Shown piece after piece: positions 1 to 64,000 of a stretch of DNA of 64,000 nt (within the stretch, counting starts at the first letter, position 1; each line of letters starts with the position of its first letter). Position numbers and translations under genes: made by a program. The notes beneath the pieces were generated by a model that saw nothing but the letters and a program-made list of their open reading frames with translations, searched no databases and was not told the DNA's origin. Source of the DNA: Lachnospiraceae bacterium. Its GTDB lineage: Bacteria > Bacillota > Clostridia > Lachnospirales > Lachnospiraceae. The stretch spans positions 85,991-149,990 of the forward strand of contig JAFQQI010000105.1 of NCBI GenBank assembly GCA_017411305.1, read 5' to 3'.

Positions 1-62
1 CCGGCTCACTCAATTTGGCATCTATATTCTCTCATAAGGCTACTCATATACGTTAAACCTTC

Positions 63-187
63 CATATGCCTCATATCTTTCAACATACGCCTCATGTTTT
101 TCACCATACGCCTCATGTTTTTCATCATATGCCCATGTCTTTCAACATACGCCTCATGCTTTTCATCATATATCTCGTATCTTCCGC
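63..187. repeat. 21-bp tandem repeat, about 6 imperfect copies
   Basis: Units of about 21 bp follow one another at 63, 84, 105, 126 (20 bp), 146 and 167. Each begins CATAYG and carries CTCATG followed by a T-rich end. Units 2 and 3 differ at one base. The array lies just beyond the 3' end of the HtrA gene. The short open frames running through it on the plus strand are products of the repeat and are not called as genes. Confidence 0.75.
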
Positions 188-233
188 CACATACTTCCTT
201 CTTTACTTATACTTCATATTCTCTATCTATTTC

Positions 234-1637
234 TTACTCTTCCATAAAGCTTGCTGAACTTAACGTCACCGACACGTTCTTCGGCTGGTAACCTGTAGGG
301 CTTCCCTGCATAATCGTCAGTTCAATGGTTTCTCCTGCCGCATAATAGCTAAGCTCTTCCTTCAGCTCTTCCATGGATTCTACTTCTTCGCCGTTCACTG
401 CGGTAATAATATCTCCCTTAATCAGGCCGGCATCATCGGCACCGGTTCCTTCCGTAACGGAAGATACATAAACACCCATGGGCATACCGTAAATCTCTGA
501 GTATTCCTCTACAACGTCAATACCGGTGATACCGAGATATCCTTTATTCTCCTCCTTCACGCGGTGCTTGGTCTGCTTGGTCATCAGCTCTTCGATAATC
601 GGCTGGGCATCGGAAATAGGAATGGCATAACCCATACCTTCAATGGCATCACCACCGATTTTACTGGAATTGATACCGATTACTTCGCCCTTGGTATTTA
701 ACAGGGCACCGCCGGAATTACCCGGGTTAATAGCCGCATCCGTCTGGATAAAGGTATTTACTTCTTCATCCAGTTCATCCTGCATCGACACCACGTCCAC
801 GGCAATCGGTCTGTTTAAGGCACTGACAACACCGGTTGTTACGGACTGTCCGTAGCCCAGTGCATTTCCAATGGCAATTACAGGCTCTCCTACCGTAAGC
901 CGGTTGGAATCTCCCATAGTTGCTATGGCAATTTCACCCATGGTTTCTTCTTCAATATCCTCAAGCAATACTGCAATAACTGCCAAGTCCTTATCTCTGT
1001 CGGTACCCTTAATCTGGGCCTGCAGCTGACTGCCGTCGCAGAACTGCACCGTCAGTTCCTCAGCATCTTCCACTACATGGAAATTGGTCACAAGCAATAA
1101 TTCAGTATCATTTTCTCCCACAATAAAGCCGGAGCCGCTACTGATTGCTTCACTACTGTATTCCTGTCCGAAAAATGAGGTTGTCTCTACGAATTTATTA
1201 TTCACGGAAACGACGGAAGGCATTACCGCCTTTACCACCTCTGTTACATCAGTAACCATTGCCTGGGCAGGTGCAGCCGTCACGGTAGATGCAATCATAT
1301 TTTCCTGCAAAGCTTCTTCATCTGCTTCCTCAGCCGCAGCTTCATTTCCTGGCATTTCCGCTTCTCCGCCCTTTACTTCCGGCATGGCAATTGCTTCTTT
1401 TCCTTCCTCCAGCAAAAAATCCGATGCGGCGGTCACTGCCGTAAAGCCGATTCCCGCAAAAATGCCGAACAGAAGTCCGCAAAAAATTCCCAGTAAAATC
1501 TTTTTCCCGGCTCCCATCTTCTTCTCCTTCTTAGGCGGTTCTGCAGGACTGCCCATAGAACTGCCTACGCCGTTTCCCGGCGCCTGATAATGATATGTGT
1601 TTGTATTTTCATAATTTGGATAGTTGTTTTCGTACAT
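234..1637 (-). CDS. htrA: HtrA/DegP-type membrane-anchored serine protease with PDZ domain
   Basis: A surface protease that degrades or refolds damaged exported proteins. From the chosen start the protein is 467 aa: a polar cytoplasmic N-terminus, one membrane segment (about 46-70), an acidic and Ala-rich linker, a trypsin-like domain with His187 (TNFHVV), Asp217 (RDKDL) and Ser308 (GNSGG), then one PDZ domain (about 365-460). The catalytic triad is complete. The ATG at 1637 is preferred over an in-frame ATG at 1667 because GAGG lies about 9 nt before it. It is the last gene of the minus-strand surface locus and probably has its own promoter (see 1679-1740). Family assignment is secure. The link to glycopolymer export is inferred from position only. 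Confidence 0.93.
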   Translation of the reverse strand: MYENNYPNYENTNTYHYQAPGNGVGSSMGSPAEPPKKEKKMGAGKKILLGIFCGLLFGIFAGIGFTAVTAASDFLLEEGKEAIAMPEVKGGEAEMPGNEAAAEEADEEALQENMIASTVTAAPAQAMVTDVTEVVKAVMPSVVSVNNKFVETTSFFGQEYSSEAISSGSGFIVGENDTELLLVTNFHVVEDAEELTVQFCDGSQLQAQIKGTDRDKDLAVIAVLLEDIEEETMGEIAIATMGDSNRLTVGEPVIAIGNALGYGQSVTTGVVSALNRPIAVDVVSMQDELDEEVNTFIQTDAAINPGNSGGALLNTKGEVIGINSSKIGGDAIEGMGYAIPISDAQPIIEELMTKQTKHRVKEENKGYLGITGIDVVEEYSEIYGMPMGVYVSSVTEGTGADDAGLIKGDIITAVNGEEVESMEELKEELSYYAAGETIELTIMQGSPTGYQPKNVSVTLSSASFMEE

Positions 1638-1678
1638 AACAATTACCTCTTTCCTTTCTTTTCTCATTTCCTTCCCTA

Positions 1679-1740
1679 AGTATAATGGGTAATTGTGTTC
1701 ATTTTGTGATAAATCTATGATAAATTTATGACAAAAATAA
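1679..1740 (-). promoter_or_regulatory. Candidate htrA promoter with three 11-bp direct repeats
   Basis: On the minus strand a -10-like TATACT lies at 1679-1684, about 42 bp before the start codon, with no convincing -35. Upstream are three head-to-tail 11-bp units at 1708-1718, 1719-1729 and 1730-1740, on the plus strand GATAAATCTAT, GATAAATTTAT and GACAAAAATAA. Helical-turn direct repeats next to a poor -35 are typical of OmpR-type activators. In B. subtilis htrA is controlled by such a regulator (CssR), but the assignment here is inference. Confidence 0.35.
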
Positions 1741-1742
1741 AT

Positions 1743-2669
1743 TTATTTCCAATAATCTTTGTTCATGGAAAGTCGTTTTACCAGCTTCATCGGCAATTTC
1801 CTGTATCTTTTTCCCAAAAAATATCCTGCGTATTTACAAAAACTGTGCCAGAAAAGCTTAATGATAAGCCAAGGCTTGCCTATGACGCATAAGTGCTTTG
1901 CCGTCTGCTTTACCAGACGGATGCCTTCACCTTCCGCCTTAATCCCCTCAAACACCTCCGGGAACTGGGCATGGGATACTCCCAAATCAAAATTTCTATG
2001 AAATTGTTGCGCACCGGTATAATTGTGGGAATGAATTACTTCTGCCTCTGCCACATAGGCAATCGCCTCTCCTGCATCGATAGCCTTTCGCGCCAAAATC
2101 ATATCTTCGTTAAATATGGTTTTTTTCACAAAGCCGCCAAGAGCCTCATATTTTTCTCTGTCATAAGCAGCGCATACATTGGATGCAAAAAAAGTTTTAA
2201 TTCCCAGCCGGGGCAAATCAGCCCCACTTTTAAATGCCGCCTCTTCCGGATAATTAAAGCTTCTTGTATAACGCTCTATCACGCCGCAGTCCTCATCCGG
2301 CAGCTGCCTTGCATAGCTAATGGCCGCCTTTCCTGTAAGCAATGGTTCCAGTAACCGCTCCAGCAGCCGGCAATCGGCCGGTATGGCATCATCCGTCATC
2401 ATCACGAAATAAGGGCTTTCCGTTTCTTTCACGGCACGCCTTCTGGTATATCCGTGGTCAAATTCTTTTTTGGAGATATGCTTTACCTCTACATTTTTGT
2501 ACCGGTGCCAAAAATCCGTACCGGCAATTAAGCCGTCGAAATACTTCTGTTCCGTATTGACCAGTAAAATTTTGTGAATCGGCACAGTCTGTTCCTTCAG
2601 CTTATCCAGTAGGGTAAATAACCTTTTCGTGGGCCGGTATACCGGGATAATGACATCAGTCTGTTTCAT
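1743..2669 (-). CDS. GT2 glycosyltransferase, probable rhamnosyltransferase
   Basis: A 308-aa cytoplasmic GT-A fold enzyme predicted to add a sugar to a lipid-linked glycan. It starts with the GT2 strand TDVIIPVYRPT. The FDHGYTRR element resembles the F-N/D-H-G-x-T-R motif of rhamnosyltransferases, and MMTDDAIP supplies the metal-binding acidic motif. A second acidic region, NEDMILARKA, matches the ED motif near the catalytic base. There is no membrane segment. It lies downstream of the LCP gene, with a strong hairpin between them, so transcription may depend on read-through. Rhamnose as donor sugar fits the nearby rml genes but is inferred. Confidence 0.85.
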   Translation of the reverse strand: MKQTDVIIPVYRPTKRLFTLLDKLKEQTVPIHKILLVNTEQKYFDGLIAGTDFWHRYKNVEVKHISKKEFDHGYTRRRAVKETESPYFVMMTDDAIPADCRLLERLLEPLLTGKAAISYARQLPDEDCGVIERYTRSFNYPEEAAFKSGADLPRLGIKTFFASNVCAAYDREKYEALGGFVKKTIFNEDMILARKAIDAGEAIAYVAEAEVIHSHNYTGAQQFHRNFDLGVSHAQFPEVFEGIKAEGEGIRLVKQTAKHLCVIGKPWLIIKLFWHSFCKYAGYFLGKRYRKLPMKLVKRLSMNKDYWK

Positions 2670-2687
2670 TTTCTACCACCTTATCAG

Positions 2688-2716
2688 AAAAAGGACCATA
2701 AAATCTGGTCCTTTTT
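2688..2716 (-). terminator. Intrinsic terminator or attenuator after the LCP gene
   Basis: A perfect 11-bp stem, AAAAAGGACCA (2688-2698) with TGGTCCTTTTT (2706-2716), closes a 7-nt loop. The U-rich end follows on either strand. It separates the LCP gene from the downstream GT2, leaving only about 18 bp before the GT2 ribosome binding region, so some read-through is likely. Confidence 0.8.
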
Positions 2717-2745
2717 ACTTTCCTTCTGTACATCAATCGTACCAA

Positions 2746-3891
2746 TTAATTTAAATAACCGCTTGTATCCGACTTGATCTTTTCACTGTACTCCTGAACC
2801 GCTTCGGAAGCTGTATACGCTTCATCATCAAAGAAGAAGCTATGAAGCCAGGTAACATTTTCGGAAAGGTTTACAGGAACAACGCAACTACCCTTAGAAC
2901 CGATGGTTCCCGTATCACGCATATTATCTTCCGGGAAGCCTGCCTGATCCACGATTTCATATTTGGTCACATCTCCCAAAAGTTCCAAAATTTCGGATAA
3001 GTCAAGGGATGTATAAATCTGTCCGAATACGTCATTTGCAATTTCATTCAAGGTAGCAGGTGATGCTGTCTTTGCCTTATCTGCAATTGCCATCAACACT
3101 TCTCTCTGACGTTCCGCTCTCTTAAAGTCATCACCGGCGGTATAACGGATACGGCAGTAAGCAGTAGCCTGCAGGCCGTCAAGAAGCTGATATCCTGTAG
3201 AAGTTACGGGTGTGTAGCTTCTCTTTAAATCCTCTGCCATACAAAGCTGATAATTGTTCAAATGCTCAATTTCTGCCTCATCTACATCAATCATAACGCC
3301 GCCCAAAGCATCAATGGTATTACTAAGACCTGAGAAGCCAACGGTAATAAAGTCCGTAATATTCATATCCAGGTTCATATTAAGCATGTTAATCGCCTGC
3401 TCGGGACCACCCTTTGCATAAGCAGAGTTACATTTATTATAAGTATCGTTACCTAAATTCAGGTAAGTGTCACGGTATACGGAAACCAGCTTACATTCAC
3501 CGGTATCCATATTAATGGAAGCAATCATAATTGAGTCGCTTCGTGTATTCTTGGTCAATTCACCGCTGGTAGAGTCTACACCGAACAGTGCCACGTTGCG
3601 ATAGCCCTTCATGGTAGTCTCAGCTTTTACTTTAACCTCTTCGTTAATGACAATATCTTCTTCGGGAATGTCAACCTTTCCCACCTTTTCCGTCTTTAAA
3701 ACACCGTACAAAACCACTACCATTAAAAGCAGAACGAAAATTTCCACAATAAACAAAAGAATTTTTCCTCTTTTCTTTTTGGATTTTTCCTTCGCTTCCA
3801 CACGCTTTTTAGCGGCAGCCTTTTTTGCTCTCATCTCATCTGTATTTTTAGGTCCTGTTTTTTTAACGGGCTTTTTGGATTCTGTAGCCAT
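2746..3891 (-). CDS. LytR-CpsA-Psr (LCP) family glycopolymer transferase
   Basis: LCP enzymes move undecaprenyl-linked glycopolymers onto peptidoglycan at the outer membrane face. The 381-aa protein has a very basic, Lys/Ala-rich cytoplasmic tail (1-42), one membrane segment (about 43-65) and an extracellular LCP domain. Signature residues are present: GVD near 104-106, RSDS at 117-120, SVYRDTY at 137-143, and a later Arg cluster (KRAERQREV). GGGAGAG precedes the ATG. Its place downstream of the initiating sugar transferase suggests it anchors the polymer made by this locus. Family is certain; substrate is inferred. Confidence 0.93.
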   Translation of the reverse strand: MATESKKPVKKTGPKNTDEMRAKKAAAKKRVEAKEKSKKKRGKILLFIVEIFVLLLMVVVLYGVLKTEKVGKVDIPEEDIVINEEVKVKAETTMKGYRNVALFGVDSTSGELTKNTRSDSIMIASINMDTGECKLVSVYRDTYLNLGNDTYNKCNSAYAKGGPEQAINMLNMNLDMNITDFITVGFSGLSNTIDALGGVMIDVDEAEIEHLNNYQLCMAEDLKRSYTPVTSTGYQLLDGLQATAYCRIRYTAGDDFKRAERQREVLMAIADKAKTASPATLNEIANDVFGQIYTSLDLSEILELLGDVTKYEIVDQAGFPEDNMRDTGTIGSKGSCVVPVNLSENVTWLHSFFFDDEAYTASEAVQEYSEKIKSDTSGYLN

Positions 3892-3966
3892 AATCTTACT
3901 CTCTCCCTTATCACTTTTTCATTCCGGATTTCTCTTTTGCAGAAAAATACTGCTTAACAAGATGTT

Positions 3967-3995
3967 ATTTTCTCACAAAAACACAAATATGGCAA
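3967..3995 (-). promoter_or_regulatory. Candidate promoter for the LCP gene
   Basis: In the 157-bp gap between the initiating transferase and the LCP gene, the minus strand has TTGCCA (3990-3995), a 17-bp spacer and GAAAAT (3967-3972). The -10 match is only moderate. Confidence 0.35.
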
Positions 3996-4048
3996 CCCCC
4001 ACACCATGATTTAACAGTTTATTAAGATTTACAGAATTACCATTCCCT

Positions 4049-5458
4049 TTAATAAGCATTTTTATTAATGAATCCCTTAAAAATTGTTAAAAACATAATC
4101 TTAAAATCAAAGGCCATATTCCAATTTTCGATATAAAACAAGTCGTACTCAATACGCTTTCTGATAGAGGTATCTCCGCGGTAGCCGTTTATCTGTGCCC
4201 AGCCTGTAAGCCCCGGGCGCACCTGATGTTTAATCATGTAACGGGGAATTTCCTCTTTAAACTTCTCCACAAACTGGGGTCTTTCCGGCCTGGGACCCAC
4301 TAAGGACATCTCACCCATCAAAATATTGAACAGCTGGGGCAGCTCATCAATACTTGTTTTACGTAGGATTTTGCCTACGCCCGTAACTCTGGGGTCATCC
4401 TTTACCGTCCAGCCCTTGGCTTCATCTGATGCCTTCTGCATTTCCATAGTTCTGAACTTATACATTCTAAATGTTTTATTGTGAAGCCCTACTCTCTCCT
4501 GCTTAAAAATCACCGGTCCGCTACTGGTAAACTTTACTGCCAATGCGGCTATCAGCATAAGGGGCGAGGAAACAATAATTCCCAGAAGTGCCCCCACAAT
4601 ATCCACTACCCGCTTTGCAAACCAGTTAATAGTATTGGTCAGCGGCACGTAACGGATATTGATTACCGGAAGTCCCATCAAATCCTCTGTATAAGGATGA
4701 CTGGGAACCAGCGAGTTATAATCGGGAATAAATTTGGTATGCACACCTGATTTTTCACACAAATCAACGATATATTCCAAATGGTCGTAATCCTTCAGCG
4801 CCAGAGTAATGGCAATTTCATCCAGTTTATTTTCCGGTAATATATAATGAATATTTTCAATTCTTCCTACTACCTTAACCCCTTTATAAGTGGTTCCGCT
4901 GGGAATCCTGTCATCCAGAATCCCCCTTACCACATAACCCCACTGGGGATTGGCATTGATTCGGGTAATGTATTCTTCTGCCGCCCTGGAATAGCCGATC
5001 AGCAGAATGTATTTCATGTTATAGCCCTTCCGGCGGAAAAACTGTAACAGACTGCGGATCATGGAACGGCAAACCGTTGTCAGCACAATATTAATCATGT
5101 AAAAAAGAAACATCATTACTCGCGAGAAATGCTGCTGCTTAATCACGAAAAGCACTACGATAAACAGCACCATTCCTACCGTATTGGAGGTAATGATGTT
5201 AATGATTTCATATTTACGTCTGGTTGCCCTTTTGGGCTTATACATATTAAAATAATAGTAAATCAGAATATATCCGGGCACAAGAAAATAAAGGAAACTG
5301 AAATAGGTTTCCTTGGAAAGTGCTCCCGCACCGGGTTCCGCGCCTGCAAAAACAGTAGCGAATTTTATATACCAGGCAAGCAGGTAGGATATTGCCGTAA
5401 CAATGGCATCCACCACCAGATGCAGCCTGTTAAAAATTTTCTGATTGTCTTTTATCAT
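4049..5458 (-). CDS. Polyprenyl-phosphate sugar-1-phosphate transferase (chain initiator)
   Basis: Transfers a sugar-1-phosphate from a nucleotide sugar to undecaprenyl phosphate, the first step of polymer synthesis. The 469-aa protein has four or five N-terminal membrane segments, a CoA/nucleotide-binding-like central part (ILLIGYSRAAEEY), then a re-entrant hydrophobic segment and the bacterial sugar transferase domain from about residue 278. That domain shows KRVVDIVGA, YKFRTM, KTSIDELPQLFNIL, SLVGPRPERP and RPGLTGWAQING. This is full length for the WbaP/CpsE-type family. It is the last gene of the rmlA-led operon. Whether it uses glucose, galactose or another sugar cannot be read from sequence. 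Confidence 0.93.
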   Translation of the reverse strand: MIKDNQKIFNRLHLVVDAIVTAISYLLAWYIKFATVFAGAEPGAGALSKETYFSFLYFLVPGYILIYYYFNMYKPKRATRRKYEIINIITSNTVGMVLFIVVLFVIKQQHFSRVMMFLFYMINIVLTTVCRSMIRSLLQFFRRKGYNMKYILLIGYSRAAEEYITRINANPQWGYVVRGILDDRIPSGTTYKGVKVVGRIENIHYILPENKLDEIAITLALKDYDHLEYIVDLCEKSGVHTKFIPDYNSLVPSHPYTEDLMGLPVINIRYVPLTNTINWFAKRVVDIVGALLGIIVSSPLMLIAALAVKFTSSGPVIFKQERVGLHNKTFRMYKFRTMEMQKASDEAKGWTVKDDPRVTGVGKILRKTSIDELPQLFNILMGEMSLVGPRPERPQFVEKFKEEIPRYMIKHQVRPGLTGWAQINGYRGDTSIRKRIEYDLFYIENWNMAFDFKIMFLTIFKGFINKNAY

Positions 5459-5509
5459 ATCTGTTACCTTCTTGCGAATATTTTACAATATTATTACAAA
5501 AAGTACAAC

Positions 5510-6520
5510 TTAAAAAAATCTGCGTAGGGTATTTATCCACAGCTGCCACTGAATCCACAGATAATTGGAAAAATTTCCTGCTTTAAATCTCTGTTTTGCC
5601 GCACGCCCCTTTGCAGAAAAAGCCAGTGCAAAACCCTTGCCGATGCCCTTACGATAAACGCCGCCCAGCCCTTTTAAGGCAAAGAAAAACCACTTAATCA
5701 GATATCCTGCAAGAAGGAAGGGTAAATTCAGCAAAATCTGTAAAAAAGGCATATTTTTGTAAATCAGGTAAATACCGTTTCTTGCAGATAAATCTACTTT
5801 AAACTCATTGTGTCTGGAACCGCTGACAGCACTCCCCGCATGATAAACAATGGCCTTTGGCGCAAATACATTAAGATATCCGTGGATATTAGCACGATAT
5901 CCGATGTCTATATCCTCCAGATAAGCAAAATGGGCTTCATCAAACAGACCAATCGCTTCAAATATGCTCCGCCGATACAAGGCTGCACCGGCGCAGGCCG
6001 CAAAAATACGGTCTTCTTTACCGTATGCATTACGCTCCTTATCTTTTCCCCTTGCAAAAGCCCAGCCCAGTGCACAGTACAAATCCCCTGCATCATCTAT
6101 TTTGTCCGGGTTACGCATATTTATCATTTTACTTCCTACGGAAAAGATATCCTGTGAACGGAGCATCTGCTTTTCCAGTTCCGAAACACAATCCTTCTCT
6201 ACTACAGTATCATTGTTCAGCAAAAACACATACTCGGTTTTCGCCGCTTGGATTCCCACATTTACCGCATGACAAAATCCCGTATTTTCTTCCAGAAAAA
6301 TCAGTTCCACCTGCTGTAGATCCCCGTATTTCTCAGCAAGCAACTCTCTGCTTCCGTCACCGGATTTGTTATCTACCACAATAATCCTAAGAGGCACATC
6401 ACTTTTTAAAAGGGATTCCATACAATCTTCTATATAATTAATTCCGTTGTAATTAGGAATGACAACCGTGGTTTTTATCCCCTCTTCATTTCCTAACACC
6501 TGTTTTTCATTCACTTCCAT
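5510..6520 (-). CDS. GT2 glycosyltransferase (WbbL/rhamnosyltransferase-like)
   Basis: A 336-aa GT2 enzyme. TTVVIPNYNGINYIEDC opens the GT-A fold, IIVVDNKSGDGS is the first acidic motif, FLLNNDTVVE the DxD-type motif, and FDEAHFAYLEDIDIGYR carries the catalytic ED pair. The C-terminal hydrophobic stretch (PFLQILLNLPFLLAGYLI) probably associates with the membrane. The pattern is that of rhamnosyltransferases of the WbbL group. It lies 51 bp upstream of the initiating transferase. The ribosome binding site at the ATG is weak, so the exact start is less sure. Confidence 0.87.
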   Translation of the reverse strand: MEVNEKQVLGNEEGIKTTVVIPNYNGINYIEDCMESLLKSDVPLRIIVVDNKSGDGSRELLAEKYGDLQQVELIFLEENTGFCHAVNVGIQAAKTEYVFLLNNDTVVEKDCVSELEKQMLRSQDIFSVGSKMINMRNPDKIDDAGDLYCALGWAFARGKDKERNAYGKEDRIFAACAGAALYRRSIFEAIGLFDEAHFAYLEDIDIGYRANIHGYLNVFAPKAIVYHAGSAVSGSRHNEFKVDLSARNGIYLIYKNMPFLQILLNLPFLLAGYLIKWFFFALKGLGGVYRKGIGKGFALAFSAKGRAAKQRFKAGNFSNYLWIQWQLWINTLRRFF

Positions 6521-6543
6521 CTGCTAAATCTACTTTTAACCTT

Positions 6544-7923
6544 TCAGATTTTCTCAATCATGGCAGGATCCCATACAATCCTCATTCCTTTTTTCCGGAT
6601 TTCCTCACAAAGCTTTTTACTGATTTCCTGATAATCCGCTTCCTTTCTTAATCCGTCACGCCAATTAAAATTTCCGTTTAAAGGATTCTTTAAATAGGGA
6701 AGTCCCAACAGCTGTTCCATAATTTCTTCCGCTTCCTGTGATGCCTTCATGCAACGAATATCAATCATTTCCGCTTCCTGTGTAAGCACGGCGCGGTGAA
6801 GATAACCGCTATACTCTTTATGAAGTCCGTTATAAATGCCGTCTCCTTCCGCCGTATAGATACCACCCGCTATTTTATTATTCTTGGAAAGCAGTTTTCC
6901 GCCCACCAATCCTACATCAGAACGGTTAGTCAGTAAATCCGGTTCGTAATCTACCCGGTAAAATCCCAAATGTCTAAGATGGATAACCTTGCCCTTCCAC
7001 TCTCTTGCCCGAAGGAAATCTTCCACTGCCCTCTTGCCGGCATCATAGGCATATCGCTTACTTTCCGGGTTTTCTGCGGTAGAAGCTTCATGACAGCGCC
7101 AATGATACAGCACCTTGGGAATGTGTGCAATCGGAAGAGACTTGCTCTTGCTTGGCCGCTTATCTTTTCCAAGCATGTAGTTCACTGCACGGAGCACCAG
7201 GTCAAAATCCTGTGCACCGTCACAGATACTCCGAAACTGTAATTCCTGCATCAATTGCCTCTTCATCACCATAAAATGACAGATATAATTATTGCTCAAA
7301 ATCAAATCTAAATTAAATTTTGGTTTTTTATTCACTTCATAGTATACTGTCTCATCACCATTGCATTTGTCCTCATCCGAATATAACAGTTGCAATTCTA
7401 TTCCGTCCTTTTCGGCATTTTTGATGCACACTGCCATCTCATATAAGGCATCCGGTGTAAGCACATCATCATGGTCCAGCAGTCCTGCATAGTCTCCCGT
7501 TGCATACATCAGCGCCTGATTGGTATTGGCAGAGATTCCTCCGTTCTGTTTAAGCTTTTTATACTTAATCCGCTCATCCCTATAGCTTTGAACCACATGC
7601 TCCACATGATCGCTGCTGCCGGCATCTGCCAATATCAGTTCAAAGTTTCCGTAGCTTTGGGTCAGAACAGAATCAATCATTCTGCGAAGATAGGCTTCAG
7701 GGGTCTCGTAAACAGGCACAAGAATGCTGAATTTGTATGAAAACTCCTTTGAAAGCTCCCTTTGGCGCATCAAAGCATCAGCAGAAACCGCCTCATAGAT
7801 GTAAGTATCTGCTTTTTCACTCTCAATACGTTCTCTGGCTGCATAATACGCATGCTTTACGCCATTCTTTTTCAGATAATTGATTGTTTTCCTTATATTG
7901 CTTGCCTTTAGGATTTTAGCCAT
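6544..7923 (-). CDS. GT2 glycosyltransferase with N-terminal extension
   Basis: A 459-aa cytoplasmic protein. After about 65 residues of helical leader comes a GT2 domain with SILVPVYETPEAYLRRM, ILADAGSSD and GLLDHDDVLTPDALYE (DHDD motif), plus the downstream element DFDLVLRAV. The C-terminal part contains VGLVGGKLL, which resembles the second half of the double-domain GT2 enzymes at 9783 and 11817, as if a second catalytic domain were shortened. The ATG at 7923 is chosen because GGGAG sits 6 nt upstream; the longer frame would need TTG at 7938. It is part of the glycosyltransferase operon. Confidence 0.86.
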   Translation of the reverse strand: MAKILKASNIRKTINYLKKNGVKHAYYAARERIESEKADTYIYEAVSADALMRQRELSKEFSYKFSILVPVYETPEAYLRRMIDSVLTQSYGNFELILADAGSSDHVEHVVQSYRDERIKYKKLKQNGGISANTNQALMYATGDYAGLLDHDDVLTPDALYEMAVCIKNAEKDGIELQLLYSDEDKCNGDETVYYEVNKKPKFNLDLILSNNYICHFMVMKRQLMQELQFRSICDGAQDFDLVLRAVNYMLGKDKRPSKSKSLPIAHIPKVLYHWRCHEASTAENPESKRYAYDAGKRAVEDFLRAREWKGKVIHLRHLGFYRVDYEPDLLTNRSDVGLVGGKLLSKNNKIAGGIYTAEGDGIYNGLHKEYSGYLHRAVLTQEAEMIDIRCMKASQEAEEIMEQLLGLPYLKNPLNGNFNWRDGLRKEADYQEISKKLCEEIRKKGMRIVWDPAMIEKI

Positions 7924-7950
7924 ATCTGCTCCCGTCAATCATTCTTTATC

Positions 7951-8002
7951 CACGGTTTTCCCGTGTATTCAAGAATCGCCCTGCTCCCGCAAGGCGATTC
8001 TT
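7951..8002. other. Two hairpins between the phosphohexomutase and the next GT2
   Basis: The gap holds CACGG/CCGTG (7951-7965) and a 10-bp perfect stem AAGAATCGCC (7971-7980) with GGCGATTCTT (7993-8002). No T-run follows on the minus strand, so these look more like an RNA processing or attenuation element inside the operon than a simple terminator. Confidence 0.5.
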
Positions 8003-8019
8003 AAAGTTATTATTCGTCA

Positions 8020-9741
8020 TTATAAATATGCTTTCAGGCTTTCTGTCAGTTTTTCTACCTTATCCTGTGCGTCTTCCAGGCTTGTACCCTTTACACCCAT
8101 GTAGAATTTAATCTTGGGTTCTGTTCCGGAGGGTCTTGCACAGCACCAGGAATCATTGGTAAGGTCAAAGTAAAGTACGTTGGACTTAGGAAGTCCTGTC
8201 TTACCTTCTTCTCCTGTTTCTAAGTTCTTCAGCACATCCATGTCGTAATCCCTGAATTCCTTCACGGTCAGGTCACCGAAGTTCTTAGGAGGATTACTGC
8301 GGAGCTTGTTCATCATTTCCGCAATCTGGGCAGCCCCGTCAATGCCCTTTAAAGTAATTGCATACTGGGTTTCCTTGAAATATCCGTACTTTTCATATAA
8401 CTTCACCATCTGGTCCCAAACGGTAATACCATTCTTTTTGCACCATGCAGCCACTTCACACAGACACATCACTGCTACAATTGCATCCTTATCTCTTGCA
8501 TGAGTTCCTGCCAGACAGCCGTAGCTTTCTTCCAAACCGAATACATAATTGTTGGAGCCGGACTGTTCAAAGAACTTAATCTGTTCTCCGATATACTTAA
8601 AGCCTGTCAATACTTCAATAAACTTTACGCCGTAATCCTTAGCAATTGCAGCTGCCATATTGGTAGTAACAATAGTACTTACCAGTGCCGGATTTTCAGG
8701 CATGGTTCCTGTGGCTGTTCTTTCTCTTAAAATATATTCTGCAATCAGCATACCGGACATATTTCCTGTGAAAGGAACATATTCACCGGTCTTGCTATCC
8801 AGTGCATAAATACCTAATCTGTCTGCATCAGGGTCAGTTGCAAGCACGATATCCGCATTCTTTTCCTTCGCAAGCTTAAGGGCAAGGGTAAATGCCTTAG
8901 GGTCCTCAGGATTGGGATAATCCAATGTGGTAAAGTTAGGGTCGGGCATTTCCTGCTCAGGCACTACATATACATGCTTAAAGCCAAGCTCGGAAAGAAT
9001 TCTTCTTGCAGGCACATTACCGGTTCCGTTGAAAGGAGAATATACAATCTTGATATCATCAGCAACTTCCTTGATGATTTCGGGATGAATAATCTGCTTC
9101 TTTAACTCTTCCATATAAGCATCATCAATTTCCTTACCGATTACCTGATAAAGTCCGGCTGCCATAGCATCTTCCTTCGACATGGACTTTACATCATGAT
9201 AATCCGTTACATTCTTTACTTCTGTGATAATTTCCTTGTCCTTGGGGGCGGTTACCTGTGCGCCGTCCTCCCAATATGCCTTGTATCCGTTGTATTCCGG
9301 AGGATTATGGCTTGCAGTAATAACAATACCGGAAATACATCCCAGTTTACGGAGTGCAAAGGAAAGCTCCGGTGTAGGGCGAAGTGCATCAAATACATAA
9401 GCCTTAATGCCGTTTGCGCAAAGGCAAAGAGCCGCTTCATCCGCAAATTCAGGAGACATTCTTCTGGAGTCGTAAGCAATCGCTACCCCTCTGTCCTTGC
9501 CTCCCTGCTTTATGATATAGTTTGCAAGTCCCTGGGTTGCTTTTCTTACGGTATAAATGTTCATACGGTTGGTACCTGCACCGATAACACCGCGCAGTCC
9601 GCCGGTTCCGAATTCTAATTCCTTATAAAAACGATCTTCGATTTCTTTTTCATCTGCTGCAATACTGCGAAGCTCTTCTTTGGTAGCCTCATCAAAGTAT
9701 GCATCGTTTAACCAAAAGTCATATTGTTCTTTGTAGCTCAT
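8020..9741 (-). CDS. pgcA: Phosphoglucomutase/phosphomannomutase, alpha-D-phosphohexomutase family
   Basis: Interconverts hexose-6-phosphate and hexose-1-phosphate, supplying the substrate of RmlA. The 573-aa length matches the PgcA-type enzymes. The phosphoserine loop is GIVITASHNPPEYNGYK (Ser within TASHNP), the metal loop is ATDPDADRLG, the sugar-binding loop GLEESYG, and the C-terminal phosphate-binding loop ARPSGTEPKIK. All are intact. GGAGG precedes the ATG. It sits between two glycosyltransferases in the operon, giving the locus its own glucose-1-phosphate supply. The gene symbol rests on family resemblance; specificity for glucose or mannose is not proven. Confidence 0.92.
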   Translation of the reverse strand: MSYKEQYDFWLNDAYFDEATKEELRSIAADEKEIEDRFYKELEFGTGGLRGVIGAGTNRMNIYTVRKATQGLANYIIKQGGKDRGVAIAYDSRRMSPEFADEAALCLCANGIKAYVFDALRPTPELSFALRKLGCISGIVITASHNPPEYNGYKAYWEDGAQVTAPKDKEIITEVKNVTDYHDVKSMSKEDAMAAGLYQVIGKEIDDAYMEELKKQIIHPEIIKEVADDIKIVYSPFNGTGNVPARRILSELGFKHVYVVPEQEMPDPNFTTLDYPNPEDPKAFTLALKLAKEKNADIVLATDPDADRLGIYALDSKTGEYVPFTGNMSGMLIAEYILRERTATGTMPENPALVSTIVTTNMAAAIAKDYGVKFIEVLTGFKYIGEQIKFFEQSGSNNYVFGLEESYGCLAGTHARDKDAIVAVMCLCEVAAWCKKNGITVWDQMVKLYEKYGYFKETQYAITLKGIDGAAQIAEMMNKLRSNPPKNFGDLTVKEFRDYDMDVLKNLETGEEGKTGLPKSNVLYFDLTNDSWCCARPSGTEPKIKFYMGVKGTSLEDAQDKVEKLTESLKAYL

Positions 9742-9782
9742 AACAAACCTCCTGAAAATTATTCTTTTTTAAGTATATCATA

Positions 9783-11792
9783 CTACTGCTGTATTTTCAA
9801 AGCAAAGTCGCTTCTGTCAAGGGAAAAATTGGGATTATAATAAGGGTCTCCTTTTTCAAGGACCGCCTTCCATTTATCCCGGAATTTCTCCGATTCCTGA
9901 TTATAGCGTTTTGCTTTTTCGCCTTCATTATCAAGTCCTCTGGAAATAGATTCAAAGTGATATAGCTCCGCAAACGGTGTAAACACATTTAAAAGACCCA
10001 ATTCCCGCAGCTTCAGGCAGAAATCCACATCATTTAAGGAAATGGCAAAGCCTTCATCCAGCCCCCCCACCTTTTCAAATAAGCTCTTCTTCACCAAAAG
10101 GCAGGCACCGGTTACTGCTGATACATTCTGGGTATAGCAAAGGCGTCCCATATAGCCTAAATTTTCTCTGTGTTGTCCGTAATGGCTGTGTCCTGCAGTA
10201 CGATGTGCTCCAAGGGCTAGTACTACACCTGCATGCTGGATTGTTTTATTCTCATAATAAAGCTTACCGCCTACCGCTCCTACATCCTCACGCTGGGCAT
10301 ACATCAAAAGTTCTTCCATCCAGTTTACGGTAATCACCTGGGTATCATTGTTCAGCAAAAGGATATAATCACCGGTGGCATGGGATGCTCCAAAATTATT
10401 TACCGCCGAATAATTAAAGCCCGCATTTTCTAAAGGTGCTTTGTAGGTTACCACCTTAACCCGGTCTACCTCTTCCAGTTCCTTATAATAATCAAAGACT
10501 TCCTGTGTGGTACTGTTATTCTCCACTACGATAATCTCAAAATTTTCATAAGTAGATTTTTCGATAACGGATGTTATGCACCGTTTCAAATCAGATGTAT
10601 GGTCTTTATTGGCAATCACAATAGAAATCTTCGGATTCCCTTCTATGGAGTAACGGATTTTAAAAATAGTTTCAAAGGCTCTGGTAGATGTAATCTGGAA
10701 ATGCTCATACCCATGACGCTTCAAATGGTCTGCTACTGCTCCCTTTGCGGCCTGTACCGCATAAGGCTTAGCATCAATGCCGGAAGCCACGCTTCCTGCA
10801 TGGGAACGCCAGTAATACAGCAGCTTCGGCACATGTACCACATTCTTGGCACGGTCCGTCAGGCGAAGAATCATATCATGGTCCTGGCTGCCGTCAAACT
10901 TGGACCGGAATAACTCCGTTCCGTCCAAAAGCTCTCTTGCAAACACACTAAAATGACAGATGTAATTATTTGCACGCAGATTATCAATGGCGTAATCAGG
11001 CTTAAAGTGCATGGTCAGCATATGATTAATATCATTGCCCTTAAAGGTGGTTTCATCGCAATATATGTAATCTGCGTTCTTTTCATTGATTACTTTTACA
11101 TATTCATAAAGAGCGGACGGATGAAGGATATCGTCATGATCAAACAAACCGATATACTCTCCCGTTGCTAACTTCAGACATTCATTGGTATTTCCGGAAA
11201 TTCCCCCATTCTTTTCCAGCTTTTGATATACAATACGGCTTTTTCCGTCTGCAGTCTGCTTTTGATCTGCTTCTATATACTCCCTGCAGATAGCTCCCAC
11301 GTAGGTATGCTCTCCGTCAGAACCATCCGCAAGACATAATTCCCAATTACCATATGTCTGACCGGTAACAGATGTAATCATCTCACGAAGGAAATTTTCC
11401 GGTGTATTATACAGCGGCACCAGAATACTGATTTTCACCATATTAGGAAATGTTTCTTCCCTCTGCATTTTTGCCGTTTTTTCATCAGGAAAGCTCTTGG
11501 TTCCGTAACGCTCCATGGCTTGTCTTTCAATATTTTTATACTTGATTTTGGCAACCACTCCGCGCAAATTACCGCAATTTTTCAATCTGTCCCTTTGACG
11601 GATAGCAAAATGCATTCCTTTACGCAAGGGGGAAGACATCTTCCACAAAGGATTATTCTTAATCCTGTTTAACTTAAAGGTAAGCTCTTCATTCTTTGCT
11701 TCCAGCATGGCAACGCGCTCTGCTAAATCTGCCGTTTTAATATGCTCTTTTTCATAAGCTTCCTTATAATCATGATAGTCTTTATAATCCAT
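9783..11792 (-). CDS. Double-domain GT2 glycosyltransferase
   Basis: A 669-aa protein with an N-terminal coiled coil (about 1-45, heptad-rich) and two complete GT2 domains. Domain 1 (about 118-340) has KISILVPLYNTPENFLREM, CLADGSDGE and GLFDHDDILHPSALYEY. Domain 2 (about 375-620) has KISIVIANKDHTSDLKRC, VVENNSTTQE, YILLLNNDTQVI and FAISLNDVDFCLKLRELG. Two active sites suggest alternating addition of two sugars or linkages, as known for bifunctional rhamnan and O-antigen polymerases. It lies immediately downstream of the similar gene at 11817. Confidence 0.9.
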   Translation of the reverse strand: MDYKDYHDYKEAYEKEHIKTADLAERVAMLEAKNEELTFKLNRIKNNPLWKMSSPLRKGMHFAIRQRDRLKNCGNLRGVVAKIKYKNIERQAMERYGTKSFPDEKTAKMQREETFPNMVKISILVPLYNTPENFLREMITSVTGQTYGNWELCLADGSDGEHTYVGAICREYIEADQKQTADGKSRIVYQKLEKNGGISGNTNECLKLATGEYIGLFDHDDILHPSALYEYVKVINEKNADYIYCDETTFKGNDINHMLTMHFKPDYAIDNLRANNYICHFSVFARELLDGTELFRSKFDGSQDHDMILRLTDRAKNVVHVPKLLYYWRSHAGSVASGIDAKPYAVQAAKGAVADHLKRHGYEHFQITSTRAFETIFKIRYSIEGNPKISIVIANKDHTSDLKRCITSVIEKSTYENFEIIVVENNSTTQEVFDYYKELEEVDRVKVVTYKAPLENAGFNYSAVNNFGASHATGDYILLLNNDTQVITVNWMEELLMYAQREDVGAVGGKLYYENKTIQHAGVVLALGAHRTAGHSHYGQHRENLGYMGRLCYTQNVSAVTGACLLVKKSLFEKVGGLDEGFAISLNDVDFCLKLRELGLLNVFTPFAELYHFESISRGLDNEGEKAKRYNQESEKFRDKWKAVLEKGDPYYNPNFSLDRSDFALKIQQ

Positions 11793-11816
11793 AGTTGCTT
11801 CCTTTCCGGTTCTGAA

Positions 11817-14078
11817 CTATTTTCGGGGCAACGTATCCGATACCTGTTGCATCAATCCGTCGATTTCCAGCACCCAGCTGCTATAACTTACTAATTTTTG
11901 CCTGGAGCAGGTATCCTCCGCCAACATAGCAAAACGATACTCTCCTTTGGGGATATCATCCCATCTGACTTTAGCCACAAATCCGGTCAAATCTACATTT
12001 AGCTGATCTTTCAGATTCTTTTTGATGTCCGGTCTGTAGCGACGTCTGACTTCCACTGCAAAAGCCTGCTTCGTTGCTTTATTTTCAAGCAAAAGCGTGT
12101 TTTTATAACATGCGTTATTTGCACCGATTACAAAGGTATAACCTTGGAAATAATAGCCCAGTTCTTCTTCCTGCGGCTCTTTTTCTCCTCGTCCCGGTGC
12201 TACACCGTATTTCCATTTGTAAATGTCCATGGCCCCTTCCATACCGATAACCACACAGTTATCCTCCCGGATGTTTTCCGGCAGGCATTTCATCTCTTTT
12301 ACCTTTGCCCATGGCATTTCCAGCTGAACCTGATAATGATAGGCAGGGGAATACTCCGACTCAAGCATATCATTTGTAAGGTACTTATGATAAAAAGGAT
12401 CTGTTCCGTAAAGCTTTTGATGCCGTTCATACAAAACATCCTTTTCCCGCAAGAGCCTTTTCTGCTTTTCCTCCGACTCCCCGTCTTTTCCCCGGCTTAA
12501 GGATTCATGATGATATAAAATCACATCATTTCTTACTATATTATAGTATCCCGCCTCAAATATCTTATAGCACAAATCCACATCATTAAATGCAACAGCA
12601 AGTTCCGTCTCAAATCCGCCTACTCTGTCAAAAATTTCCTTTTTGACCAGCAGACAGGCTCCGGTTACCGCCATTACATCATGAACGCCTTTGTTTCTTC
12701 CATAATAATGATCAACATCATCCGAAAGGAATTGAAGCTTATGAGCCGGGCCTACACGTAAGTTGGTAATCCCTGCATGCTGGATTATCTCCGAATCAGG
12801 ATATAACAGCTTCGCCCCTACTGCTCCTGCATAAGGAAGTCTTGCTTTTTCCATCAGCAGGGAAAGCCAATTGCTCTGCACAATCTCCATATCATCATTT
12901 AAGAAAAGCAAATAATCCCCTTTGGCATAGCCGGCACCTATGTTGCACATTTCAGAAAAATTAAAGGGCATCGGCTGATGATAGTAGCGGATTTCTGCCC
13001 CGGTAAGATTAATCTCTGCTTCTATTGCAGCTTTGTTTTCTTCCTTGCTTCCGTTATCAATAATGATGATTTCATAATTGCAATCCGGACTTGTCTTTTG
13101 CAACAAAGAATGAATGCAGGTAAACAGCACCTTAGGATTGTCCTTGGAAGGAATGATTACAGAAACCAGGTTCTGCTCTTGTTCCTGCCTACAGTCACTT
13201 TCCTGCATTTCTTCTCTTTTCTCTTCCGCATCCCCACCGGCAGACAAACTCCACGCACAGACACTTTCATATCCCTCTTTCTTTCCATGGAACAAAATCT
13301 CCGGGATATGACAGACAATTTCCTTATCCTGCTCCGGCCTCATCCCAAAGCCGTCAAATTTTTCTATCAGCCTTTTGCACAGTTCATAGAGCCCGCCATT
13401 TCCGGCATCCGTTTCCGGCTCTTCCAACATTTCACACAATGCTGTCCTTTTTATTGCGATAAAACTTCCAAAATAATAAGAAGACAGGAAGGTATCCGGA
13501 GACCAATCAGGTTTTAACCATGGTTTACTTCTCTCCTGTCCGTTTTTTACATCTTCATCACCATAAATCAAAATTAAATTTTTATTTTTCCGGAACTGTT
13601 TATACAGAAGTTGCAGAGCGAAATCAGCCGGTTCCCCATCAGAAACTTGGAATAAAATAACATCTGCATCCGTATTTTTAAGTTTCGCAAGAATTATGTG
13701 AATATTTTCCTTTGTGCTGATTTCCGGTGGCAAAAGGAAAAAGGTTTTTGAGGTCGATTTTCCTTCTTTTTTGTCAAAAACTTCGAAATATCGACAACTC
13801 ACTTCATTTTTTGAATGAAATCCTTCATTTTGATTTTCTTTTCTGTCATTGTCGTTTTTTTCAAAATCATTTTTCAGACATTTCTCAGATTGCAAAACAA
13901 TTATATCATCAACTAAAATTTGCTTTTCCTGCTTTCTAATCCATGTATCATAGGACATTTTCTTCTCTGAAAGCTCTTTATTATATTCATTTTGCCGATG
14001 ATTTATAAGAATTTGTTTCAAACTCTGTTTCAGTGAAGTCAATGTTTCTGTTTCCTTTCTGATTACTTGCAAGGCCAA
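11817..14078 (-). CDS. Large GT2 glycosyltransferase with extra C-terminal domain
   Basis: About 750 aa. The first part holds a weak, diverged GT2-like region (LILIYGDEDV, WSPDTFLSSYYFG). A full GT2 domain follows with LVSVIIPSKDNPKVLF, IIIDNGSKEENK, YLLFLNDDMEIV and LAVAFNDVDLCYKIFEAG. The last 170 residues look like a beta-rich accessory domain. The start is uncertain: the longest frame uses TTG at 14078 with no clear ribosome binding site, while a TTG at 14042 follows GGAAA, and the next ATG is at 13958. Its relation to the 9783 gene suggests duplication, with domain 1 here probably inactive. Confidence 0.84.
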   Translation of the reverse strand: MALQVIRKETETLTSLKQSLKQILINHRQNEYNKELSEKKMSYDTWIRKQEKQILVDDIIVLQSEKCLKNDFEKNDNDRKENQNEGFHSKNEVSCRYFEVFDKKEGKSTSKTFFLLPPEISTKENIHIILAKLKNTDADVILFQVSDGEPADFALQLLYKQFRKNKNLILIYGDEDVKNGQERSKPWLKPDWSPDTFLSSYYFGSFIAIKRTALCEMLEEPETDAGNGGLYELCKRLIEKFDGFGMRPEQDKEIVCHIPEILFHGKKEGYESVCAWSLSAGGDAEEKREEMQESDCRQEQEQNLVSVIIPSKDNPKVLFTCIHSLLQKTSPDCNYEIIIIDNGSKEENKAAIEAEINLTGAEIRYYHQPMPFNFSEMCNIGAGYAKGDYLLFLNDDMEIVQSNWLSLLMEKARLPYAGAVGAKLLYPDSEIIQHAGITNLRVGPAHKLQFLSDDVDHYYGRNKGVHDVMAVTGACLLVKKEIFDRVGGFETELAVAFNDVDLCYKIFEAGYYNIVRNDVILYHHESLSRGKDGESEEKQKRLLREKDVLYERHQKLYGTDPFYHKYLTNDMLESEYSPAYHYQVQLEMPWAKVKEMKCLPENIREDNCVVIGMEGAMDIYKWKYGVAPGRGEKEPQEEELGYYFQGYTFVIGANNACYKNTLLLENKATKQAFAVEVRRRYRPDIKKNLKDQLNVDLTGFVAKVRWDDIPKGEYRFAMLAEDTCSRQKLVSYSSWVLEIDGLMQQVSDTLPRK

Positions 14079-14116
14079 AATTACTTTTAGTTTGTATAAT
14101 ACTGATTTAACCGTCC

Positions 14117-16219
14117 TTATCCAAACAGTTTCTTTCTGCTATCTGCTACTGTTTGTGCCAACGATGATGTCAGCGGCGCAATTTCCAGTTTCACAGAAAG
14201 CGTATTTTCTCCTGTACGGGGAATTTCGTCCATCAGGATTGTCATATTAGGGTCATTGGTCGCAAACACATAGCCATCCTTCCCCAGCATAGTGCCGTTT
14301 GTGATTACCTGCTTCTTATTTAGAGGCACTGCCACACCGTTTACAAGAAGCTCTCTCACCTTTACCATACAGCATCTGTCCGCAGGATCAATGCGAAGCG
14401 CCTTTACATTTCCGTCAAAAGGTATTTCTGCTTCAATTAGGTTTTCTTCTGTATAAATATCGGGGAGGTAATAAGATTCCGCCTCCGAAAAGCCATTTCC
14501 GCAGTCCGTATAAATCTGAATCCGCTTATCCAGAATTTCCTGCAGGTGCTGTTCCATTAACACCTTCGGATCCACACTGTAGGTTCCGATGGTGGCACGG
14601 ATTTCTCCCATAGACTTGCGTTTGCCGGTAACACTCTTCTGGAACTTTAATTCTTTCTCGCGATACTCGTCTGCCTGCGCAGGTGTAATACCTAATCGTT
14701 CAATAATATAATCCAAATTTAATTTATTTCGTTTTTCTTCTTCAAGCACATAGCAATAAACTGCGCGGAATGCAATCTCTTTCGCCGGAATCTGTTTTTC
14801 CATGGTCCATTCGTAATCAATCACCGTCCACTTATCACCACCAACCAGAATATTGGCAAATATCAGGTCATAGTCGCAAACCGCTTCCTCTTCTCCAAAG
14901 GAAATCAGTTTCAGATACCGGTCAAACAGCTCATAAAAGCCTTCCATATCATCCTGCTCCAGACATTCATCTAAAAGAGCTTCCAGGGTTCTTCCTTTTT
15001 CAAAGGGAAATGCCGCATAGCCTTCTTCTTTCCAGGTACAGGGATTTACAGAAAGTCCGCTTCCCTGATAGCGTTTCTCCAAAAGCCTGTAATATTCCTC
15101 CATCTTCTTTACATGCTCTGCAGCTGCTTCCGTCATGGGAATCTTTCTGATTTCCCTTTGTCCGTCTATTTCTGCCATCTCAGTACGCAGCATATACTCC
15201 CGGGCACGGTCATTGGAATACTTGGCATAAGTAATCTCCGGTTCTTTGCCGATTACCACCATATAGGAATTAGAAAATAAATCAAATAACCGGTCTTCAA
15301 TAATTCCGTCAAAAACATACTTTTCATGAAAGAGAACCATTCTGTCCCTGTCAAAATTACGCATGTTATTTGTCAATTCTCCCACAGTAGGCATTCTTCT
15401 GTCAGAATAGATTACCGTAGGAAATTTATAGTCCGGATAGGGATAATAAAAGCTGTACTCTCCCACACCACAGTTCTGCATAATTTTCTCCAGTCCCTTT
15501 CTTGTAAAGGTTCTGGCACTGCCGCCGTCCGGATATCCTTCCAGTCCGCTGAAATAAGTACCTACATGATCTTCCTTACAGCCTGCCCAGTATTTCAATC
15601 CAAATTTGTTCTCAATGGCAATAACAAGACAGCCGTTATCTTTCACATGCTTCAGCATAATATTCATAAAATCCTCATAGGGAGTCTTGGTTCCCATATA
15701 GGACTGTGCATACTCAAACACACCGATTAAACAAACGTAATCATAATCAAAGGGAAGCTCCGGCTCAATATCGCTGAAGTTTCCCACATGAATGGTAATA
15801 TTATCTCTGTCCTGATTGCGGTATGCATTAATGTGACTTCTTCTGGCAGACAAATCCACACAGGTTACCTTACCTGCTTTTTCCGACAATTTATCCGTAA
15901 TCGCCCCACAACCGGAACCAATCTCCAAAACCTTATGGCTCTTGTCAATCGGAAGCCAGTCTACGATATTGGCACGTAAGGGGGATAAATGATAAAGAAT
16001 AGGCCAGCTGCCCTTTTCTTCAATCAGCTTCGGATACTCAATTCTTGAAGCACTCTTCACAATAGAAAGAATCTCATCCTCAATCGCACCGTCGCTGTAA
16101 AGATCCTTTCCCGGATAATGGCTGTAATCCAATGTCACCTTCCCGATTTGCCGGGGCAGGGCACTGATTAAATCTTCCTGTTTCAAATGTAGAGGCTTTC
16201 TTGCCGTATCCTGCTTCAT
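14117..16219 (-). CDS. SAM-dependent methyltransferase fused to a kinase-like domain
   Basis: A 700-aa protein. A class I methyltransferase fold occupies about 50-290, with motif I VLEIGSGCGAITDKL, CVDLS at motif II and YDYVCLIGVFEY at motif IV. Beyond about residue 390 are elements of an aminoglycoside-phosphotransferase-like fold (YAAFPFEKGRTLEALL, YDLIFANILVGGDKWTVIDYEW). The C-terminus is beta-rich. Such fusions act in ABC-exported O-antigens, where methyl or phosphate caps at the non-reducing end stop chain growth and are recognised by the Wzt C-terminal domain. The gene is 13 bp downstream of wzt, which supports a capping role; this remains inference. Confidence 0.82.
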   Translation of the reverse strand: MKQDTARKPLHLKQEDLISALPRQIGKVTLDYSHYPGKDLYSDGAIEDEILSIVKSASRIEYPKLIEEKGSWPILYHLSPLRANIVDWLPIDKSHKVLEIGSGCGAITDKLSEKAGKVTCVDLSARRSHINAYRNQDRDNITIHVGNFSDIEPELPFDYDYVCLIGVFEYAQSYMGTKTPYEDFMNIMLKHVKDNGCLVIAIENKFGLKYWAGCKEDHVGTYFSGLEGYPDGGSARTFTRKGLEKIMQNCGVGEYSFYYPYPDYKFPTVIYSDRRMPTVGELTNNMRNFDRDRMVLFHEKYVFDGIIEDRLFDLFSNSYMVVIGKEPEITYAKYSNDRAREYMLRTEMAEIDGQREIRKIPMTEAAAEHVKKMEEYYRLLEKRYQGSGLSVNPCTWKEEGYAAFPFEKGRTLEALLDECLEQDDMEGFYELFDRYLKLISFGEEEAVCDYDLIFANILVGGDKWTVIDYEWTMEKQIPAKEIAFRAVYCYVLEEEKRNKLNLDYIIERLGITPAQADEYREKELKFQKSVTGKRKSMGEIRATIGTYSVDPKVLMEQHLQEILDKRIQIYTDCGNGFSEAESYYLPDIYTEENLIEAEIPFDGNVKALRIDPADRCCMVKVRELLVNGVAVPLNKKQVITNGTMLGKDGYVFATNDPNMTILMDEIPRTGENTLSVKLEIAPLTSSLAQTVADSRKKLFG

Positions 16220-16232
16220 CTTTGCTTCCTTC

Positions 16233-17573
16233 CTACGCTTCTTTTACTGTAATCGATGAGTTCATATCGTAATAGCCCACCGTATCCTTATCAGAAATCA
16301 CCGTCATGTTCAACACATCATATAATCTGTGATATACCTGGAAATTTTCCTTTTCATAACCGGTTACGCCAAGAGAGAGCAAATATTCTCCCCCCTGCAG
16401 GTTCATTTTCTGGGTAAAAGTAATTTCCTTCACACTGCCTGCCTTCACAGGCTCTAAAAACGCCTTTTCCACCATGGTATTGGTTCCCGTGATTTCCACA
16501 CCTTTAATGTTCTTAATGGTAAAGGCAAAAATAGGCGCTTCAATATCCTCCATAAAGCGGACCTTCATATGGACACTGCACTCTTTTCCCTTCAGCACAG
16601 CACTTGTATTTCTGTTCATATCATCTGTTATTTTATACTCTTCTATAACCGCAGCCTTAGTACCATACTCCAGTAAATCAGGATTTACTACATTAGCATC
16701 CGGGTTATCCACAGATTTTGATGCCTTTTTTCCGGCTACCGATGCCGCTGCCGCCGCTTCCAGTTCTTCATCATCCAAAAGATTGCCTTCCTCTTTTGCC
16801 GAATCGCCTTCCTTTGCAGGATCAACATACTGACCCACCAAAACCTGCTTATAAGCATCTATCATTTCCTTAGGACTGCCTTCTCCCAGCTTATCCCCCT
16901 GATTTAACAGCACAACTCTGTCGCAATATTTGCTGATACTGCTTAAATCATGGCTGACAAACACGATGGTTTTGCCCATTTGCTTGAATTCTTCAAACTT
17001 ATGATAACATTTGGCCTGAAAGAACACATCACCAACCGATAACGCTTCATCCACAATCAAAATTTCCGGTTCAATATTAATCGCTACCGCAAATGCCAAT
17101 CGCACAAACATACCGCTGGAATAAGTTTTGCAGGGCTGATACACATAGTCCCCGATATCCGCAAAGCTTAGGATATCATCCATTTTGGCATCGATTTCTT
17201 TCTTGGAAAAGCCCATCATGGTTCCGTTTAAATAAACATTCTCGATACCGTTATATTCCATATTGAAGCCGGCTCCCAGCTCAAGGAGTGCGGAAATACG
17301 GCCGTTTACCTTCACCTCTCCGCGGGTGGCATTTAACACCCCGGTAATAATCTTCAAAATGGTGGATTTCCCGGAGCCGTTGGTACCGATAATGCCTACG
17401 GTTTCTCCTTGATAAATAGTCATATCCACGCCTTTTAAGGCATAATGCTCTTTATATTTTTTCTTTCTGCCAAGTCCCAAGGCTTCCTTCAAGCGGTCTG
17501 ATGGCTTATTATACAGCTTATAAGCCTTTTCCAAGCCGCTGACCTGTATGGCAATTTCCTTTTTGTTTTCCAT
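16233..17573 (-). CDS. wzt: Polysaccharide ABC exporter ATPase with Wzt-type C-terminal domain
   Basis: Powers export of the undecaprenyl-linked polymer. The 446-aa protein has a nucleotide-binding domain (about 1-250) with Walker A GTNGSGKST, signature YSSGMFVRLAFA, Walker B ILIVDEALSVGD and switch His in VFVSHDLSS. A charged, Ala-rich linker follows. The C-terminal beta domain (about 300-446) matches the carbohydrate-binding extension of Wzt proteins that read a terminal modification on the glycan. The methyltransferase gene directly downstream could make that mark. Paired with the permease 20 bp upstream. Confidence 0.93.
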   Translation of the reverse strand: MENKKEIAIQVSGLEKAYKLYNKPSDRLKEALGLGRKKKYKEHYALKGVDMTIYQGETVGIIGTNGSGKSTILKIITGVLNATRGEVKVNGRISALLELGAGFNMEYNGIENVYLNGTMMGFSKKEIDAKMDDILSFADIGDYVYQPCKTYSSGMFVRLAFAVAINIEPEILIVDEALSVGDVFFQAKCYHKFEEFKQMGKTIVFVSHDLSSISKYCDRVVLLNQGDKLGEGSPKEMIDAYKQVLVGQYVDPAKEGDSAKEEGNLLDDEELEAAAAASVAGKKASKSVDNPDANVVNPDLLEYGTKAAVIEEYKITDDMNRNTSAVLKGKECSVHMKVRFMEDIEAPIFAFTIKNIKGVEITGTNTMVEKAFLEPVKAGSVKEITFTQKMNLQGGEYLLSLGVTGYEKENFQVYHRLYDVLNMTVISDKDTVGYYDMNSSITVKEA

Positions 17574-17593
17574 GCAAAAGTCCCTTCCGCTTC

Positions 17594-18625
17594 CTATAAA
17601 ACATCTGCAAAATGTACTTTTAATCTCTTAAACACCAATGTTCCCACGCAGAACAAGGTTACCGTAAATATCCAAAAATAAGTGGAAGAATAAAAATGCT
17701 CATAAAACCAGTTATTTCCGTATATGGCATCCCGATAACCGTTTACAATATATACAAGAGGATTCAGCTTCAAAAGCGTAATCACGTTGTCATCATGAAA
17801 CATGTCAATATTCCAGAGAATCGGCGTTGCCCACATTCCCACCTGGAGGGCAATGTTAATAATCTGCGCCAAATCCCTAAAGAAAACCACAATCGCACAG
17901 GTACAATAGCTTGCTGCCAGCACCAGCAGGAACAGACAAAAGCTGTAATAGATTACCTGAATCATATTGATGGTCGGAAAATATCCGTAAATTGCAGCTA
18001 CTACCAGCAAAATCACCACGAAAAAGATATGGATAAAGGTGGCCGCAATCAGCTTGATAATAGGCAGAATACTAATATTAAACACAACCTTCTTCACCAG
18101 ATAGCTGTATTCTAACAGTGCATTGGTTCCGTTGGTAATCATTTCCGAAAAATAAAACCATGGCACCAGTCCCGTGGTCAAAAAAAGTACATACGGAACT
18201 TCCACACCGCTGGCCACCATTTCGCTTCTGGTATTAAAAATCACATCAAACACAATCCAGTACATTAATACTGTAACTACCGGTTGTATCAGTGCCCAGA
18301 TAAAGCCCAGATAGGAGCCTGCATATCTTTTCTTGAAGTCATTCTTAGCCAGCTTCCATATCAGTTCCCGGCTTTGAAATAATTCCTTCGGGATGATAAG
18401 CAATCTGTCATAGTAGATGCCGAATATCACGCAGGCAAGTACCAGCAAAATGCAGGCACAATATTTCTTTAAATCCTCGGTATGCTGATCCGGCGCCAGG
18501 GGATTATAATGATTTAAAATGATAAATCCCGCAATCAGACATATGGCATAAAAAATTCCAACGCCCAGTGGTTTCGGAATTCCTTTGCGCTTTTGCATAC
18601 CGGTTACTACTTTCTTACTTCCCAT
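17594..18625 (-). CDS. wzm: Polysaccharide ABC exporter permease (ABC-2 type)
   Basis: A 343-aa integral membrane protein. Two N-terminal membrane segments precede the usual six-segment ABC-2 core, which starts near RELIWKLAKNDFKKRYAGS and contains GFIWALIQPVVTVLMYWIVF. LNPLVYIVNGYRDAIYG is the conserved element near the C-terminus. It forms the export channel with the Wzt ATPase encoded next. The gene follows rmlC by 6 bp, so the operon is tightly coupled. The extra two N-terminal segments lengthen it compared with common 260-aa permeases. Confidence 0.92.
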   Translation of the reverse strand: MGSKKVVTGMQKRKGIPKPLGVGIFYAICLIAGFIILNHYNPLAPDQHTEDLKKYCACILLVLACVIFGIYYDRLLIIPKELFQSRELIWKLAKNDFKKRYAGSYLGFIWALIQPVVTVLMYWIVFDVIFNTRSEMVASGVEVPYVLFLTTGLVPWFYFSEMITNGTNALLEYSYLVKKVVFNISILPIIKLIAATFIHIFFVVILLVVAAIYGYFPTINMIQVIYYSFCLFLLVLAASYCTCAIVVFFRDLAQIINIALQVGMWATPILWNIDMFHDDNVITLLKLNPLVYIVNGYRDAIYGNNWFYEHFYSSTYFWIFTVTLFCVGTLVFKRLKVHFADVL

Positions 18626-18631
18626 AAAACC

Positions 18632-19198
18632 TTAACCATTCTTTCTGTTTTCGGTGTATTCCTTAATTCCGCCCCATTTTTGGTCCCTGTCAGACATAAT
18701 CAGCTGTGTGCCCGGCTCTATGGGCCATTCTACGCCAATATCAGGGTCATTATACATAAGACCGCCTTCATCACCGGGATGATAAAAGTCAGAGCATTTA
18801 TAAGCAAATTCTGCATAGTCGGAAAGCACCAAAAAGCCATGGGCAAATCCCTTGGGTACAAAGAATTGCTTTTTGTTCTCAGCAGAGAGCACCACACCAT
18901 ACCATTTGCCATAGGTATCAGAGCCTTCCCTCAGGTCCACCGCTACGTCAAAAACCTCTCCGTTAATTACCCTTACCAACTTGTCCTGGGGGTGATTAAT
19001 CTGGAAATGCAGGCCTCTCAAAACGTTTTTTACGGAAGCAGACTGATTATCCTGTACAAACACCACATCAATTCCTGCTTCTTTAAAGTCATTATAATTA
19101 TAGGACTCCATGAAATAGCCTCTGCTGTCACCGAATACCGCAGGTGTAATCACCTTAAGTCCTTCAATTTCACATGTTTCTACCGTAATTTTTCCCAT
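18632..19198 (-). CDS. rmlC: dTDP-4-dehydrorhamnose 3,5-epimerase
   Basis: Third step of dTDP-L-rhamnose synthesis. The 188-aa cupin protein carries GYFMESYN, FVQDNQSASVKNVLRGLHFQ with the catalytic His in RGLHFQ, DVAVDLREGS and the downstream FAHGFLVLSDYAEFAYKCSDFY with the catalytic Tyr. All hallmark residues are present and the length is normal. It lies between rmlA and the permease gene. No rmlD is seen in the window, so the final reductase must be encoded elsewhere or be replaced. Confidence 0.96.
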   Translation of the reverse strand: MGKITVETCEIEGLKVITPAVFGDSRGYFMESYNYNDFKEAGIDVVFVQDNQSASVKNVLRGLHFQINHPQDKLVRVINGEVFDVAVDLREGSDTYGKWYGVVLSAENKKQFFVPKGFAHGFLVLSDYAEFAYKCSDFYHPGDEGGLMYNDPDIGVEWPIEPGTQLIMSDRDQKWGGIKEYTENRKNG

Positions 19199-19245
19199 CG
19201 CTAAACTCTCCTGTTCTCTGAATATCCAATGTCCGCCACCAACTG

Positions 19246-20115
19246 TTACAGTCCTTCTGCGACTTCCTTCATATACTTGCCGTAATCCGTCTTCATCAGA
19301 GGCTCTGCAAGCTTAAGAAGCTGCTCCTTATCAATAAAACCTCTCTTATACGCAATTTCCTCTATACAGGAAATATAAAGACCCTGACGCTTTTGGAATG
19401 CCGCCACAAAATCAGCTGCATCCAGCAGGGAATCATGATTTCCCGTATCCAGCCATGCAAATCCTCTTCCCAAGGTTTCTACACGTAATGTGCCACGTCT
19501 TAAGTATTCATTGTTAATACTTGTAATTTCAATTTCACCTCTTGCAGAGGGCTTTACATTCTTTGCTATTTCCACTACATCATTATCGTAGAAATAAAGT
19601 CCCGGCACCGCATAATTGCTCTTGGGATGCTCCGGCTTTTCTTCAATGGAAAGGGCCTTGCCGGTTTCATCAAATTCTACCACGCCATACTCTCTGGGAT
19701 CGCGCACGTAATAGCCGAAAATGGTAGCTCCGCTGTCTCTGGATGCTACCTCACGCAGCACTTTGGAAAAGCTCTGGCCATAGAAAATATTGTCTCCCAG
19801 TACAAGCGCCACGCTGTCATTTCCGATAAAATCGGCACCGATAATAAAGGCATCTGCCAGCCCTCTTGGCACCTCCTGAATTGCATATTCAAATTTCATT
19901 CCCAGCTGGCTTCCGTCTCCTAACAGTTCTTCAAACACCGGCAAATCCCTTGGGGTTGAAATAATCAAAATTTCTCTGATACCTGCCAGCATCAGGGTTG
20001 ACAGGGGATAATAAATCATCGGCTTATCATACACCGGCATAATCTGTTTACTGATGGCTTTGGTTAAGGGATATAATCTTGTTCCGGAACCTCCCGCCAG
20101 AATAATTCCTTTCAT
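19246..20115 (-). CDS. rmlA: Glucose-1-phosphate thymidylyltransferase
   Basis: First step of dTDP-rhamnose synthesis, making dTDP-glucose. The protein begins [18 protein letters not shown], the nucleotide-binding signature. [10 protein letters not shown] holds the metal-binding Asp, [18 protein letters not shown] and [18 protein letters not shown] are the later family blocks. The ATG at 20115 has GGAGG upstream; the longer frame to 20199 adds 28 residues unrelated to the family. First gene of the export and glycosyltransferase operon, just below a terminator. Confidence 0.96.
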
Positions 20116-20153
20116 GAAAAAATACCTCCGTACATGCATTTTTGTATCATTAG

Positions 20154-20172
20154 TGCCCATTTGGGCATAATA
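20154..20172 (-). promoter_or_regulatory. Palindrome and -10-like box in the rmlA leader
   Basis: A perfect 14-bp palindrome TGCCCATTTGGGCA (20154-20167) directly abuts a minus-strand TATTAT (20167-20172). No good -35 was found. A palindrome at the expected transcription start would suit a repressor operator or a short leader hairpin. Confidence 0.35.
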
Positions 20173-20200
20173 CGCATAGCTTATACTAGTATACCACAAA

Positions 20201-20227
20201 ATGGGAGTGATTGTAAATCACTCCCAT
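20201..20227 (-). terminator. Hairpin terminator between the rmlB operon and rmlA
   Basis: A perfect 12-bp stem ATGGGAGTGATT (20201-20212) with AATCACTCCCAT (20216-20227), and a 3-nt loop. On the minus strand it is followed by a short T-rich stretch. It ends the lysozyme-rmlB-membrane protein transcript, making rmlA the head of a second unit. Confidence 0.75.
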
Positions 20228-20256
20228 TCGTTTCATCCTCAAACAAAGCATTCAAC

Positions 20257-22200
20257 TCATTCTGCTTTTCTATAAAAAGCGAATTTTGCTCCATTATATT
20301 CAAATTCTTCATGTAAATAAAACCGTTCTGTTAAGCCGGGATAATACGACTGCATCTCCCACAAGCTCGCTGTATTACAGAAAAACCATTCCTTATTCTC
20401 CAGCTCATAACGGATATCTTCCATCGTATCCAGCGGCATATTCTTGTACGACCACTCTGTAGTATGTAAATGTGTATCCCTGTCTATCATTGCCATAAGC
20501 TCAGGAACTCCTTCTCCGAAAGCTGTAGCATCCGGTGGAATCTGTTCCCAAATATACTGTGCAAATTCCTCCAAATCATCTGTATCCCAAATAGTTTCCT
20601 TAGCCACACTCCAAGCTCTTGGCATAGAGTAAACGCTATCAAAGGCCATTACAAACAGAATTAACACAGTGATGACTCTGAGAGCCAACAAGAAGATTCT
20701 GTCAGGTTTTCCGAATACGCCTTTCGCATCTTCCTTCCATATTTTATACACCTGCTGCGTCTTCTCCAAAATAATTACCTGCAAAATCAACATATTAAAA
20801 AGTACAATAAACATGCTACCTTCCACAGGTCTGTTAATATAATAAAGCATTAGTCCCAAACTCATTACACTAAGCAGGAAATAAAACGGTTTATTTTCGA
20901 ACTCCTTGTTTTTTGGAAATAATATCTGTAATAATGTAAACGCAAACACGCTCAAAAATAATACTGTAGCGCCTATCCAAGCATGAGTTACATTTGGAAG
21001 TTCAAGTTCAATATTTCCGATATAGCCCCTATCTGATACTAGCGGAAACAAAAATTCCTTAACGCTTAATCCCGTACCGGCTGCCAGCATGTTATAACCG
21101 TAAACAATTAAATATGCAATAAAAAACGGTATTAATGAAAAAATCACCAGTTTTTGTACCAGCAATAGCATCTTGCACAGCGTAAGCCGTTCTCCATCCA
21201 TGACAGCCTGCACCCACCTATACAAGGCAAATGCAATCATAATAACCAGCCCTACCTCTGTTGACCATACCACGCTCAAGGCAATCGCTGATATCGCAAT
21301 AACGTTATAGTTTTTACCTCTTTTGTGCTCCATCAGGGCTAGGGCTAGTATCAGTACAGGAAAAATCATTCTGTGCGGATGTACCTGCATATAAACACCG
21401 CCCTGCATCAACATAAAATACTCTTCTCCAATAGCCAGTAATCCTAAATAATAAATCACATCATTCTTTGCAAAATAGTTTAGTACAAACGCAAAGAGCA
21501 AAATGGATATTCCTGCGATCACAGCAGTTATCAAAAAAATCCCTGTCAGATAGTCTATTTGGAAAAATCTATGCAGTACTTTTAATACCGGCATATAAAA
21601 AATTGCATAATGACCGTACAGCGATTGCATATTTTCATAATACGGAGTCATCCAGCAAACATTCAATATACTGTTAGTATAAGCATGGCTGTGATAAGTG
21701 CCTCCTTGAATATCTCTAAAGATATTGGGCGCATAAAACATTGCTGAAGTAATTACCGTAAATACCACTGTTACAACAATTCGCAAAAACTTTCCGTCTT
21801 TCTGTATTTTCTCTTTTGGTTCCTTGCTCAATGACCATAAGCAAATTCCCACACCTGCTACCATAATCAGCATCCATATCGGCAGTGGCAAATATCTGCG
21901 CACCAATTCCTCTGCCCTTAGTCCGCGTTCGATATCAGTCTCATTGATATAAAACAGCACCATCCATGTTACTAACGCCGCTATAGGCAATACGCCTCCC
22001 AGCTTTTCCAATTTAGAATTTACATTGTTCAAAAAAGAGAGCTTATCTGCCATGGCATAAGCAGCTACGCACACTACTGCAAACACCGCACACATCATAA
22101 TAAAAAAAACCATATTTTTAACAGGTAAGATCCCCCTCAACATACCGAAAAGAATTACGGCTATACTACCTAAACAAATGCTTTTTGCTGTCTTTGACAT
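20257..22200 (-). CDS. Large polytopic membrane protein, possible GT-C type glycosyltransferase
   Basis: About 647 aa with some 12-13 hydrophobic segments spread over residues 10-545 and a soluble C-terminal domain of about 100 residues (DTDDLEEFAQYIWEQIPPDA). The overall plan resembles GT-C enzymes that use lipid-linked sugars, but I recognise no firm catalytic motif. It lies between rmlB and a terminator, as last gene of the lysozyme-rmlB unit. The ATG at 22200 is favoured because AGGG lies about 11 nt upstream; the ATG at 22212 has no spacing from it. Function not assigned beyond probable polysaccharide synthesis. Confidence 0.75.
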   Translation of the reverse strand: MSKTAKSICLGSIAVILFGMLRGILPVKNMVFFIMMCAVFAVVCVAAYAMADKLSFLNNVNSKLEKLGGVLPIAALVTWMVLFYINETDIERGLRAEELVRRYLPLPIWMLIMVAGVGICLWSLSKEPKEKIQKDGKFLRIVVTVVFTVITSAMFYAPNIFRDIQGGTYHSHAYTNSILNVCWMTPYYENMQSLYGHYAIFYMPVLKVLHRFFQIDYLTGIFLITAVIAGISILLFAFVLNYFAKNDVIYYLGLLAIGEEYFMLMQGGVYMQVHPHRMIFPVLILALALMEHKRGKNYNVIAISAIALSVVWSTEVGLVIMIAFALYRWVQAVMDGERLTLCKMLLLVQKLVIFSLIPFFIAYLIVYGYNMLAAGTGLSVKEFLFPLVSDRGYIGNIELELPNVTHAWIGATVLFLSVFAFTLLQILFPKNKEFENKPFYFLLSVMSLGLMLYYINRPVEGSMFIVLFNMLILQVIILEKTQQVYKIWKEDAKGVFGKPDRIFLLALRVITVLILFVMAFDSVYSMPRAWSVAKETIWDTDDLEEFAQYIWEQIPPDATAFGEGVPELMAMIDRDTHLHTTEWSYKNMPLDTMEDIRYELENKEWFFCNTASLWEMQSYYPGLTERFYLHEEFEYNGAKFAFYRKAE

Positions 22201-22238
22201 ATTACCACACATCCCTACTATTTCAGTTGATAATTCGC

Positions 22239-23324
22239 TTACGCCTTCTGATACATTGCTTCGTAATATTTCTGGTAATCACCGCTTGTGGCATTCTTCA
22301 TCCAGTCTTCATTCTCAAAATACCACTTGATAGTCTTGCGGATACCTTCCTTAAACATAGTCTCCGGCTCCCAGCCGATTTCTGCTTTAATCTTATCAGG
22401 CGCAATGGCATATCTTCTGTCATGTCCCTTTCGGTCTGTCACATATTCAATCAAATCTTCACTTACCAGTTCTTTTCTGGGGTCTCCGTCAGGAAGCATT
22501 TCCTTTAAAGTATCCAGAATGATATGAAGGATTTCAATATTCTGCTTTTCGTTGTGTCCGCCCACATTGTAGGTTTCAAACAACTTGCCCTGCTCCTGTA
22601 CCATATCAATTGCCTTGGCATGGTCCTCAACATACAACCAGTCACGTACATTCTTACCGTCGCCGTAAACCGGGAGCTTTTTGCCCTGAAGCGCATTATT
22701 AATCATAAGCGGAATAAACTTTTCAGGGAACTGATAAGGTCCGTAATTATTAGAGCAGTTTGTAATATTGGCCGGGAACTTATAAGTGTCCATATAAGCC
22801 TTTACCAACATATCGGAGCTTGCCTTACTTGCCGAATAAGGACTGTGAGGATCATAGGGTGATGTCTCATAGAAAAATGCATTTTCATCATCCGGAAGAG
22901 AACCGTACACCTCATCCGTAGAAACATGAAGGAATTTCTTACCTTCCTTAAAGCTTCCGTCAGGAAGCTCCCAGGCAGCCTTAGCACAATTTAGCATTAC
23001 TGCTGTTCCCAGTACGTTGGTCTGCACAAACACCTCAGGAGTCTTTATACTTCTGTCTACATGGCTTTCTGCTGCAAAGTGTACCACTCTGTCGATATCA
23101 TTTTCTGCAAAAATCTTGCTGATTGCTTCTTTATCGCAGATATCAGCCTTCACAAAGGTATAATTCTCTCTTTTTTCCACGTCTTTTAAGTTTTCCAAAT
23201 TGCCTGCGTAGGTAAGTACATCCACATTAATAATACGGATCGTATCGCCGTACTTTTTAAACATGTAATGAATGTAGTTGGAACCGATAAAGCCGGCTCC
23301 TCCGGTTACCAAATAAGTTCTCAT
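22239..23324 (-). CDS. rmlB: dTDP-glucose 4,6-dehydratase
   Basis: Second step of dTDP-rhamnose synthesis and branch point to other 6-deoxysugars. The 361-aa short-chain dehydrogenase fold has the NAD motif VTGGAGFIGSNYIHYM, the family block HFAAESHVDRSI, STDEVYGSLPD with the catalytic Thr/Asp/Glu triad region, and YSASKASSDMLVKAY with the Tyr-x3-Lys pair. RDWLYVEDH is also present. Complete and of normal length. Separated from rmlA and rmlC by one membrane protein gene and a terminator, so the rhamnose pathway is split over two transcripts. Confidence 0.96.
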   Translation of the reverse strand: MRTYLVTGGAGFIGSNYIHYMFKKYGDTIRIINVDVLTYAGNLENLKDVEKRENYTFVKADICDKEAISKIFAENDIDRVVHFAAESHVDRSIKTPEVFVQTNVLGTAVMLNCAKAAWELPDGSFKEGKKFLHVSTDEVYGSLPDDENAFFYETSPYDPHSPYSASKASSDMLVKAYMDTYKFPANITNCSNNYGPYQFPEKFIPLMINNALQGKKLPVYGDGKNVRDWLYVEDHAKAIDMVQEQGKLFETYNVGGHNEKQNIEILHIILDTLKEMLPDGDPRKELVSEDLIEYVTDRKGHDRRYAIAPDKIKAEIGWEPETMFKEGIRKTIKWYFENEDWMKNATSGDYQKYYEAMYQKA

Positions 23325-23357
23325 ATCGTATCTCCGTTTCTTTTATTCTTATATACT

Positions 23358-25793
23358 TTAATATCCTAAATAGCTGATATTCATATCAACATTACCGCCG
23401 ATACCGGACACCCGTCCCTTGGAAGAATATTGCCACATATCGTATCTGGTCCTTGTATAGGTAGGCGCTGCCGCATACTGTGCCAACCAAATTTTAAAGC
23501 CGCTCAGACTTGGCGTATCCATATACTCGTTAAACCATGTTTTGTTTGCATAAATACCGGCCTTATATCCTGAGTTCTGAATGGTCTGGCAGAAGGCTTT
23601 ACATACTGCTGTTCTTGTTCCCGGACTGATACCATCCGCACGTCCGCCGCTGGCTTCCACATCCAGGAAAATCGGATAGGTCAAGTTATAACCTTTTACA
23701 AGATTCAGTGCCATGGATGCCTCTTCAACCGCTTCCACTTCGTTGGTAGCCTGTGAGAAGAAGTACACACCAACCTTTAATCCTGCATTCTGTGCACCCT
23801 TAATATTCTTATGGAAGGTAGGATCTTCAATCAGCGCACCGGTAGTGGAACCACGGTATCCGCATCTGATAATGACATAGGATACACCGCTGTTTTTCAC
23901 TGCATTCCAATCAATATTCCCATTCCATTTGGAAACGTCAATTCCCAAATTACCGGAGCCGTTATCCAGTACGCCATTGGCATTAAAGTTATACTTCGCT
24001 CCCTGAATGACTTGCTCTCCGGTCACCTTATTTCCGTTTTTATCGAAGAAATAGGTGGAACCGTCTATGGTCTGCCAACCGGTATAACGGTATTCACCGG
24101 TGGTCTTGGATATTTTTCTATAGAAGGAAGAAATATCGCTGTTGAAGTAATCTGCATATTTTGCTTCCCTGAAATTGCCGTCACTATCCTTCACATAAAG
24201 CTTATCACCGCTCTTTGTCTTTAGGTTGCTGGTGGTGTCATTTTTGACATCATCCTTCGGTGTAGCTGTGGGCGTTGCACTGGCTGTGGGTGTGGCGCTT
24301 GCCGTAGGCGTCGCACTTGCCGTAGGTGTGGCACTTGCCGTAGGTGTTGCACTTGCCGTAGGTGTCGCGCTGGGACTAACTGTGGGAGTCACACTGGGAC
24401 TCGGCGTTACACTTGGCGTTGCTGACGCACTTGGCGATGTTGTTGGCGTTGCACTCGCTGCAGGTGCTTGTGTCGGTGCCGTTGTAGGTTCCTTGGTAGG
24501 TTCCGTCGTAGGCTCTGTTGTAGGCTCTGCAGTAGGCTCTGTGGTGGATTCCGGCGTGGGCTCTGCTGTAGGTTCCGGCGTAGGCACTGTGGTGGGCGCT
24601 GTGGTAGGCTCTGTGGTGGGTTCCGACGTCGCTGCGGGCGTAGAAACTTCTCCTGTTAACAGGCGGAATCCTATTGCTGCTTTTGCGCTTGGATCCACAA
24701 TATCGCTCTTATCTACTTTTTCATAACTATCCGAAGTAGTTTCCGTACCCTCAATTAATGTCTTGGTAGATTCTACCCATTCCACGGTATCGGTATTTTC
24801 GGATTCCACTACCGTTTCATTTACCTTGGTATCTTCCACTGCCGCATTTACCTGGGCTTCTGTTTTTACTTCATTGGCAATGTCCACCTTTTTGTATTCG
24901 ATGGTATCCCGAACCGTAATTGCGGTTGCTTCCCTTGAAAAGCTGTATTCCTCCAAATCCTCAGGTCCTACAATTGCAACCTTATATTTCCCCGGTTCGA
25001 TATCCTTTTCATAAATAATACCGTCCTTATCCTCATCCTTTAAGGTATAAGTATTTCCGGAGGGCTTTGTGACTTCTACTTCAAATACAATGTTGGGAAC
25101 CAGCTTACCGGACTTTTTGTTGGTAAACTTAATCTTTAAGTCCTTTTGGATTGAGGTCAGGTTCATTACCACCTCTATCTTACCGGTTTCCTCATCCACT
25201 ACGGTTGCTTCTTTTTCAATTTCTTCCAGCTCTGCAGCATATACCTTGGAAGCCTGGGCATCTGCAATGGCAATCAGTCCGTCTTCCCCGATTACCTGAA
25301 TGTCCTCCATGCCCACGCCAACCTCTGCAAAGGTTGCAATCTGCTTCTCGTTCATCTTGGCATCTGCATACATAAAGCCGGTAAATCCGGCCAGCACCAG
25401 AACAATCAGACCCGTAAACATGACAATATGGTCTACCATGCTCATATTCATGAAGAAATGCGCTATTTTGCGGATACCGGTAGGCTCTTCATCTTCTTCA
25501 TAGTCTTCATCTTCTTCATACTCTTCGTCTACATCGTAGTCTTCGTCGTCCTCGTAATCCTCGTCGTCATCTTCCTCTACGTCGTAGTCTTCCTCGTCCT
25601 CATAATCTTCTTCATCTTCCTCTACGTCGTAGTCTTCCTCATCCTCGTAATCCTCGTCGTCATCTTCTTCTACGTCGTAGTCTTCCTCGTCTTCGTAATC
25701 TTCTTCGTCATCAAAGTCCAGCCAGTCAAGCTCAGTTTGCTTATGAATCTTCTTACCTTTTTTCCCTTTCTTTTTTCCGAGTAAGAATCCCAT
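23358..25793 (-). CDS. Membrane-anchored GH25 lysozyme with acidic cytoplasmic repeats
   Basis: An 811-aa cell-wall hydrolase. Order: basic start; cytoplasmic Asp/Glu/Tyr repeats (about 28-105); one membrane segment (about 120-145); an extracellular beta-rich part; a Thr/Pro then Ala/Thr/Pro/Ser-rich stalk (about 395-515) with hexapeptide repeats; a choline-binding-type repeat pair (GWQTIDGSTYFFDKNGN); and a C-terminal GH25 domain with LGIDVSKWNG and the catalytic acidic pair in FLDVEAS. The acidic tail facing the cytoplasm is unusual for a lysozyme. It heads the transcript with rmlB, suggesting that wall opening and polymer insertion are coordinated. Confidence 0.92.
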   Translation of the reverse strand: MGFLLGKKKGKKGKKIHKQTELDWLDFDDEEDYEDEEDYDVEEDDDEDYEDEEDYDVEEDEEDYEDEEDYDVEEDDDEDYEDDEDYDVDEEYEEDEDYEEDEEPTGIRKIAHFFMNMSMVDHIVMFTGLIVLVLAGFTGFMYADAKMNEKQIATFAEVGVGMEDIQVIGEDGLIAIADAQASKVYAAELEEIEKEATVVDEETGKIEVVMNLTSIQKDLKIKFTNKKSGKLVPNIVFEVEVTKPSGNTYTLKDEDKDGIIYEKDIEPGKYKVAIVGPEDLEEYSFSREATAITVRDTIEYKKVDIANEVKTEAQVNAAVEDTKVNETVVESENTDTVEWVESTKTLIEGTETTSDSYEKVDKSDIVDPSAKAAIGFRLLTGEVSTPAATSEPTTEPTTAPTTVPTPEPTAEPTPESTTEPTAEPTTEPTTEPTKEPTTAPTQAPAASATPTTSPSASATPSVTPSPSVTPTVSPSATPTASATPTASATPTASATPTASATPTASATPTATPKDDVKNDTTSNLKTKSGDKLYVKDSDGNFREAKYADYFNSDISSFYRKISKTTGEYRYTGWQTIDGSTYFFDKNGNKVTGEQVIQGAKYNFNANGVLDNGSGNLGIDVSKWNGNIDWNAVKNSGVSYVIIRCGYRGSTTGALIEDPTFHKNIKGAQNAGLKVGVYFFSQATNEVEAVEEASMALNLVKGYNLTYPIFLDVEASGGRADGISPGTRTAVCKAFCQTIQNSGYKAGIYANKTWFNEYMDTPSLSGFKIWLAQYAAAPTYTRTRYDMWQYSSKGRVSGIGGNVDMNISYLGY
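24262..24372. repeat. 18-bp tandem repeat coding the lysozyme stalk
   Basis: About six head-to-tail 18-bp units (such as GCCGTAGGTGTYGCACTT on the plus strand) encode Ala-Thr-Pro-Thr-Ala-Ser repeats. Copy number is expected to vary between strains by slippage. Confidence 0.8.
25490..25705. repeat. 45-48-bp tandem repeat coding acidic cytoplasmic repeats
   Basis: Three near-identical units and partial ones encode the 15-16-residue block EEDYDVEEDDDEDYED. The plus-strand core TCTACGTCGTAGTCTTCCTC recurs with this period. Confidence 0.8.
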
Positions 25794-25847
25794 TTATGTA
25801 AACCTCCATATGTAATACTTTTGTAACATTTCTTTTCATCTTTTTGA

Positions 25848-25876
25848 ATTATACCATTTTTCCCTTATCAGTACAA
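25848..25876 (-). promoter_or_regulatory. Promoter of the lysozyme-rmlB operon
   Basis: On the minus strand TTGTAC (25871-25876), a 17-bp spacer and a perfect TATAAT (25848-25853), with TG one base before the -10 (extended -10). The start codon is about 55 bp downstream, with GGAGG before it. Confidence 0.6.
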
Positions 25877-25944
25877 CACTTTGTAACAGGAAAGCCCGAT
25901 AGGAAAAGCGCGATAACTTAATCATTAATTCATCTTGGTAATTA

Positions 25945-25972
25945 TTGACATTTTCCGCAAAAATTGTAAAAT
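25945..25972 (+). promoter_or_regulatory. Promoter of the zinc-ribbon gene
   Basis: Perfect TTGACA (25945-25950), a 16-bp spacer and TAAAAT (25967-25972), about 48 bp before the ATG at 26021. Divergent to the lysozyme promoter. Confidence 0.65.
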
Positions 25973-26020
25973 TAACTTGCAACATGACACAACTTTTATA
26001 AATATTAGGGGAATTTTATT

Positions 26021-26410
26021 ATGATGTACATGCACTATTGCAAATGTTGTAACCATATCTTTATGCTTAACGGGCACAGGATGATTTGCCCGAAATGTCT
26101 CGAGCCGCTTACAGAACTTCGGATATCTTATCTGGATTATACCAAATTAAACATCGAAGAACGGGAAGCCTTTAAGGCATCTTGTGCTGATGAAGAGCAA
26201 TTGAAAAAGTTGAAAACCAGATACCGGATGTATAAATACAGTAAATGGTACAAAGAGCTTCAGGCAGAAAATACGGAAAATCTTCCCATTACCACCCTAT
26301 TAGCACAAAAGGAAAGAGAAAAAGCCAAGAAAAAAGCTGAAAAAAAGGCTGAAAAAGAGGCTAATAAAAAGGCTGATAAAAAAGCTGATACAAATGATGA
26401 AACACTATAG
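26021..26410 (+). CDS. Small zinc-ribbon-like protein with Lys/Ala-rich tail
   Basis: A 129-aa protein of unknown function. The N-terminus has Cys7, Cys9, Cys10 and a CPKC motif at 23-26, enough for one zinc site. The middle (about 30-85) is charged and Tyr-rich. The last 35 residues are almost only Lys, Ala, Glu and Asp in a helical repeat (KKAEKKAEKEANKKADKKAD). There is no signal peptide or membrane segment. GGGG lies about 10 nt before the start and a strong promoter precedes it. Its stop codon overlaps the end of the convergent transporter gene by 6 bp. A regulatory or nucleic-acid-binding role is possible but not shown. Confidence 0.75.
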   Translation: MMYMHYCKCCNHIFMLNGHRMICPKCLEPLTELRISYLDYTKLNIEEREAFKASCADEEQLKKLKTRYRMYKYSKWYKELQAENTENLPITTLLAQKEREKAKKKAEKKAEKEANKKADKKADTNDETL

Positions 26411-26740
26411 ATAATAAACTGCTATCCCGGCAAAGATGCAAAGCATGCCGAGAACCTTTCTTTTGGTAATCTTTTCCCTGAAGAAAAAGTAGCTGAGAAT
26501 CAGTACCATAATATAGCCGGTTGCTTCAATAATCTGTACATTGGTAAACTCCATGCCTGCATACGCAATTATTGTAAGAAACATGGACACAAACATCATT
26601 CCGTAGCCGCAAATTACATATACGTTTAAATATTCCCGAATCCATGAGCTATAGGTTTTTTCTGCGCTTTTTTTGAGCAAAATTTGGGAAAAGGATGCTA
26701 TGGTTACCGAAATCAACAAAATAATCATATGTATGCTCAT
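26405..26740 (-). CDS. SMR/EamA-type small transporter subunit
   Basis: A 111-aa protein with four membrane segments, the plan of small multidrug resistance proteins and of ArnE/ArnF-type lipid-sugar flippase subunits. SFSQILLKKSAE in the first helix and the conserved-looking VQIIEATGYIMVLILSYFFFREKI are typical of the EamA superfamily half-size proteins. It follows the neighbouring gene at 26740 with its start overlapping that gene's end, so the two probably form a heterodimer. Substrate unknown; a lipid-linked sugar would fit the surroundings. Confidence 0.78.
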   Translation of the reverse strand: MSIHMIILLISVTIASFSQILLKKSAEKTYSSWIREYLNVYVICGYGMMFVSMFLTIIAYAGMEFTNVQIIEATGYIMVLILSYFFFREKITKRKVLGMLCIFAGIAVYYL

Positions 26741-27096
26741 TATGCTTCCTCCTTTTTCCCGTTTAATATCACAATACCGGCAATTACCAGCAAAATACCT
26801 GCCGCCTTGGTTAGGGTAATCTGCTCCTTAAACAGCAGTGAGCCCCAAATCATGCCCCAAATCAATGTTACTGCCTTATTTGCATAAGCAACGGACAATT
26901 CAAACTTCTTAATAATCTGCTGCCACAAAAGTGCATAAATCCCTAAGATAACAAGTTCCAACCCGTAATACACGATAAACATAAAGCTGAAGCTTTCCTG
27001 CTCCGATGCAAGCTTTGCTACAATGCTGTTAATACTGTAAATAAAAAAAACTGTCTGTAACAGAATAATGTCCTTAATCCCTATTCCTTTTTTCAT
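26740..27096 (-). CDS. SMR/EamA-type small transporter subunit, partner of the next gene
   Basis: A 118-aa protein with four membrane segments. AVTLIWGMIWGSLLFKEQIT is the EamA-type element before the last helix. Stop and start of the two subunit genes overlap at 26740, indicating translational coupling. The start at 27096 is chosen because GAGGG lies about 11 nt upstream, whereas the ATG at 27105 abuts it. Two unequal half-size subunits are known for paired SMR transporters. Confidence 0.76.
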   Translation of the reverse strand: MKKGIGIKDIILLQTVFFIYSINSIVAKLASEQESFSFMFIVYYGLELVILGIYALLWQQIIKKFELSVAYANKAVTLIWGMIWGSLLFKEQITLTKAAGILLVIAGIVILNGKKEEA

Positions 27097-27270
27097 GGAT
27101 ATCATCCCTCTTTTATTCTCATAATGACAAAATCATCTCACTCATTTTACCACAGCACAAAGGTTCCGTATATTAATTTTTTATGAATATGTGGATTTTT
27201 TTCTCCAATAATAGTAAAATGACTAGGAAATGTAAATAATCCAAGTAAATACCCAAGGAGAGAGTTTTTT

Positions 27271-28269
27271 ATGAATAATGAAAACATGCAGCCTGCCGAA
27301 TCTGCAAATAAGCAGGGCTTTAAAATTAATTTTCACATTGTGATCATTGTCGCAATCCTTCTGATTGCCGGCATTTCCGTCTATAGGCTTGTACGTTGGA
27401 ACCAGGGAACTACCATTGAAGAAAGTGATGTAGACCCTTCCCAGTTTGATGTAGAGGCTTTAGATATGATTATCCCCATGGACGCTTCCCGTCTGGAAGG
27501 ACGCGAAGACGATGGTGTAACCACCATTCTTTGTCTGGGCAACAATCCCTTTACGGATGACCGCAGCAGCGAAAGCCTTGCAAACATGATCGGAAGAAAA
27601 ACAAATGCGGTAGTTTATGACTGTGCTTTCCCTGATTCCTCCGTTGCCTGCAAATATGCAGTTTATAATCCGGAGTATACCAAGGATCACTTTAATTTCT
27701 ACTATGTTGTGGAAAGCTTCAGAAATAATGATCTTACTGCAATTAACTCCATTGCATCTTACGAACCGGATCCCAGATATCAGGAAGCAGTAGATGTGAT
27801 GAAAACGGTAGATATGGACAAGGTAGATATTATTCTTGTGATGTATGACAGCACGGATTACCTCATCGGTACACCTGCCGACAATCCGGACAACCCTTAT
27901 GATGTAACTTCTTATACCGGCGGCATCCGTACCACACTGAAGAATATCGAAAGTACCTGGCCCCATATCCGTGTTATTGTTATGTCCCATACTTATGCAC
28001 AGTATCTGGATGAAGAAGGTAATGTTCATAACGGCACTACCAAAGACTTAGGAAACGGTTCCTTAAATCATTATCTTGTAAAAGAAGCAGAAGCTGTTAT
28101 GGATTGCGGCGTATCCTTTGTAGATAATTATTACGGTACCATCAATGAAGATAATTACAAAGAATATATGCGTGACCACCTTCATATGAACGAAGTAGGA
28201 CGTGAAAAGGTGGCTGACCGTATTGCTGATATTATCAATAACCGGTTGGGAGTTGTTTCTTCGAATTAA
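27271..28269 (+). CDS. Membrane-anchored SGNH-like protein lacking the usual GDS motif
   Basis: A 332-aa exported protein: short cytoplasmic start, one membrane segment (about 25-43) and an extracellular SGNH-type fold. Block I reads TTILCLGNNPFTDDRS, where most SGNH hydrolases have GDS. Block V is retained as RDHLHMNEVGREKVADRI with Asp and His. The usual serine nucleophile position is therefore Asn. It may be a non-catalytic binding protein or use another residue. GGAGAG precedes the start. It has no partner on its own strand and is convergent with the acyltransferase operon. Confidence 0.72.
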   Translation: MNNENMQPAESANKQGFKINFHIVIIVAILLIAGISVYRLVRWNQGTTIEESDVDPSQFDVEALDMIIPMDASRLEGREDDGVTTILCLGNNPFTDDRSSESLANMIGRKTNAVVYDCAFPDSSVACKYAVYNPEYTKDHFNFYYVVESFRNNDLTAINSIASYEPDPRYQEAVDVMKTVDMDKVDIILVMYDSTDYLIGTPADNPDNPYDVTSYTGGIRTTLKNIESTWPHIRVIVMSHTYAQYLDEEGNVHNGTTKDLGNGSLNHYLVKEAEAVMDCGVSFVDNYYGTINEDNYKEYMRDHLHMNEVGREKVADRIADIINNRLGVVSSN

Positions 28270-28277
28270 GGTGAATT

Positions 28278-28353
28278 TAAAATACTGCATTTTATTTTCA
28301 TGCGGTGAAAAGTAAATTTATTTTCGCCGCTTTAAATAAAACGCAGAATTTTA
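28278..28353. terminator. Nested bidirectional terminator
   Basis: An outer 20-bp inverted repeat (28278-28297 with 28334-28353, two mismatches) encloses an inner 10-bp stem GCGGTGAAAA (28302-28311) with TTTTCGCCGC (28321-28330). It fills the gap between convergent genes ending at 28269 and 28360 and has A/T runs on both sides. Confidence 0.8.
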
Positions 28354-28359
28354 ATTTAC

Positions 28360-29463
28360 TTACTCCTCCAGCAATGCGGTGAAATCGAAATCATCCACAA
28401 TCTTCCGCATATGGGCAAGGTATTCATCTATGGGCTTTCCCGGTTCTTCCGTTCCTTCCTTCGCCACCAGGCACTCTCCGGTTGCAAAGCATTCCGTCAT
28501 CACCCTGTTAAAGTCAGGATGGTAGTGACTGTAATCTGCATAATGGTTCAAATCCAAAATTATATCTTCTCTGTCCGGAAAGAAATAAACCTCCACATTA
28601 TCATAGGCATTTAATCTGTTTGCAATATAACGGTACTCTTCTATGGTAGCTTCCAAATGATTTTCCTTCAGCACATCATTCCAATATAGAATGCTGTAGG
28701 GCGGGAAGAAAATCACAAACTCTGTCTGCGGATTCGCTTCAATATAGGGACAAATATTCACCGTCAGGTTTTCTTCCACAGAAGGGATATAGGCGTCAGC
28801 CGCTGTTACCTCTTCCACCTGCTTCGGAGAAGTATAGTTATGAAGCACCCATTCTTCGCTGTAGTATTCCTCTGTCCACCAGCTGGCATACACCGTTGCC
28901 AAATCCGTAGGCTCCGGGTCTGCTATAGGGCGCAGCACGTAGTTTAACAACACGTCTTTATTCAGCACATAAGAAACATCATTGAGCAGATTGTCATCAT
29001 ATAAATATTCCGGAATCGGGTATTTGGTCTGGTCCACTGCTCCGGTATAAGTAATTACATCAATTCCCAAAAATATCTTTTTCACATCCGGGTTATGTTC
29101 AAAAATAATGTCCATGATGTTGGCCTGATCCTTGGGGAACGCTGCACTGTAGCTTAATTTAATAGTATCCAGTCCCATCAGTTCTTCAAACCAATGGGTA
29201 TTAAAATTCACCGTCATGGAAGAGCCTAATATTGCACTATCGTACTCCATGTTTTTCGCCATTCCCGGATTTTGGGAAAGCTGATTGTCTACCTGATAGG
29301 GGAATCCCGAAAGAGGTTTATGATAGTGAAAAAAGGGGTCCACATACACAACCAGTGCAATCACCGCCACCGCAAATGCAAAAGCAAGTGCTCCCACCGT
29401 AAGCAGTGCCTTTTGATAGCTGTTCTTATTTACTTTTTTGCAAGAACTCTCTTTTCTTTCCAT
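28360..29463 (-). CDS. SGNH-type O-acyltransferase partner of MBOAT (DltD/AlgJ-like role)
   Basis: A 367-aa type II membrane protein: membrane segment about 20-42 (VGALAFAFAVAVIALVVYV), then an extracellular SGNH-like domain. SAILGSSMTVNFN supplies the Ser nucleophile block and HYADYSHYHPDFNRVM the C-terminal Asp/His block. It is directly downstream of the MBOAT gene. Known MBOAT systems use such a partner to pass the acyl group to a wall polymer. Substrate here is inferred to be the locus polysaccharide. Confidence 0.8.
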   Translation of the reverse strand: MERKESSCKKVNKNSYQKALLTVGALAFAFAVAVIALVVYVDPFFHYHKPLSGFPYQVDNQLSQNPGMAKNMEYDSAILGSSMTVNFNTHWFEELMGLDTIKLSYSAAFPKDQANIMDIIFEHNPDVKKIFLGIDVITYTGAVDQTKYPIPEYLYDDNLLNDVSYVLNKDVLLNYVLRPIADPEPTDLATVYASWWTEEYYSEEWVLHNYTSPKQVEEVTAADAYIPSVEENLTVNICPYIEANPQTEFVIFFPPYSILYWNDVLKENHLEATIEEYRYIANRLNAYDNVEVYFFPDREDIILDLNHYADYSHYHPDFNRVMTECFATGECLVAKEGTEEPGKPIDEYLAHMRKIVDDFDFTALLEE

Positions 29464-29486
29464 TCCTTTTCCGCCTCAAATCATAT

Positions 29487-29566
29487 AGGTCTCATATTAT
29501 GCATATCCAATGTCATGCAGGTCTCATATTATGCATATCCAATGTCATGCAGGTCTCATATCATAC
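29487..29566. repeat. 32-bp tandem repeat, 2.5 copies
   Basis: Units start at 29487, 29519 and 29551 with AGGTCTCATATTATGCATAT; the third is partial and diverges after about 14 bases. They lie in the 109-bp gap between the MBOAT gene and its SGNH partner. Confidence 0.85.
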
Positions 29567-29572
29567 ATTTCA

Positions 29573-30991
29573 TCAAAAATTCACATACAAAAAGGTACTT
29601 ACCTCAGAAAATGTCAACATACACCATACCAGTAACACTGCAAGCACTACGTTATTCACAAATGAGGGTTTCATCCGCTCACTGACCCGAGCTGCTGTCT
29701 TCGCTAAAAATACAATCAGAAGGGAAACCATCAGCATCGCCACCATTAGTAAATAAACTGACCACTCATACTTATCCAGTCCGATTACTTTTATCACATA
29801 CCAAAACTCATCCTGCTGAAAACACAAAGCAAAGTTTCTGTTGATTCTCTCGAAATCAAAGGATACCAATTTCTTTAGCACTTCACATGCCTGAGCCAGG
29901 GAAGACGACCTGAAAAACACCCACGCCAGATTCACATATAAAAAAGTTGCCGCAACGCAAAAGAGCCGCATTACCTTACTTTTTTCCTTCTTTCCACGCT
30001 TTTCCTGCCACCATCTGGTAATCACATTTAAAATACCGTGAAGCAATCCCCACACAATAAAGGTAATTCCCGCGCCGTGCCAGATACCGCTTATCAGAAA
30101 TACAAACAGTACGTTAAAATAAGTTCTTCCTTTTCCCTTCCGGTTTCCGCCAAGAGGAATATAAAGGTATTTGGTAAAGAAGCGGGTCAGGGTGATATGC
30201 CATCCTTTCCAGAATTCGATAATGTTTTCTGCCTTGTAGGGAGAATTAAAATTAAGCGGAAGGGAAAAGCCCATCATCTTTGCAACACCCATAGCCATAT
30301 CGCAATAACCGCTGAAATCAAAATATAGCTGCAACGTATAGGAAAGCATCAATATCCATGCATCCCCCGTATGCAATGCCGCCAAGTTGGTATATCCGTG
30401 ATTGACAGCACTTCCCAAGGTATCTGCCAAAAGAACCTTTTTGGAAAGTCCCATTACAAACAGGGCAAAGCCTCTGTAAGCAGCCTCCCAGTCAAATGCC
30501 TTCTTTTGAAAGGCGCCGGTTATCTGCGCCTGCATTTCTCCGGGCAGCATAATGGGACCCTGCATGATTTTAGGAAAAAATGTGACATAAACGCCGTAAT
30601 CTACAGGAGATGTCCTTTTTATTGTTCCTCTATATGCCTCCATCAAAAAAGCAATCTGGGTGAACGTAAAAAAACTGATTCCCAACGGCACAAAGGAGCT
30701 TCCCGTATACTTAAATCCCAGCAGCGCCAAAATGTTAACTGCCAGTCCCAAAACCAGCCATTTTTTCTTCTGTGAGCTCTCAACCATGGCTCTGTAAATC
30801 ACATAGTTTACGCCCATACTAAGAAGAAGCACCAATGCACTCCATACATCCGACAATCCCAAAAACAAAAGGGAGCCGACTATCAGGAGTATTTTCGTAG
30901 ATGCTTCGCCGCCTAATTTTTTCTTGTTATGAAATCCCCAGACACAGAGGGGAAGAAAACACAATACAAACAAATATGAATTAAACAACAT
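29573..30991 (-). CDS. MBOAT family O-acyltransferase (AlgI/DltB-like)
   Basis: A 472-aa membrane protein with about 11 hydrophobic segments. Hallmarks are YFDFSGYCDMAMGVAKMMGF, FWKGWHITLTRFFTKYLYIPLGGNRKG and the invariant His in SGIWHGAG. It moves an acyl (usually acetyl) group across the membrane for transfer to an extracellular glycan. The SGNH protein encoded next is its likely partner. Length and motifs are complete. Confidence 0.94.
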   Translation of the reverse strand: MLFNSYLFVLCFLPLCVWGFHNKKKLGGEASTKILLIVGSLLFLGLSDVWSALVLLLSMGVNYVIYRAMVESSQKKKWLVLGLAVNILALLGFKYTGSSFVPLGISFFTFTQIAFLMEAYRGTIKRTSPVDYGVYVTFFPKIMQGPIMLPGEMQAQITGAFQKKAFDWEAAYRGFALFVMGLSKKVLLADTLGSAVNHGYTNLAALHTGDAWILMLSYTLQLYFDFSGYCDMAMGVAKMMGFSLPLNFNSPYKAENIIEFWKGWHITLTRFFTKYLYIPLGGNRKGKGRTYFNVLFVFLISGIWHGAGITFIVWGLLHGILNVITRWWQEKRGKKEKSKVMRLFCVAATFLYVNLAWVFFRSSSLAQACEVLKKLVSFDFERINRNFALCFQQDEFWYVIKVIGLDKYEWSVYLLMVAMLMVSLLIVFLAKTAARVSERMKPSFVNNVVLAVLLVWCMLTFSEVSTFLYVNF

Positions 30992-30996
30992 GCTTC

Positions 30997-31797
30997 CTAT
31001 TCCTCTTCATAATACTGATCCCATTCTTCCACAACCGCTGCCGTCACAGGGTCTTTATAAAGCCGATAGCCATCAATATTTCCTATCATTTGAAGTCCGT
31101 AGTCAGCCGGGTCCCCTTCCACCAATCTGGTAGGGGAAAGCACGATATACTGGCAATACACCTCTCTGGTGGCCTCCACCAAATCACCAATTACGATTTC
31201 CTCCGTCTCTTCCATTGCAGCATGGACTTTATCATAATAATCCCATTGACTGGCAATCATTTCCCTGCCGTAAGGCATTTTGATATTAGCGTTATACTGG
31301 CGCACATAATATACCAGCTCCTCCGGCACCACCACCATCACATGGGCATCCTCATGGGCAGGCTTAATCATATCACAGATGGCAACCACCTCATCGGGAA
31401 TATGATACAAATTCTCTGCCTTCGAGATATACGGGCTACTGTACACATAGCTTCCGCAGGCCATAATCATCCCCGCAGTAACCACCAGTCCAATCCGTTT
31501 ATGCTTTCCAAACAATCTGCACATGGCATAAACCGTAATTACGCCCATAGGAATGGTCCACAGGATTCTATAGTAGGTTTCTCCGTCAAGTCCCACTGCT
31601 ACAAAGGCTTTCCTGCTAATCGGGCATAAAAATAAAAGCAAAATCAGAACCGGTGCATAAACAAACATCAGACGAATCCGCTTGTCTTTTTCCGTAAGCA
31701 GTAAATAAGCCCATGACACCGCAAACAGCAAAATCAGAAACTTAAGTCCCGTATATAATTTAAAGATGACAAGGCTTTCCATAAAAATTCCAAACAT
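30997..31797 (-). CDS. C-terminal part of a DUF6077-like membrane protein (probable frameshift product)
   Basis: 266 aa: four or five membrane segments, then a soluble part of about 130 residues (HIPDEVVAICDMIKPAHEDAHVMVVVPEE). The block TYYRILWTIPMGVITVYAMCRL resembles the late membrane region of DUF6077-type proteins, whose early part is encoded by the preceding gene. The frame stays open upstream of the ATG to 31833, overlapping the end of the preceding frame. It could still be translated separately, since AAAGGGG lies 7 nt before the ATG. Confidence 0.65.
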   Translation of the reverse strand: MFGIFMESLVIFKLYTGLKFLILLFAVSWAYLLLTEKDKRIRLMFVYAPVLILLLFLCPISRKAFVAVGLDGETYYRILWTIPMGVITVYAMCRLFGKHKRIGLVVTAGMIMACGSYVYSSPYISKAENLYHIPDEVVAICDMIKPAHEDAHVMVVVPEELVYYVRQYNANIKMPYGREMIASQWDYYDKVHAAMEETEEIVIGDLVEATREVYCQYIVLSPTRLVEGDPADYGLQMIGNIDGYRLYKDPVTAAVVEEWDQYYEEE

Positions 31798-31822
31798 GGC
31801 AATCCCCTTTCTACAAGGCTCT

Positions 31823-32908
31823 TTAACGACTGATTATCAGATAAACAAGTACATAAGCAACGCTGGGAATGCAGGTAAGTCCCGCTTTCACCAAAGTAAC
31901 AAATTTTCGCTCCTTGATTGCAAATAAAAATGCAAGTCCTGCCACCAGCAGGGCACTAAGCATTACCGCTAAGGAACTGCTGACTCCCGATGCAAGATTC
32001 AACGCTCCCAGAAGCAGCCAATAGCCAAGCTCATCCTTCCGTTTCCGTTCTCCCGCTTCTTTTTCAAACAGGCACAGGAATATCCAAAATACCGCAGGCA
32101 AAATGAAATTGCCTGCCACCGATTTTCCCTGCCAGGTTCTTGTAAGGAGAAAGGTTTCGTTGGTATAAATAGACACATTCCCAAACATCTGGAACAGTGC
32201 CATCAATATCATAAATACAGGCAACCTGTCCTTCTTTTCAGCAAAAAGCTTCTGCCCGATTTTGAAGTAAACAAGATAAGATAGTGGTAGTAAGATAAAA
32301 GGAATTACACTGTGCGCAACCAGCGTCACATGAAGTCCGCTTACCGTACCTACAAATGCCTCCCAAATAGGAATTAATGCCAACGCATGCCTTACATCTA
32401 AGGGTGCGCTTCTTCCGGTATTGGGATTAATCCGGTATAAGGTATCCGTCTGCTGGGCTATCACACCCTGTACCACATAATAGGAATCATCTCCGTCAAA
32501 AGATGCCCTGGTAAAGGACATATACAACTGGAAGCCTACTATCAGTACAAATAACAACCAAAAAAGCTTATCCTCAATACTTATGCTTTTCCAATCTGCC
32601 TTTCCCGGAAGGACGATGGCATATCCCTTTTTCCTTCTTATCAGCGTATAAGAAACGCCCGCAAGGGCCAGGGTAATTGATATCGCCGCAAACAAAACCA
32701 CCAAAAGAGAATAACCGTGATATACCTTAAAAATAACCACCGGAATTCCTACCAGCTCAAATAAGGCAAACCAGAATAAATAGCCTGACAGGAATATGGT
32801 TCCCACGCTTCTTTCCTTTTCAGGCAGCAAGATTACCGGCAACAGCCCCAGTCCGAAAGGGATTACAATTAACCAGAATATTAAGCTGATGATTTGAAAT
32901 ACTATCAT
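31823..32908 (-). CDS. N-terminal part of a DUF6077-like membrane protein (probable frameshift product)
   Basis: 361 aa with about nine membrane segments. The start (VIPFGLGLLPVILLPEKERSVG) and the block FDGDDSYYVVQGVIAQQTDTLYRINP with its acidic DGDDS motif resemble DUF6077 family proteins, thought to be GT-C-like. It stops right after a membrane segment (VLVYLIISR). Together with the following ORF it gives the roughly 630-residue length and membrane layout expected for one protein. Seen: adjacent frames. Inferred: recent one-base shift. Confidence 0.68.
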   Translation of the reverse strand: MIVFQIISLIFWLIVIPFGLGLLPVILLPEKERSVGTIFLSGYLFWFALFELVGIPVVIFKVYHGYSLLVVLFAAISITLALAGVSYTLIRRKKGYAIVLPGKADWKSISIEDKLFWLLFVLIVGFQLYMSFTRASFDGDDSYYVVQGVIAQQTDTLYRINPNTGRSAPLDVRHALALIPIWEAFVGTVSGLHVTLVAHSVIPFILLPLSYLVYFKIGQKLFAEKKDRLPVFMILMALFQMFGNVSIYTNETFLLTRTWQGKSVAGNFILPAVFWIFLCLFEKEAGERKRKDELGYWLLLGALNLASGVSSSLAVMLSALLVAGLAFLFAIKERKFVTLVKAGLTCIPSVAYVLVYLIISR

Positions 32909-32925
32909 GTCAAAGCCCGCCTTTC

Positions 32926-34491
32926 TTACTCACTTTTCTTTTGAAAAAGATAATAAGTAAATTCTTCTCCCTCATGGAACCATGGTGCCTCTGCAACCAA
33001 ATCATACTGTTCCCAAATCACCTCGGGGTAATCGTTTCTTGCAATCACAAACATGATTTGCCCTTCCCTGATATATCGTTCCTGCTCACTGAGCACCGTG
33101 TCCATAATCACTGTCTGGGTCTGGAACCACTGACAGGTCGGCACAATATCACACACCGTGTATAAACCCGCATCCAGGCATCCGATATTTAAAAGGGTGG
33201 GATTTTCTTCCTTGCTGACAATTTCCTCAAATTGATACAGGAAAATGTCTTCCTTTTTTTCGGACATATGAGGAATGTTCATGGACAGTGCATACACAAT
33301 GCCCATGCATAGTACAATGCTTCCTATGCCTGCTGCTACTGCTTTCTTTCCGAAGGGCTCCGTATTGGCTCCCGTACCGGCATTTCCTTTTCCGAAAAGG
33401 ATTTTCTGCACCAACTGTCCTATCAGGATGAAGCCTAATACCGTAAATATAGATAAGGGCAGTGCATAATAGGGCAGTTCTGAACCGCCTACATAAATTC
33501 CTAAAAACAAAAAGAAACAAAGAGCCAAAATATTGAACCGCTCCAGCCACCGTTTCTGCCTTCCAAGCAGAAATGCCAAAACTCCCGGTATGATAAACAC
33601 AAAATAGCAAAAATTCTTGATTATCAGCCAGTAAAGCAGCTTTGTCAGTATATAAACACGTTCAAACAGTCCCGGACCTTCCATATTCAGATTACTGTAG
33701 GCAAACACATTAATCCACACATATCCCCAATACCAGTAGTACAACGCACTATGCAGTGCAAAATAGATAAACCAGGGAATAAATGAAATCGCCATTCCGC
33801 CTAAGAATATCAGGCATGCTTTCACCGCTCCCGGGAAATCTTTTCTTGTCAGGAAAGAAAACGCAATACACATCATCCATGCAAAGAAAAATCCAAGCGA
33901 TGTGAATTTAATGTTTGCAATCATTCCCGCCAAAAGTCCCGCTGCGAAAAGCGTCCTGTTATCCATGGCCTTATGGGGATAATCATTCTTAAAATAGCGC
34001 AGGGACAAAAACAATCCCCACAGTAAAAAGGGCAGGCAAATCTCTTCTGCGCTTCCTCCCCAATAAAAGCTCCGGGAAGAAAACATCACTGCCAAAACGA
34101 TGGGTGTTACAACCAACGCAATGCTCCTTTTTACATATAAACACAAAATACGGTAAATCGCTTTCAAATCAGATACCGCAAGAATCAGCTCTAATAAGAA
34201 AACACCGATAAACGTGGTATGGGACACCAAATAGGCAAGACCGTAAAAGAAGTATAAGTACATGCCCTTTTGGTCAAACACATCCCTGTAAGGTACCTTC
34301 CCGTTAAACAATGCTTTCCCCACCGAAAAATAACTATTGGCGTCATTCCAGTCATTGCAAGGATATAAAAAGGAGGAGCGGGTTGCAAACAGCAAAATGA
34401 AAAAAGCCGCTGCAAGCAAATACGCCCATTCATACAAGTTCTGTTTATTTATCTGAAATCTTGACCATTTTATCTTCATTCTAATTTCCAT
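32926..34491 (-). CDS. GT39-like membrane glycosyltransferase
   Basis: A 521-aa protein with about 11 membrane segments and a soluble C-terminal domain of about 100 residues. The first outer loop reads CNDWNDANSYFSVGKALFNG and continues to PYRDVFDQKGMYLYFFYGLA, containing the acidic residues and the DQKG element of GT39/ArnT-type enzymes that use polyprenyl-linked sugars. It heads an operon with the DUF6077-like ORFs and the acyltransferase pair. A second in-frame ATG lies at 34479; neither has a strong ribosome binding site. Confidence 0.8.
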   Translation of the reverse strand: MEIRMKIKWSRFQINKQNLYEWAYLLAAAFFILLFATRSSFLYPCNDWNDANSYFSVGKALFNGKVPYRDVFDQKGMYLYFFYGLAYLVSHTTFIGVFLLELILAVSDLKAIYRILCLYVKRSIALVVTPIVLAVMFSSRSFYWGGSAEEICLPFLLWGLFLSLRYFKNDYPHKAMDNRTLFAAGLLAGMIANIKFTSLGFFFAWMMCIAFSFLTRKDFPGAVKACLIFLGGMAISFIPWFIYFALHSALYYWYWGYVWINVFAYSNLNMEGPGLFERVYILTKLLYWLIIKNFCYFVFIIPGVLAFLLGRQKRWLERFNILALCFFLFLGIYVGGSELPYYALPLSIFTVLGFILIGQLVQKILFGKGNAGTGANTEPFGKKAVAAGIGSIVLCMGIVYALSMNIPHMSEKKEDIFLYQFEEIVSKEENPTLLNIGCLDAGLYTVCDIVPTCQWFQTQTVIMDTVLSEQERYIREGQIMFVIARNDYPEVIWEQYDLVAEAPWFHEGEEFTYYLFQKKSE

Positions 34492-34507
34492 TCACTCACA
34501 TCTCACT

Positions 34508-34562
34508 ATAGATACACTTCTTTTTATTTTACACTAATTTCAATTTATGTACTAGTATCTAT
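34508..34562. promoter_or_regulatory. Inverted repeat in the divergent GT39/rhamnosidase promoter region
   Basis: ATAGATAC (34508-34515) and GTATCTAT (34555-34562) are perfect inverted copies 47 bp centre to centre, between two divergent genes. Such spacing fits a pair of operator half-sites and could co-regulate both genes. Confidence 0.3.
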
Positions 34563-34575
34563 TCACTTTTTCTCT

Positions 34576-34581
34576 TATAAT
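34576..34581 (+). promoter_or_regulatory. -10 element of the rhamnosidase gene
   Basis: A perfect TATAAT with no recognisable -35 at 17 bp. Transcription would start near 34588, after the ATG at 34584, so it decides for the translation start at 34623. Confidence 0.45.
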
Positions 34582-34622
34582 ATATGTCAAAATATGTTAA
34601 TGCAGAAAGAGAGATAACTTTC

Positions 34623-37600
34623 ATGGTCACCTCGAAAAAACCTATCCCTAAACAACATATTACTCCTTTCCTACTGATAGCCGTCATCCTAATGGTTGCA
34701 GTTATTGCTATCAGCTATACATTATTCAAACAAAGCAAAAACCCGGTTTCTCCGGAAATTACCATAAAAAATTTGGAAGTCTGCCACGCAAAGAATCCCT
34801 TGGGAATTGATGAAGAAATTCCCACTTTTAGCTGGCAAATGTCAAGTACCGAACGCGGTGTTGCTCAAACTGCTTACCAAATAACAGTTGCCAAAAGCAA
34901 AGAAGATTTGGCAAGTGAGAATTACACATGGGACAGCGGTATAATTGCTTCTTCAGACTCTGTGGGTATTTGTTATGAAGGTCTCCCACTTGAACCAAAA
35001 CAGCGCTATTATTGGTCAGTTATGGTTTGGGATGAAACAGACACCCCTTTTTCCTCTTCTGAGGATTCATGGTTTGAAACAGGTCTACTGGGAACCGGAA
35101 TGTCTGATGCAAAGTGGATTTCTGCGCCTACACCTACTCCCCTTACTTATACTTCCGATGATTTATATTATAATATTCATTATGACCTGGAACTTTCTAA
35201 TACTTCTGCAGGTTTTGTTTTTGGTGCATGCGAAGGGCGATACGGAGATTTATATATCTGTGAAATCAGCCATAAGGAAGAACGTACCTTATTCCGTTTG
35301 CAGACAATGTCCGGTGGTGCTTTTCTCTCAGAAGAAGAACTGGACATCACGCATTGCCGGTTAGAATCAGACGGACTTTTTTCTGTAGATTTATCCGTTT
35401 CCGGCACCACTCTTTCCGCAGTAGTAAACAACGTTCCGGTAAATCATTTTTCCATTACGGAAACACCGGTGGGCAGCATCGGATATTATAAAAGCCGTGG
35501 TACTTCTTATGCCTTTTTTGACAATATTGCCGTCACCTCCGCAAGCGGCGCCTCTCTTTTTTACGAAGATTTCGAGGAGGAAGAAACTATTTTCTCACCG
35601 TACTATATTACGCTTGAAAATGGCCGTCTCAAGGCAGGTAGCGGTATGCGGTTAACCAAAGGCTATGATGCGCCTGCGCCTCTTTTCAGGCGGGAATTTG
35701 ATGTTCAGGACAAGCAAATTGCCGGCGCACGCCTTTATGTGACGGCTCTTGGAAGCTTTACCGGCTCTCTAAACGGCATTCGCATTTCCAACGACTATCT
35801 GAGCCCCGGAAAATTAGCTTTTAATAAACAGCTTTCTTATGTTACCTATGATGTTACAGATCACCTGATCCAAGGGCAGACCAATGCTCTCGGTTTTATT
35901 CTGTTGCACGGATGGTATGACCGTGCTGTGGGCTACCCCGAGATTTGGAATCCATGGGGTGAGCAAAATGCCCTCCTCGGTCATCTGGAAATCCGCTATC
36001 AGGACGGCACATGTGACATTATTTCCACTGATAAAACATTTTCATGCTATACCGATGGTCCTGTCAGAAGCGACGACATTTATCAAGGGGAATTCTATGA
36101 TTCCAACTACGCGCAGCATGGTTTTGATACTGCCGGTTACGATACCGCAGGTTGGATACCTGCTGCTGAAAACATCGTGGATTCTGCCTATTCATCCCTA
36201 CCACTTGTAGCTAAGAAAAACGAGCCTATTGTTTGTGTGAAGGAACTGACTCCGGTTTCCGTTTCCGAGCCTTGCGAAAATGTATTTGTATATGATTTCG
36301 GTCAAAATTTTACCGGAACCTGCCGTATCAAAGCCACAGGCAAGCAAGGGCAAGTAATTACATTACGATACGGAGAGCACCTTAATACCGATTCTTTGAG
36401 TAACAAAGATGACTCTCCCGGAACTGTTTGGACCGAAAACCTGTTAACTGCAGATGCAACTGATTATTATGTAATGAGCGGAGATACTAGCGGGGAGGTA
36501 TATGAACCTGAATTTACATTTCATGGCTTCCGCTATTTACAAATCTCAGGTATTGATGAAGTGATTCCGGTAAATGATATAACAGGAATCGTCCTATCCT
36601 CTGATTTAAAGCAAACAGGAACCTTTTCCTGTTCCAATGAACTGTTGAATCAATTTTATCAAAACACGATAAACAGTCAGCAAAGCAACTTTTTAGATAA
36701 TCCCACCGACTGTCCGCAACGTGATGAACGGCATGGCTGGGCCGGTGATGCTCAAATATTCTCTTTGACAGCCTCTTATCATGCTGACACCTATTTATTT
36801 TACGAAAAGTTTTTGGAAGAACTACGCCTTTTGCAATCCGAAGCAGGCTCCTTTCCCGATATGGCTCCCAGAAATTTCGGTACCAACCCTGACGGCACCG
36901 GTGGTGCAGCCTCCAATAATTGTTGGGGTGATGCACCTGTTATTATTACATGGAATCTTTACATGCAATACGGCGATAAGGCCATTTTGCGCGAAAACTA
37001 CGATGCTTTATGTAAATGGGTGGATGTTCTGGTCAGCACCAGCGATGACTATATCCGTTCTTTTGGCGGATACGGCGATCACTTATCTTTAGAATCTACC
37101 CCAAGCGATCTTTCTGATACTGCCTGGTGTGCCCATTCAGCTCACCTATTGTCTAAAATGGCGCATGCACTGGGTAAATTGGAAGATGCTGCATATTATG
37201 AGTCTATTTATGACAATTTCAAACGGGCATGGCAAAGCAGATACGTTCTTCCTGACGGTATGACCATTTGCCATACCCAAACTTCCTATGCTCTTGGCCT
37301 TGCATTTTCCCTGTTTCCGGAGGATCTTGCTGACGAGGCATTGTTGCATCTTCTTTCCTTGTTGGAACAAAGCGGTTATCAAATCAAAACCGGCTTTTCC
37401 GGTATCAGCCAGCTTTTTCCTACTCTTAGCAACTATGAGCAATTTGATGCAGCATACCAATTACTTCTTCAGGAAAATTATCCTTCCTTGCTCTATCCTG
37501 TAAAGCAGGGAGCCACCACCACATGGGAACTATGGCAGGGATACTCTGAACTCGATAACGGCACCTATCGTTTAGAAGGCTCCTTTAACCACTATGCGTA

Positions 37601-37976
37601 CGGAACTCCTGCAAGCTTTATCTATAGCGATATTTTGGGAATAAAAAGCGATGAAGCAGCTCCGGGTTACAAACATATTTTACTGGAGCCACATACAAGC
37701 GATATGCTTTCTTTTGCAGAAGGAAGTTATGAAAGTATTTATGGAACCATTTATTCCTCCTATGAAAAAACGGAGAACGGTTACAGCTATCGTTTTGAAA
37801 TTCCTGCAAATACCACTGCAACTTTAACGCTGCCTCTATTACCGGACGGATTTTACTATCTGCTGGACGATAAGCCTGTTGAACAGGTTACCGACATTAT
37901 CTGTCACGGTGTTTCCGGTAATCAGGTTAGCTTTGAACTCTCTTCCGGAAGTTACTGTTTTACAACTTCTGATTAG
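34623..37976 (+). CDS. Membrane-anchored GH78 alpha-L-rhamnosidase
   Basis: Cleaves terminal alpha-L-rhamnose. 1117 aa: a short basic start and one membrane segment (about 13-33), a fibronectin-like N-terminal domain (VCHAKNPLGIDEEIPTFSW), an inserted beta-sandwich (about 140-325), the rhamnosidase N domain (ARLYVTALGSFTGSLNGIRI), and the (alpha/alpha)6 catalytic domain with DCPQRDERHGWAGDAQ, whose Glu matches the GH78 catalytic acid. A C-terminal beta domain follows (GYKHILLEPH). The in-frame ATG at 34584 lies on top of the -10 box, so the ATG at 34623, 9 nt after GAGAGA, is used. Being anchored and not secreted free, it may trim the cell's own rhamnan or scavenge host and plant glycans. Confidence 0.92.
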   Translation: MVTSKKPIPKQHITPFLLIAVILMVAVIAISYTLFKQSKNPVSPEITIKNLEVCHAKNPLGIDEEIPTFSWQMSSTERGVAQTAYQITVAKSKEDLASENYTWDSGIIASSDSVGICYEGLPLEPKQRYYWSVMVWDETDTPFSSSEDSWFETGLLGTGMSDAKWISAPTPTPLTYTSDDLYYNIHYDLELSNTSAGFVFGACEGRYGDLYICEISHKEERTLFRLQTMSGGAFLSEEELDITHCRLESDGLFSVDLSVSGTTLSAVVNNVPVNHFSITETPVGSIGYYKSRGTSYAFFDNIAVTSASGASLFYEDFEEEETIFSPYYITLENGRLKAGSGMRLTKGYDAPAPLFRREFDVQDKQIAGARLYVTALGSFTGSLNGIRISNDYLSPGKLAFNKQLSYVTYDVTDHLIQGQTNALGFILLHGWYDRAVGYPEIWNPWGEQNALLGHLEIRYQDGTCDIISTDKTFSCYTDGPVRSDDIYQGEFYDSNYAQHGFDTAGYDTAGWIPAAENIVDSAYSSLPLVAKKNEPIVCVKELTPVSVSEPCENVFVYDFGQNFTGTCRIKATGKQGQVITLRYGEHLNTDSLSNKDDSPGTVWTENLLTADATDYYVMSGDTSGEVYEPEFTFHGFRYLQISGIDEVIPVNDITGIVLSSDLKQTGTFSCSNELLNQFYQNTINSQQSNFLDNPTDCPQRDERHGWAGDAQIFSLTASYHADTYLFYEKFLEELRLLQSEAGSFPDMAPRNFGTNPDGTGGAASNNCWGDAPVIITWNLYMQYGDKAILRENYDALCKWVDVLVSTSDDYIRSFGGYGDHLSLESTPSDLSDTAWCAHSAHLLSKMAHALGKLEDAAYYESIYDNFKRAWQSRYVLPDGMTICHTQTSYALGLAFSLFPEDLADEALLHLLSLLEQSGYQIKTGFSGISQLFPTLSNYEQFDAAYQLLLQENYPSLLYPVKQGATTTWELWQGYSELDNGTYRLEGSFNHYAYGTPASFIYSDILGIKSDEAAPGYKHILLEPHTSDMLSFAEGSYESIYGTIYSSYEKTENGYSYRFEIPANTTATLTLPLLPDGFYYLLDDKPVEQVTDIICHGVSGNQVSFELSSGSYCFTTSD

Positions 37977-38005
37977 TAGACACTTTCTACAAATTGTGCT
38001 ACAAT
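37977..38005 (+). promoter_or_regulatory. Promoter of the FAD oxidoreductase gene
   Basis: TAGACA (37977-37982), a 17-bp spacer and TACAAT (38000-38005), each 5 of 6 to consensus, starting right after the rhamnosidase stop codon. Confidence 0.65.
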
Positions 38006-38047
38006 ATTTAAATGGCAAAAGAATAATTGGAAAGGTAATGGAATCAT

Positions 38048-39622
38048 ATGAAAAAAGCTCTTATTATCGGTGCAGGTCCCGCTGGTCTGACCGCCGCCTA
38101 TGAATTATTAACAAAATCTGACGATATTGAAGTAGTTGTTTTTGAAGAAAGTGATTGCTTTGGCGGTATTTCCAAAACCGTAAACTACAAAGGCAACCGC
38201 ATGGACATGGGCGGACACCGCTTTTTCTCTAAGATTCCCGAGGTAAATGCATGGTGGGACAATATGCTTCCCATGCAGGGACATCCCACATACGACGATA
38301 TCCTTTTAAATCGTCCCATGCCCCTTAGTGAAGGCGGTCCGGATCCCGAAAAAGAAGACCGTGTGATGCTGACCAGACATCGCGTATCACGTATCCTTTT
38401 TGATTCTAAATTTTATGATTATCCGATTTCCTTAAAGCCGGAAACTTTTAAGAACTTTGGCATTCTTACCACTCTAAAGGTTGGATTCAGCTATCTTGGT
38501 TCATTGATACACAAGTTACCGGAGGACAATCTGGAAAACTTTTATATTAATCGATTCGGACGCAAACTCTACTCCATGTTTTTTGAGTATTATACTGAAA
38601 ATTTGTGGGGTCGTCATCCCAGTGAAATTGATGCCTCATGGGGTGCACAGCGTACGAAGGGATTATCTATCTTTGCCATTATTAAAGACGTATTTGGTAA
38701 GATTTTCAAAGTGAAGAACCGCAAGGTAGAAACATCTTTAATTGAAGAATTTAAATACCCCAAATTAGGTCCCGGTCAGTTATGGGATGTTACCGCAGAA
38801 GAAGTAGTGAAGCTTGGGGGTACCATTTACAAAAATGCCAAGGTAACCAAGATTCACAAAAATGCGGACAACCTTCTTACCGGTCTTACCTATGAAAAGG
38901 ACGGACAGGAATTCACCATGGAAGGCGATTACATTATCTCCTCCATGCCCGTTAAAGATTTGGTAGCCGGTATGAATGACGTACCTGCCGAAGCCTCAAG
39001 AATTGCAGCAGGACTTCCTTATCGTGATTATATGACTCTTGGTGTACTGGTTCCCAAGATTAATTTGGTAAACAAGACCAACATCAAGACTGTAGGCAAT
39101 ATTGTTCCCGACTGTTGGGTATATGTACAGGACCGTAACGTGAAGCTGGGACGTTTCCAGATTTACAACAACTGGTCTCCTTACATGATTAAGGACTTGG
39201 AAAACACTGTTTGGATTGGTCTTGAATATTTCGTAAACGAAGGTGACGAATTCTGGAACATGACAGAAGAGGAATTCTCCAAGATCGGTATTGAAGAAAT
39301 GATTAAGTTAGGCTTAATTGGCAACGCAGATGTAGTGCTTGATGTGCATATGGAAAAGGTGAAAAAAGCTTACCCTGCTTATTTCGATACCTATGATGAA
39401 ATTGATACCCTGGTTGATTATCTGAAATCCATTGATAATCTTTACTGTGTAGGACGTAACGGTCAGCACAGATACAATAACATTGACCATTCCATGGTAA
39501 CCTCTTTTGAAACCGTTAAGAATATCTTAAGCGGCCAGAAGGACAAGACCAATATCTGGAGCGTTAATACGGAGAAAGAATATCACGAAGAATCCAAACA
39601 GAACGAAGCAGAAGTTGACTAA
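38048..39622 (+). CDS. FAD/NAD(P)-binding amine oxidase-type protein, UDP-galactopyranose mutase-like
   Basis: A 524-aa flavoprotein. The dinucleotide-binding motif is [19 protein letters not shown], followed by [25 protein letters not shown], a block typical of the protoporphyrinogen-oxidase/UGM-like group found in sugar clusters. The end, [21 protein letters not shown], contributes to flavin binding. It could isomerise or oxidise a nucleotide sugar; a true UDP-galactopyranose mutase is shorter (about 380 aa), so that exact activity is doubtful. It has its own promoter and a terminator behind it. Confidence 0.85.
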
Positions 39623-39655
39623 TTGTAGTCTCCGCCAATTGATATCGCAATGTAA

Positions 39656-39682
39656 AAGGCTGTTCACTTAGTGAACAGCCTT
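39656..39682. terminator. Bidirectional terminator
   Basis: A perfect 12-bp stem AAGGCTGTTCAC (39656-39667) with GTGAACAGCCTT (39671-39682) and a 3-nt loop, between convergent genes, with T-rich flanks on both strands. Confidence 0.88.
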
Positions 39683-39710
39683 CATTATTTTATGACACTC
39701 TATTATGTTT

Positions 39711-40694
39711 TTATTTCTTTCTAAACAAGGATTGTCTGGCTCCGTGATTTGCTTCTCGGTTCTTTAAAGTATCGTCTACCACATCCATACGAAGACCGGC
39801 ATCGATAAAGTCACAGTACTTACAGAAACCATAATCACTTCTGCTGTTTCTGATTGCCTGACGAAGCTTCTTATATTCTTCACTGTTCCAAGCATCTTTT
39901 AAAGAAACTTCGTTCAAATCAGCAAGATTAGTTACTTCAAAGTTATCACAGCAACAAATGCCCATTCTTCCGTCAGGGAAGATAAACATATCGGTATAAG
40001 GCATCAGACAGGTTTCTTTGATAATCTTCTGTGTATTCTGCTTATTCGGTGCACTACCGGCACGGTTAGTCAGTACCGCATCCATGTAACGCATCTGAAT
40101 CAGAATATCCACATCCTTAAACTCATCGGGATGTGCCTTTACGTAATCATAAACTTCCTTTACATTGTCATGAAGCTTCATGTCTCTGCAGTAGTTGTTA
40201 ATGATGAACTGATTCACATAAGGAGTAATTTCCTTCAGTTTTTCAACGGTAAGAAGTAATCCGTTGGTGGACAGGAAGATAAAACTATCCGGCAATTGTT
40301 CCCTGCAATATTTATGGAATTCTACAATTCTGGTGTCCAGAAAAGGTTCATTATTGCCGTATAAAGTAAGATGTCCCTTATAGCCCCAGTCATGCAACTG
40401 GTCGATAATTTTATAAAACAGGTCATCCTCCATACGCTTATAAGGACGCTTCTCTGCATTCTTATTGGCAGTACAGAAGGAACAAGTGCTGTTACAACGG
40501 TTGATGGTTTCCAAATTTACCACCAACGGCATAGGGGGTACTTCATCCTTCAGGAAATACTCGATATATTTCTGTTGTAATTTATTTCTTGTAAGAAACT
40601 GAAGCTTTAAATAACTTTCAGAAGAAAGCATGGGGAATCTCTTTTGCAGTTCCCAACCAAGTTTTCCGCCGAAATTATGATATCTGATTGGCAT
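39711..40694 (-). CDS. Radical SAM enzyme with SPASM-like C-terminal cluster
   Basis: A 327-aa iron-sulfur enzyme. The radical SAM motif is CNSTCSFC (CxxxCxxC) near residue 68, followed by the SAM-binding GHLTLYGNNEPFLD. The C-terminus has CLMPYTDMFIFPDGRMGICCCDN and CKYCDF, which provide ligands of an auxiliary cluster. Such enzymes modify sugars or peptides; no precursor peptide is seen nearby, so a sugar or amino-sugar substrate is more likely. A consensus promoter and GGAG precede it. It is transcribed alone. Confidence 0.88.
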   Translation of the reverse strand: MPIRYHNFGGKLGWELQKRFPMLSSESYLKLQFLTRNKLQQKYIEYFLKDEVPPMPLVVNLETINRCNSTCSFCTANKNAEKRPYKRMEDDLFYKIIDQLHDWGYKGHLTLYGNNEPFLDTRIVEFHKYCREQLPDSFIFLSTNGLLLTVEKLKEITPYVNQFIINNYCRDMKLHDNVKEVYDYVKAHPDEFKDVDILIQMRYMDAVLTNRAGSAPNKQNTQKIIKETCLMPYTDMFIFPDGRMGICCCDNFEVTNLADLNEVSLKDAWNSEEYKKLRQAIRNSRSDYGFCKYCDFIDAGLRMDVVDDTLKNREANHGARQSLFRKK

Positions 40695-40758
40695 AATAAT
40701 CTCCTTTATTTGTTATATTCAGCGAATAACGCTTGTACACAAATCATTCAACTTGTTT

Positions 40759-40787
40759 ATACTATCATTGTTTTTGAAAAGCGTCAA
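40759..40787 (-). promoter_or_regulatory. Promoter of the radical SAM gene
   Basis: Minus strand TTGACG (40782-40787), a 17-bp spacer and TAGTAT (40759-40764). The -35 sits inside an inverted repeat, GAAAAGCG with CGCTTTTC, at about 40776-40802. Confidence 0.65.
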
Positions 40788-40816
40788 GTTTATGCGCTTT
40801 TCTTCCCCTCTTGCTT

Positions 40817-42412
40817 TCACTCTTTTACTCTTACCGATTCCAGTCCATAATATTTGCACAATCCTCTATTTTCCCAATATTCCGGTTCTTCATCAATGTC
40901 AGAAAAGTAAATTAATGCTGGTTTCGCAGGAAGAGGCTGTACCACAATATTCTTTTCTCCGCTGTTATACAGTTCTGCACGCTCCGCCATTGCGTCACCA
41001 TAAGCCTTGGCACTGCCATTTGTCAAATCTGTCATCGCTGAAGACATCGTAAAATAGTCCGGATCAGGTATTATCGTTAGTACAGATGCCGCTGCAAAAA
41101 AAAGAATACAACCTGCAATACACCACACCCCACTTGTCCCGAATTTTTTTGAATGCAGCGCATTATCTTGTAATCTCTTGCTCTTTTGCAAATCTTCTTC
41201 CATCTTAAGCGCAACAACAATCTGTCTTTTATTTCTCACATAACCAACTACATATCCCTCACATAACACAAACACAAGAATATACATGGTAAAGGACAGG
41301 GCCTGCAATCTTGCTGCGCCCATGTTACCTACTGCAAATAACGGAGGGGTCATCATAGCTGACACCAAACAGTAGCCAAACATAACAGCCACTAGCGGAC
41401 AAGGAAATACAAATGTCGTCTTTTCAAGCAGCCTCCAAAACAATGGAACCAATAATATAATCATCACTACAAGCGGCCAGCCTGACCACTTATCCACACA
41501 ATAATCAAGGCAGTAATAAAAGGAAATCAACACGGCCTTTAAGGGATTCATCCCATCAACGCTCTCTGACCGCACCCAGTTACCGGGGGCAGCCACATTC
41601 AGAATAAACCCAAACAGGGAAAGACATATAGGAATCAGAAGCGTTTTATATTCTTTCCATTTTTTTAGGACTATTCCAAATCCGATTACTACAAGCATAA
41701 CAACCGCTACATTCAGCGCTGTCATCTGATTGCCGCCGCCTACCAGAAAGCCAAGTATACTTGCTGCTATTAAATCCCAAATTCTTTTTTTTCCCTTATC
41801 GTAAACAGCTGCAATTAACAATCCATAAAAGAAAAGACTCATGCTGTGCACCAGCATATAGTTAGCCGCTCCCGCATACCAGTAAAAGGCTTCTACCCTG
41901 CCTACCATGCACTGCACGGTAACAAAGAGCATACACATAATAATGCTGTGAGAGATATATTTATCTCCATGAAATACCCTGACAAATATATTTTTCAGTA
42001 AATACCACGTAGATAAACTCAGCATGGAAAGCATAATCCATACCGTCAGCACATAAAACCGTTCCCCAAACACATTCGGCGGTACGGCCATCAAAAAGTT
42101 GGAAGTGAAATATCCCATCCAGTATAACCAATCCTCTACTGCCCTCACAACACCTGCCCAAAGTACAGCAAAAATATTATGACTGTTTACCCATACCTGT
42201 CTACAGTTGCTACCGATGGAATAATCATCTGCGCTGGGATAATTGTACCAGCCAATCCACAAAAGCGGAACCAGACTTAATACGTATACAATTGTCAAAA
42301 AAATTGCGAGCCTTTTAGGGGTAATCCATTTCGTCAGCTTTTCCCCAAAATTATCTGTCATCAGCTGCAATTTTTGTATATTCAGTGTACCTTTTTTCAT
42401 GTTATTGCTCAT
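40817..42412 (-). CDS. Polytopic membrane protein, DUF6056-like
   Basis: 531 aa with about 11 membrane segments. The first outer loop, WIGWYNYPSADDYSIGSN, contains the acidic ADDY motif seen in DUF6056 proteins, which are viewed as GT-C-like enzymes of surface glycans. The C-terminal 80 residues are soluble and outside (YGDAMAERAELYNSGEKN). It is the last of nine genes on one transcript from 51.2 kb. No activity is established for this family as far as I know. Confidence 0.75.
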   Translation of the reverse strand: MSNNMKKGTLNIQKLQLMTDNFGEKLTKWITPKRLAIFLTIVYVLSLVPLLWIGWYNYPSADDYSIGSNCRQVWVNSHNIFAVLWAGVVRAVEDWLYWMGYFTSNFLMAVPPNVFGERFYVLTVWIMLSMLSLSTWYLLKNIFVRVFHGDKYISHSIIMCMLFVTVQCMVGRVEAFYWYAGAANYMLVHSMSLFFYGLLIAAVYDKGKKRIWDLIAASILGFLVGGGNQMTALNVAVVMLVVIGFGIVLKKWKEYKTLLIPICLSLFGFILNVAAPGNWVRSESVDGMNPLKAVLISFYYCLDYCVDKWSGWPLVVMIILLVPLFWRLLEKTTFVFPCPLVAVMFGYCLVSAMMTPPLFAVGNMGAARLQALSFTMYILVFVLCEGYVVGYVRNKRQIVVALKMEEDLQKSKRLQDNALHSKKFGTSGVWCIAGCILFFAAASVLTIIPDPDYFTMSSAMTDLTNGSAKAYGDAMAERAELYNSGEKNIVVQPLPAKPALIYFSDIDEEPEYWENRGLCKYYGLESVRVKE

Positions 42413-42439
42413 GCCTTTCTATCACCGGCATCCTTTCTG

Positions 42440-43540
42440 TTACTTTCCTGTATATGCGTTGCAAGCATTAATTACCATGCTCACCTCTTCTTCCGTCATT
42501 TCCGGGAACAAGGGCAGTGTCACACAATGCTTTGCCAAATATTCTGCATTGGGACAATCTCCTTCCCGGTATCCCAGATGGGCATATGCTTTCTGCAAAT
42601 GACAGGGAACCGGATAATGCTTGTTGCATTCCATTCCTCTATCATTCATATAAGCAATCAGATCATCTGCATCTTTTACTGTTACCACAAACAAATGAAA
42701 TACCGGATTGGTGTTTTCAGGATGTGCCTGCATAGTGAATAACGGATTGGTAATCTCTGTAAGATAACGTCTGCCGATTTCCCGTCTTCTTTCGGTCCAC
42801 CGGGGTAAGTACTTCAAACTGACGCTGAGTACTGCTCCCTGCAGCCCCTCCAGCCGGTAATTATAGCCAATCATATCATGGTAGTAACGCACCTGACATC
42901 CCTGGTTTTTCATGGTTGTCATGAAGTCAAAATGTTCCTTTTTCGAACAGGTAATACTTCCGCCTTCTCCAAAGGCATACAGATTCTTGCCCGGATAAAA
43001 GCTAAAGCAGCCCATTTCACCAAGGCTTCCTACCATCTTACCTTCATATAAAGCACCATGAGCCTGGGCACAATCCTCCACCACATAAAGGCCGTACTTA
43101 TCCGCAATTGCCTTTACTTTGTTGAATTCAAAGGGCTGTCCGTATAAATGCACACCTAAAATTGCCTTGGTTTTATCTGTAATTCTTTCTTCTATCTTGT
43201 CAGGATCAATTTCCCAGGTATCTGATGTACAGTCCACAAACACCGGGGTTGCGCCGGTATAGGTTACTCCCCATGCGGTAGCGATATAGGTATTTGCCGG
43301 TACAATCACTTCATCTCCTGCGCCGATTCCCAGTGCAGCCATAGCACAGTGAAGAGCGCTGGTTCCGTTATTTACACCTACCGCATAAGGCATACCGCAG
43401 TAAGCCGCAAACTCTTCATCAAATTTGTCCGCAAACTTACCGCCGGAAAAAGCTGTTTCTTCGCAAACGGCTTCTATAGCCTTTAAATATTCCTCTTTAT
43501 GCTTTTGATAATCCCTGGTTAAATCAATTCTTTTTAACAT
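42440..43540 (-). CDS. DegT/DnrJ/EryC1/StrS family sugar aminotransferase
   Basis: PLP enzyme that adds an amino group to a keto-sugar nucleotide. 366 aa. PYAVGVNNGTSALHCAM and VVEDCAQAHGALYEG are the family blocks; the PLP-binding Lys is in CFSFYPGKNLYAFGEGG. The sequence is close to 3-amino-3,6-dideoxyhexose-type transaminases, which act on dTDP-keto sugars derived from RmlB products. No ketoisomerase partner was seen. The gene starts 1 bp before the end region of the preceding GT2. Confidence 0.92.
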   Translation of the reverse strand: MLKRIDLTRDYQKHKEEYLKAIEAVCEETAFSGGKFADKFDEEFAAYCGMPYAVGVNNGTSALHCAMAALGIGAGDEVIVPANTYIATAWGVTYTGATPVFVDCTSDTWEIDPDKIEERITDKTKAILGVHLYGQPFEFNKVKAIADKYGLYVVEDCAQAHGALYEGKMVGSLGEMGCFSFYPGKNLYAFGEGGSITCSKKEHFDFMTTMKNQGCQVRYYHDMIGYNYRLEGLQGAVLSVSLKYLPRWTERRREIGRRYLTEITNPLFTMQAHPENTNPVFHLFVVTVKDADDLIAYMNDRGMECNKHYPVPCHLQKAYAHLGYREGDCPNAEYLAKHCVTLPLFPEMTEEEVSMVINACNAYTGK

Positions 43541-43541
43541 C

Positions 43542-44294
43542 TTATCCTTCTTTCCTTGCCCTGTCTTCCTGCCGGAAGGTCTTCTTCAACTGATAAATCC
43601 GTACCATGTAATTCTTTATGGTTTTCCAGATTTTAACGGTGGTATTGTAATCCTCCTGCCACTCTACCGGCATATCATAAATATTCATCCCATTCCGCTC
43701 TGCACGAAGCAAAAATTCAATGGTATAGAACCATCCGTTGTCGTTACTGCTTTCCTTTACCAGCTGTTCTGCCGCCTTCTTGCGAAGAAACGTAAAGCCG
43801 CATACCGCATCCGTAGCCTTCATGTGAAAAACAGTTTTTAACAAAAACACCAAACCCATGGAGGTAATCTTACGATACCACTTACGCCCCTTGGTATCGG
43901 ATTCCTTACTGAACCTGCTGCCGTTTATATACTGAAGCTCCGGTTTATTCTGAAACAGTTCTATGGTCTTACTTAAATACTTCAAATCCGTAGATAAATC
44001 AATATCCATGTAGCCCACAATATCGCTCTCATTAAGCTCAATTCCCTTACGGAATGCCACACCCACACCTCGTTCTCCTACTCTGACATAGGTTACTTCC
44101 GGATATTTTTCCGCCAGTTCCATACCAATTTCAGGAGTTTCATCCTCGGAGCCATTGTCCAAAATTGTAAGACTGTACGGTATGGTTACGTTTTTCTTTA
44201 AATACTCCATGGACTTTTCAATTCCGTTGCGCAGGCGCAAGCGCTCATTCAATACCGGAAACAAAAGATTAATACTGATTTCCTTTTGATTCAT
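43542..44294 (-). CDS. GT2 glycosyltransferase, dolichol-phosphate mannosyltransferase-like
   Basis: 250 aa, a single GT-A domain with no membrane segment. EISINLLFPVLNERLRL, LTILDNGSEDETPEIG and VGYMDIDLSTDLKYL are the GT2 nucleotide- and metal-binding elements. The type makes polyprenyl-phosphate sugars, which would feed the GT-C-like membrane proteins of this region. It follows the DUF4956 gene in the nine-gene operon. Confidence 0.86.
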   Translation of the reverse strand: MNQKEISINLLFPVLNERLRLRNGIEKSMEYLKKNVTIPYSLTILDNGSEDETPEIGMELAEKYPEVTYVRVGERGVGVAFRKGIELNESDIVGYMDIDLSTDLKYLSKTIELFQNKPELQYINGSRFSKESDTKGRKWYRKITSMGLVFLLKTVFHMKATDAVCGFTFLRKKAAEQLVKESSNDNGWFYTIEFLLRAERNGMNIYDMPVEWQEDYNTTVKIWKTIKNYMVRIYQLKKTFRQEDRARKEG

Positions 44295-44327
44295 TGTTCT
44301 CTCTCCAAAATAAAGATTCTGTCCTGC

Positions 44328-44993
44328 TTAAAATGTCACTTCCCCGTCATGGGATACTAAAGATACATTCGTAATTCCCTCAAGTCCCGATAGTTCCTGT
44401 ACCATCTCATATTCTTCCTTTACACGGACTTCTACAATCAGGTTACATTTCTCGGAAGATACATTTCTGGATTTTACTTTGTAGTATTTGGAATACTTCT
44501 TTACCGTATTAATCATTTCCGGTTCCTTCTTAGAATCCTTTAAGTTCATAATCAGAATCATGGGAGCACGGCCAATGGGCAACCTGTCCAAAATAACCAC
44601 CAGCACCGTCAAAATCGCTGAAAGAATAATGGCAACCTCCATTACTCTCGCACCGCAGCAGATTCCCACTGCAATAGACCAAAATAAAAAGCACAAGTCC
44701 ATAGGCTCCTTTACCGCCGTCCTGAAACGTACAATGGAAAGAGCACCAACCATACCAAGAGATATGACAATACTGGATTGTACCGCCAAAATAATGGCTG
44801 CGGTTACTACCGCAATCACCGCCAGTGCAATGTTAAAGCTTTTGGAATAAAAGGTTTTCTTGGTAATCAGCCGATATACCACATAGATATAGCATGCCAG
44901 TACGCAGGAAATTCCAAGCACCATTACCGTATGTGCGATGCTGATATCCCCACTGGTATAATTTTCCAAAAATTCACTTATTAACGACTGCAT
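44328..44993 (-). CDS. DUF4956 membrane protein
   Basis: 221 aa from the ATG at 44993, which follows GGAGG by 8 nt; a longer frame to 45044 would overlap the VTC gene. Four membrane segments span residues about 18-130. SLGMVGALSIVRFRTAVKEPMDL is the hallmark of the family, followed by a cytoplasmic ferredoxin-like domain of about 75 residues. DUF4956 proteins recur beside VTC polyphosphate polymerases and CotH kinases, as here. Function is unknown; a channel or membrane partner of the polymerase is possible. Confidence 0.88.
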   Translation of the reverse strand: MQSLISEFLENYTSGDISIAHTVMVLGISCVLACYIYVVYRLITKKTFYSKSFNIALAVIAVVTAAIILAVQSSIVISLGMVGALSIVRFRTAVKEPMDLCFLFWSIAVGICCGARVMEVAIILSAILTVLVVILDRLPIGRAPMILIMNLKDSKKEPEMINTVKKYSKYYKVKSRNVSSEKCNLIVEVRVKEEYEMVQELSGLEGITNVSLVSHDGEVTF

Positions 44994-45025
44994 TTTTCTT
45001 ATCCTCCAAATATCGTATTTTTCAA

Positions 45026-45718
45026 TTATCCAAACTTCCTGCAAAGATAATATTTAGAAAAGGTACTTGCCTGCAGCCCCTTTAGCTGAAGCAAAGTATA
45101 TACCTCATCCGGCAGAAAATCATCAAATTTCACTTCCATCAGTGCCTGTCCCAAAGGTAGGATTCCCCGTCCTCCTGCATCGGGCTCAAAAAAGGCATCC
45201 ACATCACTGATTGCTTTTATATTTTTATCAAAGGTTACACGTACATTGGCATCTTCCTGCCTGTAAACATAGGGTACCCTGTCATAATCCACTATCACCT
45301 TAGGCTGCATCAGTTTTGTTTCCATCAGGTATGCCAGCTTGCGAAGCACCTGCTGCCCTTCTTCTATTTTCTCCGGCACCTCTCCCTGCATCAATTTTCT
45401 GCACTGTTTTAAAGAAATCCTGCAGGACTGCTTATAAGTCTTTCCTCTGTACTTTTGCTTCACTTCCAGTTTAATTACTTCCGTTGAACAATTATAAATG
45501 CGAATCCGGTATTTTTCCCTGTTGTCGGTTCCGTTCTCATTGTCCATATAGCAGCTGTTATCATAATCATCAAAATACAGACTTCTGATATTGTAAAAGC
45601 CCGCGTCTTTTGCATGTGCATCTATCCCGGCTATGGCACTGATTTTTGCATCTTCCAGCAAGATTTGTCCATGAGACAGCGGATACTTATATTCATGACG
45701 ATATCTTTTTTCCTTCAC
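45026..45718 (-). CDS. VTC-type polyphosphate polymerase domain protein
   Basis: 230 aa, a triphosphate-tunnel fold related to the yeast Vtc4 polymerase. The tunnel residues are all visible: RHEYKYPLS at the start, KYRIRIYN, IKLEVKQKYRGKTYKQS, VIVDYDRVPYV, VRVTFDKNI and the metal-binding ALMEVKFD near the end. It begins with GTG immediately after the CotH stop codon, with GGAGG 10 nt before. There is no membrane segment of its own, so DUF4956 may tether it. Predicted to build or bind inorganic polyphosphate; not proven for bacterial members. Confidence 0.9.
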   Translation of the reverse strand: MKEKRYRHEYKYPLSHGQILLEDAKISAIAGIDAHAKDAGFYNIRSLYFDDYDNSCYMDNENGTDNREKYRIRIYNCSTEVIKLEVKQKYRGKTYKQSCRISLKQCRKLMQGEVPEKIEEGQQVLRKLAYLMETKLMQPKVIVDYDRVPYVYRQEDANVRVTFDKNIKAISDVDAFFEPDAGGRGILPLGQALMEVKFDDFLPDEVYTLLQLKGLQASTFSKYYLCRKFG

Positions 45719-47584
45719 TTATTCGCCTGCCTCCTTGGTCCAAATACCTTCAATTACACGGTCATTCTCAATAACGGTTTCATTGGTTACAAGTTCACCG
45801 CTTTCCACATCATAGTAGCCATCAAAACGGAAGTCTTCATGCTCATAACTAGGAAGCTTCTCTATAGGCATACCTTTTTCCACCCAATAGTATAGAGTCT
45901 GGTTATATCCCTGATCCAAAAATGTGGCCGGATTTCGTACTTCCACAATACAAAATTCCTTTTCTTCTATCCAAAGCTTATCCAAAAAGGCAAGCTTTCT
46001 TGCCATAAAATCTTTAATAATCTCTACATGGACATTAAGCGTGTCAAATCGCTCATAGCCACCTTCTTCAGAAATATCAATGCTCTCAGGGAATGTAAAC
46101 CACCATGTAAAACGCTGCTCCTGCCATCTAAAGGCATCCAAAACAGCTGCTCTTTTGATAATCTCTACATACCCGTCAATCTTATCATTTAATTCCTTTT
46201 CATAATTATCTCTGAATACCGAACAATATTTTTCTTTTACCAGTTCCTGAAACCGGGGATAGTTCCACATAGCTGCCATCCACCGGTTCTGATTCTTATT
46301 CTCTTCCGGTCTTGACATCCACACCACGGAAGTCAGTGCTTCCGGAACACTATACATCGGCGTATTCACATTGGTCATAATCCCGTCAAAGTCCCATGCC
46401 GGTCCGGAATACCATAAAGAATCCTCGTCCTTATCTGCATAGGCAAACTGACTGGTAATCCCGACATCATGATCTCCCGACAGTTCCTCTATCAGCCATG
46501 CTTCGGCAAAAGAGTCTAAATCTATCAGTTCATCCAAAGACTTACCGCTGACGGTACTGATGCCGTCCTCTGCGAACAAAGCACTTTCCACATCATTCAG
46601 CCGCTCTTCAATTACTTTCAAGTCTTCCTTTGATACGCCATACTCACTGTGAACAATAAAAATCTGTCCCTGCTTCGTAACGATTTGGGTTTCATCCTCT
46701 CTTGCCCGAAAGTCCAGCTCCATTTCCACAAACCAGTTTTCATCCGGCTCTATTTCAATTCTATTTTCTGCGATTTCTACCGCTTCCGTAAGCAGATAAA
46801 GCCCTTGATACACGCCATTTAAGTAAAGCTCTGTAAATGTTCCTTCCGGTTCATAGGCATCCACACTTTCATAGGCCAAATCCCTGATAATCTTGTTTCG
46901 AATATAGGAGCCGTCAGTAGAATTGGCAAGCAAGTTCCACTTCATTGCCGGCTCCATTCCCAACACTTCCCTTGGCTCATGAAAGGAAAAGGTGAAGGGC
47001 TTTTTCTCATAAGCTGCAGTTAAGTTTCCTCTGACTTTAAATTCGCTAAGCTCTTCCTGCCAAAGGAAGTTTCCTTCCTCATCTATCATCACTGCCGAGC
47101 CTGCTTCAATATACTTCTTATTTTCAAACTCTTCTATCTTAAGTAAGTCTTTTTGTGCTTCTACGGATACGAACAAGGACGGAATATTTTCTGAAGCAAG
47201 TACTTGTAGTGTAGTACTTAACCGGCACTGTCCCTTCTTATCATAAACCTCCAGCTTATGGATTTCTTCCTGACCGTTATCTGCCCACTTATCTTGATTT
47301 TGTATCACAGTATCATCAATCTTCAGAGTGCCCTTCCAATCCTCATAGCACAAGAGCAAACCTTCTTCTGCCTTTGCAAACCGGGACGGTAAAAACAAAT
47401 AATATGCCCCATCCGATTCATCCTTCCAAAGTGCCAGTGAAACCTCCTGTCCGCCTGCCCGGTACTCTAATGACAGACTATCAAGAATTAATTCCTCATA
47501 ATCCGTCAACCTTAAAGACATCAAGCAGGAAAAAAGCACAATGATACAGGAACAAAAAAGCATCAGCCAATGTATCTTTTTCAA
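45719..47584 (-). CDS. CotH-family kinase, exported
   Basis: 621 aa. A signal anchor (about 5-24) is followed by an outer beta-rich part and the CotH kinase domain (about 200-480): GTFTELYLNGVYQGLYLLTE, DSFAEAWLIEELSGDHDVG and GPAWDFDGIM hold the family's catalytic acidic residues. In Bacillus CotH phosphorylates spore coat protein. Here it would act outside the membrane. The start is TTG with GGTGG 6 nt upstream, overlapping the preceding stop as TTGA. The C-terminal 60 residues are rich in Glu. Placement next to VTC and DUF4956 is a recurrent arrangement. Confidence 0.88.
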   Translation of the reverse strand: MKKIHWLMLFCSCIIVLFSCLMSLRLTDYEELILDSLSLEYRAGGQEVSLALWKDESDGAYYLFLPSRFAKAEEGLLLCYEDWKGTLKIDDTVIQNQDKWADNGQEEIHKLEVYDKKGQCRLSTTLQVLASENIPSLFVSVEAQKDLLKIEEFENKKYIEAGSAVMIDEEGNFLWQEELSEFKVRGNLTAAYEKKPFTFSFHEPREVLGMEPAMKWNLLANSTDGSYIRNKIIRDLAYESVDAYEPEGTFTELYLNGVYQGLYLLTEAVEIAENRIEIEPDENWFVEMELDFRAREDETQIVTKQGQIFIVHSEYGVSKEDLKVIEERLNDVESALFAEDGISTVSGKSLDELIDLDSFAEAWLIEELSGDHDVGITSQFAYADKDEDSLWYSGPAWDFDGIMTNVNTPMYSVPEALTSVVWMSRPEENKNQNRWMAAMWNYPRFQELVKEKYCSVFRDNYEKELNDKIDGYVEIIKRAAVLDAFRWQEQRFTWWFTFPESIDISEEGGYERFDTLNVHVEIIKDFMARKLAFLDKLWIEEKEFCIVEVRNPATFLDQGYNQTLYYWVEKGMPIEKLPSYEHEDFRFDGYYDVESGELVTNETVIENDRVIEGIWTKEAGE

Positions 47585-48525
47585 CCTTTAACCACCTTTT
47601 CTATTTCAGCCACCAGATACCTCTGCTGTCTGAATATCAAATTCAGCATCACTGACATATATTTCAAAATAATAGTCAGAAGTGCAAATACTCCAAAAAA
47701 GCCCAATGCCAAAAAGCTCATGGTAGAAAGCCAGCCTTCCACCGGCTTATTGGAATTAAAAAAGTCACTGATGACATACATTCCCATACCTACCGTTAAA
47801 AACAGGAATAAACCACTGATTACCGCTGATGTCTTTTCCATAGCATTGGTAAAGTAAATAAAAGAATCCAGCGCAAGGGTAGTTCTTTCTTTTGCTACAA
47901 TTTTATTTTTTACTCTGGCGTCCTTATCCTTGCTTTCATAGGCAATGGTGTCATTTTTCAATCCGCAGTTCATATACACTGCCTTACGGTAAGGAATATA
48001 CTGACCCATGGATTTAATTCTGTTAATGGCGCGTCTTGACACGATACGGAAGGTTTCCGGTCCGATTTTTCCTTTGGCACGGCTGGTACTGTTATATAGT
48101 GCATAAAACAGCTTGGACGACAATCTAAGCTTTCCTTTGCTTCTGGCTGCAACAATATCATTTCCTTCCAAAAGCTTCTCATATACTTGAATCAGCAACT
48201 CCGGTTCATAGTCCACAAACACATCATCAAACTCATAAACGAAATCGCCAATGGCAATATCACGCCCTGCATTCATGGAACTTTCCAATCCCTGGAAAAA
48301 GCTCATATGAACCACATTTACCATTGCTTTTATTTGATTCTTTTCAATATATGTCCGTAACTTTTCCACCGTATCATCCGTGCATCCGTCATCTACACAT
48401 ACCATTTCAAACTCCTGGAAATGGCTGTCACATACCGGCAGAATCTTATCCAAAAAATATTCAATATAATCTTCTACATCATGAAGATATACTACCAATG
48501 AGATAAACTTCTTTTCCTTCTGCAT
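47581..48525 (-). CDS. GT2 glycosyltransferase with two C-terminal membrane segments
   Basis: 314 aa. FISLVVYLHDVEDYIEYF, MVCVDDGCTDDTVEKL and VYEFDDVFVDYEPELL form the GT2 core. Two membrane segments follow (about 238-258 and 275-297), the plan of GtrB-like enzymes that charge polyprenyl phosphate with a sugar. The VTC/CotH genes are translated just after it, with overlapping stop and start. Confidence 0.85.
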   Translation of the reverse strand: MQKEKKFISLVVYLHDVEDYIEYFLDKILPVCDSHFQEFEMVCVDDGCTDDTVEKLRTYIEKNQIKAMVNVVHMSFFQGLESSMNAGRDIAIGDFVYEFDDVFVDYEPELLIQVYEKLLEGNDIVAARSKGKLRLSSKLFYALYNSTSRAKGKIGPETFRIVSRRAINRIKSMGQYIPYRKAVYMNCGLKNDTIAYESKDKDARVKNKIVAKERTTLALDSFIYFTNAMEKTSAVISGLFLFLTVGMGMYVISDFFNSNKPVEGWLSTMSFLALGFFGVFALLTIILKYMSVMLNLIFRQQRYLVAEIEKVVKG

Positions 48526-48544
48526 CTTCTTCCTTCTCTTTCCC

Positions 48545-49690
48545 TTACTTTAAATATTCATCCAGGTCATAAACCGTATTAATCTTACCCGATAACACAC
48601 TGATGAAAGTAGGTCCTTCACTAAGTACCCTGATAGCTGTCGGTCTTGAGTCATCTACCTCCGAAGACTTAAGAATAGGCTTCATGGAGAACAATGACTC
48701 CTGATAGGTATAAGCATAGTCCTCTTTCATATATTTATCTGCCAAATGAGACATATAAGGCCACGCCGAATCCGGCTTGTGGGGGCAAAGATTACAATTG
48801 CCCAGTCTGCTGCCTGTACAGATAAAGTCCGCTTCTTTCGTTAACCCTTTTTGACACCCGAAGGTTGGCACTGCCTCATAGGAAGTCACATGAGGAGTAA
48901 AGGTTACCGATGTTAAGGAATGGTATCCCGTTTTTCCAAAGGGCATGATGGAGAAGAAGGGCCCGTCCATTACCGTAATTCCCGTACCTTCCAGCATCTT
49001 AGACGGCCTGCAAAGAATAATTTCGCAAAGCTCATATTTGATATTAAAAAACTCCTTGTCCACACCCTCCAGTTTATCAATCACCTGATTTACCGATGCA
49101 TAGGTAGCATTCAGTACAAAGGGGGCTTTTACACTTTCATCACCCTCTAAAAATATCGCAAACTCTTCTGCCTCTTTTACAATCCGTTCTATTCTTGCTT
49201 CGTAAACAATGGTTACCCCCGGAAACTTTTCTAATTCTTCCTCATAAAACTTCTGAAGAATTTTGGCATCATAGGTATATTCTTCTGTCATAAAGGCACC
49301 ATCGCACATTCCCGGCTTGAAGTAACGGGAAGGAGCCACTTCATCGCAGCGAATTCCTGCCGCCTTACAAAAATCCATAAACTGCCTTGCATTGGTCCAT
49401 GAGAACTGCTCGGACGTAGCATACACCTGGTCAAATTTATCATGAATACAAAAGCCGAAGTCCTCCACAAACCGTTTAAAATATCCTGCCGATTTCACGG
49501 CCGTGGTTAAGCTTCTGGGATAGTGGTAGCCCATATGAACCCTGGCCTGATTAATATAGGTGGCACGTTCAAAGGGTGCTTTGTCATATTCCAGTACCAG
49601 TACCTTTTCTCCCCGCATGCCGCAGAATCTTGCCGCATATAACCCGTATAAACCGGCACCGATAATGATTTTATCATAACTTTTATCCAT
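48545..49690 (-). CDS. FAD-dependent oxidoreductase, D-amino-acid-oxidase fold
   Basis: 381 aa. YDKIIIGAGLYGLYAARFC is the FAD-binding motif, VLVLEYDKAPFERATYINQARVH continues the fold. A Cys cluster, CTGSRLGNCNLCPHKP, lies near residue 295. The ATG at 49690 has GGGAG 9 nt upstream. It overlaps no neighbour by more than the spacing to the preceding gene. Likely oxidises a sugar or amino-sugar intermediate; substrate unknown. Confidence 0.83.
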   Translation of the reverse strand: MDKSYDKIIIGAGLYGLYAARFCGMRGEKVLVLEYDKAPFERATYINQARVHMGYHYPRSLTTAVKSAGYFKRFVEDFGFCIHDKFDQVYATSEQFSWTNARQFMDFCKAAGIRCDEVAPSRYFKPGMCDGAFMTEEYTYDAKILQKFYEEELEKFPGVTIVYEARIERIVKEAEEFAIFLEGDESVKAPFVLNATYASVNQVIDKLEGVDKEFFNIKYELCEIILCRPSKMLEGTGITVMDGPFFSIMPFGKTGYHSLTSVTFTPHVTSYEAVPTFGCQKGLTKEADFICTGSRLGNCNLCPHKPDSAWPYMSHLADKYMKEDYAYTYQESLFSMKPILKSSEVDDSRPTAIRVLSEGPTFISVLSGKINTVYDLDEYLK

Positions 49691-49695
49691 AAACA

Positions 49696-51174
49696 CTACT
49701 CCCGCAATGCGATTTTATATAGACTGTATTCCTCTCCACGTGCAGTTTCTTCTGCTGTCTGATAGCAAAGCTCCCACTGAGCTTTCACATCATCCGGAAT
49801 ATCATGCACACAGTTGGTAGGGCTTTTCAATAAGTAAACATATTCCCTGTCAGGGAAGCTCTCTGTCATCCATGTTAGAAACTCCCCGTAGTCAACTCCC
49901 CGGCTTTGTTCTTCGGTATAATTGGCATAAGTCGCCGTCTCACCGATTCCGGCATAATAGAAGGTATATTCCTTCCCCAAATACGCCTGTACCGTAGCTG
50001 CTTCGATAATGTCCGTTGACAGGATGATTTCATCCTTACCAACATTTCTCTTCATGTACTCTGCCACATGGACGCCATCGGAATAAAGTCCGCTCCATGC
50101 ATTAGCAAGACTTGAGTTCTCTTCCGGTGAATTCCATCTAAGGAACATGGTAATACCAAGTAGTACCAATAAGCCTTCTGCAATTATCCTTCCGACGGTA
50201 TTCTTCCATCCGGCATACACCCAAAAGCACCAAATCAGAGAAAAGCAAATTGCAATATAGTGCCAGATATGAAGCTGATATACCATCACACTAAAAACTG
50301 CTTCAAACAAAAAAGCACCTGCTGCCATAATGGCTGGCCATGCATTTTTCGCTTTTACCGAAAGCAGAATTCCTGCTGCCGCAAACAGTAGTATCAGTAA
50401 AAATCCAAACCTCTCGCCCTGTCCTGTCATTCTGGTCAATATATGAAATGAAAAGCTTTTGATTTCCTGCAGCATTTCTCCGACCGAAAGTACCCTCATT
50501 TGGTACTCCGGGCTATCTGACACCCCATAAAACTGCAATGCCAAAAGTCCAACGCTTGCAAGGGGAAGCCACAGTCCCTTGGCTCCTGTCAGTAGCGGCC
50601 TTAGTCTCTTTTGCTTCACACTTTCCGCCACGCATTCCCAAAGCCACATACAGGAAATCAGTCCTGCCGGTGCAAGGGCAATGATATCTGACTGTACCAA
50701 AAGCCCCAAAAGAAACCCGAATAACAAACTCTTTTCCTTTCGTTTCGGATAGAAATAAGCCGAAAGGATTAATAAACAAGCTACCAAACAATAATTTCTA
50801 GCTACAACCGGGTAATAATATGTCATCATGGGACTGAGCAGTACTACTGCTTTCGTCACCGGGTGGAACGGCCCTTTATAGCACAAAACAGCTACCGCCA
50901 CCACCATAACCAAAAAGCTGAGGACACTAAGGGTTTGAAACGGAAATCCCAGCTTTGCAAAAGGCATGGCTATTAAATACCACAAGCAGGGATGCCCCTG
51001 ATATTTGATTTCTTTAAACAACTGCCAGGGAGTCATATCCCTAGCTATCAGCCATACATTTGCCTCGTCACGCCACATCTCATGACCAATCAGCAAAATG
51101 CCGTTAAACACAAGATATACTATGAGCAAAACCGTAGGCACAATATACAGTTTTATTTCAAGCCTTTTATCCAT
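49696..51174 (-). CDS. Polytopic membrane protein, GT39/GT-C-like
   Basis: 492 aa with about 11 membrane segments and a soluble C-terminal part of about 110 residues. The first loop, GHEMWRDEANVWLIARDMTP, has the RDEA motif with the catalytic-type Asp seen in GT39-like enzymes, and YQGHPCLWYLIAMP is also typical. First gene of the nine-gene operon. The ATG at 51174 follows GGTGG; the alternative at 51204 lies only about 4 bases after the predicted transcription start. Confidence 0.82.
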   Translation of the reverse strand: MDKRLEIKLYIVPTVLLIVYLVFNGILLIGHEMWRDEANVWLIARDMTPWQLFKEIKYQGHPCLWYLIAMPFAKLGFPFQTLSVLSFLVMVVAVAVLCYKGPFHPVTKAVVLLSPMMTYYYPVVARNYCLVACLLILSAYFYPKRKEKSLLFGFLLGLLVQSDIIALAPAGLISCMWLWECVAESVKQKRLRPLLTGAKGLWLPLASVGLLALQFYGVSDSPEYQMRVLSVGEMLQEIKSFSFHILTRMTGQGERFGFLLILLFAAAGILLSVKAKNAWPAIMAAGAFLFEAVFSVMVYQLHIWHYIAICFSLIWCFWVYAGWKNTVGRIIAEGLLVLLGITMFLRWNSPEENSSLANAWSGLYSDGVHVAEYMKRNVGKDEIILSTDIIEAATVQAYLGKEYTFYYAGIGETATYANYTEEQSRGVDYGEFLTWMTESFPDREYVYLLKSPTNCVHDIPDDVKAQWELCYQTAEETARGEEYSLYKIALRE

Positions 51175-51214
51175 CCGAAATCCACCCAAATGATTGCTTT
51201 GCATACTCCTTTAA

Positions 51215-51243
51215 ATGGTATCACGTTATAGAATATTGGTCAA
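51215..51243 (-). promoter_or_regulatory. Promoter of the nine-gene CotH/VTC/DUF4956 operon
   Basis: Minus strand TTGACC (51238-51243), a 17-bp spacer and TACCAT (51215-51220). Confidence 0.6.
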
Positions 51244-51252
51244 GAAAACAGC

Positions 51253-51281
51253 TTGAAAAACATCTAGGAAACTACTATACT
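51253..51281 (+). promoter_or_regulatory. Promoter of the GT39-like gene at 51348
   Basis: TTGAAA (51253-51258), a 17-bp spacer and TATACT (51276-51281); back-to-back with the operon promoter on the other strand. Confidence 0.7.
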
Positions 51282-51313
51282 ATTACTAGACTTAAACGAC
51301 ATCTGAATAGGCA

Positions 51314-51329
51314 GTTCCCGGAAGGGAAC
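51314..51329 (+). other. 5'-leader hairpin with GGAA (GNRA) tetraloop
   Basis: GTTCCC-GGAA-GGGAAC, a 6-bp stem with a GNRA loop, 18 bp before the start codon and 8 bp before the GGAG ribosome binding site. Position suits translational control. Confidence 0.5.
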
Positions 51330-51347
51330 CCGCCACGGAGAACAAGA

Positions 51348-52910
51348 ATGAAATTTCTGAAATCAATGGCCAAGAAAGACAAATTCATATATCTTCTGAC
51401 ACTTGTATACCTAATTCCCTTTTTCGTACTGGTTACGGCAAACATGCTGTTTTCCATGTTTCAAACCACTTATATGGAGCTTTATCAGGACACGGAGAAA
51501 CCATTGTATAAGGCGGATTCTCCCCTTTTGTTATTGGTATTAACAGCTCTCTTTCTTTTCTTCTGTTTCTTCTTTTTCAAGAAGAAAGAAATCAACCCAA
51601 GGCTATGTACTTTGCTGGAACGGACTGCCTTGGTGTGGACTGTTATTATCAGTCTGTTTATCATTTTTCTTTTCCGCGTCAGAGTATCCTGCGACAGCGG
51701 ACACTTAAGTAACATTGCCATTTCCTTTTTAAAGGGTGATTATTCCGAATTCCTTGGAGACGGTTACTTGGCCCACTATCCACACCAGCTTGGTATGATT
51801 GGATTATTTCAAATCGTCTATTATCTGTTTGGCATTGAAAATTTTATTGTATTACAATTGCTGAATGTAGTTGCTATCTTTTCTGCCGTATACTATCTCC
51901 ATCGTATTACGGAAGAACTGTTTCCCCAACTGCAGGTCCGGGTCATCTTATCCTTGCTTTGCATGGGACTGTTGCCGCTATATCTGTACAGCACATTTAT
52001 TTATGGCGATATCCCCGGGTTAGGTCTGGTACTTCCTGCAATGTATTACGCCATCCGATATCTGAATACCAAGCGAAAGCTTTATGCTCTTCCGGCTGCG
52101 CTTTGCATGGCTTTTGCCATTGTACTGAAATCCAATAACTCCGTAATATTAATTGCCGTAATACTGATTTTGTTGTTGCATGCGATACAGTCCAAAGACA
52201 AATTTGCTGTTTTGTTTTCCATACTCCTTATATGCAGTCATTCGTTAATTAACACCGGAATCAATTCCTATTATGCCCATGCGGCAGGCCTTGACAGCAT
52301 TCCTTCCGGAATTCCAAAGATTGCCTGGGTTGCCATGGGGCTACAGGAAAATGAATACATCGAAAACGGCTGGTATAACAGTTATAATTGGGGAATTTAT
52401 ACCCAAAATGACCATAATGCAGATGCCACCACCCAAGCATGTATCGCCTCCATCAAGGACTCTTTATCCGGTTTTATTGCCGCACCAAAATCAGGATTAC
52501 ATTTCTTTTACAAGAAATTCATTTCCCAGTGGAATGACCCGGGATATCAGGCACAAATTACTGTAGAGTGGTATAGTCGCCATCGGGATGACCATTCCAA
52601 GCTGGCTCTATATTTGATTTACGGAAACGGCAGATTTTTGGTAGAGGGCATCATGAACCTTTATCACTTTATAATTCTTCTTGGCAGTAGTATATTTGCT
52701 TTTTATCACTTACGTGAGCGCAAACTTGCTAACACTTTACTTCCTTTAAGTGTTTTTGGTGGTTATTTCTTCCACCTGATTTGGGAAGCCGGTGGCAGAT
52801 ATGGACTGGGCTATTTTGTCATATGCGTTCCTATGGCTGCATGGGGATTTTGGAAGTTGATAGAATTGATTTCCTCCACTGTAACACGCTTGCGCAAAAA
52901 AAAAGATTAG
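51348..52910 (+). CDS. GT39-like membrane glycosyltransferase (PMT superfamily)
   Basis: 520 aa with about 12 membrane segments. The first outer loop contains RVRVSCDSGHLSNIAISFLKG and YLAHYPHQLGMIGLFQ, with the Asp and the His-rich element of PMT-like enzymes, and a later outer loop is rich in Trp, Asn and Tyr (ENGWYNSYNWGIYTQND). It probably transfers a polyprenyl-linked sugar outside the membrane. Single-gene transcript with promoter and terminator of its own. Confidence 0.82.
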   Translation: MKFLKSMAKKDKFIYLLTLVYLIPFFVLVTANMLFSMFQTTYMELYQDTEKPLYKADSPLLLLVLTALFLFFCFFFFKKKEINPRLCTLLERTALVWTVIISLFIIFLFRVRVSCDSGHLSNIAISFLKGDYSEFLGDGYLAHYPHQLGMIGLFQIVYYLFGIENFIVLQLLNVVAIFSAVYYLHRITEELFPQLQVRVILSLLCMGLLPLYLYSTFIYGDIPGLGLVLPAMYYAIRYLNTKRKLYALPAALCMAFAIVLKSNNSVILIAVILILLLHAIQSKDKFAVLFSILLICSHSLINTGINSYYAHAAGLDSIPSGIPKIAWVAMGLQENEYIENGWYNSYNWGIYTQNDHNADATTQACIASIKDSLSGFIAAPKSGLHFFYKKFISQWNDPGYQAQITVEWYSRHRDDHSKLALYLIYGNGRFLVEGIMNLYHFIILLGSSIFAFYHLRERKLANTLLPLSVFGGYFFHLIWEAGGRYGLGYFVICVPMAAWGFWKLIELISSTVTRLRKKKD

Positions 52911-52923
52911 TTATCTCGGCAAA

Positions 52924-52957
52924 AAGGCGTCGTACCGGCAAAACCGGGCGACGCCTT
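52924..52957. terminator. Strong bidirectional terminator
   Basis: Stem AAGGCGTCG (52924-52932) with CGACGCCTT (52949-52957) and an inner CCGG/CCGG pair, T-run after it on the plus strand and on the minus strand; between convergent genes. Confidence 0.92.
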
Positions 52958-52993
52958 CCTTTTTCATTCATACCAATTTGATTTTATTTCAAA

Positions 52994-54055
52994 TTAGTTA
53001 TTCTTAGTTTCCTCATAATCCATAATGATTTTCGCCAATGCATCTGCGTAAAGCTGTCTGCCAGCCTCGGTCAAATGAACCCCATCCTCCAGATAATCTT
53101 CCGCAGTATATCCATCAATTCCTAAGTCCATGTAGGCATCAAAGAATATTACCTGTTGTTCTTTTGCAACATACTGGCTAATACCCTTATAATCAAATAG
53201 CGTACCATGTCCTGTATTTAATACATTTCCATCACCAATAAATTGATTACCATTAAAAAACTGACAGTAATGGGGTCCACACACAATAATAGTTGCATCC
53301 CCTGCAATCTCATTCAAATTAGACATCGCGTATCTCAGCGCGCCTGCATAAGTGTGAAAATCAAACAGTGTTTCAGAATTATCCAGTGGCACCGCCCTGA
53401 AGAAATCATTAATCCCGTATTCTACAATAAAATAATCTGTCTGGGAAAAGTCAACATCGGGATTATCTAAAATTTCTTTTGCTCTGGTGCCTGCAAATAT
53501 GTCTGTAGGAATGTCGCCTTTCATGGCTTTTACTATTCCCACCAAAGAGCGTGACGTCCACAACTCGTTGCTGGACTCTTCTCCCCATTCAATCGTAGCG
53601 CTGGTTCCGCCGATTGCCAGATTATATACATCCGCCTCATTACACTGCACCGCAGTCAAATACGGCACTCCGGTTCCGTCACGGTTATTGTCGAAGATAC
53701 TATCTCCCAGAAAAACAATTTGCAAATCACTGCCATGAGGCTCTGTCTGGTCTTCCTCGGTAATCACCTGCTCCTGATGGGGAATATCCACATCAACATT
53801 GGGCGAAACAATTTCTTCCTGCACATACTGTGATTCCGACTCTTCTTCTCCTCCCGACATCAACTGTTCATGAGGACTGTCCTGCTCACTTTCCTGAGGC
53901 AGAATCAGGGTTTCTCCTGTTTCGGTCAAAATAATATTGTCTGATAACACGTTGTCATCCGGCTCTTCTTCAACAGTCCTTCCGCATCCCAAAGCCGCTG
54001 TCATCAGCATTATCATTATGGTAAAAATACTTATACTTCTTTTTAACTTTTTCAT
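52994..54055 (-). CDS. SGNH/GDSL hydrolase lipoprotein
   Basis: 353 aa. The lipoprotein signal ends at TAALGC, giving a lipid-anchored Cys around residue 25. An acidic Glu/Asp/Gln-rich linker of about 90 residues leads to the hydrolase domain with VFLGDSIFD (Ser), NLAIGGTSAT, VEYGINDFF and DGVHLTEAG (Asp and His). All four SGNH blocks are intact. The ATG at 54055 has GAGG 9 nt upstream. Probably an esterase on acylated surface glycans, perhaps opposing the MBOAT system. Confidence 0.9.
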   Translation of the reverse strand: MKKLKRSISIFTIMIMLMTAALGCGRTVEEEPDDNVLSDNIILTETGETLILPQESEQDSPHEQLMSGGEEESESQYVQEEIVSPNVDVDIPHQEQVITEEDQTEPHGSDLQIVFLGDSIFDNNRDGTGVPYLTAVQCNEADVYNLAIGGTSATIEWGEESSNELWTSRSLVGIVKAMKGDIPTDIFAGTRAKEILDNPDVDFSQTDYFIVEYGINDFFRAVPLDNSETLFDFHTYAGALRYAMSNLNEIAGDATIIVCGPHYCQFFNGNQFIGDGNVLNTGHGTLFDYKGISQYVAKEQQVIFFDAYMDLGIDGYTAEDYLEDGVHLTEAGRQLYADALAKIIMDYEETKNN

Positions 54056-54248
54056 AATCATCGCCTCTTTTCTGTTTCCAAAGCAACGCCATTTACGCTT
54101 TTTCTGTATAAGCATATCATATTTTTTTCAAAATAATAGTACTTTCCCTGTTTTTTAAGGATTCTTTCGCCAACCTTAATGAAATCTTAATATCTTTTTC
54201 AGATACTGTTCTCCTTAATAGTTTACGCTTTTTTTCCGGTTTTAGAAC

Positions 54249-55253
54249 TTACATTTCTCTATTATTGTAATACTCCAAAAACCACTCAGCAAACTTAGAA
54301 AGCCCCTCTTCAATGGTTGTGGCCGGTTTAAAGCCGAAATCCTTCATCAGTTCGCTGACATCCGCGTAGGTTTCATATACATCGCCGGGCTGCATGGGCA
54401 GAAATTCCTTCTTTGCTTCTCTTCCGAGACATCTTTCCAATGTAGCGATGTAATCCATCAGCTTCTCTGGCTGATTGTTTCCGATATTGTATATTTTGTA
54501 ATATGCATCATTTTCATCTGTCGCCGGCGGATTGCACAGGATATTCTCGATTCCGGTTACAATATCATCCACATAGGTAAAGTCACGTCGCATATCACCG
54601 TTATTATAGATTTGAATCGGTTCCCCCTTCATAATCTTTTTGGCGAATTTAAAGTATGCCATATCCGGTCTTCCCATAGGACCGTAAACCGTAAAGAAGC
54701 GAAGGCCCGTAAGAGGAATCTTGTAAAGCTTACTGTAAGAATAAGCCATCAGCTCGTTGGACTTCTTGGTAGCCGCATATAAACTTACCGGCTTATCCAC
54801 CTGGTCTTCTGTGGAAAAGGGCACCTTCTTATTGCCGCCGTATACAGAACTGGACGATGCAAATACCAGATGCTCCACAGGGAAATGTCTGCAGGCCTCC
54901 AATATATTAAAAAAGCCCACCAAATTTGACTGAATATAGGCATCAGGGTTATCAATGCTGTAACGCACCCCTGCCTGTGCTGCCAAATTCACTACCACCT
55001 GCGGCTTATATTCTTCAAATACACGAAACATTTCATCTTTATCCGCAATGTCTGCCTTTATGAACCTATAATTTTCAAATTCTTTTAATATGGCAAGTCT
55101 GTCTTCCTTCAGGGAAACCTCATAATAATCGTTCATATTGTCAATACCGATTACCTTCGCTCCCTTTTCCAAAAGGGCCTTTGACAGAAAAAAGCCGATA
55201 AATCCGGCGCCGCCGGTTACTAAATAAGTTTTATTCACATCTAATGCTTTCAT
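54249..55253 (-). CDS. NAD-dependent nucleotide-sugar epimerase, UDP-glucuronate 4-epimerase-like
   Basis: 334 aa. YLVTGGAGFIGFFLSKALLE binds NAD; NLAAQAGVRYSIDNPDAYI is the block typical of UDP-glucuronate 4-epimerases; SSSSVYGGNKKVPF and YAATKKSNELMAYSYS hold the catalytic Ser and Tyr-x3-Lys; GLRFFTVYGPMGRPDMA is also characteristic. Makes UDP-galacturonate if the assignment is right. The ATG at 55253 follows GAGG by 8 nt; the longer frame begins with GTG. Divergent to the GT2 at 55392. Confidence 0.9.
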   Translation of the reverse strand: MKALDVNKTYLVTGGAGFIGFFLSKALLEKGAKVIGIDNMNDYYEVSLKEDRLAILKEFENYRFIKADIADKDEMFRVFEEYKPQVVVNLAAQAGVRYSIDNPDAYIQSNLVGFFNILEACRHFPVEHLVFASSSSVYGGNKKVPFSTEDQVDKPVSLYAATKKSNELMAYSYSKLYKIPLTGLRFFTVYGPMGRPDMAYFKFAKKIMKGEPIQIYNNGDMRRDFTYVDDIVTGIENILCNPPATDENDAYYKIYNIGNNQPEKLMDYIATLERCLGREAKKEFLPMQPGDVYETYADVSELMKDFGFKPATTIEEGLSKFAEWFLEYYNNREM

Positions 55254-55326
55254 ATCCACTACCTCTCATTCCTTTAGTATTTTAGCATACCGACACCTTC
55301 TTGACCATAATTTCCGTGCAAAAACA

Positions 55327-55355
55327 TTGCCAAACATTTTTTTCTCATATATACT
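55327..55355 (+). promoter_or_regulatory. Promoter of the GtrB-like gene
   Basis: TTGCCA (55327-55332), a 17-bp spacer and TATACT (55350-55355). Confidence 0.65.
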
Positions 55356-55391
55356 TAGTATGTGGTTAAAAACAACATAAGGGGCATCTAT

Positions 55392-56321
55392 ATGCAAAAC
55401 GATAAATTACTTTCTGTGATTATTCCGGCTTACAATGAGCAGGATATGATTTCCAAAACTTTTCATACGGTAAAAGAGATTCTTGATGGGGCAAATATCC
55501 CCTTTGAATTACTATTTGTAGATGACGGTTCCAAGGATATGACTTACGCCAATATTTCAGAACTGTCCAAATCCCATAGCGAAATCCGCGGTATTTCCTT
55601 TTCCAGAAACTTTGGGAAAGAATCTGCTATTTTTGCCGGACTCGAGAATGCATCCGGAGCATGTTGCGTTATTATGGACTGTGATCTCCAACACCCGCCG
55701 GCAACCATCGTGGAAATGTACCGTTTCTGGGAGCAGGGCTATGAAGTGGTGGAAGGTGTCAAAGCTTCCCGCGGAAAGGAATCTGCTTTTCACAAGCTTT
55801 GTGCCAACAGCTTTTACGGTATCATCAGCAAGGTAACCGATATTGATATGGCTAATGCTTCCGACTTTAAGCTTCTTGACAGACGAGCCATGGATGCGCT
55901 TTTGCTTATGCCGGAACGGGCACCATTCTTCCGCGCACTTTCTTCCTGGATTGGTTTTAAAACCACCTCTGTTTCCTTTGAGGTTCAGGAGCGGACCGTA
56001 GGAGACTCCAAATGGTCTATGTGGAGCCTTACCAAATACGCCATCCGGAATATTACTTCCTTCTCCGGTGCACCTATGCAGTTTGTCACCTTTATGGGAT
56101 GGATTATGTTGCTGTTTTCTGTTATATTTGCAGCCCATTCTCTGTACCGGTATTTTACCGGCACAGCGCTGGAAGGTTTCACCACTGTTATTCTCCTGCA
56201 GCTGATTATTGGCAGTGTACTTATGATCAGCCTCGGTGTGATTGGACATTATATTTCCAGAATTTATGATGAAATTAAAGGAAGACCCAGATATCTGATT
56301 AGCAAAAGGTGCGGCTATTAA
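55392..56321 (+). CDS. GT2 polyprenyl-phosphate sugar transferase (GtrB/DPM1-like)
   Basis: 309 aa. LLSVIIPAYNEQDMISK, LFVDDGSKDMTYANI and VIMDCDLQHPPATIVEM are the nucleotide and metal sites. GDSKWSMWSLTKYAIRNI precedes two C-terminal membrane segments (about 220-245 and 258-282). Full family length. It would charge the lipid carrier for the GT39-like enzymes nearby. The ATG at 55392 follows AAGGGG by 8 nt; the upstream in-frame ATG lies too near the promoter. Confidence 0.92.
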   Translation: MQNDKLLSVIIPAYNEQDMISKTFHTVKEILDGANIPFELLFVDDGSKDMTYANISELSKSHSEIRGISFSRNFGKESAIFAGLENASGACCVIMDCDLQHPPATIVEMYRFWEQGYEVVEGVKASRGKESAFHKLCANSFYGIISKVTDIDMANASDFKLLDRRAMDALLLMPERAPFFRALSSWIGFKTTSVSFEVQERTVGDSKWSMWSLTKYAIRNITSFSGAPMQFVTFMGWIMLLFSVIFAAHSLYRYFTGTALEGFTTVILLQLIIGSVLMISLGVIGHYISRIYDEIKGRPRYLISKRCGY

Positions 56322-56335
56322 TATGCCGCACCTTT
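56305..56335. terminator. Bidirectional terminator overlapping the GT2 stop codon
   Basis: A perfect 11-bp stem AAAGGTGCGGC (56305-56315) with GCCGCACCTTT (56325-56335); the stop codon of the GT2 lies in the loop. Serves the convergent LytTR gene too. Confidence 0.9.
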
Positions 56336-56336
56336 C

Positions 56337-57062
56337 TTACTCTTCCTCTATTCCTTCATAATCATATATTTTCAGTTTCTCCCAGACATACTTCTGGTAC
56401 TTCCTGCTGGGAGTAATCATCTTTTTATTACACAAGTAAATCTTTTTCCTGTCCACATTATCAATATGTCTGATATTTATCAAATAGCTGGTATGGATTC
56501 GCAAAAATCCGTAAACAGACAAATATCTCTCAATATCATCCATCTTTCCCCGGATACACTTCTTTTCCCCATCTGTAGAGAAAATATCGATGTAATGCCC
56601 GTTTGAATAAAAATAAATAATTTCATCCGGCATATATACGTGGCGCTTCCGTCCTTCTGCAACAACTACAAACTCCGGCATAGAATCCAATTTTTCTCTG
56701 TATCTGCGCAGCGCTTTAGGTAAATCTGTTTCCAAGCTGCTCTTTCTGATAAATGCAACAGGCCCGGTTCCTATGGCATCAAATACCTTATCTTCCTCAT
56801 CCGATACATACATCAGTTGCAAATAGCGCAAAGAGGGTGCCTGCATTTTGACCCATTCAATGCCGTCCTCAAAAGGGGCCTCAAAGGTAGTATCCATCAT
56901 CAACAAATCAAAGGGCAGTTCATTCTCCTCTAACTCCCTAGGCGTACTATATCCGTTAATGCACATTTCAAAATCATATTCTTTTGCCAGACGGCTTAAT
57001 TTCTCAAGCATCATCCCACGGAATGCTGCATCTTTATCTAATATTGCTACTGTAATCTTCAT
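56337..57062 (-). CDS. LytTR-type response regulator
   Basis: 241 aa. A receiver domain (about 1-120) with acidic residues Asp9 and Asp11, phospho-acceptor Asp57 (LLMMDTT) and Lys in FIRKSS, then a LytTR DNA-binding domain (about 130-235) with YMPDEIIYFYSNGHYIDIF and FLRIHTSYLINIRHI. No kinase is next to it. It is co-transcribed with the XRE gene 22 bp upstream. The promoter of that pair carries LytTR-type boxes, so it may regulate itself or answer the Agr kinase. Confidence 0.92.
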   Translation of the reverse strand: MKITVAILDKDAAFRGMMLEKLSRLAKEYDFEMCINGYSTPRELEENELPFDLLMMDTTFEAPFEDGIEWVKMQAPSLRYLQLMYVSDEEDKVFDAIGTGPVAFIRKSSLETDLPKALRRYREKLDSMPEFVVVAEGRKRHVYMPDEIIYFYSNGHYIDIFSTDGEKKCIRGKMDDIERYLSVYGFLRIHTSYLINIRHIDNVDRKKIYLCNKKMITPSRKYQKYVWEKLKIYDYEGIEEE

Positions 57063-57084
57063 GCCTGTTCCCCCACATTGCCAT

Positions 57085-57408
57085 CTAAATGCACAGCTTC
57101 TGAATTGACTTCAAAATTTCTCTGACCTGCTCAAGCTGCTGCGGATTAAGGCTTGCCAAAATCTCCATAATATCGTCAGTTGCCTTATTCTCTGCTTCAC
57201 GCCCAAGCATGACATAATCACTGCTGACGGATACCGCCTGTGCGATTTTCACCAGTGTTTCTGCCGAAAATCCTTTTCTGCCCATTTCAATTTCATAAAG
57301 GAACTTAGCCGAAATACCAACCTTCTCTGCAAATGCATCACGGGTATAATTGCTGTTTTCTCTTAAGTACTTAATTCTCTCGCCGATGGCTTTCTCTTTC
57401 TGTATCAT
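57085..57408 (-). CDS. XRE-family helix-turn-helix regulator
   Basis: 107 aa. The HTH covers about 8-65: IGERIKYLRENSNYTRDAFA, then KVGISAKFLYEIEMGRKGFS. The C-terminal part (MEILASLNPQQLEQVREIL) is helical, probably for dimerisation. It begins the XRE-LytTR operon, divergent from agrBD over 293 bp. Confidence 0.9.
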   Translation of the reverse strand: MIQKEKAIGERIKYLRENSNYTRDAFAEKVGISAKFLYEIEMGRKGFSAETLVKIAQAVSVSSDYVMLGREAENKATDDIMEILASLNPQQLEQVREILKSIQKLCI

Positions 57409-57506
57409 GCTACTTATCCCCTTTTACCAAATTTTACATTTTTTCTGCCCGGATACAAACGGTCTATAGTTCCTTCTTTCTATACCTATTGTTCCTATAA
57501 AAATGT

Positions 57507-57574
57507 ATTATCCCATATTCTTCCGAAAGAGCATCTTAATTTTTCTGAATTGTTCTATTTTCTTTCTGAATGGT
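57507..57574 (-). promoter_or_regulatory. Putative LytTR-controlled promoter of the XRE-LytTR operon
   Basis: On the minus strand two boxes, ACCATTCAG (57574-57566) and ACAATTCAG (57553-57545), are exactly 21 bp apart. A -10-like GATAAT (57512-57507) begins 32 bp after the second box, and no good -35 is present. The boxes closely resemble known ComE/BlpR-type LytTR sites. Boxes and spacing are seen; the regulator is inferred. Confidence 0.65.
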
Positions 57575-57603
57575 GCTTTTACCTCATTATTTTCCCGTTT
57601 AGT

Positions 57604-57671
57604 TGCATTCTTTCAAGATTCTGACACATTCAGTCAATCCCGTAAGAATGCCGTTTTTTTGCCCCTATAAT
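57604..57671 (+). promoter_or_regulatory. Putative LytTR-controlled promoter of agrBD
   Basis: On the plus strand TGCATTCTT (57604-57612) and CACATTCAG (57625-57633), again 21 bp apart, with a perfect TATAAT (57666-57671) 32 bp after the second box and no -35. The geometry equals that of the divergent promoter, though the first box is weaker (CATTC core only). Confidence 0.58.
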
Positions 57672-57701
57672 ACACCTATACAGGAGCAAAAGAGGAAACA
57701 C

Positions 57702-58244
57702 ATGAAAGACTTTTTAAAGAAGAATTACAACTTTACAGATTATCAGATTGCTCAACTAGGTTACTTATTTAAAACTCTATTAGGTGAACTTAGCAAAATG
57801 GTAATTATGGGAGTGCTTTTCAGAAAAGAGTTGCCACTCTATTTTGCGGCAATTATCATGCTTCTGCTGATGCGCACCAGCACAGGCGGTCTGCATTGCA
57901 AGACTTATTTCACCTGTTTATTGTCCTCCTGCGCTTATATATTCGTTTGCATCAAACTGTTACCCATGATTCCCCTTCCAATCGTCGTGCAAATCATATC
58001 CTTACCGATTTGTCTGTACATCAATTACAAGTGGGGTCCCGTAACTTCTGATATTCATATGCCTTTGACAGAAGAACAGAAAAAAAGAGGACGCATCCGC
58101 GCCCTCCTGATTATCTATATTTTCGCTATTGTAATGAGCATAATCCCTGATAACAAATATCTTATCGTTTGTTACTGGGTTATCATCGTACACTCGCTGC
58201 AGCTTGTGTACGCCAAAATCTTAAAGAAAGGAGTACAGAAATGA
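57702..58244 (+). CDS. agrB: AgrB-like autoinducer peptide protease/exporter
   Basis: 180-aa membrane cysteine protease that cuts and cyclises the AgrD precursor. Six hydrophobic segments. The catalytic pair is His65 and Cys72 in TGGLHCKTYFTC, with the same 7-residue spacing as in Staphylococcus AgrB. KKRGRIRALLIIYIF leads the last segments. The ATG at 57702 follows AGAGG by 8 nt; the frame upstream overlaps the promoter. Stop and agrD start overlap as ATGA, so the pair is translationally coupled. Confidence 0.93.
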   Translation: MKDFLKKNYNFTDYQIAQLGYLFKTLLGELSKMVIMGVLFRKELPLYFAAIIMLLLMRTSTGGLHCKTYFTCLLSSCAYIFVCIKLLPMIPLPIVVQIISLPICLYINYKWGPVTSDIHMPLTEEQKKRGRIRALLIIYIFAIVMSIIPDNKYLIVCYWVIIVHSLQLVYAKILKKGVQK

Positions 58245-58369
58245 AGCAGAAATTAATTGCATGGACAAAACCTATGCTGTGTGCTTGTATGGCATTTTCT
58301 TGGTTTATTGGTTGCGATATACCTAGCATGGTTTTTTTAGGTGAGTACCCTTACCCTTCAGAAGAATAG
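58241..58369 (+). CDS. agrD: AgrD-like cyclic autoinducer peptide precursor
   Basis: 42 aa, with GGAG 8 nt before the ATG. Layout: an amphipathic leader (KLIAWTKPMLCACMAFSWFIG), a core starting at Cys25 (CDIPSMVFLG), and a short acidic, Pro-containing tail (EYPYPSEE), the order expected of AgrD. If cut before the EYPYP tail, the ring would be larger than the usual five residues. Two additional Cys (14 and 16) are in the leader. Mature boundaries are inferred. Confidence 0.82.
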   Translation: MKQKLIAWTKPMLCACMAFSWFIGCDIPSMVFLGEYPYPSEE

Positions 58370-58379
58370 GCTATAAACA

Positions 58380-58405
58380 AAGTCCCTTTATATTTAAAGG
58401 GGCTT
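58380..58405. terminator. Terminator of agrBD
   Basis: Stem AAGTCCCTTTA (58380-58390) with TAAAGGGGCTT (58395-58405), one G-T pair, 4-nt loop, then a T-rich stretch. It overlaps the end of the convergent kinase gene. Confidence 0.8.
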
Positions 58406-59665
58406 ATTTATAATTATTGTAAAATGAAGCCTATCAGCAGTTTCTGTTTTCTTAATCGAGGTCTCCAATACAAGTTTGTATTCTTCACAAATTCTATTTA
58501 CATTATATAAACCGTATCCATGATTTCCATTTTTCTTACTATAACCTTTTTTAAAAAAATTCTGCACCTGTTCATATGTAATACCTTTGCACTCATTGCT
58601 AACATCAATAGTTATTTCATATTGATTTTCCATCATTATTACTTTCAATTTATTGAAATCCGGCGTTCTTTCCAGTGCTTCTATTGCATTATTTAAAAGG
58701 TTACCCAGTATTTCTATAACTTTATATATTGGCACATTGCTTTCAACATTTCCTATCTTAACCTTATACTCAACATCAATCCCTAATTTTTCTGCTTCAG
58801 AAAATTTACCATACAAAAATCCCAAAACGATAGGATTGCCTTTTGACAATAATTTATTGAAAGAATTCGCTTGCACTATATCTTTACAATATTTCTTTTG
58901 TGCTTCCACTAACGCATCATAAGTATGATGTAGGTAATGTTGGCTGTATATCGTATTAATGTGATTATCAAATTCGTGTTGACGCATGCAAATGTCTTCT
59001 ATTAAGCTTTGAAATGATTTTTCGTATAACTTATATACTCGTAGTTCTCGCTCTGCCTGCCTTGCTCTTAATTTGTGTTTTCCAATATCAACGCCTGTAA
59101 CTAATATAAGAATAACGCCAACTATCAGAATGGCATAATATGCCACATCAAGTCCTTCATCTTTTTTATAGTTCAATAAGCAAAATATTACGCTGACAAT
59201 AATAACAAGTAGCGATAACACAATAATTTTTTCATTGCTTTGTAAAGCAAGTGAAATTTTATAAATCTTAATTCTACTTACAAAAATTTTAATAATAATA
59301 AGCAACATTGCATTTATTATTAATGAATCTATCGCCGCCACTCTATTAAAAAAATTCAAGCTATAAAAGCATAACATCAGTGTCGTCTGTATGATACCTG
59401 TAATCATTATACAAATAACACAATTTATAACCGCTACTCGTAAACTCATTTCAAATTTATATAAACAATAAATAATAATAGCTACATATATCAGCCATGT
59501 CCACTGCCTATCTATTTGAAAAAAATATATTGCTTGCATCAAAATCACTTCAACAAACATTATACCGCATGTAATCACATCATATTTAATATTCCTTCGA
59601 TATAAATAATGTAAACAACTAATAAACGCCCATATTTCCAACAAATTACCTAAACTAACTACCAT
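58394..59665 (-). CDS. agrC: AgrC-like sensor histidine kinase (GHKL type)
   Basis: 423 aa. About six membrane segments (1-200), a coiled linker, the phospho-acceptor His in MRQHEFDNHINTIY, and a GHKL ATPase domain with N-box EILGNLLNNAIEAL and G-box KKNGNHGYGLYNVNRI. It senses the mature AgrD peptide in this kind of system. The ATG at 59665 follows GGAG by 8 nt; the longer frame uses TTG. It overlaps the upstream regulator gene by 11 bp. Confidence 0.9.
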   Translation of the reverse strand: MVVSLGNLLEIWAFISCLHYLYRRNIKYDVITCGIMFVEVILMQAIYFFQIDRQWTWLIYVAIIIYCLYKFEMSLRVAVINCVICIMITGIIQTTLMLCFYSLNFFNRVAAIDSLIINAMLLIIIKIFVSRIKIYKISLALQSNEKIIVLSLLVIIVSVIFCLLNYKKDEGLDVAYYAILIVGVILILVTGVDIGKHKLRARQAERELRVYKLYEKSFQSLIEDICMRQHEFDNHINTIYSQHYLHHTYDALVEAQKKYCKDIVQANSFNKLLSKGNPIVLGFLYGKFSEAEKLGIDVEYKVKIGNVESNVPIYKVIEILGNLLNNAIEALERTPDFNKLKVIMMENQYEITIDVSNECKGITYEQVQNFFKKGYSKKNGNHGYGLYNVNRICEEYKLVLETSIKKTETADRLHFTIIINKPL

Positions 59666-60389
59666 TTCCAAACTCCGTTGCTATCTTTTTCTTATAAGTA
59701 ACGCCGATATCCACCCGGCCCAGATTATCTTTAAACACAATATACTTATTTTGAATATCAATGCTTTCGACATAGTCTTTATTTACTATAGTGCTTCTGT
59801 TACATTGCACCAGCGGTCCTACGTCAGATTCTTCCATGATTTGCTTACATGTGACATAGGGAAACTCCGGGACAGAACCGTTTTTCAGATGAATGTGCAT
59901 GATATGCTTGATACTTTCCATATACACAATCTCTTCCACTCTGATAGGATACCAGATACCATCCTTCCGAAAAGACAGGGACACCTCCTTTTCTCTCATC
60001 GTAGTATTATTCAGTGCTCTTTCTACCAGCCTCATGATTTGCTTTGGGTCAAACGGCTTCTCAATATAACCGATACAATTCAAATCCGTATAAGCATACA
60101 TAGTTGGGTCTTCCAGTGAGGTCACAAATATTACCGGTGTAAACATATACTTCGGCACCTTACGGAAGCTTTCTACCAGATGAATACCCGAAACATCTCC
60201 CGGCCGGCTTGTATCCAAAATAATATCTGCCAACAACACATCAATCGTCTTTTCCATGAAAATTTTGTATGCTTGCATGGCGTTGTCTGCGGTATAAATT
60301 TCCGTGTTTTCATTTGTTTTCCAAACCAGCTGCCTTAGCATTTCCAACTGGTCTGCATCGTCTTCAACAATCAGTACTACTTTTTTCAT
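59655..60389 (-). CDS. agrA: AgrA-like LytTR response regulator
   Basis: 244 aa. Receiver domain with Glu9/Asp10/Asp11 and phospho-acceptor Asp55 (VLLADIIL), Lys in GYIEKPFDPKQ, then a LytTR domain (about 145-240) with RVEEIVYMESIKHIMHIHL and VQCNRSTIVNKDYV. It is first gene of the kinase operon. GGGGG precedes the ATG. It is the best candidate to bind the paired boxes upstream of agrB and of the XRE gene. Confidence 0.92.
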   Translation of the reverse strand: MKKVVLIVEDDADQLEMLRQLVWKTNENTEIYTADNAMQAYKIFMEKTIDVLLADIILDTSRPGDVSGIHLVESFRKVPKYMFTPVIFVTSLEDPTMYAYTDLNCIGYIEKPFDPKQIMRLVERALNNTTMREKEVSLSFRKDGIWYPIRVEEIVYMESIKHIMHIHLKNGSVPEFPYVTCKQIMEESDVGPLVQCNRSTIVNKDYVESIDIQNKYIVFKDNLGRVDIGVTYKKKIATEFGNGS

Positions 60390-60425
60390 AATTTCCCCCT
60401 TTATCCTTTGTAAGCCCCTTTGTTC

Positions 60426-60455
60426 ATTATACGGGCAAAATTCCTTCTGTGTCTA
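60426..60455 (-). promoter_or_regulatory. Promoter of agrA-agrC
   Basis: Minus strand TAGACA (60450-60455), an 18-bp spacer and perfect TATAAT (60426-60431). Near-consensus and without CATTCAG boxes, so probably constitutive. Confidence 0.68.
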
Positions 60456-60488
60456 CCAAATATTTCCAATTTTTGCACACACAAAAAA

Positions 60489-60518
60489 AGCCGTTCTATT
60501 TCTTTTGATAGAGCGGCT
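60489..60518 (-). terminator. Terminator of the XRE gene at 60528
   Basis: Stem AGCCGCTCTAT/ATAGAACGGCT (minus strand, one mismatch) with an 8-nt loop, followed by seven T. Confidence 0.88.
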
Positions 60519-60527
60519 CTGATTTTT

Positions 60528-60776
60528 CTATTTGGTTTCGGTTTTGTACAGGTCATAAATGGATACTCCAAATACCTCTGCTAATGTCCAAAGCTCATAA
60601 TCAGCTACCGAACGCTCTTGACGTTCAATTCTGGAAATGGAGCCTCGGCAGATGTATGTTTTTCTTCGCTGTAGCCGCATGGAAAGATCCTGTTGACTCC
60701 AGTTTCTTTCCAGTCGGTATTTCCTTACATTGGCACCTACAACATTCTGTACAAAAGAGTGATCCGGTCTTTCCAT
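60528..60776 (-). CDS. Small XRE-family regulator
   Basis: 82 aa, nearly all helix-turn-helix: VGANVRKYRLERNWSQQDLS, GSISRIERQERSVADYELW, AEVFGVSIYDLY. No effector domain. Transcribed alone and ended by a clear terminator. It lies between the agr locus and the FRG-TPR pair; which of them it controls is unknown. Confidence 0.88.
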   Translation of the reverse strand: MERPDHSFVQNVVGANVRKYRLERNWSQQDLSMRLQRRKTYICRGSISRIERQERSVADYELWTLAEVFGVSIYDLYKTETK

Positions 60777-60918
60777 GTTTTTTCTCCGTCTGTTTAGTGC
60801 AGTCTTTTGTTTTATTCCATTATCATCCTCTTTTCTATATATTTCAAATACTTTTTTATTTTTTTACCCAAATTAACGAAGTGTTCAATAATAAAAATGA
60901 AATATGCGTGTTGCAACA

Positions 60919-62208
60919 TTAATCAATCTCTCGTCCATATATTTGGATGCATCTTTGCCGTCTCCATTCTCTACATTCCGGTAATGTATAAAACTTTCCG
61001 CCAATGGGTTTTAATATCTCTTCCACGTTATCATAACGGTCATTTATTCTTTCCAGCAGTCCTTTATCCATCGGATATTCTACTTCATTAGGCACAATCT
61101 GAATCGGTCTACCTGCTACATTGGTTTTTAGCAACGCCTCGCTGAACAAATCAAAGCTACTGAAAACAGATTTATCAACTTCTTCGTAGACCTCTTTCAC
61201 ATCTTCCTCAGAAAAAACAACAGCGCTTTGAATAAGTCTTAATACATCCAAGGCGTCATTAATTCCCTCATTGGGATATACCTTTTTCCCGCCATCCATC
61301 ATCTCATACACATACTGCGATAGGTCTTCCGATTGCTTAAATCTAAGCTTTTCAAATTTTTCGTTCTGTTGTAAAATCACTTCATTTCTCATAGGGAAAA
61401 CGTAACCACTCTGATGGTGGCAACGCATAAATGGCTGAAAGCCTATTTGAAACGCTATCCCGTCCAAATCTCCCGAATCAATTAAATAAGGCGAGTTTCG
61501 TTTGTCCTTTTCATGCTTACAGCTCCATGTCAAAAAGGAACTGCCATTTAGGAAGTCAATCACCCAGTCGGGAGAATGAAATATCATACCATACTGTGCC
61601 CTATTCGATGTATTTATATCCTTTTTTGTAAGCGGCCTGTAGCTGTCTGTTTCCGGCACATAGGTGCAGGTGGCAAAGAATAATGCCGTTTTGAAGTCAT
61701 TGGTCAAATCAAGCAGATGGGTTTCAAATCCATAATGTTGTGCCAACGCCTTATAATTAATATCACTTAAGGTTGCGTCCCAATAGGGAATCAAATTAAT
61801 CTTCCATATGAATCGCGAGAACTGGTTGATACGCATATTAGCAATGGCACGATAAAGCTCTGCATCTACTTTAGATAATTTATTTAATTTCCGGTTTAAG
61901 CTCGGTATGGATGTCCCAAAATCCTGATTTTCTCCACGGAACAGATGCCTTTTACTTCTGAAGGTAATAATATCTCCATAAGGGAATCTGATTGTAGTAC
62001 CGGCTGTATTCGTTATTCTCGTTTGCTGTATAAAAATAGGACCGCCTTCCCCCGGATGCTTGTCATAATACTCTACTTCATCTTTCACCCTTTGACTCCA
62101 TGCGTCTTCTTCGTCTGCAAGTTTTAAAAGATTTTCAATATCCTGTCTCGTAATGTCATGAATGTGATTGCTGAACGCACCCGGGGAAATCCATCCTCCT
62201 GGTTCCAT
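60919..62208 (-). CDS. FRG-domain protein
   Basis: 429 aa, soluble. The FRG motif appears as HLFRGENQDFGTSIPSLNRK near residue 85, followed by LAQHYGFETHLLDLTNDFKTALFFA, the second signature of this family. No signal peptide or membrane segment. The ATG at 62208 follows GAGGGG by 6 nt. FRG proteins are accessory, mobile-type genes; their activity is not established. It is co-transcribed with the TPR gene upstream. Confidence 0.88.
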   Translation of the reverse strand: MEPGGWISPGAFSNHIHDITRQDIENLLKLADEEDAWSQRVKDEVEYYDKHPGEGGPIFIQQTRITNTAGTTIRFPYGDIITFRSKRHLFRGENQDFGTSIPSLNRKLNKLSKVDAELYRAIANMRINQFSRFIWKINLIPYWDATLSDINYKALAQHYGFETHLLDLTNDFKTALFFATCTYVPETDSYRPLTKKDINTSNRAQYGMIFHSPDWVIDFLNGSSFLTWSCKHEKDKRNSPYLIDSGDLDGIAFQIGFQPFMRCHHQSGYVFPMRNEVILQQNEKFEKLRFKQSEDLSQYVYEMMDGGKKVYPNEGINDALDVLRLIQSAVVFSEEDVKEVYEEVDKSVFSSFDLFSEALLKTNVAGRPIQIVPNEVEYPMDKGLLERINDRYDNVEEILKPIGGKFYTLPECREWRRQRCIQIYGREID

Positions 62209-62245
62209 ACAATTCCCCTCTTTCATTATTCTTTTTTGGCATAAA

Positions 62246-62755
62246 CTAATTTCCTCCCAGTATCCCTACTGCTGCCCTTACAGCATCCTCATATGCCTTT
62301 ATATTCTCTCCCAGCCTTTCGTAAGCCAAACTTCTATCCGAAAAGTATTTTGCTTTTTCATTAATACTCAGTGCTGATGTATAATCCTCTACTGCCTTTT
62401 GATATTCTCCTTTTTCAGAATATACACGCCCACGGTTATGATAACATACATCCATATCTTCAATATCATATTTTTCCATCGCTATCGCTTTATCAAAATA
62501 TTCAATTGCCTCGTCATAATCTCCTTGATTGAAATATTCCAATCCAATATTATTATATTCCTCTGCCTGCTCCTGCCGGTGTTCTTCTAAATACCCCTTT
62601 ATAGACGGAATCCCTAATATTGCCATTAATGAAGCAATAATTCCAACAATAATACCTATTTTTACATACGGTTTTTCTTTTCGAGGTTTTGTATTTTCTA
62701 TGATTTGATCTAATTTTTCCAGATTTTCTTTTTGATAATTCTTCTTTTTTCTCAT
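62246..62755 (-). CDS. Membrane-anchored TPR protein
   Basis: 169 aa: a basic N-terminus (1-26), one membrane segment (about 27-46), then about three TPR units: AEEYNNIGLEYFNQGDYDEA, YHNRGRVYSEKGEYQKAVED, DRSLAYERLGENIKAYEDAV. A scaffold type, probably facing the cytoplasm or outside depending on topology. GGGG precedes the ATG. It lies 37 bp upstream of the FRG gene on the same strand. Confidence 0.85.
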   Translation of the reverse strand: MRKKKNYQKENLEKLDQIIENTKPRKEKPYVKIGIIVGIIASLMAILGIPSIKGYLEEHRQEQAEEYNNIGLEYFNQGDYDEAIEYFDKAIAMEKYDIEDMDVCYHNRGRVYSEKGEYQKAVEDYTSALSINEKAKYFSDRSLAYERLGENIKAYEDAVRAAVGILGGN

Positions 62756-62944
62756 TTTTCATTCCCCTTTTCTTTTGTCGGCTTAATATAGCTTTTCGAA
62801 ATAAAAGTATTATTCTGATATCTATGATACCATATAAACAACTTTCTGTGGCATCTATTTTATAAGCTTGACCGAATAAGCTTCATTTGCAACCACCCCA
62901 GTCTTTCTTTGCTTCACTTATTAAAAAAAGGAGAAATAACCAAC

Positions 62945-63871
62945 ATGATTACACTAAACCATTACATTCATAATTATCTGGAATATTGCAGGTACAGAAA
63001 ACGTTTGGACCCTAAAACATTAAAAGCATATCAAATAGATTTAAAGCAATACCATCGTTTCTGTTCTAAGATTCCTGATTGCTTATCCAAAGAACTTATA
63101 GACAGCTATATCACTCATCTACATAAACATTATAAATCTAAAACTGTCAAAAGAAAAATAGCAAGTTTGAAAGCATTCTTTCGCCATATGGAATACAAGG
63201 AAATCATTCAAGAAAATCCTTTTGCCAAACTGGAAATACGTTTTCGGGAAGCAAAACTACTCCCTAAAACAATTCCTCTGCATTCCATACAATCTTTTCT
63301 CACAACTCTCTATAAGCAAAGAGAAATCGCAGTATCTGAATATCAAAAGCGATGTTGTATTCGTGATATCGCAGTCATTGAATTGCTATTTGCGACCGGC
63401 ATGCGGATATCTGAGCTATGCTCACTGAAACCTTCAGATATTGATCTCAAAAATAATACCATTTTAATATACGGAAAAGGGGCTAAAGAACGTATCATAC
63501 ATATCGGTAATCCGGAAGTCATTTCTGCCTTAGAATGCTATCAGAACAGCTTCCATACGGATATTAGTGCATGTGGATACTTTTTTGTAAACCGCTTGCA
63601 GCAAAAGCTGTCAGACCAATCTGTGCGTTATATGATCAATCATTACGCAACGCTTGCCGGTATTAGCCAACATATTACCCCACATATGTTTCGCCATTCG
63701 TTTGCCACTCATTTACTTGAGCAGGATGTCGATATTCGCTATATTCAGCAAATTCTAGGACACAGCTCCATCAGCACTACAGAGATATACACTCATGTGT
63801 CTAAATTAAAACAAAAGGAAATTCTTGAGCAAAAGCATCCACGTAATCTGATTGAGGTGAATAAAGGATAA
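62945..63871 (+). CDS. Tyrosine recombinase (XerC/D-like)
   Basis: 308 aa. N-terminal SAM-like domain (about 1-90), catalytic domain with Arg in ATGMRISELCSL, Lys in YGKGAKERII, HMFRHSFATHLLEQ (His-x2-Arg), LGHSSISTTEIYTH with the second His and the nucleophile Tyr. All six catalytic residues are present. The ATG at 62945 follows AGGAG. It could serve phase variation or integration; no attachment sites were recognised nearby. It is 26 bp upstream of a nucleotidyltransferase gene on the same strand. Confidence 0.92.
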   Translation: MITLNHYIHNYLEYCRYRKRLDPKTLKAYQIDLKQYHRFCSKIPDCLSKELIDSYITHLHKHYKSKTVKRKIASLKAFFRHMEYKEIIQENPFAKLEIRFREAKLLPKTIPLHSIQSFLTTLYKQREIAVSEYQKRCCIRDIAVIELLFATGMRISELCSLKPSDIDLKNNTILIYGKGAKERIIHIGNPEVISALECYQNSFHTDISACGYFFVNRLQQKLSDQSVRYMINHYATLAGISQHITPHMFRHSFATHLLEQDVDIRYIQQILGHSSISTTEIYTHVSKLKQKEILEQKHPRNLIEVNKG

Positions 63872-63897
63872 TTCCTTATTATCGATTGGAGAAAAGA

Positions 63898-64000
63898 ATG
63901 AATGCAATTATACTAGCCGCAGGAAAAAGTTCACGTATGTATGCAAGCGGAGCTAAAATTCACAAAGCACTTTTGCCTATAATGGGAATTCCTAATATAG
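63898..64000 (+). CDS. NTP-transferase family protein, 5' part only
   Basis: 34 codons before the window ends. MNAIILAAGKSSRMYASG is the nucleotide-binding signature of nucleotidyltransferases, and KIHKALLPIMGIP continues in the style of sugar or choline-phosphate nucleotidyltransferases. GGAG lies 6 nt before the ATG. It suggests a further surface-glycan gene set downstream, possibly controlled with the recombinase gene. Confidence 0.8.
   Translation, partial: MNAIILAAGKSSRMYASGAKIHKALLPIMGIPNI

Follow-up and report, generated by a model that had tools for sequence, protein, structure and literature searches.

The intergenic region between a gene for an XRE-type regulator and agrB in this Lachnospiraceae genome carries two pairs of direct repeats, one pair on each strand and each followed by a -10 element. 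The question raised by the locus is which protein reads these repeats and which genes are switched through them. The reading preferred here, at a probability of about 0.8, is that the region controls an agr-type peptide quorum-sensing locus whose two divergent promoters would both be activated by phosphorylated AgrA, with an arm encoding the XRE regulator in the place of RNAIII. The window referred to below is the whole 64,000-nucleotide stretch that was analysed.

Genes and promoter elements of the locus

In the window the gene for XRE and the gene pair agrB-agrD diverge, and agrA-agrC are convergent upon agrBD. The agrB gene (57702..58244, plus strand) encodes 180 aa and matches PF04647 at E 2e-23. 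The putative 42-aa pheromone precursor AgrD (58241..58369, plus strand) gave no match when Pfam and NCBIfam were searched and was assigned by position and by homology to open reading frames of relatives. AgrC (58394..59671, minus strand) is a GHKL sensor kinase recognised by HATPase_c_5, and AgrA (59655..60389, minus strand), the predicted reader of all four boxes, is a response regulator with Response_reg and LytTR domains. The staphylococcal AgrC and AgrA models matched the window proteins but far below their cut-offs. Small AgrD homologues follow agrB directly in relatives, and the motif S-x4-GEY was present in 25 of 25 loci (among L061-L085, one with ambiguous bases). Given that a serine four residues ahead of GEY is conserved and that no conserved cysteine stands there, the signal may be a serine-lactone rather than a thiolactone.

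On the other arm, the XRE regulator (57085..57408, minus strand, 107 aa) has a SinR/ImmR-like HTH domain recognised by Pfam, and a profile of its orthologues matched the HTH chains of SinR and of the ICEBs1 Xre-family protein. Downstream of it lies a second LytTR response-regulator-like protein of 241 aa (56337..57062, minus strand; Pfam LytTR). No receiver model of Pfam matched this protein, its N-terminal half gave weak sequence matches to VraR and CheY-like chains, and a fold predicted from two sequences showed the alternating order of a receiver-like and then a LytTR-like domain. The mean pLDDT was 60 and the fold was therefore too weak for a fold search. Several genus members (L062-L083) have an XRE-type HTH protein of ∼229 aa upstream of agrA and in the same direction, forming a cluster of 14 proteins; in these members the agr locus is accompanied by another XRE gene. 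The interval 60390-60900 holds no exact TTCAG that faces agrA.

XRE starts at 57408 and agrB at 57702, leaving an intergenic gap of 293 bp (57409-57701). The XRE promoter, on the minus strand, comprises a distal box 1, ACCATTCAG (57566..57574), a proximal box 2, ACAATTCAG (57545..57553), and a -10 element GATAAT (57507..57512). The agrBD promoter, on the plus strand, comprises a distal and degenerate box 1, TGCATTCTT (57604..57612), a proximal box 2, CACATTCAG (57625..57633), and a -10 element TATAAT (57666..57671). On both strands the boxes follow each other at a step of 21 bp, and a gap of 32 bp separates box 2 from the -10. The left edges of the two -10 elements are 159 bp apart, and the two-promoter module occupies 57507..57671. 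Thus the positions put forward by the sequence-only reading, namely CATTC-core box pairs with a 21-bp step and a 32-bp gap in a 293-bp intergenic region, are borne out. Its statement that neither -10 has a usable -35 also held: a search of 57300-57800 for consensus hexamer pairs found none that uses either -10, and the two promoter-like pairs found in that interval lie off both -10s and do not exceed the number that shuffled sequences give (mean 1.7). The weak point of the arrangement is box 1 of the plus strand, which lacks the final AG and is degenerate in the window and in many relatives. The sequence GCATTCTT within this box (57605-57612) has an exact inverted copy, AAGAATGC, at 57644-57651 between box 2 and the agrB -10.

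The proposal that the geometry is of LytTR type agrees with what is published and with the relatives described below. Published LytTR promoters carry repeats of 9 bp, in most cases spaced by 12 bp (in a few by 11 or 13 bp) and commonly placed 10 bp ahead of the -35 (PMC6193735). The 9-bp boxes of the window are separated by 12 bp on both strands, within the 11-13 bp LytTR range, and a gap of 32 bp to the -10 corresponds to 9 bp to the -35 position at 17-bp spacing, so that the layout is 9 bp-12 bp-9 bp placed ∼9-10 bp before the -35 position. In S. aureus, P2 and P3 are divergent, both are suboptimal core promoters, and each has its AgrA repeats at around -60 (PMC4227749); the pair centres in the window are at about -59, taking the -10 as beginning at -12.

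Conservation and spacing in relatives

The XRE protein was sought in 60 relatives, 54 of which gave some match, and the best 30 of these 54 loci were examined. XRE was divergent from agrB in 26 of these best 30 (L001-L026, window included), which form the footprint set. Across the genus, to which Parablautia intestinalis D8-82, P. muri D42-62 and Lachnospiraceae bacterium 10-1 belong by protein identity, XRE was present in 27 of 37 genomes (E ≤ 1e-25); one of these 27, G455, lies outside the footprint set.

Read towards agrB, 18 of the 26 gaps contain the word ATTCAGT (shuffles mean 0.76, max 3); read towards XRE, 8 of them do (shuffles mean 0.55, max 4). When the distance from ATTCAG, with one mismatch allowed, to the -10 was plotted for the 26 loci, the agrB side peaked at 32 (16 counts), followed by 53 (10 counts) and 2 (9 counts). 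Since 53 equals 32 plus 21, the second of these distances is that of box 1. On the XRE side 31 and 32 came top (9 and 8 counts), followed by 53 with 5. Ranking 272 combinations of step and gap over the 26 loci put (21,32) at the top for the agrB side; for the XRE side the leading combination was (21,31), with (21,32) in 3rd place. A composite score of at least 13 was reached by 15 of 26 and 13 of 26 loci for the two sides (shuffles 0.06 and 0.01). Three loci, L012, L021 and L025, give a weak, tied or displaced signal on one side or both, and the nearest relative, L002, is weak on the agrB side (score 11.0). The search of related genomes for the paired boxes, which had been proposed as a check, therefore found them on both strands with a gap of 31-32 bp and far above shuffles in this set of 26 loci.

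A wider scan of the genome collection gave 79 loci, made up of 26 duplicates or near-duplicates (AgrB ≥93% identical), 22 that were used and 31 that were left out as no divergent agrB was found within 700 bp. One of the 22, L143, looks to be of the same genus (XRE 89% and AgrB 84% identical). Among these 22 the combination (21,32) ranked 1st on both sides and the composite score was at least 13 in 5 of 22 and 7 of 22 for the two sides (shuffles ∼0.1); for the agrB side, the plain ATTCAG-to-(-10) histogram of the 22 lacked a peak at 32. The XRE-side boxes are ATTCAC in L167, L172 (box 1 ATCCAC) and L178 (box 2 ATCCAC), with step and gap as for ATTCAG. As far as these letters can tell, the box geometry outlives the sequence of the boxes. 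A link between an AgrA residue and the box letters was considered, R or K being found in L167, L172 and L178 where most genus members have T, and was rejected because L120 and L139 also have R despite ATTCAG-like boxes.

The distance between the two promoters is nearly fixed. In 24 of the 26 genus loci, 157-160 bp separate the left edges of the -10 elements; the count is 23 of 26 when L012, a tie between two places, is taken as a miss. In shuffles this spacing was found in 0.21 loci on average and in 3 at most. This is despite an intergenic gap length that varies by 85 bp across the genus loci. For the 24 loci kept, the standard deviation was 0.95 bp for the module length, 17.7 bp for the XRE leader and 6.5 bp for the agrB leader, and the pairwise identity of the module centre was 36% and 42% in two groups of 8 equal-length loci, where 30% is expected by chance.

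In loci beyond the genus set the -10 distances cluster near 158-160, 168-170 and 179-180. Phasing was assessed on the 22 loci together with L242, L243, L245, L252 and L253, without the duplicate L236 and with distances of 120-240 only. A Rayleigh test at 10.5 bp gave R 0.66 and p ∼3e-4 (19 of 27 loci), the 14 loci outside 156-161 gave p ∼0.01 at nearly the same phase, and a uniform null allowing any period of 8-14 bp gave p = 0.005 (16 of 22 loci). As the loci are related and the choice of -10 is noisy, these values are suggestive of a promoter spacing that may shift by helical turns. We tentatively propose, as a possibility on the doubtful side of even, that the region is a single AgrA module of near-fixed length and helical phase, in which two pairs of sites on the same face of the DNA and about six turns apart would act together, switching signal production and XRE output as a unit. 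It would be a counterpart of P2/P3 in gut Lachnospiraceae in which a protein replaces RNAIII and the output slot can be refilled with XRE, XRE plus LytTR, or LytTR alone.

The output arm and the reader of the boxes

The sequence-only reading had named an XRE-LytTR pair as the second target. The XRE part of this stands, given its presence in 27 of 37 genomes, and the pair does not, as only 2 of the 26 loci, those of the window and of G007, have the 241-aa LytTR gene downstream of XRE, other genes being found elsewhere; the contig of G034 ends 189 bp past XRE and a downstream LytTR is not judgeable there. In G026 a homologue of the 56337-57062 protein (47% identical) occupies the XRE slot divergent from agrB. 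Homologues of this second LytTR protein were seen alone beside agrB in G026 (L291) and adjoining a homologue of an 82-aa XRE protein (60528-60776) in G015 (L033) and G001 (L034). From these arrangements, the XRE and LytTR partners seem to have been swapped between loci.

The XRE leader holds two GTTCC words on the plus strand (57469..57473 and 57491..57495), both speculative candidates for XRE operators. GTTCCT words were present in 12 of the 26 loci (shuffles 1.77) and in 7 of the 22 further loci (shuffles 1.14), and in a few loci a palindrome spans the agrB -10. It is no more than suggestive that these words and the palindrome might be XRE operators. The leader words together with the likeness to SinR/ImmR would suit self-repression, and one guess is that XRE could be a feedback repressor acting on the GTTCC words of its own leader.

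To assess how rare the complete promoter pattern is, MATTCAG-N14-MATTCAG-N33-ATAAT was sought throughout the window genome (2.89 Mb, 82.6% complete), allowing at most 3 mismatches. The pattern was derived from the window's own boxes, so that conservation in relatives is the independent test. The scan gave 14 matches against 3 with the pattern reversed: the sole match without mismatch was the XRE promoter, the two with 2 mismatches were the agrB promoter and one site within an open reading frame, and eleven had 3 mismatches. By simple longest-ORF calling, 10 of the 12 matches outside the window locus lie within open reading frames, L199 faces no gene and L196 (contig C33, 3 mismatches) lies 313 nt ahead of an open reading frame; L196 is thus the only, and weak, candidate for a further target with a gene downstream. 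In 36 genus genomes a strict composite pattern gave 25 matches against 3 reversed, four of them at the agr locus (G000, G007, G015, G020). These matches were rejected as a regulon list, only those 4 of 25 being placed, by coordinates, at the agr locus. A looser two-box scan, with 130 matches against 57 reversed in the window genome, could not be sorted into targets and was rejected as a target finder.

AgrA (59655-60389) is likely to be the reader of the boxes, judging by where its gene is found. It is present in 20 of the 20 loci that reach far enough, window included, and also in genomes that lack XRE. Ten genus genomes lack XRE, and two of these, G022 and G026, have an agrB product more than 50% identical and an AgrA orthologue near agrB (57% and 68% identical respectively); no XRE orthologue was found in either, the best XRE-like matches having E 2.9e-4 and 1.3e-7. 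The sites persist in both genomes, in altered form in G026. G022 has a TTTCAG/ACTCAG pair with a gap of 32 before agrB and no convincing pair facing away from agrB, and G026 has ATTGGG at the place of the proximal box on both strands, a poor box 1 and -10s placed by hand 159 bp apart. That the sites of G026 have drifted although its AgrA is 68% identical to that of the window counts against AgrA as the reader.

Binding to their own divergent promoters is common among XRE proteins, and the XRE protein is here the conserved neighbour, with boxes co-occurring in the 26 loci. XRE itself might then read the CATTCAG boxes and repress both promoters as a divergent autorepressor, in place of AgrA. This is unlikely in view of G022, which keeps the agrB-side pair, and of G026, which has altered sites on both sides, neither having an XRE orthologue. 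Tandem direct repeats two turns apart before a core promoter are, moreover, the published layout of LytTR activators (PMC6193735). The second LytTR protein (56337-57062) could alternatively read the boxes and autoactivate its own operon. It has a LytTR domain, is encoded in the minus-strand operon and has the homologue divergent from agrB in G026, yet the boxes recur in loci where it does not follow XRE and its LytTR domain aligns poorly with that of AgrA, so that this explanation is decidedly improbable. Finally, all the loci come from relatives, some of them close, and the boxes and spacing might be a functionless inheritance from common ancestry. A module centre so little above chance identity, combined with a module length far more constant than that of the XRE leader, makes this very improbable indeed.

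We infer AgrA as the reader, the activation of the promoters and the peptide signal, and on this preferred reading AgrB and AgrD would make a cyclic peptide, which AgrC would sense and in response phosphorylate AgrA. AgrA would then bind the pair of direct repeats ahead of each promoter, both promoters being weak and lacking a -35, and would recruit RNA polymerase. Raised expression of the agrBD arm would give positive feedback, and raised expression of the other arm would allow the SinR/ImmR-like XRE to relay the signal, to damp the loop, or both. In the window genome and in one relative the XRE transcript would also carry the second LytTR response regulator.

Comparison with known systems and significance

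Promoters of bacteriocin and competence genes of the ComE/BlpR type carry tandem LytTR boxes at two helical turns, and the window promoters are alike in this; a difference is that the peptide would here be processed by an AgrB-type protein. The SinR/ImmR repressors resemble XRE in that the profile of XRE orthologues matches their HTH chains, but XRE is here linked to agr.

Staphylococcus agr is similar in having divergent P2 and P3, each with an upstream direct-repeat pair and a suboptimal core promoter, as described in PMC4227749. It differs in that the output arm here encodes XRE, sometimes with LytTR and once with LytTR instead, rather than RNAIII, and in that agrCA here is a separate convergent operon rather than part of agrBDCA. 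At E ≤ 5 the RNAIII model matched nowhere in 56000-60800; the RNA model search gave a single match, to RefA9 (E 4.9), elsewhere and below its cut-off. The LytTR Regulatory Systems HdrRM and BrsRM share the 9-12-9 direct repeats ∼10 bp upstream of the -35, and their promoters show positive autoregulation (PMC6193735). They differ from the present locus in that no membrane inhibitor partner is found in the operon and an AgrC/AgrA two-component pair is found instead; no co-transcribed membrane inhibitor follows the XRE and LytTR genes, the next gene (55362-56321) being on the opposite strand. No description of a divergent XRE-agr module in Lachnospiraceae was found in the literature searched, which consisted largely of papers available without subscription.

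The locus thus offers a protein candidate for the output arm of agr in gut commensals such as Parablautia intestinalis D8-82 and P. muri D42-62. The boxes give exact sites to mutate, and the near-invariant distance between the promoters would make the locus well suited to testing whether helical phase lets divergent LytTR sites work together.
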